Assembly (NCBI GenBank): GCA_003141955.1 | Contig: PLOC01000022.1 | Coordinates: 9,181-51,217, forward strand | Source: Chloroflexota bacterium | GTDB taxonomy: Bacteria > Chloroflexota > Limnocylindria > Limnocylindrales > CSP1-4 | Direction: 5' to 3' | Length of the DNA: 42,037 bases | Shown here: piece by piece, positions 1 through 42,037 of the stretch | Numbering within the stretch: the first letter of the stretch is position 1 | Layout: each line of letters opens with the position of its first letter | Notes under the pieces: model-generated | What the model was told of the DNA's origin: nothing | The model's database searches: none | What the model saw: only the letters and a program-made list of their open reading frames with translations | Made by a program: the position numbers and the translations under genes

Positions 1-1
1 T

Positions 2-79
2 TGGGACTATCCCAACGTGGGCTTCGGTGACGGCCTCTTGATCACGTGCAGGGGCTCGCATCAGGGACCCGCACGATGA
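2..79 (+). CDS. Possible C-terminal end of a truncated CDS
   Basis: Frame 2 is open from the left edge to a TGA at 77-79 and reads as a plausible protein tail (WDYPNVGFGDGLLITCRG, then seven more residues). The gene would begin outside the window. The other two frames are less protein-like. The family cannot be recognised from 25 residues, and a chance open frame in GC-rich DNA is a real alternative. Confidence 0.3.
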   Translation, partial: WDYPNVGFGDGLLITCRGSHQGPAR

Positions 80-150
80 GCAGCTCGTGCGGATCGGTCA
101 GGCCGGGGCGATGCCGCCACCTCCTGCGAGGTTATCAGCGAGGGCGTCTG

Positions 151-261
151 TCACTTGTGTTGGGTACGCAGCCACCAGACCCCGACGACGACTATCACGA
201 TGACGATCAGGATGGCGAGGCTGACGTAGTTCGACAGCCCGAAGAACATGGCGTGTGGCAT
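151..261 (-). CDS. 36-aa single-pass membrane peptide
   Basis: A short minus-strand frame, ATG at 261 and TGA at 153-151, encodes 36 residues. After MPHAMFFGLSNY comes one very hydrophobic stretch (VSLAILIVIVIVVVGVWWL, about residues 13-31) and a basic RTQHK tail, which predicts a single transmembrane helix with an N-out/C-in topology. The ribosome site is weak (AGGCG about 8 nt upstream). It stands alone between the left-edge fragment and the lipoprotein on the other strand. The function is unknown. The uninterrupted Ile/Val run is the main reason to believe it is translated. Confidence 0.5.
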   Translation of the reverse strand: MPHAMFFGLSNYVSLAILIVIVIVVVGVWWLRTQHK

Positions 262-444
262 TGGCGATCGCCTGCGCTATCGAGTCCGCGTTCGGCCGGC
301 TCGGCGGAGCCCAAGTATGGCTGCGCTTGTGGTGTCCGTTTTGGGCAGTTCCGCGGGAGTCTCATCGCGACCACAGCAATCGCCAGAGATCGACGCGCTG
401 CTCGGCGTGCTAGGCTGAGCGAGCGTGGGAGCTGGGAGGGATCC

Positions 445-921
445 ATGAGGCTCGAACGGCGAGCGACGGCGCTCCAGCTGGTGCTATTGGCCGTCTTGGT
501 CGCGGGCTGTGGGATGCGGATTGGCGGCCCCAACTACGGCGACACCGTTGATGGCATCGCCTGCGACAACGGCAGCAACGTGACCTTCGTGGCGACGGTT
601 CATCTCTGGCTCATCAGCGGGGGCCAGCGCCTGGAGCCGACCGAGGGCGTAGGCAGCACCGGATCGAACTGCAACTACTGGGTGCGGACAGAGAACGACC
701 CGGGTGTCATCCACATCCGGGCCCCGCACCAGGTCACACCGACTCTCGCCACCTTCTTCTCGATCTGGGACCTGGCGATCCCCCAGGGGTCGGGCAACTC
801 GGGCCCATTTCGGGATGCCGCCGAGCACGGCGAGATCACGGTCAACGGCGTGGCCCTCCATGGAGGTGCCGCGGCCGTGACCCTTGTCGATGGCGAGACG
901 ATCGAGCTGCACGCGCCGTAA
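445..921 (+). CDS. Predicted secreted lipoprotein of unknown function
   Basis: A protein of 158 aa. The start at 445 is chosen over longer in-frame starts because GGAGGG lies 4 nt upstream and the first residues form a lipoprotein signal peptide: basic MRLERR, a hydrophobic core, then the lipobox LVAGC with Cys at about residue 23. The mature part is small, has two or three further Cys residues (IACDNG, SNCNYW) that could form a disulfide, and looks beta-rich. It also contains a VNGVALHGGAA segment. No family was recognised. It is convergent with the histidine kinase downstream. It is probably anchored on the outer face of the cytoplasmic membrane. Confidence 0.7.
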   Translation: MRLERRATALQLVLLAVLVAGCGMRIGGPNYGDTVDGIACDNGSNVTFVATVHLWLISGGQRLEPTEGVGSTGSNCNYWVRTENDPGVIHIRAPHQVTPTLATFFSIWDLAIPQGSGNSGPFRDAAEHGEITVNGVALHGGAAAVTLVDGETIELHAP

Positions 922-1041
922 GCCCGCAGCGTTGGCACGGGCCCCCCACGACACTAACCCGCGATGGTCACGCCGTTCGCCGGCACTGTCGGGCGGCTAT
1001 CCCTGGTCGCCGACTGGCCGGGGCGAGCCCCGCGTCGACCC

Positions 1042-3435
1042 TCAGTCGATCCGTCCGAAAAGAGCCCCGACGGCAACGGCGAGATCTCGCGCGCTGAAGG
1101 GCTTCGCGAGCGGCGGCGGCGCCCCAGCCGGAAGGGCGCCTGCCTCGTAGCCGGACATGAAGAGGACCGGCAGCTCCGGTCGGCTCGCGGTGATGCGCTC
1201 GGCGAGCGTCGGACCGCTGATGACCGGCATGATGACGTCGGTCACGAGCGCGTCGTACGAGGTTGGGTCGCGAATCGCGGCGTCGAGCGCGACGACAGGG
1301 TCGCCGAAGGCGAGCACGAGGTACCCGTGCTGCTGGAGCACGCGCTGGGCGAAGAGGCGTACGGTGGGCTCGTCCTCCACAAGCAGAATCGTCTCACTGC
1401 CTCCGCGGTGCGCGGGGATGGCGGAATGCTCGACTTGCGCAGCTGGCGCAGCACCCTCGAAGGCCGGGAGGTAGGCGCGAAAGACGCTGCCGCGGCCGAG
1501 ACGGCTCCGGACGTCGATGTAGCCTTCCGCCTGCTTCACGATGCCGTAAACGCTCGCGAGCCCGAGCCCGGTGCCCTCTCCGGACGGCTTCGTCGTGAAG
1601 AAGGGTTCGAAGAGGTGAGCCTGCGTCGTCTCATCCATCCCTATGCCGGTGTCGGACACTTCGAGCAGGACGTGAAGGCCGACGTGTGCTCCGGCATGGG
1701 ACCTGACGAAGGCTTTCGTGAGCACGCTGCGCCTCACCGCGATGCTCAGCGTGCCGCCCGTCGGCATCGCGTCGCGGGCGTTTGCGGCGAGGTTGAGCAG
1801 GACCTGCTCGATCTGGACGGGGTCGGCGAGAACCAGGGGCACCTTTGCGTCGGCCTCGAGGCGGACGACGATGGCCTCCCCAACCAGCCGACGCAGGAGT
1901 GCCATCGCGTCACGCACGATGGCGGCAAGATCGAGAGCTGTGGGGTGCACGTCCGCTCGGCGGCTGAACGCCAGCAGACCCATAGTCAGCTGCGTGGCGC
2001 GCTCGGCGGCATGTTCGATCTCGAGCACATCCGCCCGGCCCGCGTCGCCCGGCGGGTGCTCGGCGAGGTGAAGCTCGGCGAATCCGCGAATGGCGGTCAG
2101 GAGGTTGTTGAAGTCGTGGGCCACTCCACCCGCGAGCTGGCCGATCGCTTCCATCTTCTGGGCCGCTGTCAGCTGCTCCTCCAGGGCGATACGGTCGGCT
2201 TCGGCCCGGCGCCGTTCACTTATGTCGCGAGCGATGCTCAGCACAGCCTGGTGGCCGCCCAGGTCGATGATGGTGGCACTTACCTCGACTGGTACGACGG
2301 TTCCGTCCTTCCGCACGTGGGCGGTTTCGAAGAAGGACGCTCCCACGCCTGCGAGCGCGTCCTCTCGTTCGCCAACGCGGGCCGCAAACTCCGGTGGAGA
2401 TATCTCGATCGGCGACATTGTCAGGAGCTCGTCACGACTGTAGCCAAGCCGCTCGCACGCGGTTCGATTCACCTCGACGAACTTGCCGCCAATGTCGTGG
2501 ATGAAGATGGCGTCGCTGGCGAAGTCGAACAGGGTCCGGAAGCGTTCTTCCGACTGGCGCAAGGCTTGCTCGGCCGCGTGTCTCTCCGTGATGTCCTGGC
2601 TGCCCGTGACGGTCCCCGTGATCGCTCCATTCTGCGAACGGAGCGGGGCCTTGACCACGATCTGGCGCCGCACCGTACCGTCTGCCATGAACCTGTCCGC
2701 CTCGTAGACCTCGGGCGTTCCGTTCTGGATGGCCTTGCGGTCGTGCTCGACGTGCATCTCGGCCTCGGGCTGGCCCAGCTCCAGGCTTGTCTTGCCGACG
2801 ACCTCGTCTCGGGTTAGGCCGTAGTTGCCGGCCGCGAACGCGGTGTTGCACAGCATTACGCGACCGTCCCTGTCCTTCGCGACGATGGGACTGGGTATGG
2901 CCTCGAGAAGCTCCTGCACGAAACGAGCCTCCCCGCGGAGGAACTCCTCGCCCTCGTGTTTGGGGGTGATGTCGCGGATGGTTGCGACAACTCCAACTAT
3001 CTGCCCGCTCGTGTCGCGGTGCGGCCGGTACAAGCCCCTTGCCCAGCCATTTGGACCGCTCCGAGAGCCGGGCAGCGCGAACTCACGCCATTGCGAATCG
3101 CCTTTTTCCATGACGCCGGCGATGGTTTGCTCGACTATGGCGGCCACTGCCTCCGAAAAGACATCGCGCGGTCGCCGGCCGAGGATCCGACTCGCCGGCA
3201 GACCCAACATCTCCTCCAGGGCCGGGTTCCAGACGATCATGCGCAGGTCGCGGTCGAAGACGACCAGCCCGTCGCCGGAGCTGGAGATGATCGTCTCGAT
3301 GAACGCATTCCGTTCGCGGAGGGCAGCTTCAACGGCGCGCCGATGAGTGACGGTCGTGACGATCGCGTGCTCGTTGGTAGGAACGGCAGCCTGTGGCTTC
3401 GACCGTTTCGAACTGCGCCGGCGTGCGTCCGTCAC
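1042..3435 (-). CDS. Multi-PAS hybrid sensor histidine kinase with C-terminal receiver
   Basis: A 797-aa cytosolic hybrid kinase with no transmembrane segment. Order: three PAS domains (about residues 41-157, 168-288, 296-410), HisKA with the H-box [11 protein letters not shown] (phospho-acceptor His440), HATPase_c with N box NLAANARDA (548-556), G1 DTGIGM (595-600) and G2 GTGLGL (621-626), then a receiver domain with acidic VEDE (686-689), phospho-acceptor Asp733 in VTDVIMP, and Lys778. All catalytic residues are present, so it should autophosphorylate and pass the phosphate to its own receiver. The PAS domains presumably sense a small ligand or redox state. The [10 protein letters not shown]-box is typical of NtrB-like/hybrid kinases. 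No separate response regulator lies next to it, so the output partner is unknown. Confidence 0.93.
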
Positions 3436-3675
3436 GCTTTGCTCTCCCTCCTGCTCGTGGGCGTCCGTGCTCGCTTGCCCTCACCCGATGCAGGATCCAG
3501 GCCACTCGCGGTCCCTGAGCGTGGCTCAGGTGCCGCCCGGCAGCGGTCATGACCAGTTCATCTTCCCACTGTGCCGCCGCTGAGTCCATGCGGCGTTCGC
3601 AGGAGCGGAGTGAGGCTGTGGGCGGTTGAGCATCTCCAGCGCCGAAATCGGGACGGGGCCGCGAGAGAGATCGCA

Positions 3676-4008
3676 CGGATCGATTGGCCGGGCTTCCTGA
3701 GCTCAGCACATCTCCAGGCCCTGGTGGCCGCCGGCGACGAGATCGGCGATCACGCCATGGATCACGTCGAACTGTCCGCCGTCATAGCCGCCAGGGTACC
3801 CTATGAGATAGATGCGGCTGCCGCCCGGATCGCCCAGATCACCGGCTACTGGCCCGAGTCCCTGGCTTACCCGTACGGCGGCGTCAACAGCCGGGTGGCC
3901 GCCGCGGTCGCCGCCTGCGGGGAATTGCGGATCGATCGCTTCGTGGTCCCGAGACTCAAGGTCAAGTCCAACACCACGCCCGCCACCCTGATGGCCGAGC
4001 TTGGATAG
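3676..4008 (+). pseudogene. Truncated polysaccharide deacetylase (NodB-like) fragment
   Basis: This reading frame matches only the C-terminal third of the intact deacetylase at 26005-27081. It has the GFLSS, HLQALVAAG, EIDAAAARIAQ, TGYWPESLAYPYG, VAACGELRI and MAELG blocks. It lacks the signal peptide, linker and the metal-binding Asp-Asp motif. Compared with the paralogue it also lacks about 40 residues between GELRI and DRF. The two edges of that gap carry GATCG in the intact copy, consistent with deletion between short repeats. Similarity begins abruptly near 3676 (cggatcgat). The frame stays open to TAG at 4008, so a peptide could be made, but it cannot be a functional enzyme. Confidence 0.8.
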
Positions 4009-4050
4009 CCTGGCCCGCCAGCCTTACGCTCCCCGACCCTTCAAGAATCA

Positions 4051-4082
4051 CGAAACGGGCGGCGTCTGTGCCGCCCGTTTCG
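4051..4082 (-). terminator. Perfect 13-bp stem-loop terminator
   Basis: CGAAACGGGCGGC (4051-4063), a 6-nt loop (GTCTGT), and its exact reverse complement (4070-4082). It lies 17 nt beyond the stop of the Flp pilin gene on the minus strand and 42 nt beyond the deacetylase fragment on the plus strand, so it can end transcription from both sides. The A/T pairs at the base give a short U-rich flank in either direction. Confidence 0.8.
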
Positions 4083-4099
4083 ATGTGTTGGCCCGCGAG

Positions 4100-4240
4100 C
4101 TAGAGCGCGTGGCCGATGGAGCTCAGGATCGTATTGATCTGGCCGCTCAGGAAGAGCAAAGCGGTGATGGCGAGGATGGCGATGAGGGCAAGGATCAGGG
4201 CGTATTCCGCGAGGCCCTGGCCACGAGAAGTAAGGCGCAC
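4100..4240 (-). CDS. Flp/Fap-type pilin (46 aa)
   Basis: GTG start at 4240, preceded by a strong TAGGAGG site 8 nt upstream, and TAG at 4102-4100. The 46-aa product has the Flp pilin layout: a short basic leader (MRLTSRGQG), then the mature-end motif GLAEYALILALIAI, which includes the Glu-Tyr pair invariant in Flp pilins, then a hydrophobic helix and a short polar tail ending IGHAL. Such prepilins are cut after Gly by a type IV prepilin peptidase and polymerised by a Tad machine. No tad genes, peptidase or ATPase lie in the window, so it is an orphan pilin whose assembly genes must be elsewhere. A 13-bp terminator follows the stop codon. Confidence 0.88.
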   Translation of the reverse strand: MRLTSRGQGLAEYALILALIAILAITALLFLSGQINTILSSIGHAL

Positions 4241-4429
4241 GGTGTCTACCTCCTAGATAAGACGGATCCCCCCGGGACGGAGGGAGGAAGATTGCCGAGC
4301 GATGGTACGCCATCTGCACAGAACGGGTAGGCGCACTTGCTTTCGGCGGCCGGCCAAGTGATGGTGGTCGGCCTGCCTGGAGTCAGCCCGACACTATGTT
4401 GTAGGCGATTGGCAAGAGCACGGCCACGA

Positions 4430-4797
4430 GGCTCCGCGCCTGACGGAGACGCATTCGCGGTGTGCTCTTCGGCCGGCAAATCAGCCCCGACGGTCCGGTC
4501 GTACGAGACCGATACCGATCCAGCCGCTGCCCTGGCCAGCGGCCAGGATGTCGCCCTGTTCGTCGACTCGGCGATAGGCTGGTGGGAAGCCAGCCACACG
4601 GGGAAGTTCACGTGATCGACGAAGTGACCGGCCGAGTGGCCGAGATGGGAGTGGCCCTGCCCCCGGGCCGGTCAGGCTTGCAGGCGGCGGTGCGGAAGGT
4701 CCTCGACGCCATGATCGCAGATGGGTCGCTGGCCGACGGTTGGGCCGCGCACCTCGTCGAGAACGTCACGCTGCCGGCCGCCTCGGGCACGCCCTGA
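4430..4797 (+). pseudogene. Frameshifted C-terminal remnant of an amino-acid ABC solute-binding protein
   Basis: Two overlapping frames together give a continuous C-terminal half of an SBP_bac_3-type periplasmic binding protein. The first part (to about 4611) contains AGKSAPTVRSYETDTD, AALASGQDVALFVDSA and EASHTGKF. The second, one frame over, continues VIDEVTG, MGVALPPG, LQAAVRKVLDAMIADGSLA. The joint at about 4611 (gggaagttcacgtgatc) needs one missing base to restore the frame. The N-terminal lobe and signal peptide are absent. Family assignment rests on the conserved order aLasGq-D-lfvDs / GvalppG / vrkvldamiaDGsla. No permease or ATPase genes are adjacent. Confidence 0.6.
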
Positions 4798-4882
4798 GTC
4801 CCAGGAACTCATCTGCATCACGGTGAGCAGGTCGTGTTTGGGGTGCGACCGCTGACCTTAGGAGATTCTCCGAGCAGCCCGC

Positions 4883-5464
4883 GTGCGTTTCGGCATGTTC
4901 GAACGTGTACGGTTCGACGTGATGCCATTCGATTTGACCGCGGCCAGGCCGACCCCCACCGCAGACGGCAAGCCTCTACGGCTCGCCGCGAGTGTGCCTG
5001 ATCCACATTCCGGCGCATTCGAGACGGCCTACGCGACAGCTTGGCTGCCGGTCTTTCGGTTCGCCCTGGCCTGGACGAACGATTGGTCGGCCGCGGAGGA
5101 CCTGGCGCAGGAAGCATTCCTTCGGCTGTGGGATCGACGGACCGAGGTCGACTGGTCCGTGCCGGTCCTGCCCTGGCTGCTCGTCTCGACACGCCGCACC
5201 GCGACGGATCGCTTCCGCCGGCTGCGGCGGGCACTCTCAATCCGCGGCCCGATCGCCGTCGCCCCAGGATCTGACGCCCGTATCGAGTGGCTCGATCTTC
5301 GGGCCAGCTTCCGCGCGCTGTCGGCTCTTGAGCGCTCGGCTCTCGTGCTCACGGCGCTCGAAGACCTCGACGCCGCTAAGGCCGGAGCGATTCTCGGCAT
5401 CGAAGCGAACGCCGTGCGGTCCGCGGCGAGCCGCGGACGCAGGAAGCTGAAGGAACAGCGATGA
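4883..5464 (+). CDS. ECF-family RNA polymerase sigma factor
   Basis: About 193 aa from GTG 4883. In-frame ATGs at 4895 and 4922 are equally possible because none has a good ribosome site. Sigma region 2 spans about residues 46-115, with the core-binding motif EDLAQEAFLRLW (72-83) and a following basic DRFRRLRR segment. Region 4 (about 138-190) is a helix-turn-helix with SALERSALVLTALEDLDAAKAGAILGI split over two helices. There is no region 1 or 3, as expected for ECF sigma factors. The stop codon overlaps the start of the next gene (ATGA, 5461-5464), so the two are translationally coupled. The downstream membrane protein is the probable regulator. Confidence 0.88.
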   Translation: MRFGMFERVRFDVMPFDLTAARPTPTADGKPLRLAASVPDPHSGAFETAYATAWLPVFRFALAWTNDWSAAEDLAQEAFLRLWDRRTEVDWSVPVLPWLLVSTRRTATDRFRRLRRALSIRGPIAVAPGSDARIEWLDLRASFRALSALERSALVLTALEDLDAAKAGAILGIEANAVRSAASRGRRKLKEQR

Positions 5465-6879
5465 ACGAGCATCGAGATCGCCGCGTCCAGGCCGACGAGG
5501 ACGCGCTGCTGCGCCGCTGGTACGCCGTTTCGTCCGGGTCGCGACCGATCCCCTCGGCCGAATTGCTCGCCGGGGGCGAACGCGCTCACCGAGGGCGACG
5601 GCCGTTCCGGAACCTGGCCATGGCCGCGGTCGCCATCGTGGCGATCCTCGCTGGGATCGCGGGGGCGGGGGCTTGGGTGAGCTTCCGCGCCGCCGCCGGG
5701 CCGAGCAACTCTCCGGGCGCGACGTCCCTGGCCAGCATCACACCCTCGCCGGTCTCCTCGAATTCGACTCCTCCGCAGTCTCCAAGCCCAAGCGTCCCGG
5801 GTTCATTCGGACCCGCCCTGGCGGACCATGAGTACGTCGACCAGATGCACCGGACGGCAACCGGCGGCTGGCTCCTTACGGGGTCGCGGCTCCTGGTCAC
5901 CGACGGGTCGAGTTGGCGGACCTGCTGGACTTCGAGCAACGGGAACCTGGCTGCCCCGTACCCAGTCGCCTTCCTAGGCGACGAGACCATCTGGCTCATT
6001 GACGGATTGACTCTGTGGACGAGCACCGACGGTTGCGCCAGCTGGACCCAGAGCGCCGCCCCAATCGCTTACGCCTCCCCATTCGTTGCGACTGGCATGG
6101 CGTTTCCGGACCAGAGCACCGGCTATGTCGCCTACGCCTACCTGACCGGCACGAACCAGCAAGCGCAGATCTACAGGACCGCCGATGACGGCCAGCATTG
6201 GAGGGTGACCGCGGGTACGGTGAAGGCGGTTGCCGGACCCAACGGCAGCATCTTCGATGGAAACCTGACCGTCGCTTTCGTGGATGCCGACCACGGCTGG
6301 CTGACGGACACCCATACGCTCTGGACGACAGCCGACGGCGGCGACACCTGGACGAGAACAGCACTGCCGGTACCTGGGTCGGTCCACGGCCAGCTGGACT
6401 TCATCACGACGCCGGTTGTCGGGACCGACGGCAGCGCGGTCGTCGTCGCCAAGTACGATGCGACGCCGGGCATGGACGGGGCGCCGGGCCAGCGAGTGTT
6501 CTATCGCACCGTCGATCACGGCGCGCACTGGACAGCTTCGTCGGTCGTGGCCGACCCGGGGACGCTTGAGATCTCCCTGGCCGATCCCACGACCTGGGTC
6601 GTGCTCGATCCGTCTGAACCGGCATCGCTGCAGACCACCACGGACGCCGGGGCTACCTGGCAAACGATCGCCGTCCGGGAACTCTGGCCGTACAACAGCG
6701 GCCCGATCGACTTCGCCGATTCGCTCCATGGTTGGATGGTGGTCAGCGAGCCGGAACCACCCTGCCCCCAACCTTCGGGGATGCCGGGGTTCGTGATTTG
6801 CGACTATGCCTACGCGCCGCCGCAGCATCTTGTGGCGACTGACGACGGCGGGGCCACTTGGGTTGAGCTCAAGCCGTAG
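5461..6879 (+). CDS. Membrane-anchored Asp-box beta-propeller, putative anti-sigma/sensor partner
   Basis: A 472-aa protein coupled to the ECF sigma gene by a 4-nt overlap. A 50-residue charged cytosolic N terminus (with DEDALLRRWYAV) precedes one transmembrane helix (about 52-73), a Ser/Pro/Thr linker (about 78-115) and an extracellular beta-propeller. The propeller has at least six BNR/Asp-box repeats, for example TSTDGCASWTQ (187-197), TADDGQHWRV (240-249), TADGGDTWTR (290-299), TVDHGAHWTA, TTDAGATWQT and TDDGGATWVE at the C terminus. The fold resembles Ycf48/sialidase-type propellers. Gene order and topology suggest that the short cytosolic segment holds the sigma factor and that the propeller senses an outside ligand. 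This is inference, because no canonical zinc anti-sigma motif (HxxxCxxC) is present. Confidence 0.82.
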   Translation: MNEHRDRRVQADEDALLRRWYAVSSGSRPIPSAELLAGGERAHRGRRPFRNLAMAAVAIVAILAGIAGAGAWVSFRAAAGPSNSPGATSLASITPSPVSSNSTPPQSPSPSVPGSFGPALADHEYVDQMHRTATGGWLLTGSRLLVTDGSSWRTCWTSSNGNLAAPYPVAFLGDETIWLIDGLTLWTSTDGCASWTQSAAPIAYASPFVATGMAFPDQSTGYVAYAYLTGTNQQAQIYRTADDGQHWRVTAGTVKAVAGPNGSIFDGNLTVAFVDADHGWLTDTHTLWTTADGGDTWTRTALPVPGSVHGQLDFITTPVVGTDGSAVVVAKYDATPGMDGAPGQRVFYRTVDHGAHWTASSVVADPGTLEISLADPTTWVVLDPSEPASLQTTTDAGATWQTIAVRELWPYNSGPIDFADSLHGWMVVSEPEPPCPQPSGMPGFVICDYAYAPPQHLVATDDGGATWVELKP

Positions 6880-6933
6880 GCCCAGGACATCGCGATCCAG
6901 CGATAGCGCCGGTTACAACGCTAGCCCTTCTGA

Positions 6934-6954
6934 GCCTGGAGTTCGCGCGTATGA
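6934..6954. repeat. Copy 1 of a repeat flanking the two EAL genes
   Basis: A 21-nt segment, identical to 20461-20481, lies 50 nt beyond the stop of the first EAL gene. The similarity extends leftwards (CTTCTG then one mismatch) and, more loosely, rightwards (GCCG-rich). The second copy lies 73 nt beyond the stop of the second EAL gene in the same orientation. It is best read as the conserved 3' flank of an ancient or partial gene duplication. Confidence 0.7.
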
Positions 6955-7003
6955 GAAGCCGCCGGCCGCTGAACACCAGGGTGATGCGAGCTTCGGTCGC
7001 TGC

Positions 7004-9226
7004 TCAGCCCTGACCGGGCGTCGCCGTCCCCGGGCGGGCAACGCTGGCGTCACCGACCGGAAGGGGTCGACCGAGCAGGTAGCCCTGCCCGAGCTCCACC
7101 TTGAACAACTTGAGGGCGGTCAGTTCGTTCTCCGTTTCAATCCCCTCCGCAATCAGCCGGCAGCGGGTCGCTAGTGCGAAGTGACACAGACCGACGATCA
7201 TCGCCTGACGTGCCTCATCGGACTCGAGGCCCGTGACGAGTGAACGATCGAGCTTCACGAACGCCGGGTGCAGCTCGAGGATGTGGCGCAAGCTGGCGAA
7301 CCCGACACCGGCGTCATCCACGGCTAGCTCCACCCCCGGTCCAAGCGCTGCCATCGCCGTGCGGAACGCCGGGTAGTCGGCGATGGCCGTGTGCTCAGTT
7401 ACCTCGAGCACGAGGCGTCGGCGGCTGTCACGCAGGAGCGTGCCCAACGGCTCTCGCGCAAGGATGAGTTCGGGCGACGCGTTGAGATTGAGCCACGCTG
7501 ACTCTGGTAAGGTCTTTGCGGCGGCGAGGGCGGCCCGGAGCGTGGCGGTCTCCAGCTCGGCGCCGAGTCCGACCGCGGCCGCCTGCGTGAACACGATCTC
7601 CGGATCGGCACCGTCGGTGAAGCGCGTGAGCGCCTCGTAGCCGACTATCCTATGGCGCCCGAGCTCGACGATCGGTTGGAAGACCGGCCGGAAGGCTTGG
7701 TGGGCGATGATGCCCGAGATGTAGTCGCGACCCCGTCCCACCTCGGTCCGCTCGGCCACGGCGCCGCCGATGAGTGCCCCGGCGAGATCGGCGAACTCGA
7801 CGAGGGCTGGCAGAGCCTCGGTGATGGCGGGCCCTTCGACGGTACCGGTGGCCTGGATGACGAGCACCCCGACCACTCGCTCGTCGTAACGCACGGGGGC
7901 GTGAGCGAGAGAGCGGACGCCGACACCCTTGAGCAGCTGGTCGTACGGATGGTCCTGCCGACTGGTCCACGGCTCGATCCAGGGGCCCTCTGCGGCTCGG
8001 CCGCGCAGTTGCCGGCTGCGCTGGTAGGAGAGCTTCCGCAGCGGCGGATCGGGATGCCCCGCGACGGCGAAGCCGATTGGCATCGCATAATCATCGGGCC
8101 CGAAGAGGAGAAGCTGCGCGGCGGCGATGCCGGTGAGGCTCGCTACCTGGCGGCAGATCGCCTGCGCGGTGGCCTCCGGCGTGTCGCCGGCGCGCCGGCC
8201 GCGGATCGTATCCGCGATGAGGGCGCGTTGCCGCGCGAGCTGGGTCGAGCGCTCCTCCAGCTCCCGCTCGCGCGTTACGTCGCGCTGGACGGCCACATAG
8301 CCCGTGATCGCGCCCGAGGGGTCGCGGATCGGCGAGACGACCGCCTCTTCGGTGAATAGCGAACCGTCCTTGCGCCGGTTGACGAGGTCGCCCACCCAGG
8401 GCGAGCCACTCGTGAGCACGGCCCACATGGCCACGTAGAACGAGGGCGTCTGGAGGCCGCTCTGCAGAAGGCGTGGGTTCTTCCCGATGACCTCGTCGCG
8501 GGTATAGCCGGTCACCCGCTCGAAGGCGGGGTTGACGTAGGTGATCCGTGCCTCACGGTCGGTGATGATGACCGACTCAGCCACCTGCTCGATGCCGGAG
8601 GCGAGTCGCTCGCGATCGGATCGCTCGCGCAGCGTCCGGATGCCAAACGCGAGGTCATCGGCGAGCTCCACGAGCATCTCGGTCTCGGTGTCGCCGAATG
8701 CGTCTGGCTCCGGCGCGTAGACCATGAGGGCGCCGAACGCGACGTCGTCTTTGAGCAGGGGCAGGCTGAGCGACGAGGCCAGACCATGCCGGGCGGCGGT
8801 AGCGCGCCAGGTCTCGTAGTTCGGCTCGACGACGAGGTCGCGCGCCAGACGGACGCGGCCGGTCCGGATGGCCGTCCCGGTCGGGCCGCGCCCGAGCGCA
8901 TCGTCGCCCCACGTAACCGAGATCTCGTCCAGATAAGGTGCGGCCTCGCCGTAACGTGCCACCGGACGGACTGTCTTTCGTGCGTCGTCCTCGGCGAAGC
9001 CGACCCACGCGAGCGAGTAGCCGCCGAGGCCCGCGGCGATGCGGCAGATCGTGTCGAGTAGCTCCTGTTCGTCCGTCGCGCGAATCAGGGCCCGATGGCA
9101 CTCCCTGAGCGTGGTGCGGGCGCGGCTGATGCGGCGGGCGAGCTCCGCCTCGTCGGGGTGAGTGGTGATGTCCTGGACCGTGCCGCGCCGCCCGGTGCCG
9201 CCGGCTTCGCCCTTCTTCACGCCCAC
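7004..9226 (-). CDS. GAF-PAS-GAF-EAL cyclic-di-GMP phosphodiesterase
   Basis: 740 aa, cytosolic. Order: GAF (about 45-200), PAS (about 205-325, with the motif VNPAFERVTGYTRDEVIGKNPR), a second GAF-like domain (about 345-490), then an EAL domain (about 505-725). The EAL domain keeps its catalytic set: YEALTRF (Glu531), WLNLNAS (Asn580), LEVTEH (Glu608), the DD pair 637-638, FVKLD (Lys658) and AEGIET (Glu694). It should therefore hydrolyse c-di-GMP to pGpG under control of ligands bound by GAF/PAS. There is no GGDEF domain in this protein; a GGDEF gene lies divergently about 0.5 kb away. It is paralogous to the protein at 20554-22242, which lacks the first GAF. Confidence 0.93.
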   Translation of the reverse strand: MGVKKGEAGGTGRRGTVQDITTHPDEAELARRISRARTTLRECHRALIRATDEQELLDTICRIAAGLGGYSLAWVGFAEDDARKTVRPVARYGEAAPYLDEISVTWGDDALGRGPTGTAIRTGRVRLARDLVVEPNYETWRATAARHGLASSLSLPLLKDDVAFGALMVYAPEPDAFGDTETEMLVELADDLAFGIRTLRERSDRERLASGIEQVAESVIITDREARITYVNPAFERVTGYTRDEVIGKNPRLLQSGLQTPSFYVAMWAVLTSGSPWVGDLVNRRKDGSLFTEEAVVSPIRDPSGAITGYVAVQRDVTRERELEERSTQLARQRALIADTIRGRRAGDTPEATAQAICRQVASLTGIAAAQLLLFGPDDYAMPIGFAVAGHPDPPLRKLSYQRSRQLRGRAAEGPWIEPWTSRQDHPYDQLLKGVGVRSLAHAPVRYDERVVGVLVIQATGTVEGPAITEALPALVEFADLAGALIGGAVAERTEVGRGRDYISGIIAHQAFRPVFQPIVELGRHRIVGYEALTRFTDGADPEIVFTQAAAVGLGAELETATLRAALAAAKTLPESAWLNLNASPELILAREPLGTLLRDSRRRLVLEVTEHTAIADYPAFRTAMAALGPGVELAVDDAGVGFASLRHILELHPAFVKLDRSLVTGLESDEARQAMIVGLCHFALATRCRLIAEGIETENELTALKLFKVELGQGYLLGRPLPVGDASVARPGTATPGQG

Positions 9227-9346
9227 ACCCCATTCGGGAGGTTACGTCCACGCCTCGGTGGACTCGACCGAGACTTCGCGCCGACCGCCACCTTCGCCGT
9301 TCATGGGGACGCAGCTCCGCAGGCGGTATGGGCTGCTTTGCGGTAC

Positions 9347-9390
9347 TGGTATACCACCTGTTGACAATTGCATGTCCGCGGACAACCTGT
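9347..9390. promoter_or_regulatory. Two perfect palindromes around a TTGACA box in a divergent intergenic region
   Basis: TGGTATACCA (9347-9356) and TGTCCGCGGACA (9373-9384) are perfect palindromes of 10 and 12 bp. A consensus -35 hexamer TTGACA sits between them at 9361-9366. The second palindrome fills the -35/-10 spacer, so a bound dimer would block polymerase. The expected -10 (near 9384-9389) is poor. The sites lie about 120 nt upstream of the EAL gene start on the other strand and about 390 nt upstream of the GGDEF gene. The type of regulator (GntR-like or other) is a guess. Confidence 0.5.
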
Positions 9391-9704
9391 GATCGCCACC
9401 CGAATGGGATCGAGACTGCTAGACGTCGCGAGAGCGTGATGGTCCACACCGTGGCTGCCAAGTCAATGCCCCTCGATAACGAGCGGCGCTCTGCCGGCAA
9501 TGACTTCTTTTGGGAACGGCGCACGGACACTGCGCGCCACATCATCAGTGCGTCGTCGTGGCGTCCACAACAACATCCGTCCCGCCTTCACGACCGAGGA
9601 CGGGCTCGCCCGCCGGTTGTCGATCCTCCCGACACTTCCCAAAGTGGGTGGCCCGGCTCGGCGCCAGACGAAACTTCGGGCGCCTTTCTTCGTAGAGCGC
9701 TGGC
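9391..9704. other. Gap without a supported gene
   Basis: Part of the divergent space between the EAL and GGDEF genes. Several open frames cross it on both strands, but their composition (runs of Arg/Ser, no ribosome site) looks like chance. Nothing else was recognised. Confidence 0.4.
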
Positions 9705-9724
9705 TATAGTGTGTGTGCACACTA
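9705..9724 (+). promoter_or_regulatory. Likely -10 box and inverted-repeat operator upstream of the GGDEF gene
   Basis: TATAGT at 9705-9710 is a good -10 hexamer. It overlaps an inverted repeat TAGTGTG (9707-9713), 4-nt spacer, CACACTA (9718-9724). The position, 46-65 nt upstream of the ATG at 9770, suits a promoter repressed by a dimeric regulator. A matching -35 was not found. Confidence 0.5.
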
Positions 9725-9769
9725 CGGTCTGGCATCCCGCTGGCCGCCATGCGCGCCTGGTGGCGTCTC

Positions 9770-10690
9770 ATGAATGACATCGGTATAGGCAAGCTGGACG
9801 AGGGGAGGATCGCCCGCTCCGCAGATCAACGGGCGATCGATGCCGACCAGACCGCGTCAGACGCAGGCCAGACCGTGGCGGAACGAGAAACCGACGCCGC
9901 GAGCGATCAGCTGGCTGCTGAACGGGACCAGGCGAGTACGATCAGTAGCCTTGGCACGCGCCTCCCCCGGGCGGCAACCAGTCGCCCAAGGATCCAGACG
10001 GCCGCTGAGCGCGACGCCGCCGCGGTCGCTCGCGACGAGAGGGCGCGACGCAAGGACGCTCGCGCTCAGGAGTCGGATAGTTCCATCGCTGCCTCCGACG
10101 TTTCAATGTCGGAGAAGCTCGAGGGGATCCGCGCTCGCTCCGCAGCAAGCCGCGTTCGGGCCGCGGCCGATCGAGAGATGGCCGCGCAGGATCGAGCCGA
10201 GGCCGCCGATGAACGTTCCTCTCTGGAGGCCGAGTTGAACAGCGCTCACCTGGACGACCTCACCGGAGCCTTCCACCGCGGGATGGGCACGGTCGCGCTC
10301 GCGCGTGAGATCGACCGTGCACGGCGGGCGGACAGGCAATTCGTCATAGCCTTCGTTGATATCGACGGAATGAAGCAGGTGAACGACCGGGATGGGCATG
10401 CCGCCGGCGACCATGTCTTGAAGACACTCGTCTGGACCATGCGGTCGAATCTGCGCTCCTTCGACCCGATCGTTCGTTACGGCGGCGACGAGTTCGTGTG
10501 CGGCCTTGGTGGAATCGACCTTGCTGAGGTCGAACGCCGGTTCGATAGGATCGGTCGGGCGCTCCAGAGCAACGTTGGCGTTGGGATCAGCGTTGGGCTG
10601 GCTGGGCTCGAACCGGACGACACGCTCGAGCGGCTAACCGCCAGGGCCGACGCGGCGCTTCTTGAGGCCAAGAAGAGGCGCGGCGAGTAG
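9770..10690 (+). CDS. GGDEF diguanylate cyclase with alanine-rich coiled-coil N terminus
   Basis: 306 aa from ATG 9770; an upstream GTG at 9713 is in frame but lies inside the putative operator. The first about 150 residues are a long charged helix made of degenerate repeats of the type AAERDxAAxxRDERA, a predicted coiled coil that could dimerise the enzyme. The C-terminal half is a GGDEF domain: DDLTGAFHR, FVDIDGMKQVND, then RYGGDEFVC as active site. An RSFD motif five residues before GGDEF is a canonical inhibitory (I) site, so product feedback is expected. There is no transmembrane or sensory domain. It makes c-di-GMP from GTP, opposing the EAL proteins of this window. Confidence 0.9.
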   Translation: MNDIGIGKLDEGRIARSADQRAIDADQTASDAGQTVAERETDAASDQLAAERDQASTISSLGTRLPRAATSRPRIQTAAERDAAAVARDERARRKDARAQESDSSIAASDVSMSEKLEGIRARSAASRVRAAADREMAAQDRAEAADERSSLEAELNSAHLDDLTGAFHRGMGTVALAREIDRARRADRQFVIAFVDIDGMKQVNDRDGHAAGDHVLKTLVWTMRSNLRSFDPIVRYGGDEFVCGLGGIDLAEVERRFDRIGRALQSNVGVGISVGLAGLEPDDTLERLTARADAALLEAKKRRGE

Positions 10691-11121
10691 CACGCGGGTT
10701 TTCGCGAGCTGGCGACGCGCCGTGCGTTTGGTGTTGAACGCGAGGGGCACGCATCCCAGGGACGGTCTTCGCGCCCCGGTCTCCGATCGAGTCGGCGACG
10801 GTTCCGTGGAGCGTCGGAGACTCTTACCCTGCGTTGTGGTTGAACCCATGGAGCATGTGCCCCCTCGTGGCGCCCCTGCCATCGTGGGACCGCCGACTGA
10901 TCGATCCGACGACAGGCGTCGTAGTGCCCCAGCCTTACGGCTTCAACCCGCGTTTGTATTTCGGCCTTCCGCCCGACTGGCCAGGGTCAGGGCCTCGAGC
11001 GGGACTTGAGCGGCGGCAGTCGTCTCAGGACGCACTCGAGTAGGCCGGCGCCCTCTACGGGGTGCGAATGTGCCCGGTATCACTTGAACGCCGGGATCGC
11101 TCCGTCTACATTGCCCGAGCG
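10691..11121. other. Intergenic stretch with one possible ORF remnant
   Basis: No well supported gene. A TTG-initiated plus-strand frame 10834-11043 encodes 69 residues with a protein-like middle (WDRRLIDPTTGVV, QPYGFNPRLYFGLPPDWPG), but it has no ribosome site and no recognisable family. It may be the remains of a gene. The final 60 nt are the leader of the sugar-binding protein gene. Confidence 0.35.
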
Positions 11122-12273
11122 ATGAGTCGCCTGGTGTTTCGCGGGTTCTCCCGAGCGGCCGCTGGAATGGCGCTCGTGATCGTGTTGGCAGGCTGTGGCT
11201 CGACGGTCCCAACACCCACGACCCCACCGGCTACGGCTACCGCTACCGCTGCGGCCACGACTACGCCGCTCGAGGTGGCCTCGGCGTCCGCAGTGGCATC
11301 GGCTGAGACCATCACCGGACCCGCCACGGGCGGCTTCATCGTGATCCCCAAACAGAGCAACAACCCGTACTTCGATGTTGCCTATGAGGGGGCGCAGGAT
11401 GCGGCAGGAGTTCTCGGAGGCGATGTCTCCGCGCCCCGAACGAGCGGTGGCGACCAGACGAAGCAGATGTGGATGATCCAAACGGCGACCAACCAGGGTG
11501 CGCAGGCGATCATCATCGCCCCAAACGACCCGACCGGGGATGCCCCGGCACTGCAGGCGGCTATGGCGGCGGGCGTCAAGGTCGTTGGCTTCGACTCGAG
11601 CCCGGTCCCTGGCTCCTACAACGTCTTCGTCGAACCGGTTGACACCGCGGCCATGGGCGGGACCCTGGTCCAGATGGCCTGCGACGAAGCCCCAGGCTGC
11701 ACGGGCGAGATCGCGATTCTCTCGGCGGCCCAGAACGCCACAGACCAGAACGGCTGGATCGCCGCGATGCAGACGACGCTGACGAGCTCCAAGTACGCCG
11801 GCCTGAAGCTCGATGGGGTCTACTACGGCAACGACGACCCAACGATCAGCACCCGGCAGACTCAGGCCATGCTTGCGGCCCACCCGAACCTCAAAGTGAT
11901 CGTCGCCCCTACTACCGTCGGCATCGTCGCCGCGGCGCAGGTGGTGACCGCCAAAAAGAAGACCGGCAGGGTCTTCGTTACGGGCATTGGTACACCGCAG
12001 GACATGGCAGTTTACGTCAAGTCGGGCGTGGCACCCGAGTTCGCTACTTGGAACGCGACCGACCTCGGTTACGTAGCCTACGCGGTGGCCGTGGGCCTCG
12101 TGACCGGACAGATCAAGGGCAACGTGGGCGAGACGTTCACCGTGCCGTCGGACCCGTCCCCACACGGCACTCAGCCATACACGATTGGCGCTGGCAACGT
12201 GGTCGTCCTCGGGCCTCCGTTCGTGTTCGACGCCCAGAACATCGACCAGTACATCAACCCCTTCGGCTTCTAG
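11122..12273 (+). CDS. Sugar-type ABC transporter substrate-binding lipoprotein (RhaS/LsrB-like)
   Basis: 383 aa from ATG 11122, chosen because it begins directly with a lipoprotein signal (MSRLVFRGFSRAA, lipobox VLAGC). A Thr/Ala/Pro linker follows, then a type I periplasmic binding fold (Peripla_BP_4): VIPKQSNNPYFDVAYEGAQ, ADNP-like IIIAPNDPTGDAPAL, GVKVVGFDSSP, and late GIGTPQDMAVYVKSG with WNATDLGYVAYAVA. These segments resemble rhamnose-binding RhaS and AI-2-binding LsrB. It would present a monosaccharide-like ligand to a permease. No permease or ATPase gene is near, so it either works with a distant transporter or acts as a sensor. The exact ligand cannot be read from sequence. Confidence 0.85.
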   Translation: MSRLVFRGFSRAAAGMALVIVLAGCGSTVPTPTTPPATATATAAATTTPLEVASASAVASAETITGPATGGFIVIPKQSNNPYFDVAYEGAQDAAGVLGGDVSAPRTSGGDQTKQMWMIQTATNQGAQAIIIAPNDPTGDAPALQAAMAAGVKVVGFDSSPVPGSYNVFVEPVDTAAMGGTLVQMACDEAPGCTGEIAILSAAQNATDQNGWIAAMQTTLTSSKYAGLKLDGVYYGNDDPTISTRQTQAMLAAHPNLKVIVAPTTVGIVAAAQVVTAKKKTGRVFVTGIGTPQDMAVYVKSGVAPEFATWNATDLGYVAYAVAVGLVTGQIKGNVGETFTVPSDPSPHGTQPYTIGAGNVVVLGPPFVFDAQNIDQYINPFGF

Positions 12274-12549
12274 CGCCCGCGCCGGTGAAGGGCGACGGAC
12301 GGTGCCCGGGGCTTAACCCCGTGCTACTGGGGAGGCGAGCGGCCCCGCACGAGAGCACCCGGCCGGTCACCTATCGTTCATCGCTTTGGCGCGCTCGACC
12401 GCGCTTGAGGCCGTTCGCGTCCCTCGGCGGAGCTAATGGACGCTGATTGCAGGCGCACGCACGCGCTCTCCAGAGCTTGCTACACCGACCCTGCGGATTA
12501 GCTCCACACACGTCCGGTCCGTGTCAGACTAGCGCGAGGAGGATTGCAT
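12274..12549. other. Intergenic, weak hairpin and ribosome site of the HEAT gene
   Basis: A small hairpin CGGGG-CTTAA-CCCCG (12307-12321) lies 34 nt after the binding-protein stop and may attenuate transcription. The right end carries AGGAGG (12537-12542), which fixes the TTG start at 12550. Nothing else was recognised. Confidence 0.4.
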
Positions 12550-13086
12550 TTGCCGCTGTTCGGACCGCCAAACGTCGACAAGTTCAAGGCCAAGGGAGAT
12601 GCGCCGGGGCTGCGCAAGGCGCTGGAGTATCAGAACCACTGGCGGGTGCGCCGGGACGCTGCCGAGGCTCTGGGCAAGATCGGCGATATCGGCGCCGTCG
12701 CGCCCCTCGCAGCCGCTCTGAAAGATGACACCTCGAGCGTGCGCCAAGCTGCCGCCGAGGCTCTGGGCAAGATCGGCGATACCAGCGCCGTCGCGCCCCT
12801 CATCGCCGTCCTCAAAGATGCGAGTACCGGCGTGCGCCGGGCTGCCGCGGACGCTCTCGGCCAGATTGGGGATCCGCGCGCCCTCGAGCCCCTCGCAGCC
12901 GCTCTGGAGGATGCGAGCTGGAGCGTGCGCGAGGCTGTCGCCGAGGCGCTGGGCCACATTCCCGACCCCCGCGCTGTCGAGTCCCTCAGCGCCGCCATGA
13001 GAGACCGGGACTTGAACGTGCGCCAAGCTGCTACCGAATCGCTCGCGGCGCTTGGAGAGACCAAGTCATCAGCCAGAGAACAGTGA
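12550..13086 (+). CDS. HEAT-repeat (PBS-lyase type) protein
   Basis: 178 aa. The TTG at 12550 is preferred over the TTG at 12544 because AGGAGG ends 7 nt before it. After a short LFGPPNVDKF start, five 31-residue HEAT-like repeats run to the C terminus, each with the pattern VRxAAAEALGxIGDxxAVxPLxxALxD. Repeats 1 and 2 (about residues 33-94) are nearly identical to each other. The solenoid has no catalytic domain. Proteins of this type serve as protein-protein scaffolds or assist chromophore/cofactor enzymes; no partner is visible here. It is probably cytosolic. Confidence 0.85.
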   Translation: MPLFGPPNVDKFKAKGDAPGLRKALEYQNHWRVRRDAAEALGKIGDIGAVAPLAAALKDDTSSVRQAAAEALGKIGDTSAVAPLIAVLKDASTGVRRAAADALGQIGDPRALEPLAAALEDASWSVREAVAEALGHIPDPRAVESLSAAMRDRDLNVRQAATESLAALGETKSSAREQ

Positions 13087-13265
13087 AGGCCACCAGAGAA
13101 CGGCATGGAATAGGCCCAGGCCGAGCGGCTGTGAGTGAGAACCAGGGTTAGCTCCATCCGCACTTCGCAGCGCGCCGCCGGTGGGCCACGACGAACGGAC
13201 CGCTCATGCGGCAGGACTCGAGCACAGAGAAGGCCGCCGGACCTCGCTACTGCGAGTTGCGGCGG

Positions 13266-13463
13266 TCAGTCGACTTTGGCGAACAGGCTGAAGAGACCGT
13301 TCAGCTCCTTCTCCGTCAGGCCGAGGTCATAGTCGATGAGGAGCAATTGGACCTCGATTTGCTCCACCTCCGCGCGCGAAGGGGAGGCGTTCGACACCCG
13401 TACTGCGATGGTGTGGGCCAGCCCTTCCAGCACGTCCTCAATGGCGTAGCGGCGACCCGCCAC
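13266..13463 (-). CDS. Small acidic protein, unknown (65 aa)
   Basis: A GTG-initiated minus-strand frame of 65 codons with balanced composition: RRYAIEDVLEGLAHTIAVRV, then EVEQIEVQLLLIDYDLGL and TEKELNGLFSLFAKVD. It looks like an amphipathic helical protein. No family or strong ribosome site is seen (an AGAGG lies about 20 nt upstream). It is convergent with the HEAT gene. Confidence 0.5.
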   Translation of the reverse strand: MAGRRYAIEDVLEGLAHTIAVRVSNASPSRAEVEQIEVQLLLIDYDLGLTEKELNGLFSLFAKVD

Positions 13464-13688
13464 GCGGCAAAGCTATGCCTCTAGCCGCCATCCTGCTGCG
13501 CACCCACTCGCTGGCGATGCCGAACGCCCGGTCCGCCGCTCATAGCCGGCGAAGTTCGGCGACCGCGTGATAGGTTAGACGCACACATCAGCACCAACGA
13601 GGCTGCGTAGCCACGGGCCCTCCTGCGTCAGGTTCTCGAGGGCCTGGGGATGTCCGAGGAGGTGCCGTGAGAGTCGGCGGGATTACGC

Positions 13689-14594
13689 GTGGCTGATAAT
13701 GCGTCTAGTGGCCCGGGGCCGGTGAACGAGGCAAGCGGAGAGGTTCTACTGTCCTCTCCAAGCGGCTCCCCACTCGAGTTCCAGCTGGCGTCGGGACGCC
13801 TGCACGCCGAGCGCTTCGGCGGGCAAGTGGGCCTGCCGGTGATCTGCATACCCGGCCTGTCGGCGAACCTGAGGGGCTTCGACTTCATCGCCGAGCGCAT
13901 CGCGGGCGAGGCGCGCCCCGTCGTTACGCTCGATCTGCGAGGTCGGGGCCACAGCGATGTCACCGAATCCGGCACATACGGGTGGGTGAGCCACGCGAGG
14001 AACGTGCTCGGTGTCGCGGATGCTCTCGGTGCCACGCACTTCGCCGTCATCGGGCAGTCGATGGGCGCGTTCGTGGCGATGGAGATCGCCCGCCTCGCGC
14101 CCGAACGGCTGAGTGCCGCTGTCCTCATCGATGCGTGCGGCGAGCCCGACCCGGCCGCAGTGCCCCTCATCCGTGCCGCGGTCGAGCGGCTGGGCACGGT
14201 CTATCCGTCCCTGGAGGCGTACCTGGCGCTTGTGCAGCGCCTCGGGACGATCCGACCCTGGAGTCCCTACTGGGAGCGCTACTTCGCCTACGAGCTGGCT
14301 CCCGTCGATGGGGGCGTCCGCGCCCGCAGTGATCGGGACGCCGTCCTCGAAGATGCGACCTACGGGGAGGAGCACGACCCACGGGCCCTCTGGCGCTGTC
14401 TCACGATGCCCGTCCTCCTGCTGCGCGCGACCCAGCCGCTCGTCGAAGGGGCGGGGTTCATCGTGCCCCCGGCCGAGCGCGACAATTTCCTCGCCCAGGT
14501 CCCGTCGGCACGCCTGGTCGAGATCGACGCCAATCACTACGGGATAAACACACATCCCGAGGCGAGCCAGGCCATCGCCGATTTCCTGGGCTGA
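13689..14594 (+). CDS. Alpha/beta-hydrolase fold enzyme
   Basis: 301 aa from GTG 13689. Typical alpha/beta-hydrolase order: oxyanion-side VICIPGLSAN (51-60), LDLRGRGHSD (81-90), nucleophile elbow GQSMGA with Ser124, and the catalytic His283 in DANHYGINTHP near the C terminus. The usual acid position after strand 6 reads LLLRATQPLVEG, where Asp is replaced, so the acid may be supplied by Glu253 or elsewhere. There is no signal peptide, so it is cytosolic. Candidate substrates (esters, lactones, epoxides) cannot be distinguished. It is convergent with the SLOG/TIR operon, about 240 nt away. Confidence 0.85.
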   Translation: MADNASSGPGPVNEASGEVLLSSPSGSPLEFQLASGRLHAERFGGQVGLPVICIPGLSANLRGFDFIAERIAGEARPVVTLDLRGRGHSDVTESGTYGWVSHARNVLGVADALGATHFAVIGQSMGAFVAMEIARLAPERLSAAVLIDACGEPDPAAVPLIRAAVERLGTVYPSLEAYLALVQRLGTIRPWSPYWERYFAYELAPVDGGVRARSDRDAVLEDATYGEEHDPRALWRCLTMPVLLLRATQPLVEGAGFIVPPAERDNFLAQVPSARLVEIDANHYGINTHPEASQAIADFLG

Positions 14595-14836
14595 TCCGCC
14601 GGCGGCCGGCGTGAGGACAACTGCCCGAGGCAGACAGTAGCCTGGCCGAAGAGTGGCACGCTCAGACGGGATGAGGGGTACTCCGCAACGAACGTCCCGG
14701 CCGGTTCACGATCCCGCGCTCGTGCCGATCGTGGCCGACGGCACGAGCGGCGACAGCCTCGGGGCGATGCTGTTGGCGCGCGAGGCGGTTGAGCTTATCG
14801 AGCAAGCCGATCAAGAAGGCGACAAGACAGCGAGCC

Positions 14837-15508
14837 TCACGCCGGGCGCATAGCCACGAGTCGGAGTGACGCGTCAACGACGGCTGGATAGAGTCGCGAG
14901 GTGCGCAGCGACTCGGCCAACGACTCCGGCAGGTCGCCTACCGACGAGAAGCCGGCGGCAGCTCCTCCGGGTCCAGACATACAGAAGATTGTGGACCGGG
15001 GCAGCAGGTCTCGGGCGAGCACGTATTCGAGGGTGGTGCCTTCCTCCATACCGCCGACGAAGAAGGCGGCCACAGGCTTGGCCTCATAGAGCATTGCTAT
15101 GCGCATGACTTCCAGGCTGGCTAGGCGCTCGAGGCCGCGCTCAGGAGAGTCGCCGGGCACCGCTTCGGTCCACCGAATCGTCCCGTAACCTTCGCGCTCG
15201 AGGCGCAGCGTCTCATCTGTCACCAGCGAGGCGAACAGCCGGGACTGGTAGATCGTCACTCGACTCGGGTCCCGGGTTGAGCACTCCGCGGCCACCATCA
15301 GGATGAGAGGGGAGATCGTGGGATGGCCCCCGAAAACAAGGCGACCGCCACCAGTCAGAACGCCTCGGGCAATGGCCACGACGGCATCGGCAACGTCGCC
15401 AGGGCGGGCCTCCCCGTATTGCGTCGCCCTGTCCACGGACGGGATGCTGGCCGATAAGAAGATGAACCGACCGGCGAGATCGAGTGGCTGGATCGCGAGC
15501 CTAGTCAT
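14837..15508 (-). CDS. SLOG-domain protein, last gene of a TIR operon
   Basis: A 223-aa single-domain Rossmann-like protein. Seen: a first strand FIFLSASIPS (16-24), GGRLVFGGHPTISPL (54-68), VTIYQSRLF (84-92), IRWTEAVPGD (111-120), VAAFFVGGMEEGTTLEY (146-162) and MSGPGGAAAGF (177-187). This pattern fits the SLOG superfamily, whose members bind or process nucleotides such as cyclic ADP-ribose isomers (ThsA of Thoeris) or act as nucleosidases (LOG). The GGMEEGTTLE segment resembles the LOG catalytic PGGxGTxxE motif, so enzymatic activity is possible. There is no SIR2, Macro or membrane effector domain. Its ATG overlaps the stop of the preceding gene (ATGA, 15505-15508), so it is co-translated with the 83-aa protein and, upstream of that, the TIR protein. 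Confidence 0.75.
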   Translation of the reverse strand: MTRLAIQPLDLAGRFIFLSASIPSVDRATQYGEARPGDVADAVVAIARGVLTGGGRLVFGGHPTISPLILMVAAECSTRDPSRVTIYQSRLFASLVTDETLRLEREGYGTIRWTEAVPGDSPERGLERLASLEVMRIAMLYEAKPVAAFFVGGMEEGTTLEYVLARDLLPRSTIFCMSGPGGAAAGFSSVGDLPESLAESLRTSRLYPAVVDASLRLVAMRPA

Positions 15509-15756
15509 GGCGTTTCCAGTGCCGCGGTGACTGCTTGTATCAGCGTCGTTGACAGACCGCGGTCGGCCGCAATCCAGGCTAGCAGGTCACCAGGGGCCGG
15601 GTCGAGATCGGCGCTTTCATGCACCAGGTGACCATGCGGGACGGCGCCTCCCTCCGCAAGCCCCCACCGCGACTTGAGTCTTGCGCGAACGGCTGCGAAC
15701 ACCTGCCGCGCCCATGAGTCCGAGCCTTGGCGGATGGCGACGACGGTGGACGCCAT
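15505..15756 (-). CDS. 83-aa unknown protein between TIR and SLOG genes
   Basis: ATG at 15756, TGA at 15507-15505. It begins 2 nt after the stop of the TIR gene and overlaps the SLOG start by 4 nt, so it is the middle cistron of a compact operon. Sequence features: MASTVVAIRQGSDSWARQVF, a basic RARLKSRWGL helix, a His-containing VPHGHLVHESADLDP segment, then LLAWIAADRGLS and a C-terminal helix. There is no membrane segment or known motif. Its size and position recall small effector-associated or adaptor domains found in conflict systems, or it could be a regulator of the SLOG protein. No family was recognised; the function is left open. Confidence 0.75.
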   Translation of the reverse strand: MASTVVAIRQGSDSWARQVFAAVRARLKSRWGLAEGGAVPHGHLVHESADLDPAPGDLLAWIAADRGLSTTLIQAVTAALETP

Positions 15757-15758
15757 CG

Positions 15759-16148
15759 CTACTGAGAGAGCAACTTCTTGAGGTTGTCCCAGTCCCATCG
15801 GTAGGTTCGGCCGCCGTCCGGAACGGCCCAATCTTCCGAGCCGTCTCGGTACCCGATGATCTGGAACTTGCGCTTTCCTAGCTCGTTCGCCATCTTGACT
15901 TCCTCGCGGACCCCGGGAGCGGATCGCGTCTTGGGGCCGAGCATCACGATGAAGACGTCGGCGCGGTTGATGGCAGCCCGAGCCTTCGCTTCCCACTCCC
16001 GCTGGGGCTGCGCCTCCTTGAGGGACCCGTCGGTCACCTCGAACGGGGAGCCCGGATGCTCCGCCTGTCCGATGATGAAGGCCTTGAGTGCCCGGTCATT
16101 GTCGAAGTCGAAGCTGACAAACACCCGAGTCTTGGCCATCCCTCGCAC
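15759..16148 (-). CDS. ThsB-like TIR protein (DUF1863/MTH538 type)
   Basis: 129 aa from GTG 16148, or 126 aa from ATG 16139; both lie near purine-rich sequence. It is a stand-alone TIR-like fold: first strand TRVFVSFDFDNDRALK (7-22), FEVTDGSLKEA (36-46), W52 and a helix, then INRADVFIVMLGPKT (60-74) and GVREEVKMANELGK (79-92) with the candidate NAD-cleaving Glu at 82-83, and later QIIGYRDGS. This is the pattern of the DUF1863 TIR-like family, which includes the Thoeris sensor ThsB that makes a cyclic ADP-ribose signal after phage infection. It is the first gene of a three-gene operon with the 83-aa and SLOG genes, which suggests signal production here and signal reception or execution by SLOG. 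Confidence 0.85.
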   Translation of the reverse strand: MRGMAKTRVFVSFDFDNDRALKAFIIGQAEHPGSPFEVTDGSLKEAQPQREWEAKARAAINRADVFIVMLGPKTRSAPGVREEVKMANELGKRKFQIIGYRDGSEDWAVPDGGRTYRWDWDNLKKLLSQ

Positions 16149-16181
16149 CCATCCCCGTGCTTGTCCGGTTGGGCATGGTCC

Positions 16182-16224
16182 TCTGATTGGGAAGCAGACA
16201 CTCTGCCAGCTGAGTTACTCCCGC
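16182..16224 (-). pseudogene. 5' half of a tRNA-Gly(CCC) gene
   Basis: On the minus strand the sequence starts GCGGGAG (acceptor), TA, ACTC/GAGT D-stem around AGCTGGCA, G26, then TCTGC-TTCCCAA-TCAGA as anticodon arm. The anticodon is CCC, and the closing pair is a C/T mismatch. After position 43 the tRNA pattern stops: no variable loop, no TTC-containing T-arm and no CTCCCGC 3' acceptor follow within the next 60 nt. Instead the TIR gene begins 33-43 nt downstream. This is a truncated tRNA gene, perhaps a scar of site-specific integration or recombination. Confidence 0.7.
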
Positions 16225-16238
16225 TCGGAGTAGCGACA

Positions 16239-16244
16239 GTTATA
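16239..16244 (-). promoter_or_regulatory. Probable -10 box of the tRNA-Gly fragment, driving the TIR operon
   Basis: TATAAC on the minus strand, within GATATAACTG, lies 14 nt upstream of the tRNA 5' end, the normal place for a tRNA promoter. A weak -35 (TTCGCC) lies 19 nt further up. Since the tRNA is cut off, transcripts from here would run straight into the TIR, 83-aa and SLOG genes. Confidence 0.5.
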
Positions 16245-16303
16245 TCAGATCAGGCTTTATGGGGGCGAAGGCCAACACGATCACCCTCTATGAAAAGGAG
16301 CCC

Positions 16304-16483
16304 GCTGGCTCGGTCGACCTGTCGCCCGTGCTGCGGGCGATGGGCGTCCCGCCCGGGGAGAGGATGGGCGCGCTGCGCTTCAGCCTGGGGCGCGGAACGA
16401 CCGAGGCCGAGATCCGCGACGTGGCAGAGCGTCTGATCCGAGTCGCCGAGACCATGCCGGCCGTTCCGGCTCCGATCGCCTGA
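16304..16483 (+). pseudogene. C-terminal remnant of a cysteine desulfurase (NifS/IscS type)
   Basis: The plus-strand frame contains AGSVDLSPVLRAMGVPPG, then MGALRFSLGRGTTEAEI and RDVAERLIRVAETM. This is the characteristic C-terminal end of NifS/IscS-like cysteine desulfurases (xxVLxAMG, LRxSLGxxTTEAEID). An open frame from ATG 16259 covers it, but the PLP-binding and cysteine-loop regions (over 300 residues) are absent. It lies head to head with the truncated tRNA, 80 nt away. It cannot be functional. Confidence 0.75.
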
Positions 16484-16547
16484 CGCGGCGAGTGGGCGCC
16501 GTGCATGATCGCTTGTTCGTGCCCGAGCGGGATGGGTGGTGCCAGGC

Positions 16548-16775
16548 TTAGCCATCTTTGGGTCCGTCTGCACTGAGAAAGACTTCCAGCTCGCCGACTG
16601 CGCCTCGCAACTCATCGTTGGCGCGACTCCACACCCGCCAGTTGGCGCAGCTTCGCTCCGACCACCCGGCCGTAGTCCCCGGAGCCAGGTCAAACGCCTG
16701 GTGAAAGGCGCGCGTTTCCGAGCTTCGAGTCGCGGCTACCCGAACACTGAGACGACGGAACTCGCCGACATCCAT
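16548..16775 (-). CDS. Small hypothetical protein (75 aa)
   Basis: ATG at 16775 has a good GGGAGG site 4 nt upstream (minus strand), the main support for this gene. The product starts MDVGEFRRLSVRVAATRSS, continues with TRAFHQAFDLAPGTTAGWS and CANWRVWSRANDELRGA, and ends in an acidic VGELEVFLSADG. It is probably helical and cytosolic. No family was recognised. It lies 130 nt beyond the stop of the GH5-like gene, on the same strand. Confidence 0.5.
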   Translation of the reverse strand: MDVGEFRRLSVRVAATRSSETRAFHQAFDLAPGTTAGWSERSCANWRVWSRANDELRGAVGELEVFLSADGPKDG

Positions 16776-16905
16776 GGAACCTCCCGCAGCGGAACGGACC
16801 GCCTGCTGCGGAGTGACTGTACTCCCGGCGCGGCGCCTACTCGGCCCCGAGGGCCGCCTAGTGACATTCGCAGCACCACGCGCTCATCGGGCGGCACGAT
16901 GACTC

Positions 16906-18438
16906 CTACTGGGCATATAGCTTGAAGGCGATGTCGTTCTTGAAATCCGGCAGATGGATGGTGACGGTGTTGCCGTGGCGGGTGACGGAGGCGGAACTGA
17001 GGAGCGTCGTTCCCGTCTTGGTGTCGTAAAAACCCACCCGCCAGTTGGCGACCGCGCCGGGAACGGTGATGGTCACGGTCTGTTTGGAAACGACCGGCTT
17101 CATGTTCCAATTCGGCGGTTCGCTGGTTGCATCCCGGTACCAGCCGAGGACCGACTTGTCGTTACCGACCGCTGCGCCCCAGACACCCGATGAAGAGGTG
17201 GACGTCAGCGGCCCGAAGCCGGAGAAGTCGACGCCATTGGTGAATTCGGCCACGGGCAGCTCCATCGTGGCGTACGTCTGCATGAATGCCACTGCGTCAG
17301 CGGTAGTGGGCGCGCCGTAGATGTCATACCCGTCCTCGGTCCAAAGGGCGCGGCCATTCATAGCCCCGGACACAAGGCCCGCCCAGATGGCGTGTTCTAT
17401 CCCAACCGGTGCGTCCTTGTTGAAGGTCGTTGACCACAGGCCCGATTCGCCGATCATGACGGGCGTCTGGTACGTGGCCAGGTACCTGTGAACTTCCGAA
17501 ACCAGCTCCCGATCGAGCGTATCGCTGTAGGGGTGGATCTCGATGAAATCCAGCGAGGCGAGGTGGTAGAAGTCGGCCCATTTGTCGGTGGGTGCGTAGA
17601 CTCCGGCCAGAGAGAGCGTGACCGGGCGGTGTTGCGAATCGGCAGCGTGGATGACGGCCACGGCCCGGTTTGTGAAATCGACGCCGGTGGCCTCGTCCAC
17701 GCCGCCGCCGGCATCTGTGTGGCCGGGCGCGCCGGACGCAAGGTTGATCTCGGAGAATATCTCCCAGGCAGCGATGTTCTTCCGCCCCTGCCAGCGCTCC
17801 ACAAGGGTCTTGACCCAGTTCAGCCAGTGGTTCTGCGTGTCCGAACCCGACGTGAACAGTTCCCCCGGCGAGGTCACAGGCCCGCCGATGGCCGAATTCA
17901 ACGGGTTGAAGCTCCAGAAGGCATTGCCCCAATCGGGGGCGCCGTTGTTCCAATCCGCCCAAACACCGAACACGGGAATGACATAGATCCCGTCCGCCTG
18001 GGCCTGGTCGAAGAAGCCGTCCCAATCCTCGGCCCACTTTTCATTCACTGACCAGTCGGTGTTGATCCATGGGTCTCCCAACCAGCCGGCGGTGATATGG
18101 ACGCGGATGAGCTTGGTGCCGCCCTGGCGGGCCCAATCCAGTACGGTATCGAAGTCCGCCTGAGTCTTGCCGGTGGGGTTCCTCGAGAGGACGAAGCTCG
18201 GCGTGCCATCAACGCTGAAGTACGAGTCACCCGCCTGGAGGGTGAGCGCCGGGAAGGGAGTCGACGTTGCAGTGGCGGTCAGGGAAGGGGCGAGGACGGC
18301 ACTTCCAGTCGGCGCGACGGAAGGTGCGGCCGTCGAGGTTGGCGACGCAGTCGACGCCGGCGCGCAGCTCGAGAGGACCAGACAGAGACCGATCACCAAA
18401 GCGGGTAACTTGCCCAGCGCGTTCCTGCCCCTTACCAC
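16906..18438 (-). CDS. GH5/cellulase-like glycoside hydrolase lipoprotein
   Basis: 510 aa from GTG 18438 with a strong AGGAGGG site. The signal peptide ends in a lipobox (LVLSSC, Cys25), followed by a Ser/Thr/Ala/Pro linker (about 26-62). The catalytic part is a (beta/alpha)8 barrel of clan GH-A: IRVHITAGW (111-119), AAWEIFSEIN with the likely acid/base Glu230, FIEIHPYS (298-305), and VMIGESG with the likely nucleophile Glu331. The usual NEP after strand 4 reads SEI here, a common variant. A C-terminal beta-sandwich (about 415-510) ends the protein, similar to the C-terminal domain of GH-A enzymes. It would act on a beta-glycan outside the cell; the precise substrate is not readable. Confidence 0.85.
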   Translation of the reverse strand: MVRGRNALGKLPALVIGLCLVLSSCAPASTASPTSTAAPSVAPTGSAVLAPSLTATATSTPFPALTLQAGDSYFSVDGTPSFVLSRNPTGKTQADFDTVLDWARQGGTKLIRVHITAGWLGDPWINTDWSVNEKWAEDWDGFFDQAQADGIYVIPVFGVWADWNNGAPDWGNAFWSFNPLNSAIGGPVTSPGELFTSGSDTQNHWLNWVKTLVERWQGRKNIAAWEIFSEINLASGAPGHTDAGGGVDEATGVDFTNRAVAVIHAADSQHRPVTLSLAGVYAPTDKWADFYHLASLDFIEIHPYSDTLDRELVSEVHRYLATYQTPVMIGESGLWSTTFNKDAPVGIEHAIWAGLVSGAMNGRALWTEDGYDIYGAPTTADAVAFMQTYATMELPVAEFTNGVDFSGFGPLTSTSSSGVWGAAVGNDKSVLGWYRDATSEPPNWNMKPVVSKQTVTITVPGAVANWRVGFYDTKTGTTLLSSASVTRHGNTVTIHLPDFKNDIAFKLYAQ

Positions 18439-18617
18439 AGCACCCTCCTGAAACCTGGAGCTCTCCTCACCAGCTGCCGTTCGGAAGTCCGGGCCTGAGC
18501 GACGCCCTGAGCATCGCGACGCCTGTGCTGGCCGGCGGCAGAGTGAGCCCTATCCACCTCACCTCGCCGGACACGATGCGCGGATCGTTCGCCTCGCGAT
18601 CCCCCGGCCAAACAAGC

Positions 18618-18809
18618 TCAGCGTCCCACCAGGATCACGAGCACGGCCGCGATCACGACCACGGCTGCCACGACCGCGCCCGCCGGAAGGCGGAGCCCCA
18701 CAGCCGCCTTTGGAGGTCCGATCCCGCCCAGGGTGTTTGGGGTGTTCTGATCGTGGAGCACATTGACAGGCGGCCCCACTTGAGCCTGGTTCTGCGTCGG
18801 TGCGGGCAT
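18618..18809 (-). CDS. Tail-anchored small membrane protein (63 aa)
   Basis: The ATG at 18809, with GAGGA 5 nt upstream, is preferred over the in-frame start at 18902. The first about 38 residues are polar (MPAPTQNQAQVGPPVNVL, DQNTPNTLGG). The last about 22 form a single hydrophobic helix (AGAVVAAVVVIAAVLVILVG) ending with Arg. This is a tail-anchor topology: N terminus in the cytosol, helix at the extreme C terminus. It lies upstream of the GH5-like gene on the same strand, about 180 nt away. The function is unknown. Confidence 0.65.
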   Translation of the reverse strand: MPAPTQNQAQVGPPVNVLHDQNTPNTLGGIGPPKAAVGLRLPAGAVVAAVVVIAAVLVILVGR

Positions 18810-19136
18810 GGATTCCTCGATGCGCCTATTGCGGCCTGAGGCATCCGGGAAAGCGGGGCCGCCAAGACCACCGCCAGGAGCGCTCCGGCCGCTGCTCTTC
18901 ATTCATTCTAGGCCTGGTCTGCGCCGGCCGCGAGGATGGGAACCCCTGCCGCTCGAGCTGCTGAGTACCCGCGAAAGGACACACGGCAACTTCTCGGGTG
19001 TCTAGCCGACATCCCTGGCTCAAGCCTGGGCAAGCGGACACGCGGCCCCGCCTAAAAGGCTCCGCCGCCACGATGCACGCATGGTGTGCGGTGGGCTGCC
19101 TGTCGTCGGCCCTAGTTCGGGTGACAGGAGACCGAA
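18810..19136. other. Gap without a supported gene
   Basis: Open frames occur on both strands, but none has a ribosome site or a protein-like composition. An AGGAG site at the right end serves the small ORF at 19137. Confidence 0.4.
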
Positions 19137-19298
19137 GTGGCCAACAAGAAGAAGGGCAAGAAGGGCAAGCAGCACCGCCCGCTCAGTGAGCACAGATGCC
19201 CCTGGATGAGAACAAGGGACCATCACTGTTGTTGGCTGCCAGCCCCGATCTCGACAGCGTGGTCTGGCCAAGCAGTGCCCAAACGCCCAACACCATGA
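19137..19298 (+). CDS. Possible small lysine-rich peptide (53 aa)
   Basis: GTG at 19137 has AGGAG with a 6-nt spacer, and the frame opens with a very basic MANKKKGKKGKQHRPLSEH. The rest is Cys/Trp/His/Pro-rich and less convincing. Either a short basic nucleic-acid-binding peptide, or the start of a gene whose downstream part has been lost by frameshift. Confidence 0.35.
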   Translation: MANKKKGKKGKQHRPLSEHRCPWMRTRDHHCCWLPAPISTAWSGQAVPKRPTP

Positions 19299-19398
19299 GT
19301 GCGGCTAGCTGCGCCCGTTCCATCGTGAACTCTGCTGAGGGCGCTCCGCTGTGGTAGTCGGGCCCAGGCTCTTCGGGAGGGAGCGACCAATCGACTTG

Positions 19399-19404
19399 TA
19401 GAAT
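19399..19404 (+). promoter_or_regulatory. -10 box suggesting a leaderless transcript
   Basis: TAGAAT ends 6 nt before the ATG at 19411, and no ribosome site lies between. This spacing fits a leaderless mRNA. The -35 is not clear. Confidence 0.4.
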
Positions 19405-19410
19405 GCTGTC

Positions 19411-20022
19411 ATGGTCGAGATCGACGCCTACGCCGCCGACTGCCGCGTGCACGGCCAGGTCGAGTTCGGCGAGGGTCGGGTGTCCGACCAGCTCAATCGG
19501 ACTACGGAGCTGCTCATCCGAGACGCCCGACTCGAGGGCCTTGCCAACGGCCACGTGGTCGCGATGCCCGAGCTCACGATCGCGCGCGACGAGCTCTGCG
19601 CGGTGATCGTGAGCGGGACGAGAGGCGACGCGGCACGTCGGCTGCACACCCAGACAACCCGCGTTGAGGTCGAGGTCGGGCCGTACCGAATCGAGGGAAG
19701 GGTGCACGGCACGTCGACGTCCGAACCGCTCGGTTGGGTCCTGCGCCAAGCGGCGTGGGTGCCACTGACCGAGGCGAGGGTGATGTATCGCTGCGGTGAA
19801 AACGACGTCAGCGAGGAGATGGCGACGCTCCTCGTCAATCGCCACCTTATGCGCTCCTTCCGAGCGGTCGAAGAGGCCGGCCTCGACCTTCCGTGGGAGT
19901 CTCCCCGAGCGCCAAAGACCTCGGCGCTAGGTGCGATCGGCTCGGCGGGAACGCCGCGCGAAGGGACTCGCCCAGGAGGCGAGCAGGCGGACCCTCCGGC
20001 GCCCTCGAAGCCGACTACGTGA
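19411..20022 (+). CDS. Conserved two-repeat protein of unknown function (DUF6812-like)
   Basis: 203 aa. Two copies of a roughly 65-residue module are visible. The first is DAYAADCRVHGQVEFGEGRV then SDQLNRTTELLIRDARLEG. The second is VEVGPYRIEGRVHGTSTSEP then VLRQAAWVPLTEARVMY. Each follows a pattern of Y/F-x-V/I-x-G-x-V, a loop, L-x-D/x-L-N or L-x-x-A, then a strand with L-T/R-D/E-A. A similar module occurs in the protein at 32232-32789, so the two are probably paralogues. The last about 40 residues are a Pro/Gly-rich tail. It is cytosolic with no catalytic motif. The domain name is from memory and should be treated as tentative. Confidence 0.65.
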   Translation: MVEIDAYAADCRVHGQVEFGEGRVSDQLNRTTELLIRDARLEGLANGHVVAMPELTIARDELCAVIVSGTRGDAARRLHTQTTRVEVEVGPYRIEGRVHGTSTSEPLGWVLRQAAWVPLTEARVMYRCGENDVSEEMATLLVNRHLMRSFRAVEEAGLDLPWESPRAPKTSALGAIGSAGTPREGTRPGGEQADPPAPSKPTT

Positions 20023-20553
20023 TCCCCAGTCGCTCGACCGAGGCTCCCGCTGGGTCTCAGGCGGCGCACAGTCCCTGAGGCCCGCGCCGGTCGGCCGGTC
20101 GACTCCACGATGTTCGCGTAGTGGCATCAGGCGATCTCGCCGGCACCTGGAGCAAGCTGCTGCTGGACGCGCGGTTCAGGGTCGGGGCCGGACCGCCTGG
20201 ATCGCCGAGGGCCTGCTCTTCTGTCTGTGCGAGAGGGCGTCTCATGGCAACGAGGGCTGCCGCTAGGATTCGTGACTGACGATCCGGTCACGGCCTTCAG
20301 GACCGCTGGGTGGTCGACCCCCGGATCTACCTGCCGGGCTCCGTCAGGACAGTTGCCGACCGCGCCGGCGGCTGGGAGAGCCACGTCCAGTGGCGCGATC
20401 GGTCGTGGAGACGTACGCGATCCAGCTCTATCGTGCTGGTTGGAACTGTGACTCTTCTGGGCCTGGAGTTCGCGCGTATGACGGCCGTCGGCCGAAGCAT
20501 GCTCGGGTGACACCGGTTTCTGGCGCTGCTCACGCCTGACCGGCGTCGCTGGC
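20023..20553. other. Intergenic stretch with possible coding remnants
   Basis: No intact gene. A plus-strand frame near 20310-20400 reads VVDPRIYLPGSVRTVADRAG then WESHVQWRDRS, which is protein-like but has no start signal and soon loses character. The right part holds the 21-nt repeat shared with the first EAL locus (20461-20481). Confidence 0.4.
20461..20481. repeat. Copy 2 of a repeat flanking the two EAL genes
   Basis: Identical over 21 nt to 6934-6954, with further weaker similarity on both sides. It lies 73 nt beyond the stop of the second EAL gene in the same relative orientation, so the duplicated segment included the 3' flank of the gene. Confidence 0.7.
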
Positions 20554-22242
20554 TCAAGCGAGCAGGACCTGGTTGCTGGCCGTGGCGACCGACAGGGGTC
20601 GACCCAGCAGGTAGCCCTGGCCCAGGCGGATGTCGAGGTCGCGCAAGACGGCCAGCTCATGGTCGGTCTCGATGCCTTCGGCAATCAGCTGGCAGCCGGT
20701 CGCGCGAGCGAAGTGACGCAGACCGACGATCATCGCCTGACGTGCGTGATCGGACTCGAGGCCGGCGAGTAGTGACCGATCGAGCTTCACGAACGCCGGG
20801 CGCAGCTCGAGGATGTGACGCAGGCTGGCGAACCCGGCACCCGCGTCATCCACCGCAAGATGCACCTTTGGTCCCAGCGCGTCCATGGCCGCGCGGAACG
20901 CCGGGTAGTCGGCAATGGCCGTGTGTTCGGTCACCTCCAGCACGAGGCGTCGGCGGCTTCGACGCAGGAGGGTGCGCAGCGGCTCTCCCGCGATGATGAA
21001 CTCAGGCGACACGTTCAGGTTGAGCCACGCCGACCCTGGCAGGGCTTCTGCAGCCGCGAGGGCGGGCCCGAGCGTGGCGGTCTCCAGCTCGGCCCCGAGG
21101 CCGGCCACGACCGCCTCAGTGAACATGACCTCGGGATTGCTTCCGTCGGTGAAGCGCGTCAGCGCCTCGTAGCCCACGGTCGTATTGAGGCCGAGATCGA
21201 CAATCGGCTGGAAGACCGGCTGGAAGGCTCGGTGGCCGATGACGTCCAAGATGTAGTCGCGACCCCGTCCGGCCTCGGCCCTCCCGGCGAGATCCGGGCC
21301 GAACAAGACCCCCGCGAGGCCGGCGAACTCGACCAGGGCGGGCACGCTCTCGGCGAGCTCGACCGCGGCCGATTCCGAGGGGGACCCGACCGCGAGCAGG
21401 CCGACGAGCCTGCCCGCGTGGTGGATTGGCGCGTAGACGTGGGCGCGCACGCCGACCTCGTTGAGCGTCTTGTTGTACGGGTGCGACAAACGATGGATCC
21501 AGGCCTCGATCCATGGGCCCTCCGCGGCTCGCTCATGGAGGTGTCGGCTGCGCTGGTACGGAATGGGCCGGAGCTCCGGCGACCCACCCTCCGCGAGAGC
21601 GAAGCCCATGGGCCACGCGCGATCGTCGTGGGCGAATCGCATGATCGAGGCGCTCACGGCACCCGGCAGACTCACGATCTGGCGGCAGATTATCTGGGCG
21701 GTTGCTTCGGACGTGGCCTCCGCAGGCAGATGCGTGAGCGTGTCGGCGATCAATGCCCGCTGCTGAGCATGGCGGGCAGCCACCGCCGCGAGGGCACGTT
21801 CAGCGGTGATGTCGAGCCCGATGCCCCCAAGGAGCACGCCCTGCAGGGTGTGGATCGGGAATTTCGTGACCAGAAACGGGACGTACGCCTCGCCGATCGG
21901 TATGAGATCGGTGGTCTGAACGGGAACATCGGCCGCCAGGGCCGCCACATCACTGGCGTTGAAGAGTGAGGCGATGTCGGCCGGCCAGACGTCGGCATCG
22001 GTCTTGCCGAACCAGTCGGAGCCGAAGTGGTCGCCGAACTGCTCGAGGAACTGCCGGTTCACGTACCGGTAGCGGCCGGCCGCGTCCTTGACGAACGCCA
22101 CCGCAGGCGTCGCCGCCATGAAGTCATCGAAGACCGCCGCGACGCTTTCGCACGTCCAAACCTGGCCCCGCGATAGAGGCTCGGCGGCGGTAATCCGCCG
22201 TGGAACGTTACGGTGAGACGGCCTCGTGTCGAGCAGGGTCAT
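20554..22242 (-). CDS. PAS-GAF-EAL cyclic-di-GMP phosphodiesterase
   Basis: 562 aa, cytosolic. PAS (about 36-150, with AFVKDAAGRYRYVNRQFLEQ), GAF-like domain (about 160-315), EAL domain (about 330-552) with YEALTRF (Glu359), WLNLNVS (Asn408), LEVTEH (Glu436), the DD pair 465-466, FVKLD (Lys486) and AEGIET (Glu523). All are present, so it should be active. From the GAF domain onwards it is closely similar to the protein at 7004-9226 (shared AEGPWIE, YQRSR, GRGRDYI, RHILEL-PAFVKLDRSL). The N-terminal sensor differs: there a GAF and another PAS, here one PAS. This indicates duplication followed by replacement of the sensory end. Confidence 0.93.
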   Translation of the reverse strand: MTLLDTRPSHRNVPRRITAAEPLSRGQVWTCESVAAVFDDFMAATPAVAFVKDAAGRYRYVNRQFLEQFGDHFGSDWFGKTDADVWPADIASLFNASDVAALAADVPVQTTDLIPIGEAYVPFLVTKFPIHTLQGVLLGGIGLDITAERALAAVAARHAQQRALIADTLTHLPAEATSEATAQIICRQIVSLPGAVSASIMRFAHDDRAWPMGFALAEGGSPELRPIPYQRSRHLHERAAEGPWIEAWIHRLSHPYNKTLNEVGVRAHVYAPIHHAGRLVGLLAVGSPSESAAVELAESVPALVEFAGLAGVLFGPDLAGRAEAGRGRDYILDVIGHRAFQPVFQPIVDLGLNTTVGYEALTRFTDGSNPEVMFTEAVVAGLGAELETATLGPALAAAEALPGSAWLNLNVSPEFIIAGEPLRTLLRRSRRRLVLEVTEHTAIADYPAFRAAMDALGPKVHLAVDDAGAGFASLRHILELRPAFVKLDRSLLAGLESDHARQAMIVGLRHFARATGCQLIAEGIETDHELAVLRDLDIRLGQGYLLGRPLSVATASNQVLLA

Positions 22243-22732
22243 GGCTGCGTCGATCGCACGGCGGGACAGGGCATCCCCCAGAGCGCGGTTCGCTTCACGC
22301 CGATCCTCGCCGCGGACTTATGCAGCCCGATCACACCGGCCATGAAACGATCCTGCGCTTCTACAGGGCGCCGGCGCACCTACCTGAAAGTCACGTAGCG
22401 CTTTACCCGGCCCCCTCGTACCGGGGCGGGAGCGGCTCGCACGGAAGTGGAGCATCGCGGATCACGCTCCCTCTTGGTGGCCGGTGACGACGTCTTCGGG
22501 CAGCCGAACGGCTTTCCTACTCGATCACGTGACGGAATAGAGAGCTGCGTTGGCTGGCGTGAAGATCTCCTCGGCAGTATCGCCGTGGCCCGCGACGGCA
22601 GGACCTCCGAACCGACGCACCACCACTCAAGCCATGGTGCTCGCGTTGGTGGGCCCGCCGGGGTCTAGACTTGAGCGTAGCGGCTCAGAGCGCCATCGGG
22701 CGGCCCGAGCCACCTGATTCGAGGTAGGACAG
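22243..22732. other. 490-nt intergenic stretch, nothing supported
   Basis: Divergent space between the second EAL gene and the small membrane protein gene. Short frames on the plus strand (for example 22447-22668) lack ribosome sites and recognisable sequence. TAGACT at 22667-22672 could be a -10 for the downstream gene. No repeats or RNA structures were recognised. Confidence 0.4.
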
Positions 22733-23113
22733 ATGCAGCAGCGTCCATTCGGTGTCGCGGTGCTGGCCCTTGCCGCGGCAGTCCTTGGGGCTCTCGCCAT
22801 CATCGGGGCAGGAGCCTGGTGGAATGCGTCGGAAGCGCTCGTCTGGCTGCCGCGCGTTCACGCCGAACGGTTCATCGCGTTCGTCCTGCTGGTGGTCGGG
22901 ATCGCCGAGGTCATGTTCGCCTATGGCGCCTGGCGGCTGCGTGCCTGGGCCTGGACGCTCGGTGCCGTTCTCGAAGTCATCGCCCTCCTGCTGGCTCTAC
23001 TCCAGCTCGGCCGGTCCGACTTCGGTCGCCACATCCTGACAATCGTGCTCGCCTGCGTCGTGCTCCTGTATCTCGCGACGCCGCGGGTGCGAGCAGCTTT
23101 CGGGCGGCCATAG
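22733..23113 (+). CDS. Four-helix integral membrane protein (126 aa)
   Basis: ATG 22733 with GAGGTAGG about 6 nt upstream. Four hydrophobic segments are visible: VAVLALAAAVLGALAIIGAG, FIAFVLLVVGIAEVMFAYGAW, AWTLGAVLEVIALLLALLQL and ILTIVLACVVLLYLATP. The loops are short, and the C terminus is basic (RVRAAFGRP), which places it in the cytosol. The layout resembles small four-TM proteins of the DUF2127/DoxX-like size class, but no signature residues were identified. It is upstream of the alanine-rich protein gene. Confidence 0.8.
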   Translation: MQQRPFGVAVLALAAAVLGALAIIGAGAWWNASEALVWLPRVHAERFIAFVLLVVGIAEVMFAYGAWRLRAWAWTLGAVLEVIALLLALLQLGRSDFGRHILTIVLACVVLLYLATPRVRAAFGRP

Positions 23114-23278
23114 ACTCTCTCCGAGGGGGCCGTGGAGCCGATCACCCCCGAGAGCTATCCCTTCTCCGAGCACACCGCCAGCCCGTCAATCCGCCTCAGA
23201 GTCGAGCGGGGCGTCGACCGAGGTGGTTCAATTCGGCGGGACCAATCGAGCCGTCGCTCGAAACCACAGGAGGACGAG

Positions 23279-24070
23279 ATGCCTGCTCGTAAGACCAAGG
23301 GGAAGACTGCGGTCGACACCGAAAGAAAGGTTCGCGCAGAGGAGCTGGCCGCAGCCGATGGCGCCGCAGCGGCCGCCACGATTGAGACAGCCGCGGGTGC
23401 AGCCGATGTGACCCGCGGCGAAGACGAGGTAGCCGCCGCAGCCGCCTTTTCGGCCTCCAGCGATGCTGCCGCTCGGAGAGGTGCGCGCAACGCCGCCGAG
23501 GGCGCCGCGACCCTCTCGATGGCCGACCAGGTCGCCGCCAGCGGAGAGCTCGCCGCAGTGCTCAGCAGCGATGAGTTTCGCCGCGGCATGGAGCTGGCGG
23601 GCATCGCCGGCCAGGTACAGCTGGCAGCGGAGCTTCTCGGGGGCGTCGGGCAGCCAACTCTCGCGGCGTTTCTCGGCCACACGAGCCACCAACTGCACGT
23701 CCTGGCAGTGGCCGCGCTCAGCCGGGCCACCCAGGGTGCCTTCGTCGCCCACGGAGCGGAGCACCTCGCCAGTGAGCTCGCGGCGCTGGGACGGACCGAG
23801 ATGGGTGAGGGGCGCGACGAATACGCGACATCCGAGGCGCTCGGTGCCGCGAGCGCCGACATGGCCGCGGCAGCCGTGCGATCGGTAGCAGCGGGGGCCG
23901 CGGAGTTCGCCGCCGCGAAGGCGATGGGCGGCATGTCTGAGGCGCTCGCTAGCGACAGCGCCCATCGCGCAGTCCGCGCCCGCGGGGCTGGCGAGGGCCG
24001 GGCGTCGAAGCCGCCGACGCGAGCGGCAGCCAAGCGTGCGCCTGGCAATCCGGCCAAGCCAAAGATGTAG
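23279..24070 (+). CDS. Alanine-rich protein with basic N- and C-terminal ends
   Basis: 263 aa from ATG 23279, set by AGGAGG about 6 nt upstream; an earlier in-frame start at 23132 lacks a site. The ends are Lys/Arg-rich (MPARKTKGKTAVDTERK; C-terminal KPPTRAAAKRAPGNPAKPKM). The body is over one third Ala and predicted almost entirely helical, with ELAAVLSSDEFRRGMELAG, VQLAAELLGGVGQPTLAAF and TSHQLHVLAVAAL segments. The basic ends recall histone H1-like or phasin-like proteins that coat DNA or granules; that comparison is structural inference only. There is no signal peptide or transmembrane helix. Confidence 0.75.
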   Translation: MPARKTKGKTAVDTERKVRAEELAAADGAAAAATIETAAGAADVTRGEDEVAAAAAFSASSDAAARRGARNAAEGAATLSMADQVAASGELAAVLSSDEFRRGMELAGIAGQVQLAAELLGGVGQPTLAAFLGHTSHQLHVLAVAALSRATQGAFVAHGAEHLASELAALGRTEMGEGRDEYATSEALGAASADMAAAAVRSVAAGAAEFAAAKAMGGMSEALASDSAHRAVRARGAGEGRASKPPTRAAAKRAPGNPAKPKM

Positions 24071-24217
24071 ATCGGCGGGCCCGGGCTCCAGAGCGTCGTC
24101 CCTGGGTTGGATCGGTCAGCGGCGTCTCGCAGCCGCGCTCGGGCAAGTGCTGACACTACGCAGCCATGGCGGTGCAGCCGTTCGACGCTGGTGCCTGAGT
24201 GGTTTCGCTCCGCGCGG

Positions 24218-25366
24218 TCACCCGCCGGCCGCGACTCCGCGGGCAAGCAGCTCGTCGTAGCGCACGGGATCTACATTTCCCCCGCTCAGGATGGCCACCA
24301 CGCGCCCGCTCGCCGGCAGTTCGTGCACGTGGAACAGCCAGGCGGCGAGGGTAGTGGCGCCGGACGGCTCCAGCACCAGCCGGGCTTCCCGCGACGCGCG
24401 GACCATGGCCCGGGCGATCTCATCGTCGCTCACGGTTACGATGCCGTCGAGATAGCGGCGCAACAGCTCGAAGGGGATGCGCCCGATGTGGGTAGTCCTC
24501 TGGCCGTCGGCGATCGTTCGTCCGACCATATCTGCCGGCCAGGTCACGACCCGGCCCTGGGCAAGCGAGTCGCGGGCGTCCGCGGCCAGGTCCGGTTCGA
24601 CGCCGACCACGACGGCGTCAGGCCGGAGCGACTTCACCGCCACGGCCACGCCGCTGGCGATGCCGCCTCCCCCAACCGGCACCAGCACGGTGAATGGTGC
24701 CGGCTCGGTCCGCCGGCCACCCGGCGCGGCGGGTTGGCGCTCGTCGAGAGCGGCGAGCTGCTCGACGATCTCGAGTCCGATGGTCCCCTGCCCGGTGATC
24801 GTCGCCACGTCGTCGTACGGCGCGACCAGCGACAGACCGTCGATCCGCGCCAGTTCGGCAGCCCGCTGCGCACGCTCCTCACTCGATGGACCCACGAAGA
24901 CGATCTCGGCGCCGTCCTCCCGCACACGCTCGACCTTGATCCGTGGCGCATCCGAGGGCATCACAATCACCGCCCGAACCCCGAGGAGTCGGGCGGCACG
25001 CGCCACGCCTTGAGCGTGGTTACCGCTCGAGTGCGCCACTACGCCGGCGGCACGGCGTTCCGCCGACAGCGTGGCGATGTTGTAGTACGCACCACGCAGC
25101 TTGAAGGCGCCGATCGGCTGGAGCGACTCTGGCTTCAGCCAGACGCGGGTGCGCCCCAGTTGATCGCCCTCCTCGGGCCGCCCGAAGGGCAGCAGCGGCG
25201 TGCGCACGACCACTCCCCGGATCACTTCGGCGGCGCCGCGGATGGCGTCAACGGTGACCAGCGCCGCTTCGTCGAGCCAGGCGTCCGATCGAGGGTCTGG
25301 GATGGGTGAAACGGTCGTCGACTCCGCGGGCACGGGCGCGGGCTGGGCCGGTTTTCGTGAAGGCAT
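24218..25366 (-). CDS. Threonine ammonia-lyase / serine racemase-like PLP enzyme
   Basis: 382 aa, fold type II PLP enzyme. Visible: the PLP lysine in PIGAFKLRGA (Lys89), SSGNHAQG (113-120), the phosphate-binding tetraglycine loop VGGGGIASG (231-239), and SGGNVDP near the C terminus. There is no C-terminal ACT domain, so it is the short catabolic (TdcB-like) or serine-racemase-like form, not the feedback-regulated biosynthetic IlvA. It converts threonine to 2-oxobutanoate and ammonia, or acts on serine. Oddities: a 35-residue Pro/Ser-rich N-terminal extension and a roughly 20-residue insert (ERQPAAPGGRRTEPAP) just before the tetraglycine strand. No amino-acid biosynthesis neighbours are present. 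Confidence 0.9.
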   Translation of the reverse strand: MPSRKPAQPAPVPAESTTVSPIPDPRSDAWLDEAALVTVDAIRGAAEVIRGVVVRTPLLPFGRPEEGDQLGRTRVWLKPESLQPIGAFKLRGAYYNIATLSAERRAAGVVAHSSGNHAQGVARAARLLGVRAVIVMPSDAPRIKVERVREDGAEIVFVGPSSEERAQRAAELARIDGLSLVAPYDDVATITGQGTIGLEIVEQLAALDERQPAAPGGRRTEPAPFTVLVPVGGGGIASGVAVAVKSLRPDAVVVGVEPDLAADARDSLAQGRVVTWPADMVGRTIADGQRTTHIGRIPFELLRRYLDGIVTVSDDEIARAMVRASREARLVLEPSGATTLAAWLFHVHELPASGRVVAILSGGNVDPVRYDELLARGVAAGG

Positions 25367-25565
25367 GTCCAGGCCACTATAGTGCCGGCAACCCTCTCGA
25401 CCGCTGCCAGCCGGGAACCCGATCGATCGAAGTGGCGGCGCTCCAGAAGCAGCCTCGCCTCGTCGGCCTCAGGCGCGCGCCACTCGACCAGGCAGCCCGT
25501 CGATCACAGCTCGTCTGTCGAGCCCATACTTGGCCGGTCCCGAGCCGAACGAGGAGGATCGCGAT

Positions 25566-25820
25566 ATGCCCAGCGTGGTCTTGGAGGCTGGCCCAAACCA
25601 GGTCATCGTCGTCTACTCACCGGCTGACACAGGAGTCGAGATCGACGTTGCGGCTGTGTACGGAGAAGTCGCTGTCGACGCCACCGATAGGTCGGCCAGC
25701 GGCTGGCGCATCGTGTCAACCGCCGCACTCCCGACGCGCCATGCCCAGGCGTTCATGGGTCGCAATGGCAGCGGCTTCGAGACGAAGATGTCAGTCGTGG
25801 TCGTCTACTCGAAGCCCTGA
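25566..25820 (+). CDS. Small beta-rich hypothetical protein (84 aa)
   Basis: ATG 25566 with AGGAGG and an 8-nt spacer; well supported as a gene. The sequence alternates hydrophobic strands and turns: VVLEAGPNQVIVVYSP, VEIDVAAVYGEVAVD, GWRIVSTAAL, and a C-terminal MSVVVVYSKP. It looks like a small beta-barrel or beta-sandwich. The first and last strands share the VVVYS motif. No signal peptide and no family recognised. Confidence 0.75.
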   Translation: MPSVVLEAGPNQVIVVYSPADTGVEIDVAAVYGEVAVDATDRSASGWRIVSTAALPTRHAQAFMGRNGSGFETKMSVVVVYSKP

Positions 25821-26004
25821 CTGGTAAGGGGTCGATCAGGCGCTGGCAATCGAGTCTCCGTTGAGCCGGCCACCGACGTGAGAGAATCCGGCCACCAAGT
25901 CGCTGACCCTGATCCGGCCGGTCCTGGCTCGGTCGACGTGAGACTCGTCGGCTGCCAGGCCGGTCCCAGGATGGTCAACCGGCCGCGACGGGAAGGATCT
26001 GAAC

Positions 26005-27081
26005 ATGACCCGCGCGCGCCGGCATCGCCTGGTCATCGCCGGCGGTTGTGGATTGGTCGTGCTGATGGTCGCCGCTGCCTGTGGCACCGCGAACCCCGGC
26101 GGCCGCACACCCTCGCCAACGCTGGCCACAATCAACGAGCCTCTGCCCACGGCGGCCAGCCCGAGTCCGACCGCCAGCCCGAGCAGCAGCCCGTCCCCGA
26201 GCCTCCAGATCACGGCGCCGCCGGCCACCCCGCCGCCGCTTGCCGGCAGTCTTCCTCTTGTGAACAGCTGCACCCCGGCTTCGGTCCCGAGCGCCATTCC
26301 GGTCACTGCTCCGGCGAGCCCCAAGCCCGGCTCGTTCACCCTTCACGTGCCGATACTCATGTACCACCGGATCGTGCCCTTCGCCGAGGCAGGCAACTCG
26401 AATCATGGCCTGGTCGTGCCGCCGGGCACGTTCTCCGCTCAACTCGCCGGCCTAGCGGCGGCAGGCTGGCACACGATCACGATGGCGACGCTCGCCAACG
26501 ACCTGCAGGCGCACATCAAGCCCCCGGCCAAGACCTTCGTGATCACCATCGACGACGGCTGGGACGACGGCTACACCTATGCCCTCCCAATCCTCCAGAG
26601 CCACGGCTTCGTGGCGACATACTTCGTCATCGCCGGCCGGATCGATCAGGCGGGCTTCCTGAGCTCCGTTCACCTCCAGGCGCTCGTGGCCGCCGGTGAG
26701 GAGATCGGCGACCACACCATGGACCACTACCGGCTCGCCGTCCGGCCAGCCGCGAGCCTGACCTACGAGATAGATGCGGCCGCCGCTCGAATCGCCCAGG
26801 TCACCGGCTACTGGCCAGAATCCCTGGCCTATCCATACGGCAGCGTGAACGCCCATGCCGAGGCCGGAGTCGCCGCCTGCGGGGAGCTTCGGATCGCAGT
26901 GCTCGAGGGTACTCTGACAATCGTGATGCCCGCCCCGGCACCGAAGCCCGGCGCGAGCCCCGGTACTCGTAGGACGGAGGACATCGAGGCCTACGAGACG
27001 TGGGCCGATCGTTTCCAGGTGCCACGACTGCGGGTCACGTCGAGTATGTCTGCCGCGGCCCTGCTGGCCGAGCTTGGATAA
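26005..27081 (+). CDS. Secreted polysaccharide deacetylase lipoprotein (NodB/CE4 domain)
   Basis: 358 aa, ATG 26005 with GGAAGGATC upstream. Lipoprotein signal ending VAAAC (Cys26), Ser/Pro/Thr linker (about 30-110), then a CE4/NodB domain: VPILMYHRI (115-123), metal/base motif TIDDGWDDG (181-189, Asp183-Asp184), HxxxH metal motif DHTMDH (His237, His241), and WPESLAYPYG (270-279). These are the residues needed for zinc binding and N-deacetylation of a polysaccharide such as chitooligosaccharide, peptidoglycan or poly-GlcNAc. It would act at the cell envelope. A broken C-terminal copy lies at 3676-4008. A downstream pseudogene on the other strand converges on it. Confidence 0.92.
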   Translation: MTRARRHRLVIAGGCGLVVLMVAAACGTANPGGRTPSPTLATINEPLPTAASPSPTASPSSSPSPSLQITAPPATPPPLAGSLPLVNSCTPASVPSAIPVTAPASPKPGSFTLHVPILMYHRIVPFAEAGNSNHGLVVPPGTFSAQLAGLAAAGWHTITMATLANDLQAHIKPPAKTFVITIDDGWDDGYTYALPILQSHGFVATYFVIAGRIDQAGFLSSVHLQALVAAGEEIGDHTMDHYRLAVRPAASLTYEIDAAAARIAQVTGYWPESLAYPYGSVNAHAEAGVAACGELRIAVLEGTLTIVMPAPAPKPGASPGTRRTEDIEAYETWADRFQVPRLRVTSSMSAAALLAELG

Positions 27082-27099
27082 CGAGCGCCGAGGAAGCCG

Positions 27100-27690
27100 T
27101 CACCGGTTCCACACACGACGAGCAGATCGTGATGCGTCGGTGGCGTCGGGACGCGACCCGGGTCGGTGATTCCGACCGCCCCAACAATCGACGCCCGGGA
27201 GGACGAAGTCGCCCGCGTACGAGACGGGGTCGGAGAAACTGACGGCGTTCGCTGGCAGGGCATCCTGCGTCCAGGCTTGCCCATCTGAAGACACCCAGGC
27301 GCGACTTGCCGGCTGCGGATCCGAGGGCAATGTATCCGCTCGACCCGCCCGAGATCGTGCCTACACCACCCGCGCCGAACGTCTTTGCCATGTCGACCGG
27401 GTCCAAGAGAGGCCGTCGGCGGATACCCACATCGCATCGTCGCTGGTGTACCAGGGACCGCCACGTAGGCCTTGAAGTCGGCGGTCCAGGCGCTGAGGTC
27501 GAGCTTGGTGCCCGCGTTCCAGCGGAGGCCGTCGGCCGAAGTCCACGGCACGAGAGTGCGCTGGTAAGGGTTCCAGAGGAGCTCGACGTATCCGTTGCCC
27601 CAGCCCTAGGAGCGGCGAAGAGAATCGGGCGAATGTCCGATGTCGTATACGCTTGTTGCCGCTGCGTGTTGCCGCACAACCCATCGTTGG
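27100..27690 (-). pseudogene. Multiply frameshifted remnant of a WxSxDGxxW-repeat protein
   Basis: Three minus-strand frames each carry part of one protein. From the right: GWGNGYVELLWNPYQ and PWTSADGLRWNAGT then WTADFKAY (about 27600-27470), then MWVSADGLSWTRSTW (about 27440-27390), then VDMAKTFGAGGVGTISG and SSGYIALGSAAG (about 27400-27300), then AWVSSDGQAWTQDALPANAV and SFSDPVSYAGDFVLPG (about 27300-27185). The WxSxDGxxW motif recurs three times, like the Asp-box repeats of beta-propellers. At least three frame changes are needed to join the parts, so the gene is dead. No start was found. Confidence 0.65.
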
Positions 27691-27739
27691 CCAGAAGCGC
27701 GGCGCTCGCCAACCACGGTGAGGTCTGGGACGTCCGGGG

Positions 27740-28504
27740 ATGCTGGGAGAGTCAGAACACTCTATGGACATCGATGTGGCGCTGGTGCCCCAGGCCGCGC
27801 GGCCTGACGATCCTGCCGTCTTCATCGTCGTCGACGAGATCCGGGCCAGCACGACGATCACGACGCTGCTCGACATCGGCTGCTCGGACATCTTCATCGA
27901 AGGGGCCCTGGTGGCGGCGCGGCGGCGCGGCCGCGAGACGGGGAGCATCCTCGTGGGGGAGCGGCATTTGCGACGCCCGGCCGGATTCGACTTCGCCAAC
28001 TCGCCGATGGTGCTGGCGCGGGCAGGAGTGCATGGCCGAAGCGCGGTCCTGTCCACGACCAACGGCACGGCGATCCTGAAGATGCTGCGCCGCTCGGAGC
28101 ACGTCCTCGTCGGCTGCCTGCGGAATGCCCAGACGTGCGGTGGGGCGGCTGTGCGGCTCGCGGAGGCGCAAGGCGTGGGGATCCGGGTCGTGTGTGCTGG
28201 AAGGCTGCGCCGCTTCGTGCTGGAGGACGCGGTGGCCGCCGGGGTCATCGTGTCGCGCATCGTCGAGGCGGCGGCCGCACGCGGCATCGACACGAGTCTC
28301 ACGGATGCGGCGAGAGTCGCGGTTCGCCTGAGCGACGCCTACCCGGACACACTGACGGCGCTGCTCGATTCGGACGGCGGGCGGGTCCTGCGAGAGATTG
28401 GTCAGGAGGAGGACATCCCGTTCTGCGCCGAGGTGGACGTGACCGACACCGTGCCGATCCTGCGGGACGGCGACCCGATGCGGATCGAGCGGTTGCAGGC
28501 TTGA
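27740..28504 (+). CDS. comB: 2-phosphosulfolactate phosphatase (ComB family)
   Basis: 254 aa from ATG 27740; an ATG at 27764 (MDIDVALVPQ) is an equally good start. ComB family motifs: VVDEIRASTTITTLL (usually DVLRATTTI) with the first conserved acid, GERHLRRPAGFDFANSP, STTNGTAIL, and VCAGRLRRFVLEDAVAAG (usually CAGxxGxFxLEDxxxAG). The family hydrolyses 2-phospho-3-sulfolactate, a coenzyme M precursor step in methanogens. In bacteria its members often lack other CoM genes, and none is seen here, so the physiological substrate is uncertain. The substitution of Glu for Leu in the RAT motif region is minor. Confidence 0.85.
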   Translation: MLGESEHSMDIDVALVPQAARPDDPAVFIVVDEIRASTTITTLLDIGCSDIFIEGALVAARRRGRETGSILVGERHLRRPAGFDFANSPMVLARAGVHGRSAVLSTTNGTAILKMLRRSEHVLVGCLRNAQTCGGAAVRLAEAQGVGIRVVCAGRLRRFVLEDAVAAGVIVSRIVEAAAARGIDTSLTDAARVAVRLSDAYPDTLTALLDSDGGRVLREIGQEEDIPFCAEVDVTDTVPILRDGDPMRIERLQA

Positions 28505-28712
28505 GGCCGCGGCCAGGTCACACCGGCTTGGAGCTTGCAGATCGTGACGCTTCTCGCTGCGCGCGACGTGCCCACAATTGAGGGCGGGTTCGTAGGCTGC
28601 ACGGGGTGGCCCGGGCCGGAGAGGTACAGGGGGCCTGGCAAATGCGGCAGCGTCCGGTCGGTGTCTGCGCGCGCGGCACGGCGGCCCAGATCAGCTCCTT
28701 GGCCGGCGCGAT

Positions 28713-29336
28713 TCAAATATGAACCGGCGCGCCGTGACCCGGACAGAGCAGCTTGATCGGCAGCGCCTTGATCCGCTCGGCGGATGCCTGCGCCTGAACT
28801 CGATCGAGTGCAAGACGCGGATTCGGCCAGCGAACCTGCCCGTGCTTGTCGCCGAGGAGCGCATCTCCGGAGAACACCACGCCGTCCTCTCGGCACAGAA
28901 CGAGGCTACCGGCGGTGTGCCCCGGCACGTGTACCACCCGGAGGCCGCCAATCGTGTCGCCGTCCTTGAGGAGCAGGTCGGGCGCCACCGGCCGCGGCCT
29001 GAGCAACCGAGAGAACGCCACCATGGCGGGCCCGCCCTTCTGCGGCCTCTGTTCCCCCGCGAGGATCGGACCATCCAGCTCGTGAATCGCGACCTTGGCC
29101 CCCGTCAGCTCCTTGAGCCTGGCCACGCTGCCGGTATGGTCGATGTCGCAGTGCGTCAGCACGATGTAGCGCAGGTCGGCCGCCTGACGGCCGATGCTCT
29201 CCGTGAAGGCCACGATCCGCTTCGCGTTCCCGGGCATGCCGGTGTCGACCAGCAGGAGACCATCGTCGATCGCCACGAGGTAGACATTAGCCGCCCTCAC
29301 GCCATCGACTTTGTAGACGCCCTCAGCAAGTCGCAT
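28713..29336 (-). CDS. Metallo-beta-lactamase-fold hydrolase
   Basis: 207 aa. MBL-fold elements in order: VYLVAIDDGLLLVDTGMPG (18-36), metal motif VLTHCDIDHTGS (59-70), VHVPGHTAGSLVL (135-147), VFSGDALLGD (154-163), and a final CPGHGAPV (198-205). The canonical HxHxDH reads HCDIDH, with Asp in place of the second His. This HxDxDH variant is known in several MBL subfamilies and probably shifts metal preference. It is cytosolic; candidate roles include glyoxalase II-like thioesterase, lactonase or phosphodiesterase, and they cannot be separated here. It is divergent from the HAD gene, with mirrored promoters between them. Confidence 0.88.
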   Translation of the reverse strand: MRLAEGVYKVDGVRAANVYLVAIDDGLLLVDTGMPGNAKRIVAFTESIGRQAADLRYIVLTHCDIDHTGSVARLKELTGAKVAIHELDGPILAGEQRPQKGGPAMVAFSRLLRPRPVAPDLLLKDGDTIGGLRVVHVPGHTAGSLVLCREDGVVFSGDALLGDKHGQVRWPNPRLALDRVQAQASAERIKALPIKLLCPGHGAPVHI

Positions 29337-29341
29337 CGGCG

Positions 29342-29419
29342 CATTATGGCGCGTCAGGCGACGCTACATCCGTCCACATCGATCGCTGAGCCAGCTCCGG
29401 AACGCAACGCCATGACATA
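29342..29419. promoter_or_regulatory. Mirrored -10 boxes for the divergent MBL and HAD genes
   Basis: CATAAT occurs on both strands. On the minus strand it is at 29347-29342, 5 nt before the MBL ATG (29336). On the plus strand it is at 29414-29419, 9 nt before the HAD ATG (29429). No ribosome site lies between either box and its start, so both mRNAs may be leaderless. Clear -35 boxes are missing. Confidence 0.5.
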
Positions 29420-29428
29420 ATCGGGCCG

Positions 29429-30097
29429 ATGCGCGCCTTCATCTTCGACCTCGACGGCACCCTGGTCGACACCGTTTACGCCCACGTGGTGGCCTGGCAG
29501 AAGACGCTCGAAGAGGCCGGCATGCCCATCGACGGCTGGCGCATCCACCGCCGCATCGGCATGAGCGGCGGCCTCTTCACCCGTGCGCTCGCGCGAGAGA
29601 TCGGCCGACCGGTCTCGGCAGAGGAGCAGGGTCGGCTGCAGCGGCGGCACGGCGAGCTATACCTCGAGCTGCTTCCATCACGGCGACCATTGCCGGGCGC
29701 GCGGGACCTTCTTCGGGCGCTCCACGAGGGCGGGATTCCGTTCGGCATCGCCACTTCGGGGTTGCACCCGGAAATCGACGCCTCCCTCGACGCCCTCGGC
29801 GTGCCCGCCGACGTGATCGTGATCGACCGCGGCGACGTCCTGCGCGCCAAGCCCGAGCCGGACCTGTTCCTGGCCTGTCAGGAGCGCATGGGCGTGCGCC
29901 TAGAGGACTGCTACGTGGTCGGAGATGCGATCTGGGACCTGCTCGCGGCACGCCGAGCAGGGATGCTGAGCGTCGGTCTGCTGAGTGGCGGCTACGGCCA
30001 GGACGAGCTGACCCAGGCGGGGGCATTCCGCGTCTACCGGGACCCGGAGGACCTGCTCGACTCGCTCGACGAGCTGGGAGTCACGCTGCCGGGCTGA
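29429..30097 (+). CDS. HAD-superfamily phosphatase (beta-phosphoglucomutase/Gph-like)
   Basis: 222 aa, class IA HAD hydrolase. Motif I FIFDLDGTLVDT (nucleophile Asp7, acid Asp9), a helical cap (about 15-85), motif II FGIATSG, motif III Lys in AKPEPDLFL, motif IV YVVGDAIWDLLAARRAGM. All catalytic residues are present. The cap size and sequence suit small phosphorylated metabolites such as phosphoglycolate or sugar phosphates. No neighbour indicates the substrate. Confidence 0.9.
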   Translation: MRAFIFDLDGTLVDTVYAHVVAWQKTLEEAGMPIDGWRIHRRIGMSGGLFTRALAREIGRPVSAEEQGRLQRRHGELYLELLPSRRPLPGARDLLRALHEGGIPFGIATSGLHPEIDASLDALGVPADVIVIDRGDVLRAKPEPDLFLACQERMGVRLEDCYVVGDAIWDLLAARRAGMLSVGLLSGGYGQDELTQAGAFRVYRDPEDLLDSLDELGVTLPG

Positions 30098-30159
30098 GGT
30101 CAGACACCCGAGGGTCCTCTGTTGCCGCGCGAGAGCTTGATCGTGGCAGGAACGACCGC

Positions 30160-31245
30160 TTACGGTGGGGACGCAGAATCGCCGTCGGCCGCCCATGCCG
30201 CGAGGTGCGCGTGGACAGGAGCCGAAGCGAACCGCCAGGCGACGTAAAGCATGATCGTGTAGGGAACGCGCAGTGGCGGGAACGCCAGCAAGACCGCCAG
30301 AAGTGGGGTCATGACCGGCTGGGCGAATGTCGAGTAGTGGAACTCGGTCGAGGGCCAGAGCGCTGGCACGGCGAGCCATGCGGCGGCCTTCGGGTCGCGG
30401 CGCCAGAGGAGGAGGATCGCAATCGCGGTCGGGACGAGCAGTTTCGGGTGATAGAAGGCGCTCCAGCCGTTGTCGGACTCTCTCGCCAGTCGCGCCGAGA
30501 TCGCCCCGAACTCCTGCGCGTAGTGGATCCAGAGCGACGGCGCCACAACGACCGTGGCCATCGTCAGAACTAGCGCGAGGCAAACCCGCCGCAGCTTACG
30601 TTCGCCGAGGAGCGGGATGACCGCGTACACCTTGAGAACGACGGCGATCGAGTCCCACACCACGCCCGCGCGGCCGGCCCCGGCGAGCAGCAACATCAGG
30701 ACCACGAGCTGCGGGTTCCCCGAATACATCGCCTCAACTGTCGGCGGGAACAGGAGCCACCACATCGGTAGCTTGAGCCAGCGGACGATCGCCACCGCGC
30801 TCACTGCGGAGAGTGCGAGCCAGAGCACCGTGAACTGGCCTTCCGAGAGCAGTGCGCTCGGCGCGAGAAGGACGGTCGTCGCGGGCGACCCGGCGTAGCT
30901 GAACACGTGGTTAGGGGGGACGACCACCTGAGCCGCCCACGGATCGCGGCCCTGGAGCCATTCCTGGACGCCCCGGTAATAGATCTCAACGTCCTGGCCG
31001 ATCGGGACTTTGTCGTGGACGAACATCGCGATCCGCATGAACGTCTGGGCTGCAAACCACGCCGCGAGGGCGATCTGGCCGAGGATCCGAAGACGGTCTT
31101 CGCCCACTCGTTCTCGAATGGCCCGAAGCCGCACGACAGCGGAACCGATGGATCTGGTCAGAGCCGCCATCGGCTCGCGACTCGACAGCTCGGATTGTCG
31201 GGGCCCATCCAGAACCTCCGGGGAAAGGCCCCCGTGCGCCCCCAT
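30160..31245 (-). CDS. Polytopic membrane glycosyltransferase (GT87/DUF2029-like)
   Basis: Up to 361 aa; the start may be the internal Met26 (MAALTRSIGS). About eight hydrophobic segments are seen, including LGQIALAAWFAAQTFMRIAM, VLWLALSAVSAVAIV, WWLLFPPTVEAMY, LVVLMLLLAGAG, VCLALVLTMATVVV, LVPTAIAILLLW and MTPLLAVLLAF. After the first helix a conserved acidic loop (QDVEIYYRGVQEWLQGRDPW) matches the family pattern D-x-x-x-Y-x-x-x-x-x-x-L-x-G-x-x-P(W)Y of GT-C type polyprenol-dependent mannosyltransferases. It would add a sugar from a lipid carrier on the outer membrane face. The acceptor is unknown. Confidence 0.75.
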   Translation of the reverse strand: MGAHGGLSPEVLDGPRQSELSSREPMAALTRSIGSAVVRLRAIRERVGEDRLRILGQIALAAWFAAQTFMRIAMFVHDKVPIGQDVEIYYRGVQEWLQGRDPWAAQVVVPPNHVFSYAGSPATTVLLAPSALLSEGQFTVLWLALSAVSAVAIVRWLKLPMWWLLFPPTVEAMYSGNPQLVVLMLLLAGAGRAGVVWDSIAVVLKVYAVIPLLGERKLRRVCLALVLTMATVVVAPSLWIHYAQEFGAISARLARESDNGWSAFYHPKLLVPTAIAILLLWRRDPKAAAWLAVPALWPSTEFHYSTFAQPVMTPLLAVLLAFPPLRVPYTIMLYVAWRFASAPVHAHLAAWAADGDSASPP

Positions 31246-31570
31246 CGCGTGATTGCGTGCGCATGATCGAGGGACCTACCTGGAGTATATTCCCCGCCGA
31301 GCGCCTCGGCACCCATGGCGGCTCCCTCTCCTACTTCTCGACGCTTCGTCTCCACATCGGGATCGAACTCCTTGGCCTCGCGTTCGAGCCCGGTAGCGTG
31401 CGAGGCTTCAGTCCGATCGACGAGGCCGCGATCTCCGCGCTCCCGAGACCAGAACACCATCGCTTGATCGCGGCAGGTGGCGGCTACAATGACCGGCGTC
31501 TCCAGACCTTCGCTCGACCGGCGATCCGGGGCGCGACCGCGACTCGAGCAGTTCGGCGAGAGGTGCCAGC
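31246..31570. other. 325-nt divergent intergenic stretch
   Basis: Frames cross it on both strands, but none has supporting signals. GAGTATATTC (31282-31291) is an AT-rich island that could hold a promoter for either flanking gene. Otherwise nothing was recognised. Confidence 0.35.
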
Positions 31571-31963
31571 GTGCAAGCAATACCCGAGGAACTAACCCAC
31601 CTGCTGCGCACGAACGTGCCCGCGCACGTATCACTGACCGAAGCGGATGGGTCGCTCGTGACCCATGTCATGTGGGTGGATTACGACGGCGAGCACATCC
31701 TGACGAGCTCACCTACCGAGTCATACAAGAGCCGTGCCTTGCGCCAGCGCCCGAACGTCGCAGTCTCCGTGATTGACCCGGCGGACCCATGGCGCCGTCT
31801 CTCGATCAGTGGACGCGTCGCCGAGATACGCGAAGACGTGGGGCTCGCCTTCATCAACGAGCTCTCCAGGCGATACGTCGGGGCACCCTATCCGCGCACG
31901 GCGCCGCGGGAGATCTTCGTGATCACGCCCGACAAGGTCCGTGCGTTCATGGGACGACGCTGA
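31571..31963 (+). CDS. PPOX-class F420/FMN-dependent split-barrel oxidoreductase
   Basis: 130 aa from GTG 31571, with GAGAGG upstream. Split beta-barrel order: LTHLLRTNVPAHVSLTEADG, THVMWVDYDGEHILTSSP, SRALRQRPNVAVSVIDP, WRRLSISGRVAEIRED and FVITPDKVRAFMGRR. This is the pattern of the TIGR03618/PPOX F420-dependent family (KxxNLxxxPxVxLxV; here SRALRQRPNVAVSV). Such proteins bind F420 or FMN and reduce various substrates. It is cytosolic and usually dimeric. Presence of an F420-type enzyme supports an actinobacterial or Chloroflexota host. Confidence 0.88.
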   Translation: MQAIPEELTHLLRTNVPAHVSLTEADGSLVTHVMWVDYDGEHILTSSPTESYKSRALRQRPNVAVSVIDPADPWRRLSISGRVAEIREDVGLAFINELSRRYVGAPYPRTAPREIFVITPDKVRAFMGRR

Positions 31964-32018
31964 GCTGCCGAGCGCTCGTACGCGGACGACAGCGGCACCT
32001 CGCCGGGAAGCTCGGGCG

Positions 32019-32162
32019 ATGCGCTACGTGGAAGTCGGCGGCCTGGGGCTTTCGGTGACTGGCCTCGTCCCGGCGCTAAGGCTCCGCCGCGCCAGGCCCA
32101 TGCAAGTTGCGGCTGTCCGCGGAGGTTCCGATTGTGCCATCCTTCCTGGCGAGAAAGGCTGA
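32019..32162 (+). pseudogene. N-terminal scrap of an aldo/keto reductase
   Basis: The frame opens MRYVEVGGLGLSVTGLV, which matches the first strands of aldo/keto reductases (MRYxxLGxxGLxVSxLGLG). After about 18 residues similarity ends, the sequence becomes a random Arg/Pro/Ala run, and a stop follows at 32160-32162. An intact aldo/keto reductase of another subfamily is at 39056-40093. Only the N terminus remains. Confidence 0.55.
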
Positions 32163-32231
32163 GTTCCCGAGCGCGGTGCGGCCGGTGCGGCCGACGTCTA
32201 CTGGCAAGGCTCGGGCGCCAAGGAGATCAGG

Positions 32232-32789
32232 ATGGCAGGCGCCTTCAATCCGGCGTCGCGTGCGACACCCGCTGGTGGCAGAGCCAGGCTGCCCGGCCAC
32301 TTCGTTGTGCTCACCAACGACAGCCGGATCGATGCCGTGCTGGCCCAGGGCGGAGTCAGGCTCGCCGACGCCCTCGAGAGACGCGCCGCGATCAACGTCA
32401 ACAACGTTCTTCTGGGCCCCAACGACGGATCACGCCCGCTGACCCCCGCCCCCAGCATCAAGAGCGTCGATCCCCGCACCGTCATCATCGCGATGCCGGC
32501 GGAGGACGGCGATCCAGTTGTGAGTGAGGCGGAGCATGAGGCCTGGCACGAGTGGCGTGTCACCTACGTGGTGACCCTCGAAGCCACGCCGTTCAAGGTG
32601 GCCGGCACCCTGCTCCTGCTCCCCTCGCAAGATCCGTTCCTGCTGACGGAGCTGGGCACAACGCTCTTCCTGCCGGTCTTCTCCCCGACGGTCGAGGTTG
32701 GCGAGGTGACGCTGACGGACCTTCGGCACGATGCGATCCTGGTCAATCGATCGCATCTTCGACGGGTCCGCAACGCGACGCGGCATTAG
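32232..32789 (+). CDS. Two-repeat conserved protein, paralogue of the 19411-20022 gene
   Basis: 185 aa, ATG 32232 with AAGGAG about 8 nt upstream. The second module is clear: VTLEATPFKVAGTLLLLPSQ, PFLLTELGTTLFLPVF then VGEVTLTDLRHDAILVNRSH and LRRVR. The first module is shorter: GHFVVLTNDSRIDAVLAQGG, VRLADALERRAAINVNNVLL. The shared pattern (Y/F-K/R-V/I-x-G, L-x-x-L, LVNRxHL) links it to the protein at 19411. Cytosolic, no catalytic motif. The role is unknown; the DUF6812 label is tentative. Confidence 0.65.
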   Translation: MAGAFNPASRATPAGGRARLPGHFVVLTNDSRIDAVLAQGGVRLADALERRAAINVNNVLLGPNDGSRPLTPAPSIKSVDPRTVIIAMPAEDGDPVVSEAEHEAWHEWRVTYVVTLEATPFKVAGTLLLLPSQDPFLLTELGTTLFLPVFSPTVEVGEVTLTDLRHDAILVNRSHLRRVRNATRH

Positions 32790-32960
32790 CGGCAGGGCGA
32801 CGGCGGCCAGCCAGGAGCCGACGCCGGGGAGTGGCCGCGCACTCTCGCGGCCCCGTCCCGATTCGTATCGAGCAGCCGATCCGCTCCGGGTCGCTCTCGT
32901 CTAACCAGCGCGCTCGCTGCTAAGGTAAGCGCAAGTCAAGGACGAGGAGGTCGAGAGCGC

Positions 32961-33242
32961 ATGCGCATGACGGACCTGAAGGCCGGCTGGGCGATCGTCG
33001 GCAATGACGGGCGCCGCTTTGGCACCGTCGAGAGCGTGGGCCAGAACTACATACTCGCGTCGAGAGTCGGTCTTCGCGGCCGTTCGTACGTTCCCGCGTC
33101 CCACGTCGCCAACGTCGAACACGAGGTCGTGTACCTCAACCTCGCGAAACGCGAGGCAGATGACATGGGCTGGGAGGAGCCACCACGGGACCAGGACGCC
33201 CCGGAGACGTCGCCAGGGACTGACCTACACAGGCACGTCTGA
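32961..33242 (+). CDS. DUF2171/PRC-barrel-like protein (93 aa)
   Basis: ATG 32961 (or the in-frame ATG 32967) after GAGGAGG. The sequence follows the DUF2171 pattern: LKAGWAIVGNDGRRFGTVES, VGQNYILASRVG, RSYVPASHVANVEHEVVYLN, LAKREADDMGWEEPP. These are small beta-barrels related to the PRC barrel, often in stress-associated loci. The acidic C-terminal tail (EEPPRDQDAPET) is typical of the family. No operon partner is visible. Confidence 0.82.
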   Translation: MRMTDLKAGWAIVGNDGRRFGTVESVGQNYILASRVGLRGRSYVPASHVANVEHEVVYLNLAKREADDMGWEEPPRDQDAPETSPGTDLHRHV

Positions 33243-33348
33243 CGGAGCCCTTTGGCGTCGACCACCCGTTTTCTCATGGTCCCCACTTCAGCGTCCTCTC
33301 ATGGCATGAAGGGCCATGCCAATCACTCCGGAAGAGGAGCTTATCCGG

Positions 33349-34341
33349 CTATGGAGTCAGCGTGTATGTGCCCTCCGCCAGGACCTTGCCGCTGGCATCG
33401 ACGATCTGCAGCGTATGGGTTGCCATCGAGATCGAACCGCCAGAGGCCAAACTGCAGATGTCACTCGTCGATATCTGACTCGTGTTCGTCCAGGTGCCGT
33501 CGGTGTGCTGGGCGAACCCGGAGCCGCCCACCGTACTCGTGTCCACGACCGTGCCATCGAGCTTCAGGCTGATCTGGTCGGCGTTGTGCACAGATGAAGG
33601 CAGCGCCACGGTCTCCGTTACCGAGGTCGTCGACGAGCAACTGATGGTCGATGGCGAGAATACGATGCTGCCCGACCTGGAGCCCGCATTCAGATAGACG
33701 AAGGCTGCGGCAGCGACGAAGACCAGAACGATGCCGCCGATGGCCAGCCTCGTTGGCGTGACCTTGATTCCGGCGACCGTGGCAATTGGCTTGCCGGGCG
33801 CTGCCGGTGCGGGGGCGACAGCGTAGTAGGCCGCGGGAGCGCCCGGATAGGCCGGTGGATAAGGCGGAGCAGGCGGCCAGGCAGGAGCGCCAGGGGCGGC
33901 TTGCGGCGTCGTCCACTGGGGCGGTGCCGTCTGTGCTCCGGCAGGTGGCATCGGCCAGGCCGGCGCGGCGGGCGGCGGAACGACAGGCGGTTGCGCCATG
34001 GCCCACGGCGGCGGAGCCGCAGGCGCCTCGGCGGCACCGACGGGTTCGGACGCAGGCGGCGCTGGCGTAGCCGGGATCGCGACTTCTGGCTCGGGTACGG
34101 GCGGCGGCGGAACCGATTCCGTCCCTTCAGCTGGCGAAGGCACGGGACCGGCGACCGGCGCGGCAACCGGCTCCGGAGCGGCGACCGCCGGGGCCGCGAG
34201 CGCCGCCGGGGCCGCGAGCGCCGCCGGGGCCGCGAGCGCCGCGATGGCAGATAGGCCGGAGCCACAGCCGGCGCAGAACCGCTGCTCAGCTGCGATCCGC
34301 GGCGTGCCGCAATTGGGGCAGAACCCGAATTCCGTCGTCAT
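33349..34341 (-). CDS. Zinc-ribbon, Pro/Ala linker, TM and extracellular beta-domain protein
   Basis: 330 aa. The N-terminal zinc ribbon is FCPNCG and FCAGCG (Cys8, 11, 23, 26). A long Pro/Ala-rich linker (about 30-195) includes three 18-nt tandem units at its start. One transmembrane helix (about 198-217) and a beta-rich outer domain of about 105 residues follow (GSIVFSPSTISC, VALPSSVHNADQISLKLDG, DGTWTNTSQIS, TLQIVDASGKVLAEG). Two Cys in the outer domain could pair. It is a paralogue of the next gene. The cytosolic zinc ribbon on a membrane protein suggests transduction of an external signal or envelope assembly; the role is unknown. Confidence 0.85.
   Translation of the reverse strand: MTTEFGFCPNCGTPRIAAEQRFCAGCGSGLSAIAALAAPAALAAPAALAAPAVAAPEPVAAPVAGPVPSPAEGTESVPPPPVPEPEVAIPATPAPPASEPVGAAEAPAAPPPWAMAQPPVVPPPAAPAWPMPPAGAQTAPPQWTTPQAAPGAPAWPPAPPYPPAYPGAPAAYYAVAPAPAAPGKPIATVAGIKVTPTRLAIGGIVLVFVAAAAFVYLNAGSRSGSIVFSPSTISCSSTTSVTETVALPSSVHNADQISLKLDGTVVDTSTVGGSGFAQHTDGTWTNTSQISTSDICSLASGGSISMATHTLQIVDASGKVLAEGTYTLTP
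34184..34237. repeat. Three tandem 18-nt units in the zinc-ribbon protein linker
   Basis: Units at 34184-34201, 34202-34219 and 34220-34237; the last two are identical and the first differs by one base. Each encodes ALAAPA. Linker length is therefore prone to change by slippage. Confidence 0.8.
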
Positions 34342-34585
34342 CTCGAGTCTCCCGCTCGCTTCCAGGTCCTCGGAGTTGGCCGAAGTCCGGTCGGGGTCGG
34401 GTGGCGGCGTTCGACCATCAGCCGCGGCACGATCCGCCCTGAGCCAGGGACATCCTAGTCTCCCGATCCGGAAGGAACTAGCTCCTTGTCTACAGCTGGT
34501 ACAGCTCGGCCGAGAAGACGGCGTTCCCTGGACCGAAGCGCAACTTCGCTCTTGCGCCCGGACGTCTGTTCGGACTTGCCTGCGA

Positions 34586-35686
34586 CTACGGGTTGACGGT
34601 GAACGTGCCCTCCGCGACCACGTTCCCGTTCGCGTCCATTGCGCCGATGCGGTGCTGCCCGGGGTCGAGATCCGAACAGAGGTCGGAGCTGGAGATGGTG
34701 CCGGTCGAGAGCCAGGTCCCGTCGGACTGCTTATCGAAGCTCGACTCCACCGACGAGGTTGTATCAGCGGAGCCGTCTATTTCAGAGGTCAGCTGCGTGG
34801 AACCGGGGATGGATCCGGACAGTTGGATGGTCACGGTGACGTCGACTTCCGCGCCCGAGCAGCTGAAGCTGGAGGGGTCGATGGTCACGGTGCCCTCGGA
34901 GAGCAGGCTCGGCGACGGGCTCCCCACGACCAGGCCCGCCGAGGGGCTTGCCGACTCCACGAACGTGAAAGATCCCTGCGCCAGCACGTGGCCGTTCGAG
35001 TCCAGGAGGCGCTCGGTGTGGACGCCAGCACCGATCGAGCAATCGGTCGGACCCGTGTCGCTCGCGTACCACGTCCCGTCAGGCTGCTGCGTGAAGCCGG
35101 CATCGGCGACCGTCTGCGTGGCGACGGTCGTGCCGTTGTCCTGAAGCGTGATCTCGTCCGTGCCATGCACCGAGGAAGGCAGCCGCATGGTCGTCGTGGA
35201 TGTCTGGCCGCAACCGACGGTCGCGGGGCTGAAGACGAAGCTGCCGGGATAGCCGCCGTTGTTGCCGCCAGAGCCTGACGGCGCGATCGAGACGCTGCTG
35301 CCGCCGTTGTTGCCGCCAGAGCCTGACGACTTTGAGTTGTTGTTCATGACGTAGAAGGCCCCGCCGACGATCGCGGCGATGAGAACTCCGCCGATGACGA
35401 GCATGGTCGGGCTGATCCCAGTCTTCGCAGGTGGGGCCGCGACTGGTGCGGCCATCGAGTAGGCGGGGGGCGCGGCCGGAGCAGCCGCGGAGGGCGGGAC
35501 CGCCCAGGGCGGCGGGGGCGGTGGGAGCGGTGGGCTGGCCGCAACCTGGGGCGCCGCCGCAGGGGCCGGCAGTGCGGCCGGTGCCGCGACAGCCGGCAGG
35601 ACAGCGCCGCACGAAGCGCAGAACCTCTGCCCTGCGGCGGTCAGCGCCGCCCCGCAGTTAGGACAGAAGCCGAATCCGTTCGCCAT
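34586..35686 (-). CDS. Zinc-ribbon, TM, double beta-domain protein (paralogue)
   Basis: 366 aa from ATG 35686, which has GGAGGG 8 nt upstream; a longer frame from 35776 lacks a site. Zinc ribbon FCPNCG / FCASCG (Cys8, 11, 23, 26), Pro/Ala linker, transmembrane helix (about 94-114), a Gly/Asn/Ser spacer with two SGSGGNNGG units, then two copies of the outer beta domain found once in the neighbouring paralogue. Copy 1 starts GSFVFSPATVGCGQ and has DGTWYASDTG. Copy 2 starts GTVTIDPSSFSCSG and has DGTWLSTGTIS. Both end in a GxVxAxGxFTxxx strand. The pair probably arose by tandem duplication with gain or loss of one domain. Confidence 0.87.
   Translation of the reverse strand: MANGFGFCPNCGAALTAAGQRFCASCGAVLPAVAAPAALPAPAAAPQVAASPPLPPPPPPWAVPPSAAAPAAPPAYSMAAPVAAPPAKTGISPTMLVIGGVLIAAIVGGAFYVMNNNSKSSGSGGNNGGSSVSIAPSGSGGNNGGYPGSFVFSPATVGCGQTSTTTMRLPSSVHGTDEITLQDNGTTVATQTVADAGFTQQPDGTWYASDTGPTDCSIGAGVHTERLLDSNGHVLAQGSFTFVESASPSAGLVVGSPSPSLLSEGTVTIDPSSFSCSGAEVDVTVTIQLSGSIPGSTQLTSEIDGSADTTSSVESSFDKQSDGTWLSTGTISSSDLCSDLDPGQHRIGAMDANGNVVAEGTFTVNP
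35252..35328. repeat. Two 29-nt repeats encoding SGSGGNNGG spacers
   Basis: 29-nt copies at 35252-35280 and 35300-35328 (48-nt period) inside the second zinc-ribbon gene. They separate the membrane helix from the outer domains. Confidence 0.8.
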
Positions 35687-36021
35687 CTGATCGCCCTCCG
35701 ACTGTGCCGTTCGCCTGTGGGGAAGATCCGCGTTGGCTCCCACCGGAGTTCGACGACCTGTCGCAGCCCAGCCCACTCGGACTTGGCCATTCTAGTGTCC
35801 CGAAGCGGGCTGCGAGCCGTCGCGGGACCCAGGGGCCAGTCGCCGCGGTACTTGCGCTGCAGCGGTCGCGCGGCGCTTAGGACCTTTGGTTGTAGGCCAA
35901 GTCAGCCCGCACGCGTAGGATTGGGCGGTTCGTTCACCGCCGGCCAGCGGGTTCGGCCGACGAGCAAGGAGAGGACCGGGCGATCCGTGTTGGTCCCGGC
36001 AGACTGTGGGTGGGTTCAGAG
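35687..36021. other. Divergent promoter region, 335 nt
   Basis: Lies between the zinc-ribbon gene and the protease gene. TAGGAT at 35917-35922 is a possible -10 for the protease. No gene, repeat or structured RNA was recognised. Confidence 0.4.
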
Positions 36022-38673
36022 ATGGTCAGGATCTCAGGGGTGACGCGCCGGATCGCCGGATCCGTTGTTCTATGCGCACTGGCAGCGCCGTTCTTCGGGA
36101 CGGCGGCCTCGGCTGCCGCCTCAAGCGGCACGCAGAGCCCCAACGTTGAAGCTGTCTGTCCGCCGGCAACTCCGGGCACCGCCGAATGCCTCGCGCTCCG
36201 CTTTACGGACATAGCGGCGCGTCCGGCATCGGCTGTTTCGCCCTTGACGCCACCGTCGGGATACGGCCCTGCCGATCTTCAAAGCGCCTACGCACTTCCG
36301 TCGGGAAGCAAGGGTTCCGGGCTGACGGTCGCCGTGGTCGATGCATACGACCTGCCGACGGCGGAGGCCGATCTCGCGGTCTACCGGAGCCAGTTTGGCC
36401 TGCCCGCGTGCACAACAGCGAACGGCTGCTTCCGCAAGGTCAACCAGACCGGTGGCACTAGCTCGTATCCGACGGCTGACGTGAGCTGGGGAGAAGAGAT
36501 CGCTCTGGACATCGACATGGTCTCCGCCATATGCCCCAACTGCAGCATCCTTCTCGTCGAGGCCAGCGACAACACTTCCGCCAACCTCGGAGCGGCGGTC
36601 AACACCGCCGTGTCGCTGGGCGCGATCGCTGTGTCGAACAGCTATGCCAGTCCCGAGTGGATGTACGAGACGACCTACCTCGACCCGTACTACAACCACC
36701 CGGGCGTGGCGATCACTGCCGCCAGCGGTGACTGCGGCTACAACTGCACGGGCCACTTACCGTCCGACGCCTACATCGGCGTCGCGTACCCGGCCGCTTC
36801 TCCGTACGTGATCGCAGTCGGCGGAACAACGCTAACGCGCGCCGCCAACGCTCGCGGTTGGACTGAATCGGCATGGGGTAGCACTGCCGAGGAGGCCGGC
36901 GCAGGCAGCGGCTGTTCGCTGTACGAGCCCAAGCCCTCCTGGCAGCAGGACACGGGCTGCGCCAATCGAACCGAAGCCGATGTCTCGGCGGTCGCTGATG
37001 CGCCAGGTGTTGCCATGTACGACCCGGACTACGGAGGCTGGATCGCCATGGGTGGCACCAGCGTCGCGTCGCCGATCATCGCCGCCACGTTTGCGCTGGC
37101 CGGTAGTCCGGGGGCCGGAACCTATCCAGCGAGCTACCTCTACGCAGACACCGCCGACCTCAACGACGTGATAGGTGGCAACAACAACGTCACCGGGCAG
37201 TCCTGCACCGTCACGTACCTCTGCAACGGCGTCACCGGCTACGATGGGCCGACAGGGCTGGGCACACCAAATGGTGTGACCGCCTTTATGGCCGGGCCGC
37301 ATCTCGCCGTCTCCGGTCTTCCGAGCCCGACCGTCGCGGGTGTCGCCCACAACCTCACGGTCACCGCTAAGGATGCCTCCGGCAACACCGCCACTGGCTA
37401 CACCGGCACGGTCCACTTCACGAGCTCTGATCCGGCTGCCGTCCTGCCGGCGGATGCGACCCTGACCAACGGGGTCGGCACCTTCAGCGTCACCCTCAAG
37501 ACCGCCGGCACGCAGTCCGTGACGGCTACCGACACCGTCACGCCCTCGATCACCGGCAGCCAGAGCGCCATCGTGGTCAACCCGGGATCTGCCACCACGC
37601 TCGCCCTATCCGGCTTCCCGAGCCCGACCGTCGCAGGCGCGGCCCATAACCTCGCGGTCACAGCCAAGGACGCATACGGCAACACCGCCACCAGCTACAC
37701 CGGGACCGTCCACTTCGCCAGCTCTGATCCTGCCGCCGTCCTGCCGGCGGATGCGACCCTGACCAACGGGGTCGGCACCTTCAGCGTGACCCTCAAGACC
37801 GTCGGCACCCAGTCTGTGACCGCCACCGACACGGTCACGCCCTCGATCACCGGCAGCCAGAGCGCCATCGCGGTCGTGAGCGGCGCTACCTACTACACCC
37901 TGGCCCCGATCCGGGTCCTCGACTCGCGAACCGGCACCGGCCATATCGGCGCGACGCTGTTCCACTCGGGCACCAAGCAGACCGTGGCGGTGGCCACAGC
38001 CGCCTCGGGCGTGCCTGCCGATGCGGTCGCGGTCACCGGCAACGTCACGGTCGTGGGCCAGAAGCGGGCCGGCTTCGTGACCGTCGCCCCCGCGCTCACG
38101 ACCGGCGTCCAGCCCCCGACCTCCACGATCAACTTCCCCCTCGGTGATATCCGCGCCAACGGCGTGACCGTGCCCCTTGGCGCCGGCGGCACCCTCGACT
38201 TCATGTACTGGACCGGCTACACCGGCGATACGACCAACATCCTGTTCGATGTGACTGGCTACTTCGCCAACGACACCGGCGGCGCTACCTACTACACCCT
38301 GGCCCCGATCCGGGTCCTCGACTCGCGAACCGGCACCGGCCATATCGGCGCGACGCTGTTCCACTCGGGCACCAAGCAGACCGTGGCGGTGGCCACAGCC
38401 GCCTCGGGCGTGCCTGCCGATGCGGTCGCGGTCACCGGCAACGTCACGGTCGTGGGCCAGAAGCGGGCCGGCTTCGTGACCGTCGCCCCCGCGCTCACGA
38501 CCGGCGTCCAGCCCCCGACCTCCACGATCAACTTCCCCCTCGGTGATATCCGCGCCAACGGCGTGACCGTGCCCCTTGGCGCCGGCGGCACCCTCGACTT
38601 CATGTACTGGACCGGCTACACCGGCGATACGACCAACATCCTGTTCGATGTGACTGGCTACTTTGGCCACTGA
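36022..38673 (+). CDS. Secreted sedolisin-type (S53) serine-carboxyl protease with Ig-like and RVLD repeats
   Basis: About 883 aa from ATG 36022 (887 from GTG 36010). Signal peptide with APFFGTAASA cleavage region. Numbered from 36010, the S53 catalytic domain spans about 80-430: SWGEEIALDIDMVSAICP with the Glu163/Asp167 pair, SGDCG with the oxyanion Asp241, ADVSAVADAPG, and GGTSVASP with Ser351. GYDGPTGLGTPNG (410-422) is the usual calcium-site end. The long activation prodomain of classical sedolisins is absent. Two Ig-like repeats follow (about 430-525, 527-622), then two identical C-terminal modules (625-752, 758-885) beginning YYTLAPIRVLDSRTGTG, a module common on actinobacterial and Chloroflexota exoproteins. 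It probably degrades external protein at low pH. Confidence 0.9.
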   Translation: MVRISGVTRRIAGSVVLCALAAPFFGTAASAAASSGTQSPNVEAVCPPATPGTAECLALRFTDIAARPASAVSPLTPPSGYGPADLQSAYALPSGSKGSGLTVAVVDAYDLPTAEADLAVYRSQFGLPACTTANGCFRKVNQTGGTSSYPTADVSWGEEIALDIDMVSAICPNCSILLVEASDNTSANLGAAVNTAVSLGAIAVSNSYASPEWMYETTYLDPYYNHPGVAITAASGDCGYNCTGHLPSDAYIGVAYPAASPYVIAVGGTTLTRAANARGWTESAWGSTAEEAGAGSGCSLYEPKPSWQQDTGCANRTEADVSAVADAPGVAMYDPDYGGWIAMGGTSVASPIIAATFALAGSPGAGTYPASYLYADTADLNDVIGGNNNVTGQSCTVTYLCNGVTGYDGPTGLGTPNGVTAFMAGPHLAVSGLPSPTVAGVAHNLTVTAKDASGNTATGYTGTVHFTSSDPAAVLPADATLTNGVGTFSVTLKTAGTQSVTATDTVTPSITGSQSAIVVNPGSATTLALSGFPSPTVAGAAHNLAVTAKDAYGNTATSYTGTVHFASSDPAAVLPADATLTNGVGTFSVTLKTVGTQSVTATDTVTPSITGSQSAIAVVSGATYYTLAPIRVLDSRTGTGHIGATLFHSGTKQTVAVATAASGVPADAVAVTGNVTVVGQKRAGFVTVAPALTTGVQPPTSTINFPLGDIRANGVTVPLGAGGTLDFMYWTGYTGDTTNILFDVTGYFANDTGGATYYTLAPIRVLDSRTGTGHIGATLFHSGTKQTVAVATAASGVPADAVAVTGNVTVVGQKRAGFVTVAPALTTGVQPPTSTINFPLGDIRANGVTVPLGAGGTLDFMYWTGYTGDTTNILFDVTGYFGH
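37882..38663. repeat. Two identical 383-nt tandem repeats in the protease gene
   Basis: 37882-38264 and 38281-38663 appear identical base for base, with a 399-nt period (133 codons) and only a 16-nt spacer. Each encodes one C-terminal RVLD-type module. The lack of silent differences implies very recent duplication, gene conversion or an assembly artefact. The two upstream Ig-like repeats are also similar, but with scattered differences. Confidence 0.9.
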
Positions 38674-38751
38674 GGTCGGCGGCAGCCTCGGTCCATGCCT
38701 CTCGCCTCACGCCGGCCGGCGTTGGCCTCGGATAGGGTGGACAATCACTCC

Positions 38752-39042
38752 GTGAGCGAACACAGCTTCGACCTCGTGGCCGACGTGAGCTCGGCCGACC
38801 CTGCGGCGATCGAACCCGTGCTGCGCCGGCTCGTCGACGGAGAGGTCACCCCGACCGCCGGCGGCTTCCACGTGGTGGGGACGCTCTCCGGTGAGAGCGC
38901 CCAGGATCTGAACCGGTTGCTGCTCTCCGCCCTCCGCCGCGTCGAGCGGCGCACCCGGCTGCGGGCGGCATGGACGGGGAGCGGGGTCACCGAGCGCTTC
39001 TTCGACTACGTTCCGAAGGGACGCCGAGACGTCATAAGCTAG
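38752..39042 (+). CDS. Small hypothetical protein (96 aa)
   Basis: GTG 38752 is preferred to the upstream in-frame ATG 38695, because the sequence before it (Arg/Pro-rich) is not protein-like. The product opens MSEHSFDLVADVSSADPAAI, followed by EPVLRRLVDGEVTPTAGGFH, VVGTLSGESAQDLNRLLLSA and LRRVERRTRLRAAW, ending FFDYVPKGRRDVIS. The strand-helix alternation suggests a small alpha/beta fold, possibly ferredoxin-like. Not recognised as a known family. The gene lies 13 nt before the aldo/keto reductase frame, so the two may be co-transcribed. Confidence 0.6.
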   Translation: MSEHSFDLVADVSSADPAAIEPVLRRLVDGEVTPTAGGFHVVGTLSGESAQDLNRLLLSALRRVERRTRLRAAWTGSGVTERFFDYVPKGRRDVIS

Positions 39043-39055
39043 CGGCGCAAACCGC

Positions 39056-40093
39056 ATGAGGTCCCGGCCGATGACCAAACCATCAGTGGACAGTTCCCCC
39101 TTCGCGGCCTCGGCCGATCGATACGAAGCCATGGCCTATCGCCGGTCCGGCCGCAGCGGGCTCAAACTGCCCGTGCTCTCGCTCGGCTTCTGGCACAACT
39201 TCGGCGACGGGTCGCCGCTCAGCACCCAGCGGGCGATCGTCCGCCGGGCGTTCGATCTCGGCGTCACCCACTTCGACCTGGCCAACAACTACGGCCCGCC
39301 CTACGGCTCGGCCGAGGAGAACGCCGGGCGCATTCTCCGCTCCGACTTCGGGCGCTACCGCGACGAGCTGGTCATCTCGACCAAGGCTGGCTGGGACATG
39401 TGGCCGGGTCCATACGGGGACCTGGGCTCGCGCAAGTACCTGCTGGCCAGCCTGGACCAGAGCCTGCGGCGGCTCGGGCTCGACTACGTCGACATCTTCT
39501 ACTCGCACCGCCTCGACCCGGACACGCCGCTCGAGGAAACGCTCGGCGCGCTCGACACGGCCGTGCGGCAGGGCAAGGCGCTCTATGCCGGCATCTCGTC
39601 GTACCCGCCGGCCGAGACGCGCCGGGCCGCGGCGATTCTGCGCAGCCTGGGCACGCCGCTGCTCATCCACCAGCCGTCCTACTCGATGCTGAACCGCTGG
39701 ATCGAGGACGGCCTCCTCGACGTCCTCGGCGAGGAACAGGTCGGCTGCATTCCGCTCTCGCCCCTGGCCCAGGGCCAGCTCACCAACCGCTACCTCAACG
39801 GCGTCCCGGCCGGATCGCGGGCGACGCATTCTCCGTTCCTCGGCGTCGCTGAGATCGAGAAGAACCTGCCGCGCATTCGGGCCCTCGACGCGATCGCGCG
39901 GCGCCGTGGCCAGAGCCTGGCCCAGATGGCGCTCGCCTGGGTCCTGCGCGATCCGCGGGTGACCTCCGCGATCATCGGCGCAAGCTCCGTCGAACAGCTC
40001 GAGGACAACGTGCAGGCGCTCGAGAAGCTCGACTTCGCGCCGGAGGAGCTGGCGGAGATCGACCGCTGCCTGGCCGGGGGCAAGGCCGGTTAG
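39056..40093 (+). CDS. yghZ: Aldo/keto reductase, YghZ/glyceraldehyde 3-phosphate reductase type
   Basis: 345 aa from ATG 39056; ATG 39131 (MAYRRSGRSGLKLP) is the alternative. Aldo/keto reductase barrel with catalytic Tyr in DLANNYGPPYGSAE, Lys in VISTKAGWDMWPGPYG, Asp in GVTHFDLANN, and His in DIFYSHRLDPDTP. NADPH-site residues are in PLAQGQLTNRYL and IIGASSVEQLEDN. The NNYGPPxGSAE and WDMWPGPYG signatures mark the YghZ/Kv-beta subfamily, which reduces L-glyceraldehyde 3-phosphate and methylglyoxal. It is cytosolic. Its role here may be detoxification. Confidence 0.9.
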   Translation: MRSRPMTKPSVDSSPFAASADRYEAMAYRRSGRSGLKLPVLSLGFWHNFGDGSPLSTQRAIVRRAFDLGVTHFDLANNYGPPYGSAEENAGRILRSDFGRYRDELVISTKAGWDMWPGPYGDLGSRKYLLASLDQSLRRLGLDYVDIFYSHRLDPDTPLEETLGALDTAVRQGKALYAGISSYPPAETRRAAAILRSLGTPLLIHQPSYSMLNRWIEDGLLDVLGEEQVGCIPLSPLAQGQLTNRYLNGVPAGSRATHSPFLGVAEIEKNLPRIRALDAIARRRGQSLAQMALAWVLRDPRVTSAIIGASSVEQLEDNVQALEKLDFAPEELAEIDRCLAGGKAG

Positions 40094-40153
40094 CGCCCGC
40101 AGGGAGCCCGTCGATCGAAGGACGGCCGGCCGGAATCGGGCCTGGCTCGATGC

Positions 40154-40177
40154 CTCCGGCCGCGAATTCGGCCGGGG
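40154..40177 (+). terminator. Weak hairpin after the aldo/keto reductase gene
   Basis: CTCCGGCC (40154-40161), an 8-nt loop, and GGCCGGGG (40170-40177) form an 8-bp stem with one G-T pair, 60 nt after the stop. There is no T-tract, so termination would be Rho-assisted at best. It could also be part of the helicase leader. Confidence 0.3.
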
Positions 40178-40317
40178 CGTGTATGCTTAGCGCCTTCGTG
40201 AACGAATGGGCGCTCCGGTCTGCGCCCCGGTAACGCACCGTCCGATCTCGATCCACTTCTCGCCCTGACCGGTCCCGCTGGACAAAACGCGGGTGGGCCG
40301 TCAGGAGCATTGCTCTC

Positions 40318-41952
40318 ATGTCTTCGTATCAGCTCGGGCTTGTGCCCGAGCGTTTGTCAGCGCACGGCCGGCCGGGGCCGACCGCCGCCCAAGCCGCCCA
40401 AGCCGCCCAGGCCGCGCAGGCGCCCAAGGCGCTCCCGGCAACCCAGGCGCCTTCCTCGTTCGATCGGCTCGGGCTGACGCCCGACCTTCTTCGAACGGTG
40501 GCCGCCCAGGGCTACACCGAGCCGACGCCGGTCCAGGCTCAGTCGATCCCGATCGTGCTCGCCGGCCGCGATCTCCTTTCCAGCGCCCAGACGGGCACGG
40601 GCAAGACGGCGGCCTTCGTGCTGCCGATCCTCCAGCTCCTCCATGCCAGCCGGGTCCCACCGCGCCCGGTGTCGCCCGGCCAGTTGCGGCCGCGCGGCTC
40701 GACGGGTCAGCCGATCCGCTGCCTGGTGCTCACGCCGACGCGCGAGCTCGCGCTCCAAGTCGAGGAAAGCGTCCGAACCTACGGCGCCGGACGGCCCATC
40801 CGCTCGACCACCATCTACGGCGGGGTCGGTTTCCAGCCGCAGGTCAACGCCCTGCGCGGCGGCCCGGAGATCGTGGTCGCCACGCCCGGCCGGCTGCTCG
40901 ACCATGCGGGCCAGGGGACGATCGACCTCGGGTCGGTCGAGATCCTCGTCCTCGACGAGGCCGACCGGATGCTCGACATGGGCTTCATCCGCGACATTCG
41001 CCGGATCCTCGCTCTACTGCCGGCGCGGCGCCAGAACCTGCTCTTCTCGGCCACGTTCTCGGACGAGATCCGCGAGCTGGCGGGCGGCCTTCTGCACGAG
41101 CCGGCCTACGTCCAGGTGGCGCGCCGGAACGCCCCGATCGAGCTCGTTCGCCAGGTCGTCTACCCCGTCGATCGCGAACGCAAGCGCGAGCTGCTGAGCC
41201 ACCTGGTCCGCAGCGGCCGGATCGACCGGGCGCTCGTCTTCACTCGAACCAAGCACGGGGCCAACCGCCTGGCCGAGCAGCTCGGTCACGACGGCATCCT
41301 CGCCTCGGCGATCCACGGCAACAAGAGCCAGAGCCAGCGCGTGCACGCGCTGGACGACTTCAAGGCTGGACGGGTCGCCGTCCTGGTGGCCACCGAGATC
41401 GCCGCCCGCGGCCTCGACATCGACGGCCTGCCGCACGTCGTCAACTTCGAGCTGCCGATGGTTGCCCAGGACTACGTCCATCGGATCGGCCGGACGGGTC
41501 GCGCCGGAATGGAGGGCGACGCGGTGTCGCTCGTGTGCATCGACGAGAACCTCCTGCTCGGCGAGATCGAGGCCCTGCTGCGCCAGCCGATCCGGCGCGA
41601 GGTCGTGCCGGGCTTCGAGGTCGACCGCTCGATCCGGCGGGAGCCGATTCGCCAGCGCTCTGGCGACGTCCGACCGGCCGCGGGCCGGCGCGCGCCAACT
41701 CGTCCGGGGGCGGCGCCTGGCGGCTACCGGCCGCAGGCACCGGCCCGTCCCGCCACTCGTCCCGCGCCGCCGAGCGGCACCTCGATCGGGTACATGCCGG
41801 CTCGCCGGCCGAACAGCCACGCCCGCCCGATGCCGACCGCGCGGCCGGTCGAGCGCGGGGGGCCCTACCCGTCCCAGCGGCCCGAGCGCGGCGCGCCGCA
41901 CACGGCGCTGCCCGGAGAGCGCATCGCGCGCCTCGGCAACCGTCCCGGCTGA
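40318..41952 (+). CDS. DEAD-box ATP-dependent RNA helicase (RhlE-like)
   Basis: 544 aa, ATG 40318. Motifs in order: Q motif region (SFDRLGLT ... [10 protein letters not shown], 47-78), I AQTGTGKT (90-97), Ia PTRELALQ (140-147), Ib TPGR (189-192), II DEAD (213-216), III SAT (244-246), IV-VI with [15 protein letters not shown] and [10 protein letters not shown] (388-397). The N-terminal 22-45 stretch is a low-complexity AQA repeat. The last about 110 residues are a Pro/Arg/Gly-rich basic tail typical of RNA-binding extensions. It unwinds short RNA duplexes, in ribosome assembly, RNA decay or cold adaptation. The 224-nt leader has no recognised riboswitch. Confidence 0.95.
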
Positions 41953-42000
41953 TCACCGGCCGCGGGGCAACGCGCTCCCGTGGGATTCGGCCGAAGGTCC

Positions 42001-42037
42001 GCCCCGGAAGCCGAAAGTCGGAGGTTCAAATCCTCTC
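42001..42037 (+). tRNA. Possible partial tRNA cut by the window edge
   Basis: GGAGG-TTCAAAT-CCTCT at 42020-42036 is a canonical tRNA T-arm (5-bp stem, 7-nt TTCAAAT loop), followed by C at the last base. The 3' acceptor strand would lie outside. I could not fold the upstream sequence into convincing D and anticodon arms. It could therefore be an unusual tRNA, another small RNA with a tRNA-like end, or a chance match. Confidence 0.3.

What the first reader, a model, noticed from the sequence alone, without database searches (positions are those of the whole stretch)
14837..16148. Compact TIR - unknown 83 aa - SLOG operon, a candidate Thoeris-like defence system without ThsA
Three minus-strand genes are packed with a 2-nt gap and a 4-nt overlap: a ThsB-like TIR protein (DUF1863 type), an 83-aa unknown and a stand-alone SLOG protein. 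In Thoeris, TIR proteins turn NAD into a cyclic ADP-ribose signal that a SLOG domain in ThsA detects, unleashing a SIR2 NADase. Here the SLOG protein has no SIR2, Macro or membrane domain. Either SLOG is itself the effector (its GGMEEGTTLE segment resembles the LOG nucleosidase motif), or the 83-aa protein is. I know of no described system with this exact three-gene form.
Basis: partly seen in the sequence, partly recalled or inferred. Interest (0 to 1): 0.88.

Follow-up and report, generated by a model that had tools for sequence, protein, structure and literature searches.

The report
Broken TIR–TIR–SLOG phage-defence operon
The three 'genes' look like the remains of a widespread bacterial anti-virus module (small TIR, large TIR, SLOG receptor) whose large TIR gene has been cut down to the 83-codon stretch that was taken for an unknown protein.

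Summary
The layout is confirmed: a ThsB-like TIR (126 aa from its ATG), an 83-codon ORF and a stand-alone SLOG-cluster-3 protein. The middle ORF is probably not a new protein. In 73 of 80 fetched SLOG relatives, a ~380-aa TIR protein (PADLOC ThsB family) adjoins SLOG or, once, is fused to it. Intact small TIR–large TIR–SLOG trios exist elsewhere, with small TIRs 56–70% identical to this one. The 83-aa ORF resembles the start (weakly) and end (clearly) of the large TIR, as after an internal deletion of about 300 codons. In three congeners with the locus it is frameshifted and start-less, or further deleted and stop-ridden; one has an assembly gap there. TIR and SLOG keep their conserved residues. 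The SLOG model lies nearest to the ThsA SLOG domain bound to 3'cADPR. Close kin of the small TIR also sit beside caspase genes, as in type IV Thoeris. I read the intact module as: small TIR signals, SLOG receives, large TIR destroys NAD. Here the effector is lost, and searches of four draft genomes found no caspase, SIR2_2 or second TIR.

The parts
15759..16139 (-). Small ThsB-like TIR protein, 126 aa; conserved Glu at residue 80 (place of the catalytic Glu)
   Evidence: PF08937 26.6 bits; PADLOC ThsB 3.6e-7; 70% identical to the small TIR of the intact trio in L031 and 62% to that in L027; the Glu aligns with that of the TIR chain 8wcf. 'Catalytic' is by analogy.
15505..15756 (-). 83-codon ORF: relic of the large TIR gene after an internal deletion of about 300 codons
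   Evidence: Profile of 15 large TIRs matches at its two ends in order, 14.5 bits, 0 of 5000 shuffles as high; broken in 2 of 3 congeners, third has an N gap; pN/pS 1.06 against G003
14837..15508 (-). Stand-alone SLOG cluster 3 protein, 223 aa; predicted receptor for an ADPR-type signal
   Evidence: PF18180 88.5 bits; model pLDDT 94.3; nearest solved fold BcThsA SLOG with 3'cADPR, Z 15.0, rmsd 2.9, 168 aligned
16187..16251 (-). Promoter-like stretch and 5' half of a tRNA-Gly(CCC) gene upstream of the TIR; probably an old integration site
   Evidence: Seven matches in the own genome including this one; intact tRNA-Gly(CCC) with the same 5' half in L112, L113, L114 and L116

Best explanation
The locus is a disarmed member of a widespread TIR-TIR-SLOG module. 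By comparison: intact kin are small TIR - large TIR - SLOG, and here the large TIR gene has shrunk by internal deletion to the 83-codon ORF. By inference: in the intact module the small TIR senses infection and makes an ADP-ribose-type signal; the SLOG protein, built like the ThsA receptor domain, binds it and switches on its operon partner, the large TIR, as an NADase that aborts the infection. The pair would be a split ThsA in which a TIR stands in for SIR2. Without the large TIR, the Chloroflexota copies keep signal maker and receptor but no recognised effector, so they probably no longer protect alone. My odds: relic origin of the 83-aa ORF 0.85; this division of labour in the intact module 0.4. 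The confidence given is for the relic and disarmed reading of this locus.
For: 73 of 80 SLOG relatives have a full-length large TIR adjoining or fused to SLOG; all 8 plasmid regions opened for SLOG hits show the same order; 5 of 5 large TIRs tested hit PADLOC ThsB PDLC00434; L032 is a natural large TIR-SLOG fusion. Intact trios with a small TIR 70%, 62% and 56% identical to this one: L031, L027, L130. The ORF matches both ends of the large TIR in order, 14.5 bits against 9.9 for the best of 5000 shuffles and 5.0 for the best of 1401 real ORFs; G003 shows both ends again, in two frames. The ORF is broken in 2 of 3 congeners. SLOG fold nearest to ThsA SLOG. The large TIR keeps the Glu at the catalytic place in 37 of 37 sequences, and its TIR domain resembles SPARTA, SARM1 and plant TIRs. 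No PF00656, no PF13289 and no second PF08937 or PF13676 place in the four draft genomes.
Against: The N-terminal half of the relic match is weak on its own (-0.5 bits in the window, 6.2 in G003). With a profile of all 70 large TIRs the ORF scores only 7.2, just over the best shuffle at 6.2, and in a six-frame scan of the window an unrelated stretch scores slightly higher (5.6 against 4.5 bits). The closer profile was chosen after I had seen the C-terminal likeness. TIR+SLOG show purifying selection in the pairs with G017 (pN/pS 0.32-0.36, p about 2e-5), which would fit a pair still in use. Genomes are drafts (73-96% complete), so an effector in trans could be missed. Whether SLOG is receptor, enzyme or brake is untested.
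Confidence: 0.65

Rival explanations
1. A functional minimal two-gene system: the small TIR makes a signal and the SLOG protein is itself the effector (for example a LOG-like N-glycosidase acting on nucleotides). The large TIR was dispensable and has been shed.
For: TIR and SLOG keep the family's conserved residues; pN/pS 0.32-0.36 in the three pairs with G017, p about 2e-5; the SLOG fold is also that of LOG enzymes (Z 13.3); the Gly-Gly...Glu segment and an upstream Arg are conserved.
Against: Among window, G003 and G014, the copies most clearly derived from one truncated gene, constraint is weak (0.52-0.68, p 0.02 to 0.13); G017 may have lost the large TIR separately, so part of its divergence may predate the loss. 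73 of 80 relatives keep the large TIR.
Confidence: 0.15
2. Same relic origin here, but in the intact module the roles differ: both TIRs are infection sensors that make signals (as PADLOC's label ThsB suggests), and SLOG is a brake or clean-up enzyme that binds or degrades ADPR-type signals for separate effectors nearby.
For: The large TIR hits PADLOC ThsB models; 64 of 74 loci with a large TIR have a further TIR nearby; one neighbour cluster present in 12 of 80 loci is a patatin with an SLOG cluster 2 domain by its representative, a plausible effector. PMC9503650 (passages) predicts some SLOG domains to act on ADPr derivatives.
Against: SLOG tracks the large TIR far more tightly than any other neighbour cluster, including a fusion.
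Confidence: 0.35
3. One reading: a working three-gene system in which the 83-aa protein is a real component or effector.
For: The ORF is open in the window, starts 2 nt after the TIR and overlaps SLOG by 4 nt.
Against: Broken in 2 of 3 congeners, unreadable in the third; pN/pS 1.06 against G003; likeness to both ends of the large TIR; weaker codon-position bias than its neighbours (GC 0.74/0.57/0.69 against 0.62/0.43/0.83 for the TIR).
Confidence: 0.05

Closest known systems
Type I Thoeris (ThsB TIR + ThsA SIR2-SLOG)
   Same: ThsB-like TIR next to a protein with a ThsA-like SLOG fold
   Different: SLOG is of family PF18180, not STALD, and stands alone; no SIR2 in the protein and no PF13289 match in the genome
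Type IV Thoeris (TIR + caspase-like protease, N7-cADPR; Rousset et al. 2025, known to me through passages of PMC12847820)
   Same: In 4 of 7 plasmid regions opened for small-TIR hits, a TIR 37-47% identical to this one sits directly before an annotated caspase-family gene
   Different: No caspase at this locus and no PF00656 match in four draft genomes; the slot is taken by large TIR and SLOG. No tree was built, so membership of that TIR subfamily is an inference
Large TIR + SLOG cluster 3 module of other bacteria and plasmids (PADLOC PDLC00434 ThsB plus PF18180)
   Same: Same SLOG family, same gene order in intact trios L027, L031, L130
   Different: The large TIR is reduced to its two ends here
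LOG phosphoribohydrolases
   Same: Same fold (Z 13.3 with M. tuberculosis LOG) and a Gly-Gly...Gly...Glu segment (motif comparison recalled)
   Different: One or two extra residues inside the motif and operon association with TIR genes

Membership tests
Thoeris (any type) | ThsB-type TIR protein | tested here: met
   PF08937 above cut-off, PADLOC ThsB models
Type I Thoeris | ThsA with SIR2 NADase and STALD-type SLOG | tested here: not met
   Third protein matches PF18180 only, no SIR2; no PF13289 in four draft genomes
Type I Thoeris | SLOG domain of ThsA-like fold as signal receptor | tested here: inconclusive
   Fold nearest to BcThsA SLOG, Z 15.0, but LOG and SeThsA are tied at 13.2-13.3; ligand binding not testable
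Type II Thoeris | TM-macro ThsA | tested here: not met
   No macro or membrane protein in the operon; the rest of the genome was not searched for it
Type IV Thoeris | caspase-like effector in the operon | tested here: not met
   Absent from the operon; no PF00656 match in four draft genomes
TIR-TIR-SLOG module (large TIR PDLC00434 + PF18180) | SLOG cluster 3 protein | tested here: met
   PF18180 88.5 bits
TIR-TIR-SLOG module (large TIR PDLC00434 + PF18180) | intact ~380-aa large TIR upstream of SLOG | tested here: not met
   Only an 83-codon relic of its ends
LOG enzyme | phosphoribohydrolase activity | not testable with these tools
   Needs an enzyme assay; fold alone is compatible

The most novel reading that the evidence does not exclude
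The large TIR + SLOG cluster 3 pair is a split counterpart of ThsA in which a TIR NADase, not SIR2, is the executioner, so one TIR speaks to a second TIR through a SLOG receptor. SLOG relatives were found at 257 places in a collection of 84,980 prokaryote genomes (80 examined), including an archaeal large TIR-SLOG fusion, and I found no description of such a system in the library searched. In these Chloroflexota the TIR-SLOG signalling pair may be kept after loss of the executioner.
Probability: 0.3. Interest if true: 0.75.

Novelty: new variant of a known kind. Interest (0 to 1): 0.45.

Why it matters
It turns an apparent 'unknown 83-aa effector' into an explained gene relic. It also points to a conserved TIR–TIR–SLOG module that a current defence library lists only in part: PADLOC 2.0 recognises the TIRs but gave no hit to the three SLOG cluster 3 proteins tested. 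If SLOG couples one TIR's signal to a second TIR's NADase, it is a new wiring of Thoeris-type immunity that can be tested in E. coli with an intact trio.

Tried and rejected
Phage records and one scan of IMG/VR viral contigs gave no relative of the SLOG protein at the limits used. A profile search of PDB sequences with the SLOG alignment found only a weak SeThsA match (E 0.54). Foldseek had no match at E 0.001 or better and ranked ThsA first at E 0.0032; VIA-align gave the clear SLOG-fold rows. TM-macro effectors elsewhere in the genome were not searched.

Assembly error as the cause of the missing large TIR: unlikely, because the separately binned G003 shows the same shortened region, aligned over all 248 columns; G017 is shorter still, and G014 has N gaps there and in SLOG, so those two do not prove the same junction. 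Large TIR moved elsewhere: no second TIR by two Pfam models in 4 drafts. Effector next door: PADLOC on 10 window genes gave only HEAT-repeat and one weak hydrolase match; the other window genes were not scanned with it.

Errors of mine: the first dN/dS run used a wrong frame for SLOG, corrected. A printed tally '0 of 80' read the wrong column; one search is the right one. The large-TIR profile was built from 70 of the same loci in which adjacency was counted, so one search is partly circular; PADLOC's own model on 5 proteins is the independent check. Three rows (L023, L062, L092) were left out of the residue-conservation count, which used 75 sequences besides the window, L021 and L022. The paired pN/pS tests share sequences and are not independent.

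Burroughs et al. 2015 and Rousset et al. 2025 are not held, so I cannot say whether the TIR–SLOG cluster 3 link is described there.

Full report
OBSERVATION. The three ORFs exist as described: TIR 15759-16148 (better 16139, ATG, 126 aa), an 83-codon ORF 15505-15756 and SLOG 14837-15508, all minus strand, with a 2-nt gap and a 4-nt ATGA overlap. TIR: PF08937 ThsB_TIR, 26.6 bits over a cut-off of 21.2; PADLOC ThsB, best E 3.6e-7. SLOG: PF18180, 88.5 bits over a cut-off of 25. The middle ORF reaches no cut-off (best Pfam E 0.13) and no PADLOC model. The window lies in a draft genome of 2.8 Mb. Three of the 100 relatives searched carry the locus, all of the same genus, as do the same three in a class-wide search of 177 genomes. 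In a sample of 400 genomes of the phylum the SLOG family was met in 3: the own genome, G003 and G482, the last with a large TIR next to it.

RELATIVES OF THE SLOG. tblastn found 29 plasmid records and no phage record. In all 8 plasmid regions opened for SLOG hits the SLOG gene lies directly downstream of a 379-390 aa TIR protein, and 7 of the 8 show at least one further TIR gene. A scan of one genome per GTDB species found 346 pattern matches, 257 of them relatives; the best 80 were fetched. In 73 of 80 a full-length large TIR (over 100 bits) adjoins SLOG or is fused to it: 68 overlapping or within 20 nt; 4 more, of which two have a 153-nt gap and two an SLOG ORF whose first possible start lies inside the large TIR; and one fusion (L032, 627 aa). 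The other 7: the three congeners; L050, whose large TIR is interrupted, with a 54-bit C-terminal piece at SLOG; L028 and L092 with only C-terminal pieces (24 and 31 bits); L026 with none. Five large TIRs tested with PADLOC all hit PDLC00434 ThsB (120 to 455 bits). Of the 74 loci with a large TIR, 26 have another TIR gene within 200 nt upstream on the same strand, and 64 have another TIR in the fetched stretch.

INTACT TRIOS. The window's small TIR is 70% identical over 124 residues to the gene before the large TIR in L031 (a gammaproteobacterial MAG) and 62% over 124 in L027 (an Acidimicrobiales MAG). In L076 (Limisphaerales) the ORF found aligns only over 64 residues, at 53%. A Sulfitobacter plasmid has TIR (56%), large TIR and SLOG in a row. 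So the ancestral form is most simply small TIR – large TIR – SLOG.

THE 83-CODON ORF. A profile of 15 large TIRs, chosen for closeness of their SLOG after I had noticed the C-terminal likeness by eye, matches the ORF twice and in order: ORF 5-29 to profile 9-33 (-0.5 bits) and ORF 40-78 to profile 344-382 (13.3 bits), of 386 positions. The total of 14.5 bits is reached by 0 of 5000 shuffles (best 9.9) and 0 of 1401 real ORFs of 70-100 aa (best 5.0). With a profile of all 70 large TIRs the ORF scores 7.2, the best shuffle 6.2; in a six-frame scan of the window with that wider profile an unrelated stretch at 37107-37367 scores slightly higher (5.6 against 4.5 bits). In congener G003 both ends are found again, in different frames (6.2 and 9.4 bits with the closer profile); in G014 the C-terminal end (11.1 bits); in G017 neither. 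By the L031 model the TIR domain spans about residues 132-273, all within the missing part. The start codon is AGG in G003 and G017; G003 has an inserted base; G017 lacks about half of the region and has two internal stops; G014 has an N gap. Differences between window and G003 by codon position are 8/7/4, pN/pS 1.06. For TIR+SLOG, pN/pS is 0.32-0.36 in the three pairs with G017 (p about 2e-5) but 0.52-0.68 (p 0.02 to 0.13) among window, G003 and G014. GC by codon position is less gene-like in the ORF than in its neighbours. Since G017 may have lost the large TIR independently, selection on TIR and SLOG after the loss is suggested but not proven.

STRUCTURE AND FUNCTION. The SLOG model (49 sequences, pLDDT 94.3) is closest to BcThsA SLOG with 3'cADPR (7uxs, Z 15.0, rmsd 2.9, 168 aligned); the ThsA rows span 13.2-15.0, LOG reaches 13.3, DprA 13.1, Moco carrier 12.7 and TRPM channels 10.6. 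ThsA therefore leads modestly and its lowest row ties with LOG. The window's SLOG keeps nearly all residues conserved in at least 85% of 75 relatives; the 5 departures are mostly mild. The L031 large TIR model (37 sequences, pLDDT 93.2) has a TIR nearest to plant, SPARTA and SARM1 TIRs (Z 14.5-15.1); its N- and C-terminal domains were not searched apart. The Glu at the catalytic place is invariant in 37 of 37. In PMC10022894 (passages) R371, K388 and E403 of ThsA coordinate 3'cADPR; I did not establish which SLOG cluster 3 residues correspond. PMC9503650 (passages) predicts SLOG domains to be sensors or enzymes for ADPr derivatives; PMC7272460 (passages) describes the ThsA SLOG domain; PMC12847820 (passages) summarises the signals and effectors of Thoeris types I, II and IV; PMC11204291 (passages) discusses Thoeris with several TIRs. 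Of 7 plasmid regions opened for small-TIR hits (from 42 records), one is the trio, four have an annotated caspase-family gene directly after the TIR, one has a caspase gene further on and one an unknown gene and a PIN protein. None of the four drafts with the locus has a PF00656 or PF13289 match or a second place matching PF08937 or PF13676 (completeness 73-96%).

MECHANISM. Inference: the small TIR signals, SLOG receives, and the large TIR, tied to SLOG by operon and once by fusion, executes by NAD hydrolysis. The window's lineage lost the executioner. The main rival, both TIRs as sensors and SLOG as brake or enzyme, is nearly as likely.

MOBILITY. Upstream of the TIR, 16187-16251 holds a promoter-like stretch and the 5' half of tRNA-Gly(CCC), ending 47 nt before the start codon. 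The own genome has 6 more matches; contigs of G017, G002 and G003 hold 2-3 each at 2.9-6 kb spacing, and the four contigs examined each include one intact tRNA. An integrase (PF00589) adjoins the intact tRNA in L112 and L116. In G003 and G014 the likeness to the window starts at 14717 and ends at 16903, although other window genes lie on other contigs. This fits arrival as cargo of elements that insert at this tRNA; no relative of the two integrases was found in the window.

LITERATURE AND NOVELTY. Searches for Thoeris/TIR/SLOG combinations, family names and types III/IV showed no TIR–TIR–SLOG cluster 3 system in the listings, abstracts and passages I saw. Burroughs et al. 2015, the paper most likely to mention the link, is not held. 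I rate the locus as a degraded new variant of a known kind.

Noticed in passing
window 16187-16251; L112 5166-5241, 8191-8262, 10379-10452; L113, L114, L115, L116: Promoter plus 5' half of tRNA-Gly(CCC), breaking off at the anticodon loop, recurs at 2-6 kb spacing beside one intact tRNA-Gly(CCC); in L112 and L116 a tyrosine-type integrase adjoins the intact tRNA. It looks like serial insertion of small elements into this tRNA gene.
   Followed up: partly
window 14717-16903: The stretch shared with congeners G003 and G014 has the same two limits in both (14717 and 16903); in G014 the HEAT-repeat gene (window 12544-13086) lies inverted beside it.
   Followed up: partly
window 16259-16483: Plus-strand ORF that reminded me of the C-terminus of a cysteine desulfurase (recalled); Pfam did not confirm it.
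   Followed up: no
L032 4852-6735: Natural fusion of large TIR and SLOG cluster 3 in one 627-aa ORF in an archaeal MAG (Bathycorpusculum).
   Followed up: partly
L041 3189-4808 and its cluster in 12 of 80 loci: Patatin phospholipase with an SLOG cluster 2 domain upstream of large TIR-SLOG loci (representative only examined): a likely separate effector with its own SLOG receptor.
   Followed up: no
L041, L042, L052 and clusters in 7 to 27 of 80 loci: Neighbours related to nucleotide modification (Nmad2, uracil-DNA glycosylase, MazG_C, thymidylate synthase, 5-hmdU DNA kinase; representatives only) recur near these TIR-SLOG genes.
   Followed up: no
L082 8629-9225: A close relative of the window's small TIR (64%) whose ORF carries a 74-residue N-terminal extension with a hydrophobic stretch, apart from the large TIR-SLOG pair of that locus.
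   Followed up: no
L135 (Polaromonas plasmid) 3501-5492: Small-TIR relative followed by an unknown 183-aa gene and a PIN-domain gene: possibly another effector type for this TIR.
   Followed up: no

Follow-up and report, generated by a model that had tools for sequence, protein, structure and literature searches.

We found that the TIR/SLOG operon of a Chloroflexota genome is preceded by an exact 5' half of tRNA-Gly(CCC), which is very probably a displaced tDNA fragment marking one junction of site-specific integration into the anticodon loop of that tRNA gene, by modules that bring a replacement 5' half with them. The fragment lies in a window of 42,037 nucleotides (the whole stretch of DNA analyzed, on contig C75 of the source genome, G000), and the pairing of half and operon is common to at least four species. 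We observed directly the identity of the fragment and its breakpoint in the anticodon loop, sites with and without the insertion in relatives, and integrases beside the restored tRNAs. In the mechanism that we propose, small modules (~1.3 to 8 kb), some with a tyrosine integrase and some without, would insert just past tRNA position 38; the leader and 5' half copy belonging to the module would restore the tRNA at the far end of the module, and the resident leader and 5' half would stay upstream, aimed into the module. Repeated insertion would produce tandem 5' halves. Judging from its position, the adjoining integrase family may catalyze the reaction, modules lacking an integrase may be mobilized in trans, and the window fragment was presumably parted from its intact tRNA by rearrangement or relocation.

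A stranded tRNA-Gly(CCC) half in the window

The half proximal to the TIR gene (minus strand, 16224-16187) reads GCGGGAGTAACTCAGCTGGCAGAGTGTCTGCTTCCCAA and continues downstream with TCAGAGGACC..., its 3' terminus being the anticodon loop TTCCCAA. All 38 nucleotides are identical to the intact tRNA-Gly(CCC) of the same genome (C114:52240-52165), and extending the comparison to position 43 gives 42/43 identity (98%), since the first five nucleotides past the breakpoint, TCAGA, match tRNA positions 39 to 43 at four of five. The original prediction of a tRNA-Gly(CCC) 5' half behind a TATAAC box and upstream of TIR is thus borne out. A pattern search of the genome with the half, allowing up to three mismatches, returned five matches against none for the backwards pattern used as control; hence, the window half stands far above chance, and the background-level tRNA similarity named beforehand as grounds for giving up the prediction was not what we found.

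In the window, ARAGORN made no tRNA call, and the window copy scored 14.8 bits with the tRNA model of Rfam, under the cut-off of 29, so the feature is half a tRNA; with no complete cloverleaf by either tool, it does not qualify as a functional tRNA gene. Matches to Rfam RT-15 and WT1-AS_2 in the window were far under threshold and were disregarded. Neither an integrase, nor an intact tRNA-Gly, nor a far junction was found within the window, and therefore a complete island cannot be drawn there: what the window holds is a stranded fragment.

Table 1. Features of the window and tRNA pieces elsewhere in the source genome (plain numbers are window positions)
Feature	Location	Strand	Evidence or remarks
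Displaced 5' tDNA fragment, tRNA-Gly(CCC) positions 1-38 (very probable reading)	16187..16224	-	Exact match to own intact gene, C114
Non-tRNA stretch from breakpoint to TIR start codon, presumed arm of inserted DNA	16140..16186	-	40-41/47 conserved in relatives
Leader core CTGATCTGATATAAC, with presumed -10 box TATAAC at 16244-16239	16239..16253	-	Motif also in 18 aligned orphan leaders
ThsB-like TIR gene, 126 aa from conserved ATG	15759..16139	-	PF08937, PADLOC ThsB
83-aa ORF between TIR and SLOG, doubtful	15505..15756	-	No family match
SLOG cluster3 protein gene, 223 aa	14837..15508	-	PF18180, E 5.5e-25
C-terminal remnant of a cysteine desulfurase/selenocysteine lyase gene, adjoining the leader	16259..16483	+	Weak, consistent PDB matches
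Block common to G003:C39 and G014:C174, in different surroundings	14717..16903		BLASTN and edge comparison; internal deletion in G003
Orphan 5' halves of tRNA-Gly(CCC)	Window (C75), C26:7758, C114:55197, C114:57385
tRNA-Gly(UCC) 5' piece	G000:C90:36657-36705		L138, L158
tRNA-Gly(UCC) 3' piece	G000:C75:7142-7192		L017; ~2.0 kb left of window start
tRNA-Gly(UCC) 3' pieces	G000:C24:252 and C24:805		L148

The TIR/SLOG operon and its surroundings

On the minus strand the order is ...GCCTGATCTGATATAACTGTCGCTACTCCGA, the tRNA half, TCAGAGGACC..., and the TIR ATG at 16139. This ATG, 47 nt past tRNA position 38, is the start conserved in four species, and it is a likelier start than the GTG at 16148. 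A TIR gene close downstream of the half had been predicted and is there. The TIR protein matched PF08937 (E 8.7e-06; 26.5 bits, cut-off 21.2) and the PADLOC ThsB model (E 3.6e-07), and it is 90 to 92% identical in three relatives (94 to 96% at the DNA level). The small ORF that follows has no start codon in G003 and lies in a region partly deleted in G017. No other domain was detected in the SLOG protein with Pfam, nor any match with PADLOC.

Among the 107 genomes of the family, the SLOG protein, and with it the operon, is restricted to four, all of this genus, each with the TIR gene and the tRNA-Gly half upstream (4/4 carriers). The half is decayed in the three other species with the operon (30 to 33 of 38 positions identical, 1 to 6 gaps), and the surroundings of the operon vary among its four genomes. 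In relatives bearing the operon, an intact tRNA at this locus, which had been put forward as the case against a fusion of tRNA half and operon, was not found, and the fusion stands. No TIR cassette still sitting at a tRNA locus was found in the wider relatives (the 107 family genomes). A scan of named genomes for the SLOG protein gave one record, Chloroflexi bacterium isolate fen_1026 from a fen metagenome, which is the same contig as G017:C36.

The gene remnant abutting the leader runs on the strand opposite to the tRNA half. The best 16 PDB chains listed for it all belong to the cysteine desulfurase/selenocysteine lyase family (E 0.009 to 0.041), and a search against Pfam gave no match. At the ends of the shared block (14717-16903), a search for terminal inverted repeats returned only matches of 8 to 9 bp (E of at least 0.7).

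Other tRNA pieces in the same genome

The source genome contains five exact copies of the tRNA-Gly(CCC) 5' half, one in the intact gene and four orphans (Table 1). On C114, two of the orphans share the strand of the intact gene and precede it by 3.0 and 5.2 kb, thus forming a tandem array. A tyrosine integrase gene (PF00589, E 4e-23; C114:52757-53314) begins 88 bp away from the intact tRNA, and the two are divergently oriented. After this integrase comes a pair of nucleotidyltransferase-like genes, the second without a Pfam match, which we take to be AbiE-like.

With 31 tRNA genes of the genome as queries, more pieces broken close to the anticodon came to light, both 5' (Arg-TCG twice, Ala-GGC, and Pro-TGG, to which a separate comparison added Gly-UCC) and 3' (Lys-TTT, Arg-TCG, Cys-GCA, Arg-CCG, and Gly-UCC), indicating that integration at the anticodon loop hits several tRNA genes. 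One Arg-TCG 5' piece and the intact gene, which share a strand, delimit an island of 13.2 kb with the piece at its upstream end (C108:9164-22425; L149, L150, L153), and an integrase directly follows the intact tRNA-Arg(TCG). The second Arg-TCG piece is at C42:11756, and both continue into the same arm, tgcccggacgtatgctctat. tRNA-Gly(UCC) is present in the source assembly, a draft that also lacks other expected tRNAs, as pieces with no intact gene; G002 and G003 have the gene entire. An intron-bearing Gly-UCC gene at C90 was considered and rejected, as Rfam found neither a tRNA nor an intron there.

Sites with and without insertion in relatives

By pattern search, 8 of the 21 genomes available for the genus carry more than one copy of the half, as does a smaller number of genomes from the rest of the family; all of these genomes are fragmented drafts, and some orphan halves are close to contig ends. 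An intact tRNA with a matching upstream 5' fragment in the same orientation occurs on C114 and in G002, G003, G011, G017, and G020, and tandem arrays end in an intact tRNA at G002:C3, G017:C47, G003:C45, G020:C13, and G011:C1. A flank encoding a beta-eliminating lyase (PF01212) adjoins the intact tRNA-Gly in G008 and G015; in G011 and G017 it adjoins a 5' half and then unrelated DNA, with 85 to 96% identity of the flank over 1.2 to 1.4 kb, up to the half. Likewise, the integrase flank adjoins the intact tRNA in G000, G003, G014, and G020 and a half plus foreign DNA in G002. The arms past the half are in turn common to different flanks (for instance, 84% over 274 bp between G011 and G004). Taken together, the comparisons of the same flank and the arms common to different flanks indicate that modules insert past the anticodon loop, bringing a new leader and 5' half.

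A tyrosine integrase lies inside the interval at C114:52757-53314, G003:C45, and G014:C136 and is missing from the other intervals. The cargo varies, from NiFe hydrogenase genes (G017), an MMPL transporter (G002), and an ABC transporter ATPase (G020) to metallo-beta-lactamase-fold and PIN genes. The NiFe-hydrogenase-type operon of G017:C47 is a tRNA-anchored cassette, which lies entire and codirectional with a tRNA-Gly half on one side and the intact tRNA-Gly on the other (L055:1811-7576). In G003:C150 (L050:3-499), a gene with a start that looks glycoside-hydrolase-like by eye begins ~45 nt past an exact tRNA-Gly half, a spacing nearly equal to that of the TIR gene in the window.

Several orphan halves in the relatives are, as in the window, distant from any intact tRNA. 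At G002:C26:50147, a solitary half is located between two genes at a synteny breakpoint, and in G011, G010, G001, and G016 the gene beside it shares a contig with the tRNA or half locus, at a distance of ~8 to 34 kb. Considering this breakpoint beside a gene of the tRNA locus, rearrangement after integration would be the simplest route to a detached half.

Leader and putative promoter

A TATAAC leader precedes all four orphan 5' halves of the source genome. A consensus scan of the window leader for sigma-70-type -35/-10 elements found no passing pair, and we speak of a promoter on account of TATAAC and its recurrence before the other copies. Each of the three relatives with the TIR operon matches the leader core at 14/15 positions, a sample too small to demonstrate selection, and in two of them the -10 box reads TATACC or TATGAC. 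The leader of the intact tRNA-Gly(CCC) has instead a GACGCTC...GAGCGTG inverted repeat without a recognizable -10. Leaders of this type, with no visible -10, are common to intact Gly-CCC, Ala-GGC, and Arg-TCG genes (L011:1539-1580, L028, L036, L056, L126, L002).

By its position, use of the putative tRNA promoter by the TIR/SLOG operon is plausible. In a hand count based on gene calls from our own codon-usage script, the first gene past 21 orphan halves was codirectional in 9 cases and opposed in 12, so the capture of a tRNA promoter appears incidental as a rule, even if it is true of the TIR operon. General promoter capture, which we had entertained as a candidate, is unsupported by this count. 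The original prediction had the operon taking over a tRNA promoter after recombination at the anticodon arm; recombination at the anticodon loop and a half with a tRNA-type leader upstream are retained from it, but a one-off capture is not, in view of site-specific module integration and of these gene directions.

Alternative explanations

The operon might instead be kept behind the half by selection for a constitutive tRNA promoter, with the half serving as a useful mRNA leader. The codirectional TIR start codon 47 nt downstream, the TATAAC core preserved at 14/15 positions in each relative, and an arrangement kept in all four genomes speak for it. We nevertheless consider it rather unlikely: the half has accumulated indels in three relatives (30-33/38) while the TIR DNA remains 94 to 96% identical, the -10 is altered in two of them, and genes past orphan halves are opposed as often as codirectional. 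The same indels, in 3/3 of the other species with the operon, count against the functional tRNA-half leader on the defense mRNA that had been suggested. The promoter can, for all that, be used without selection on the half. That leader and 5' half form a self-multiplying dispersed repeat, like a tRNA-derived SINE or MITE, would account for copies of ~70 bp at many chromosomal places, some of them solitary as at G002:C26:50147. It is improbable, however, as the copies recur as array junctions with common flanks and arms, the solitary G002 copy marks a break in synteny and has as its neighbor a gene that is near the tRNA locus in other genomes, and pieces of other tRNAs, both 5' and 3', are cut at the same point.

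Decay of a whole tRNA into a pseudogene, with no junction involved, could explain why TCAGA past the loop matches four of five tRNA bases, but we regard it as very improbable, because the 5' half is 100% intact and yet the T arm and the 3' strand of the acceptor are entirely gone, many copies share the identical cut point, and no ortholog with a recognizable 3' half was seen in the four operon genomes. Finally, it had been proposed that the operon recombined into the sole tRNA-Gly(CCC) gene, a loss tolerated since a UCC tRNA can read GGG. Such a recombination would fall at this breakpoint, but the intact tRNA-Gly(CCC) on C114 refutes this idea, which can practically be set aside, and makes the argument from wobble superfluous; moreover, Gly-UCC itself occurs only as pieces in the assembly, although this draft misses other expected tRNAs too. 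Integration into the anticodon loop by modules with a replacement 5' half is the reading that we retain.

Comparison with known systems

Modules with a 5' fragment and a replacement 5' half are a known but rare arrangement. In Islander, a 5' fragment was found in 159 of 3919 islands, of which 2083 were anticodon centred (PMC4383910). As in these islands, an intact tRNA is at one end and a 5' fragment at the other, in the same orientation and with the crossover in the anticodon loop, and some modules code for a tyrosine integrase. The modules described here, however, go down to 1.3 to 3 kb, several lack an integrase, and 5' halves occur in tandem; several tRNA genes are struck in one genome, and the fragment in the window lies apart from its tRNA. 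A review of archaeal recombinases states that bacterial tRNAs, once restored, almost always keep the promoter they had before and that integration at the 5' half is seldom seen in bacteria (PMC8371274). The archaeal pTN3-like integrases it covers resemble our case in that the 5' half is replaced, the restored tRNA is on an element-borne promoter, and the old promoter is aimed into the element, but those integrases are suicidal, being split on integration, whereas here the integrase gene is apart from the site. In the additive flexible genomic islands of Methylophilaceae (PMC10872708), too, a fragment of a single tRNA gene recurs between variable gene sets, but that fragment is the 3' end of tRNA-Lys (last 20 bp), and ours consists of the leader together with 38 nt from the 5' half.

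The TIR/SLOG operon recalls Thoeris, with a ThsB-like TIR (assigned by PF08937) beside a SLOG-domain protein, but there is no ThsA NADase and the SLOG partner is a stand-alone cluster3 protein without a PADLOC match. In integrons, small cassettes gather between repeated recombination sites beside a promoter, and cassettes likewise amass here between repeated sites near a promoter. The sites seen, however, are tRNA halves, with a tRNA anticodon loop in place of attI/attC; the integrases associated with them are of the ordinary phage type (PF00589), and cassette orientation is mixed. We regard it as possible, though still short of probable, that this Chloroflexota genus has an integron-like tRNA cassette system, in which small modules, each with a replacement leader and tRNA 5' half, would be handled by one integrase family acting in trans on several tRNA anticodon loops, every insertion stranding a working tRNA promoter before new cargo such as the TIR/SLOG operon. 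Our case departs from the known islands in its repeated 5' halves with leaders, its very small modules, and the several tRNAs involved. A literature search on islands driven by tRNA promoters yielded no useful account.

Replacement of the 5' end of a tRNA gene by an island is rare in surveys, since the newcomer must also supply a leader from which the tRNA can be expressed; in this genus such islands are recurrent and affect several tRNA genes. With every insertion, a tRNA promoter is left facing newly gained DNA, which raises a direct question: do stranded tRNA promoters switch on cargo such as defense operons?
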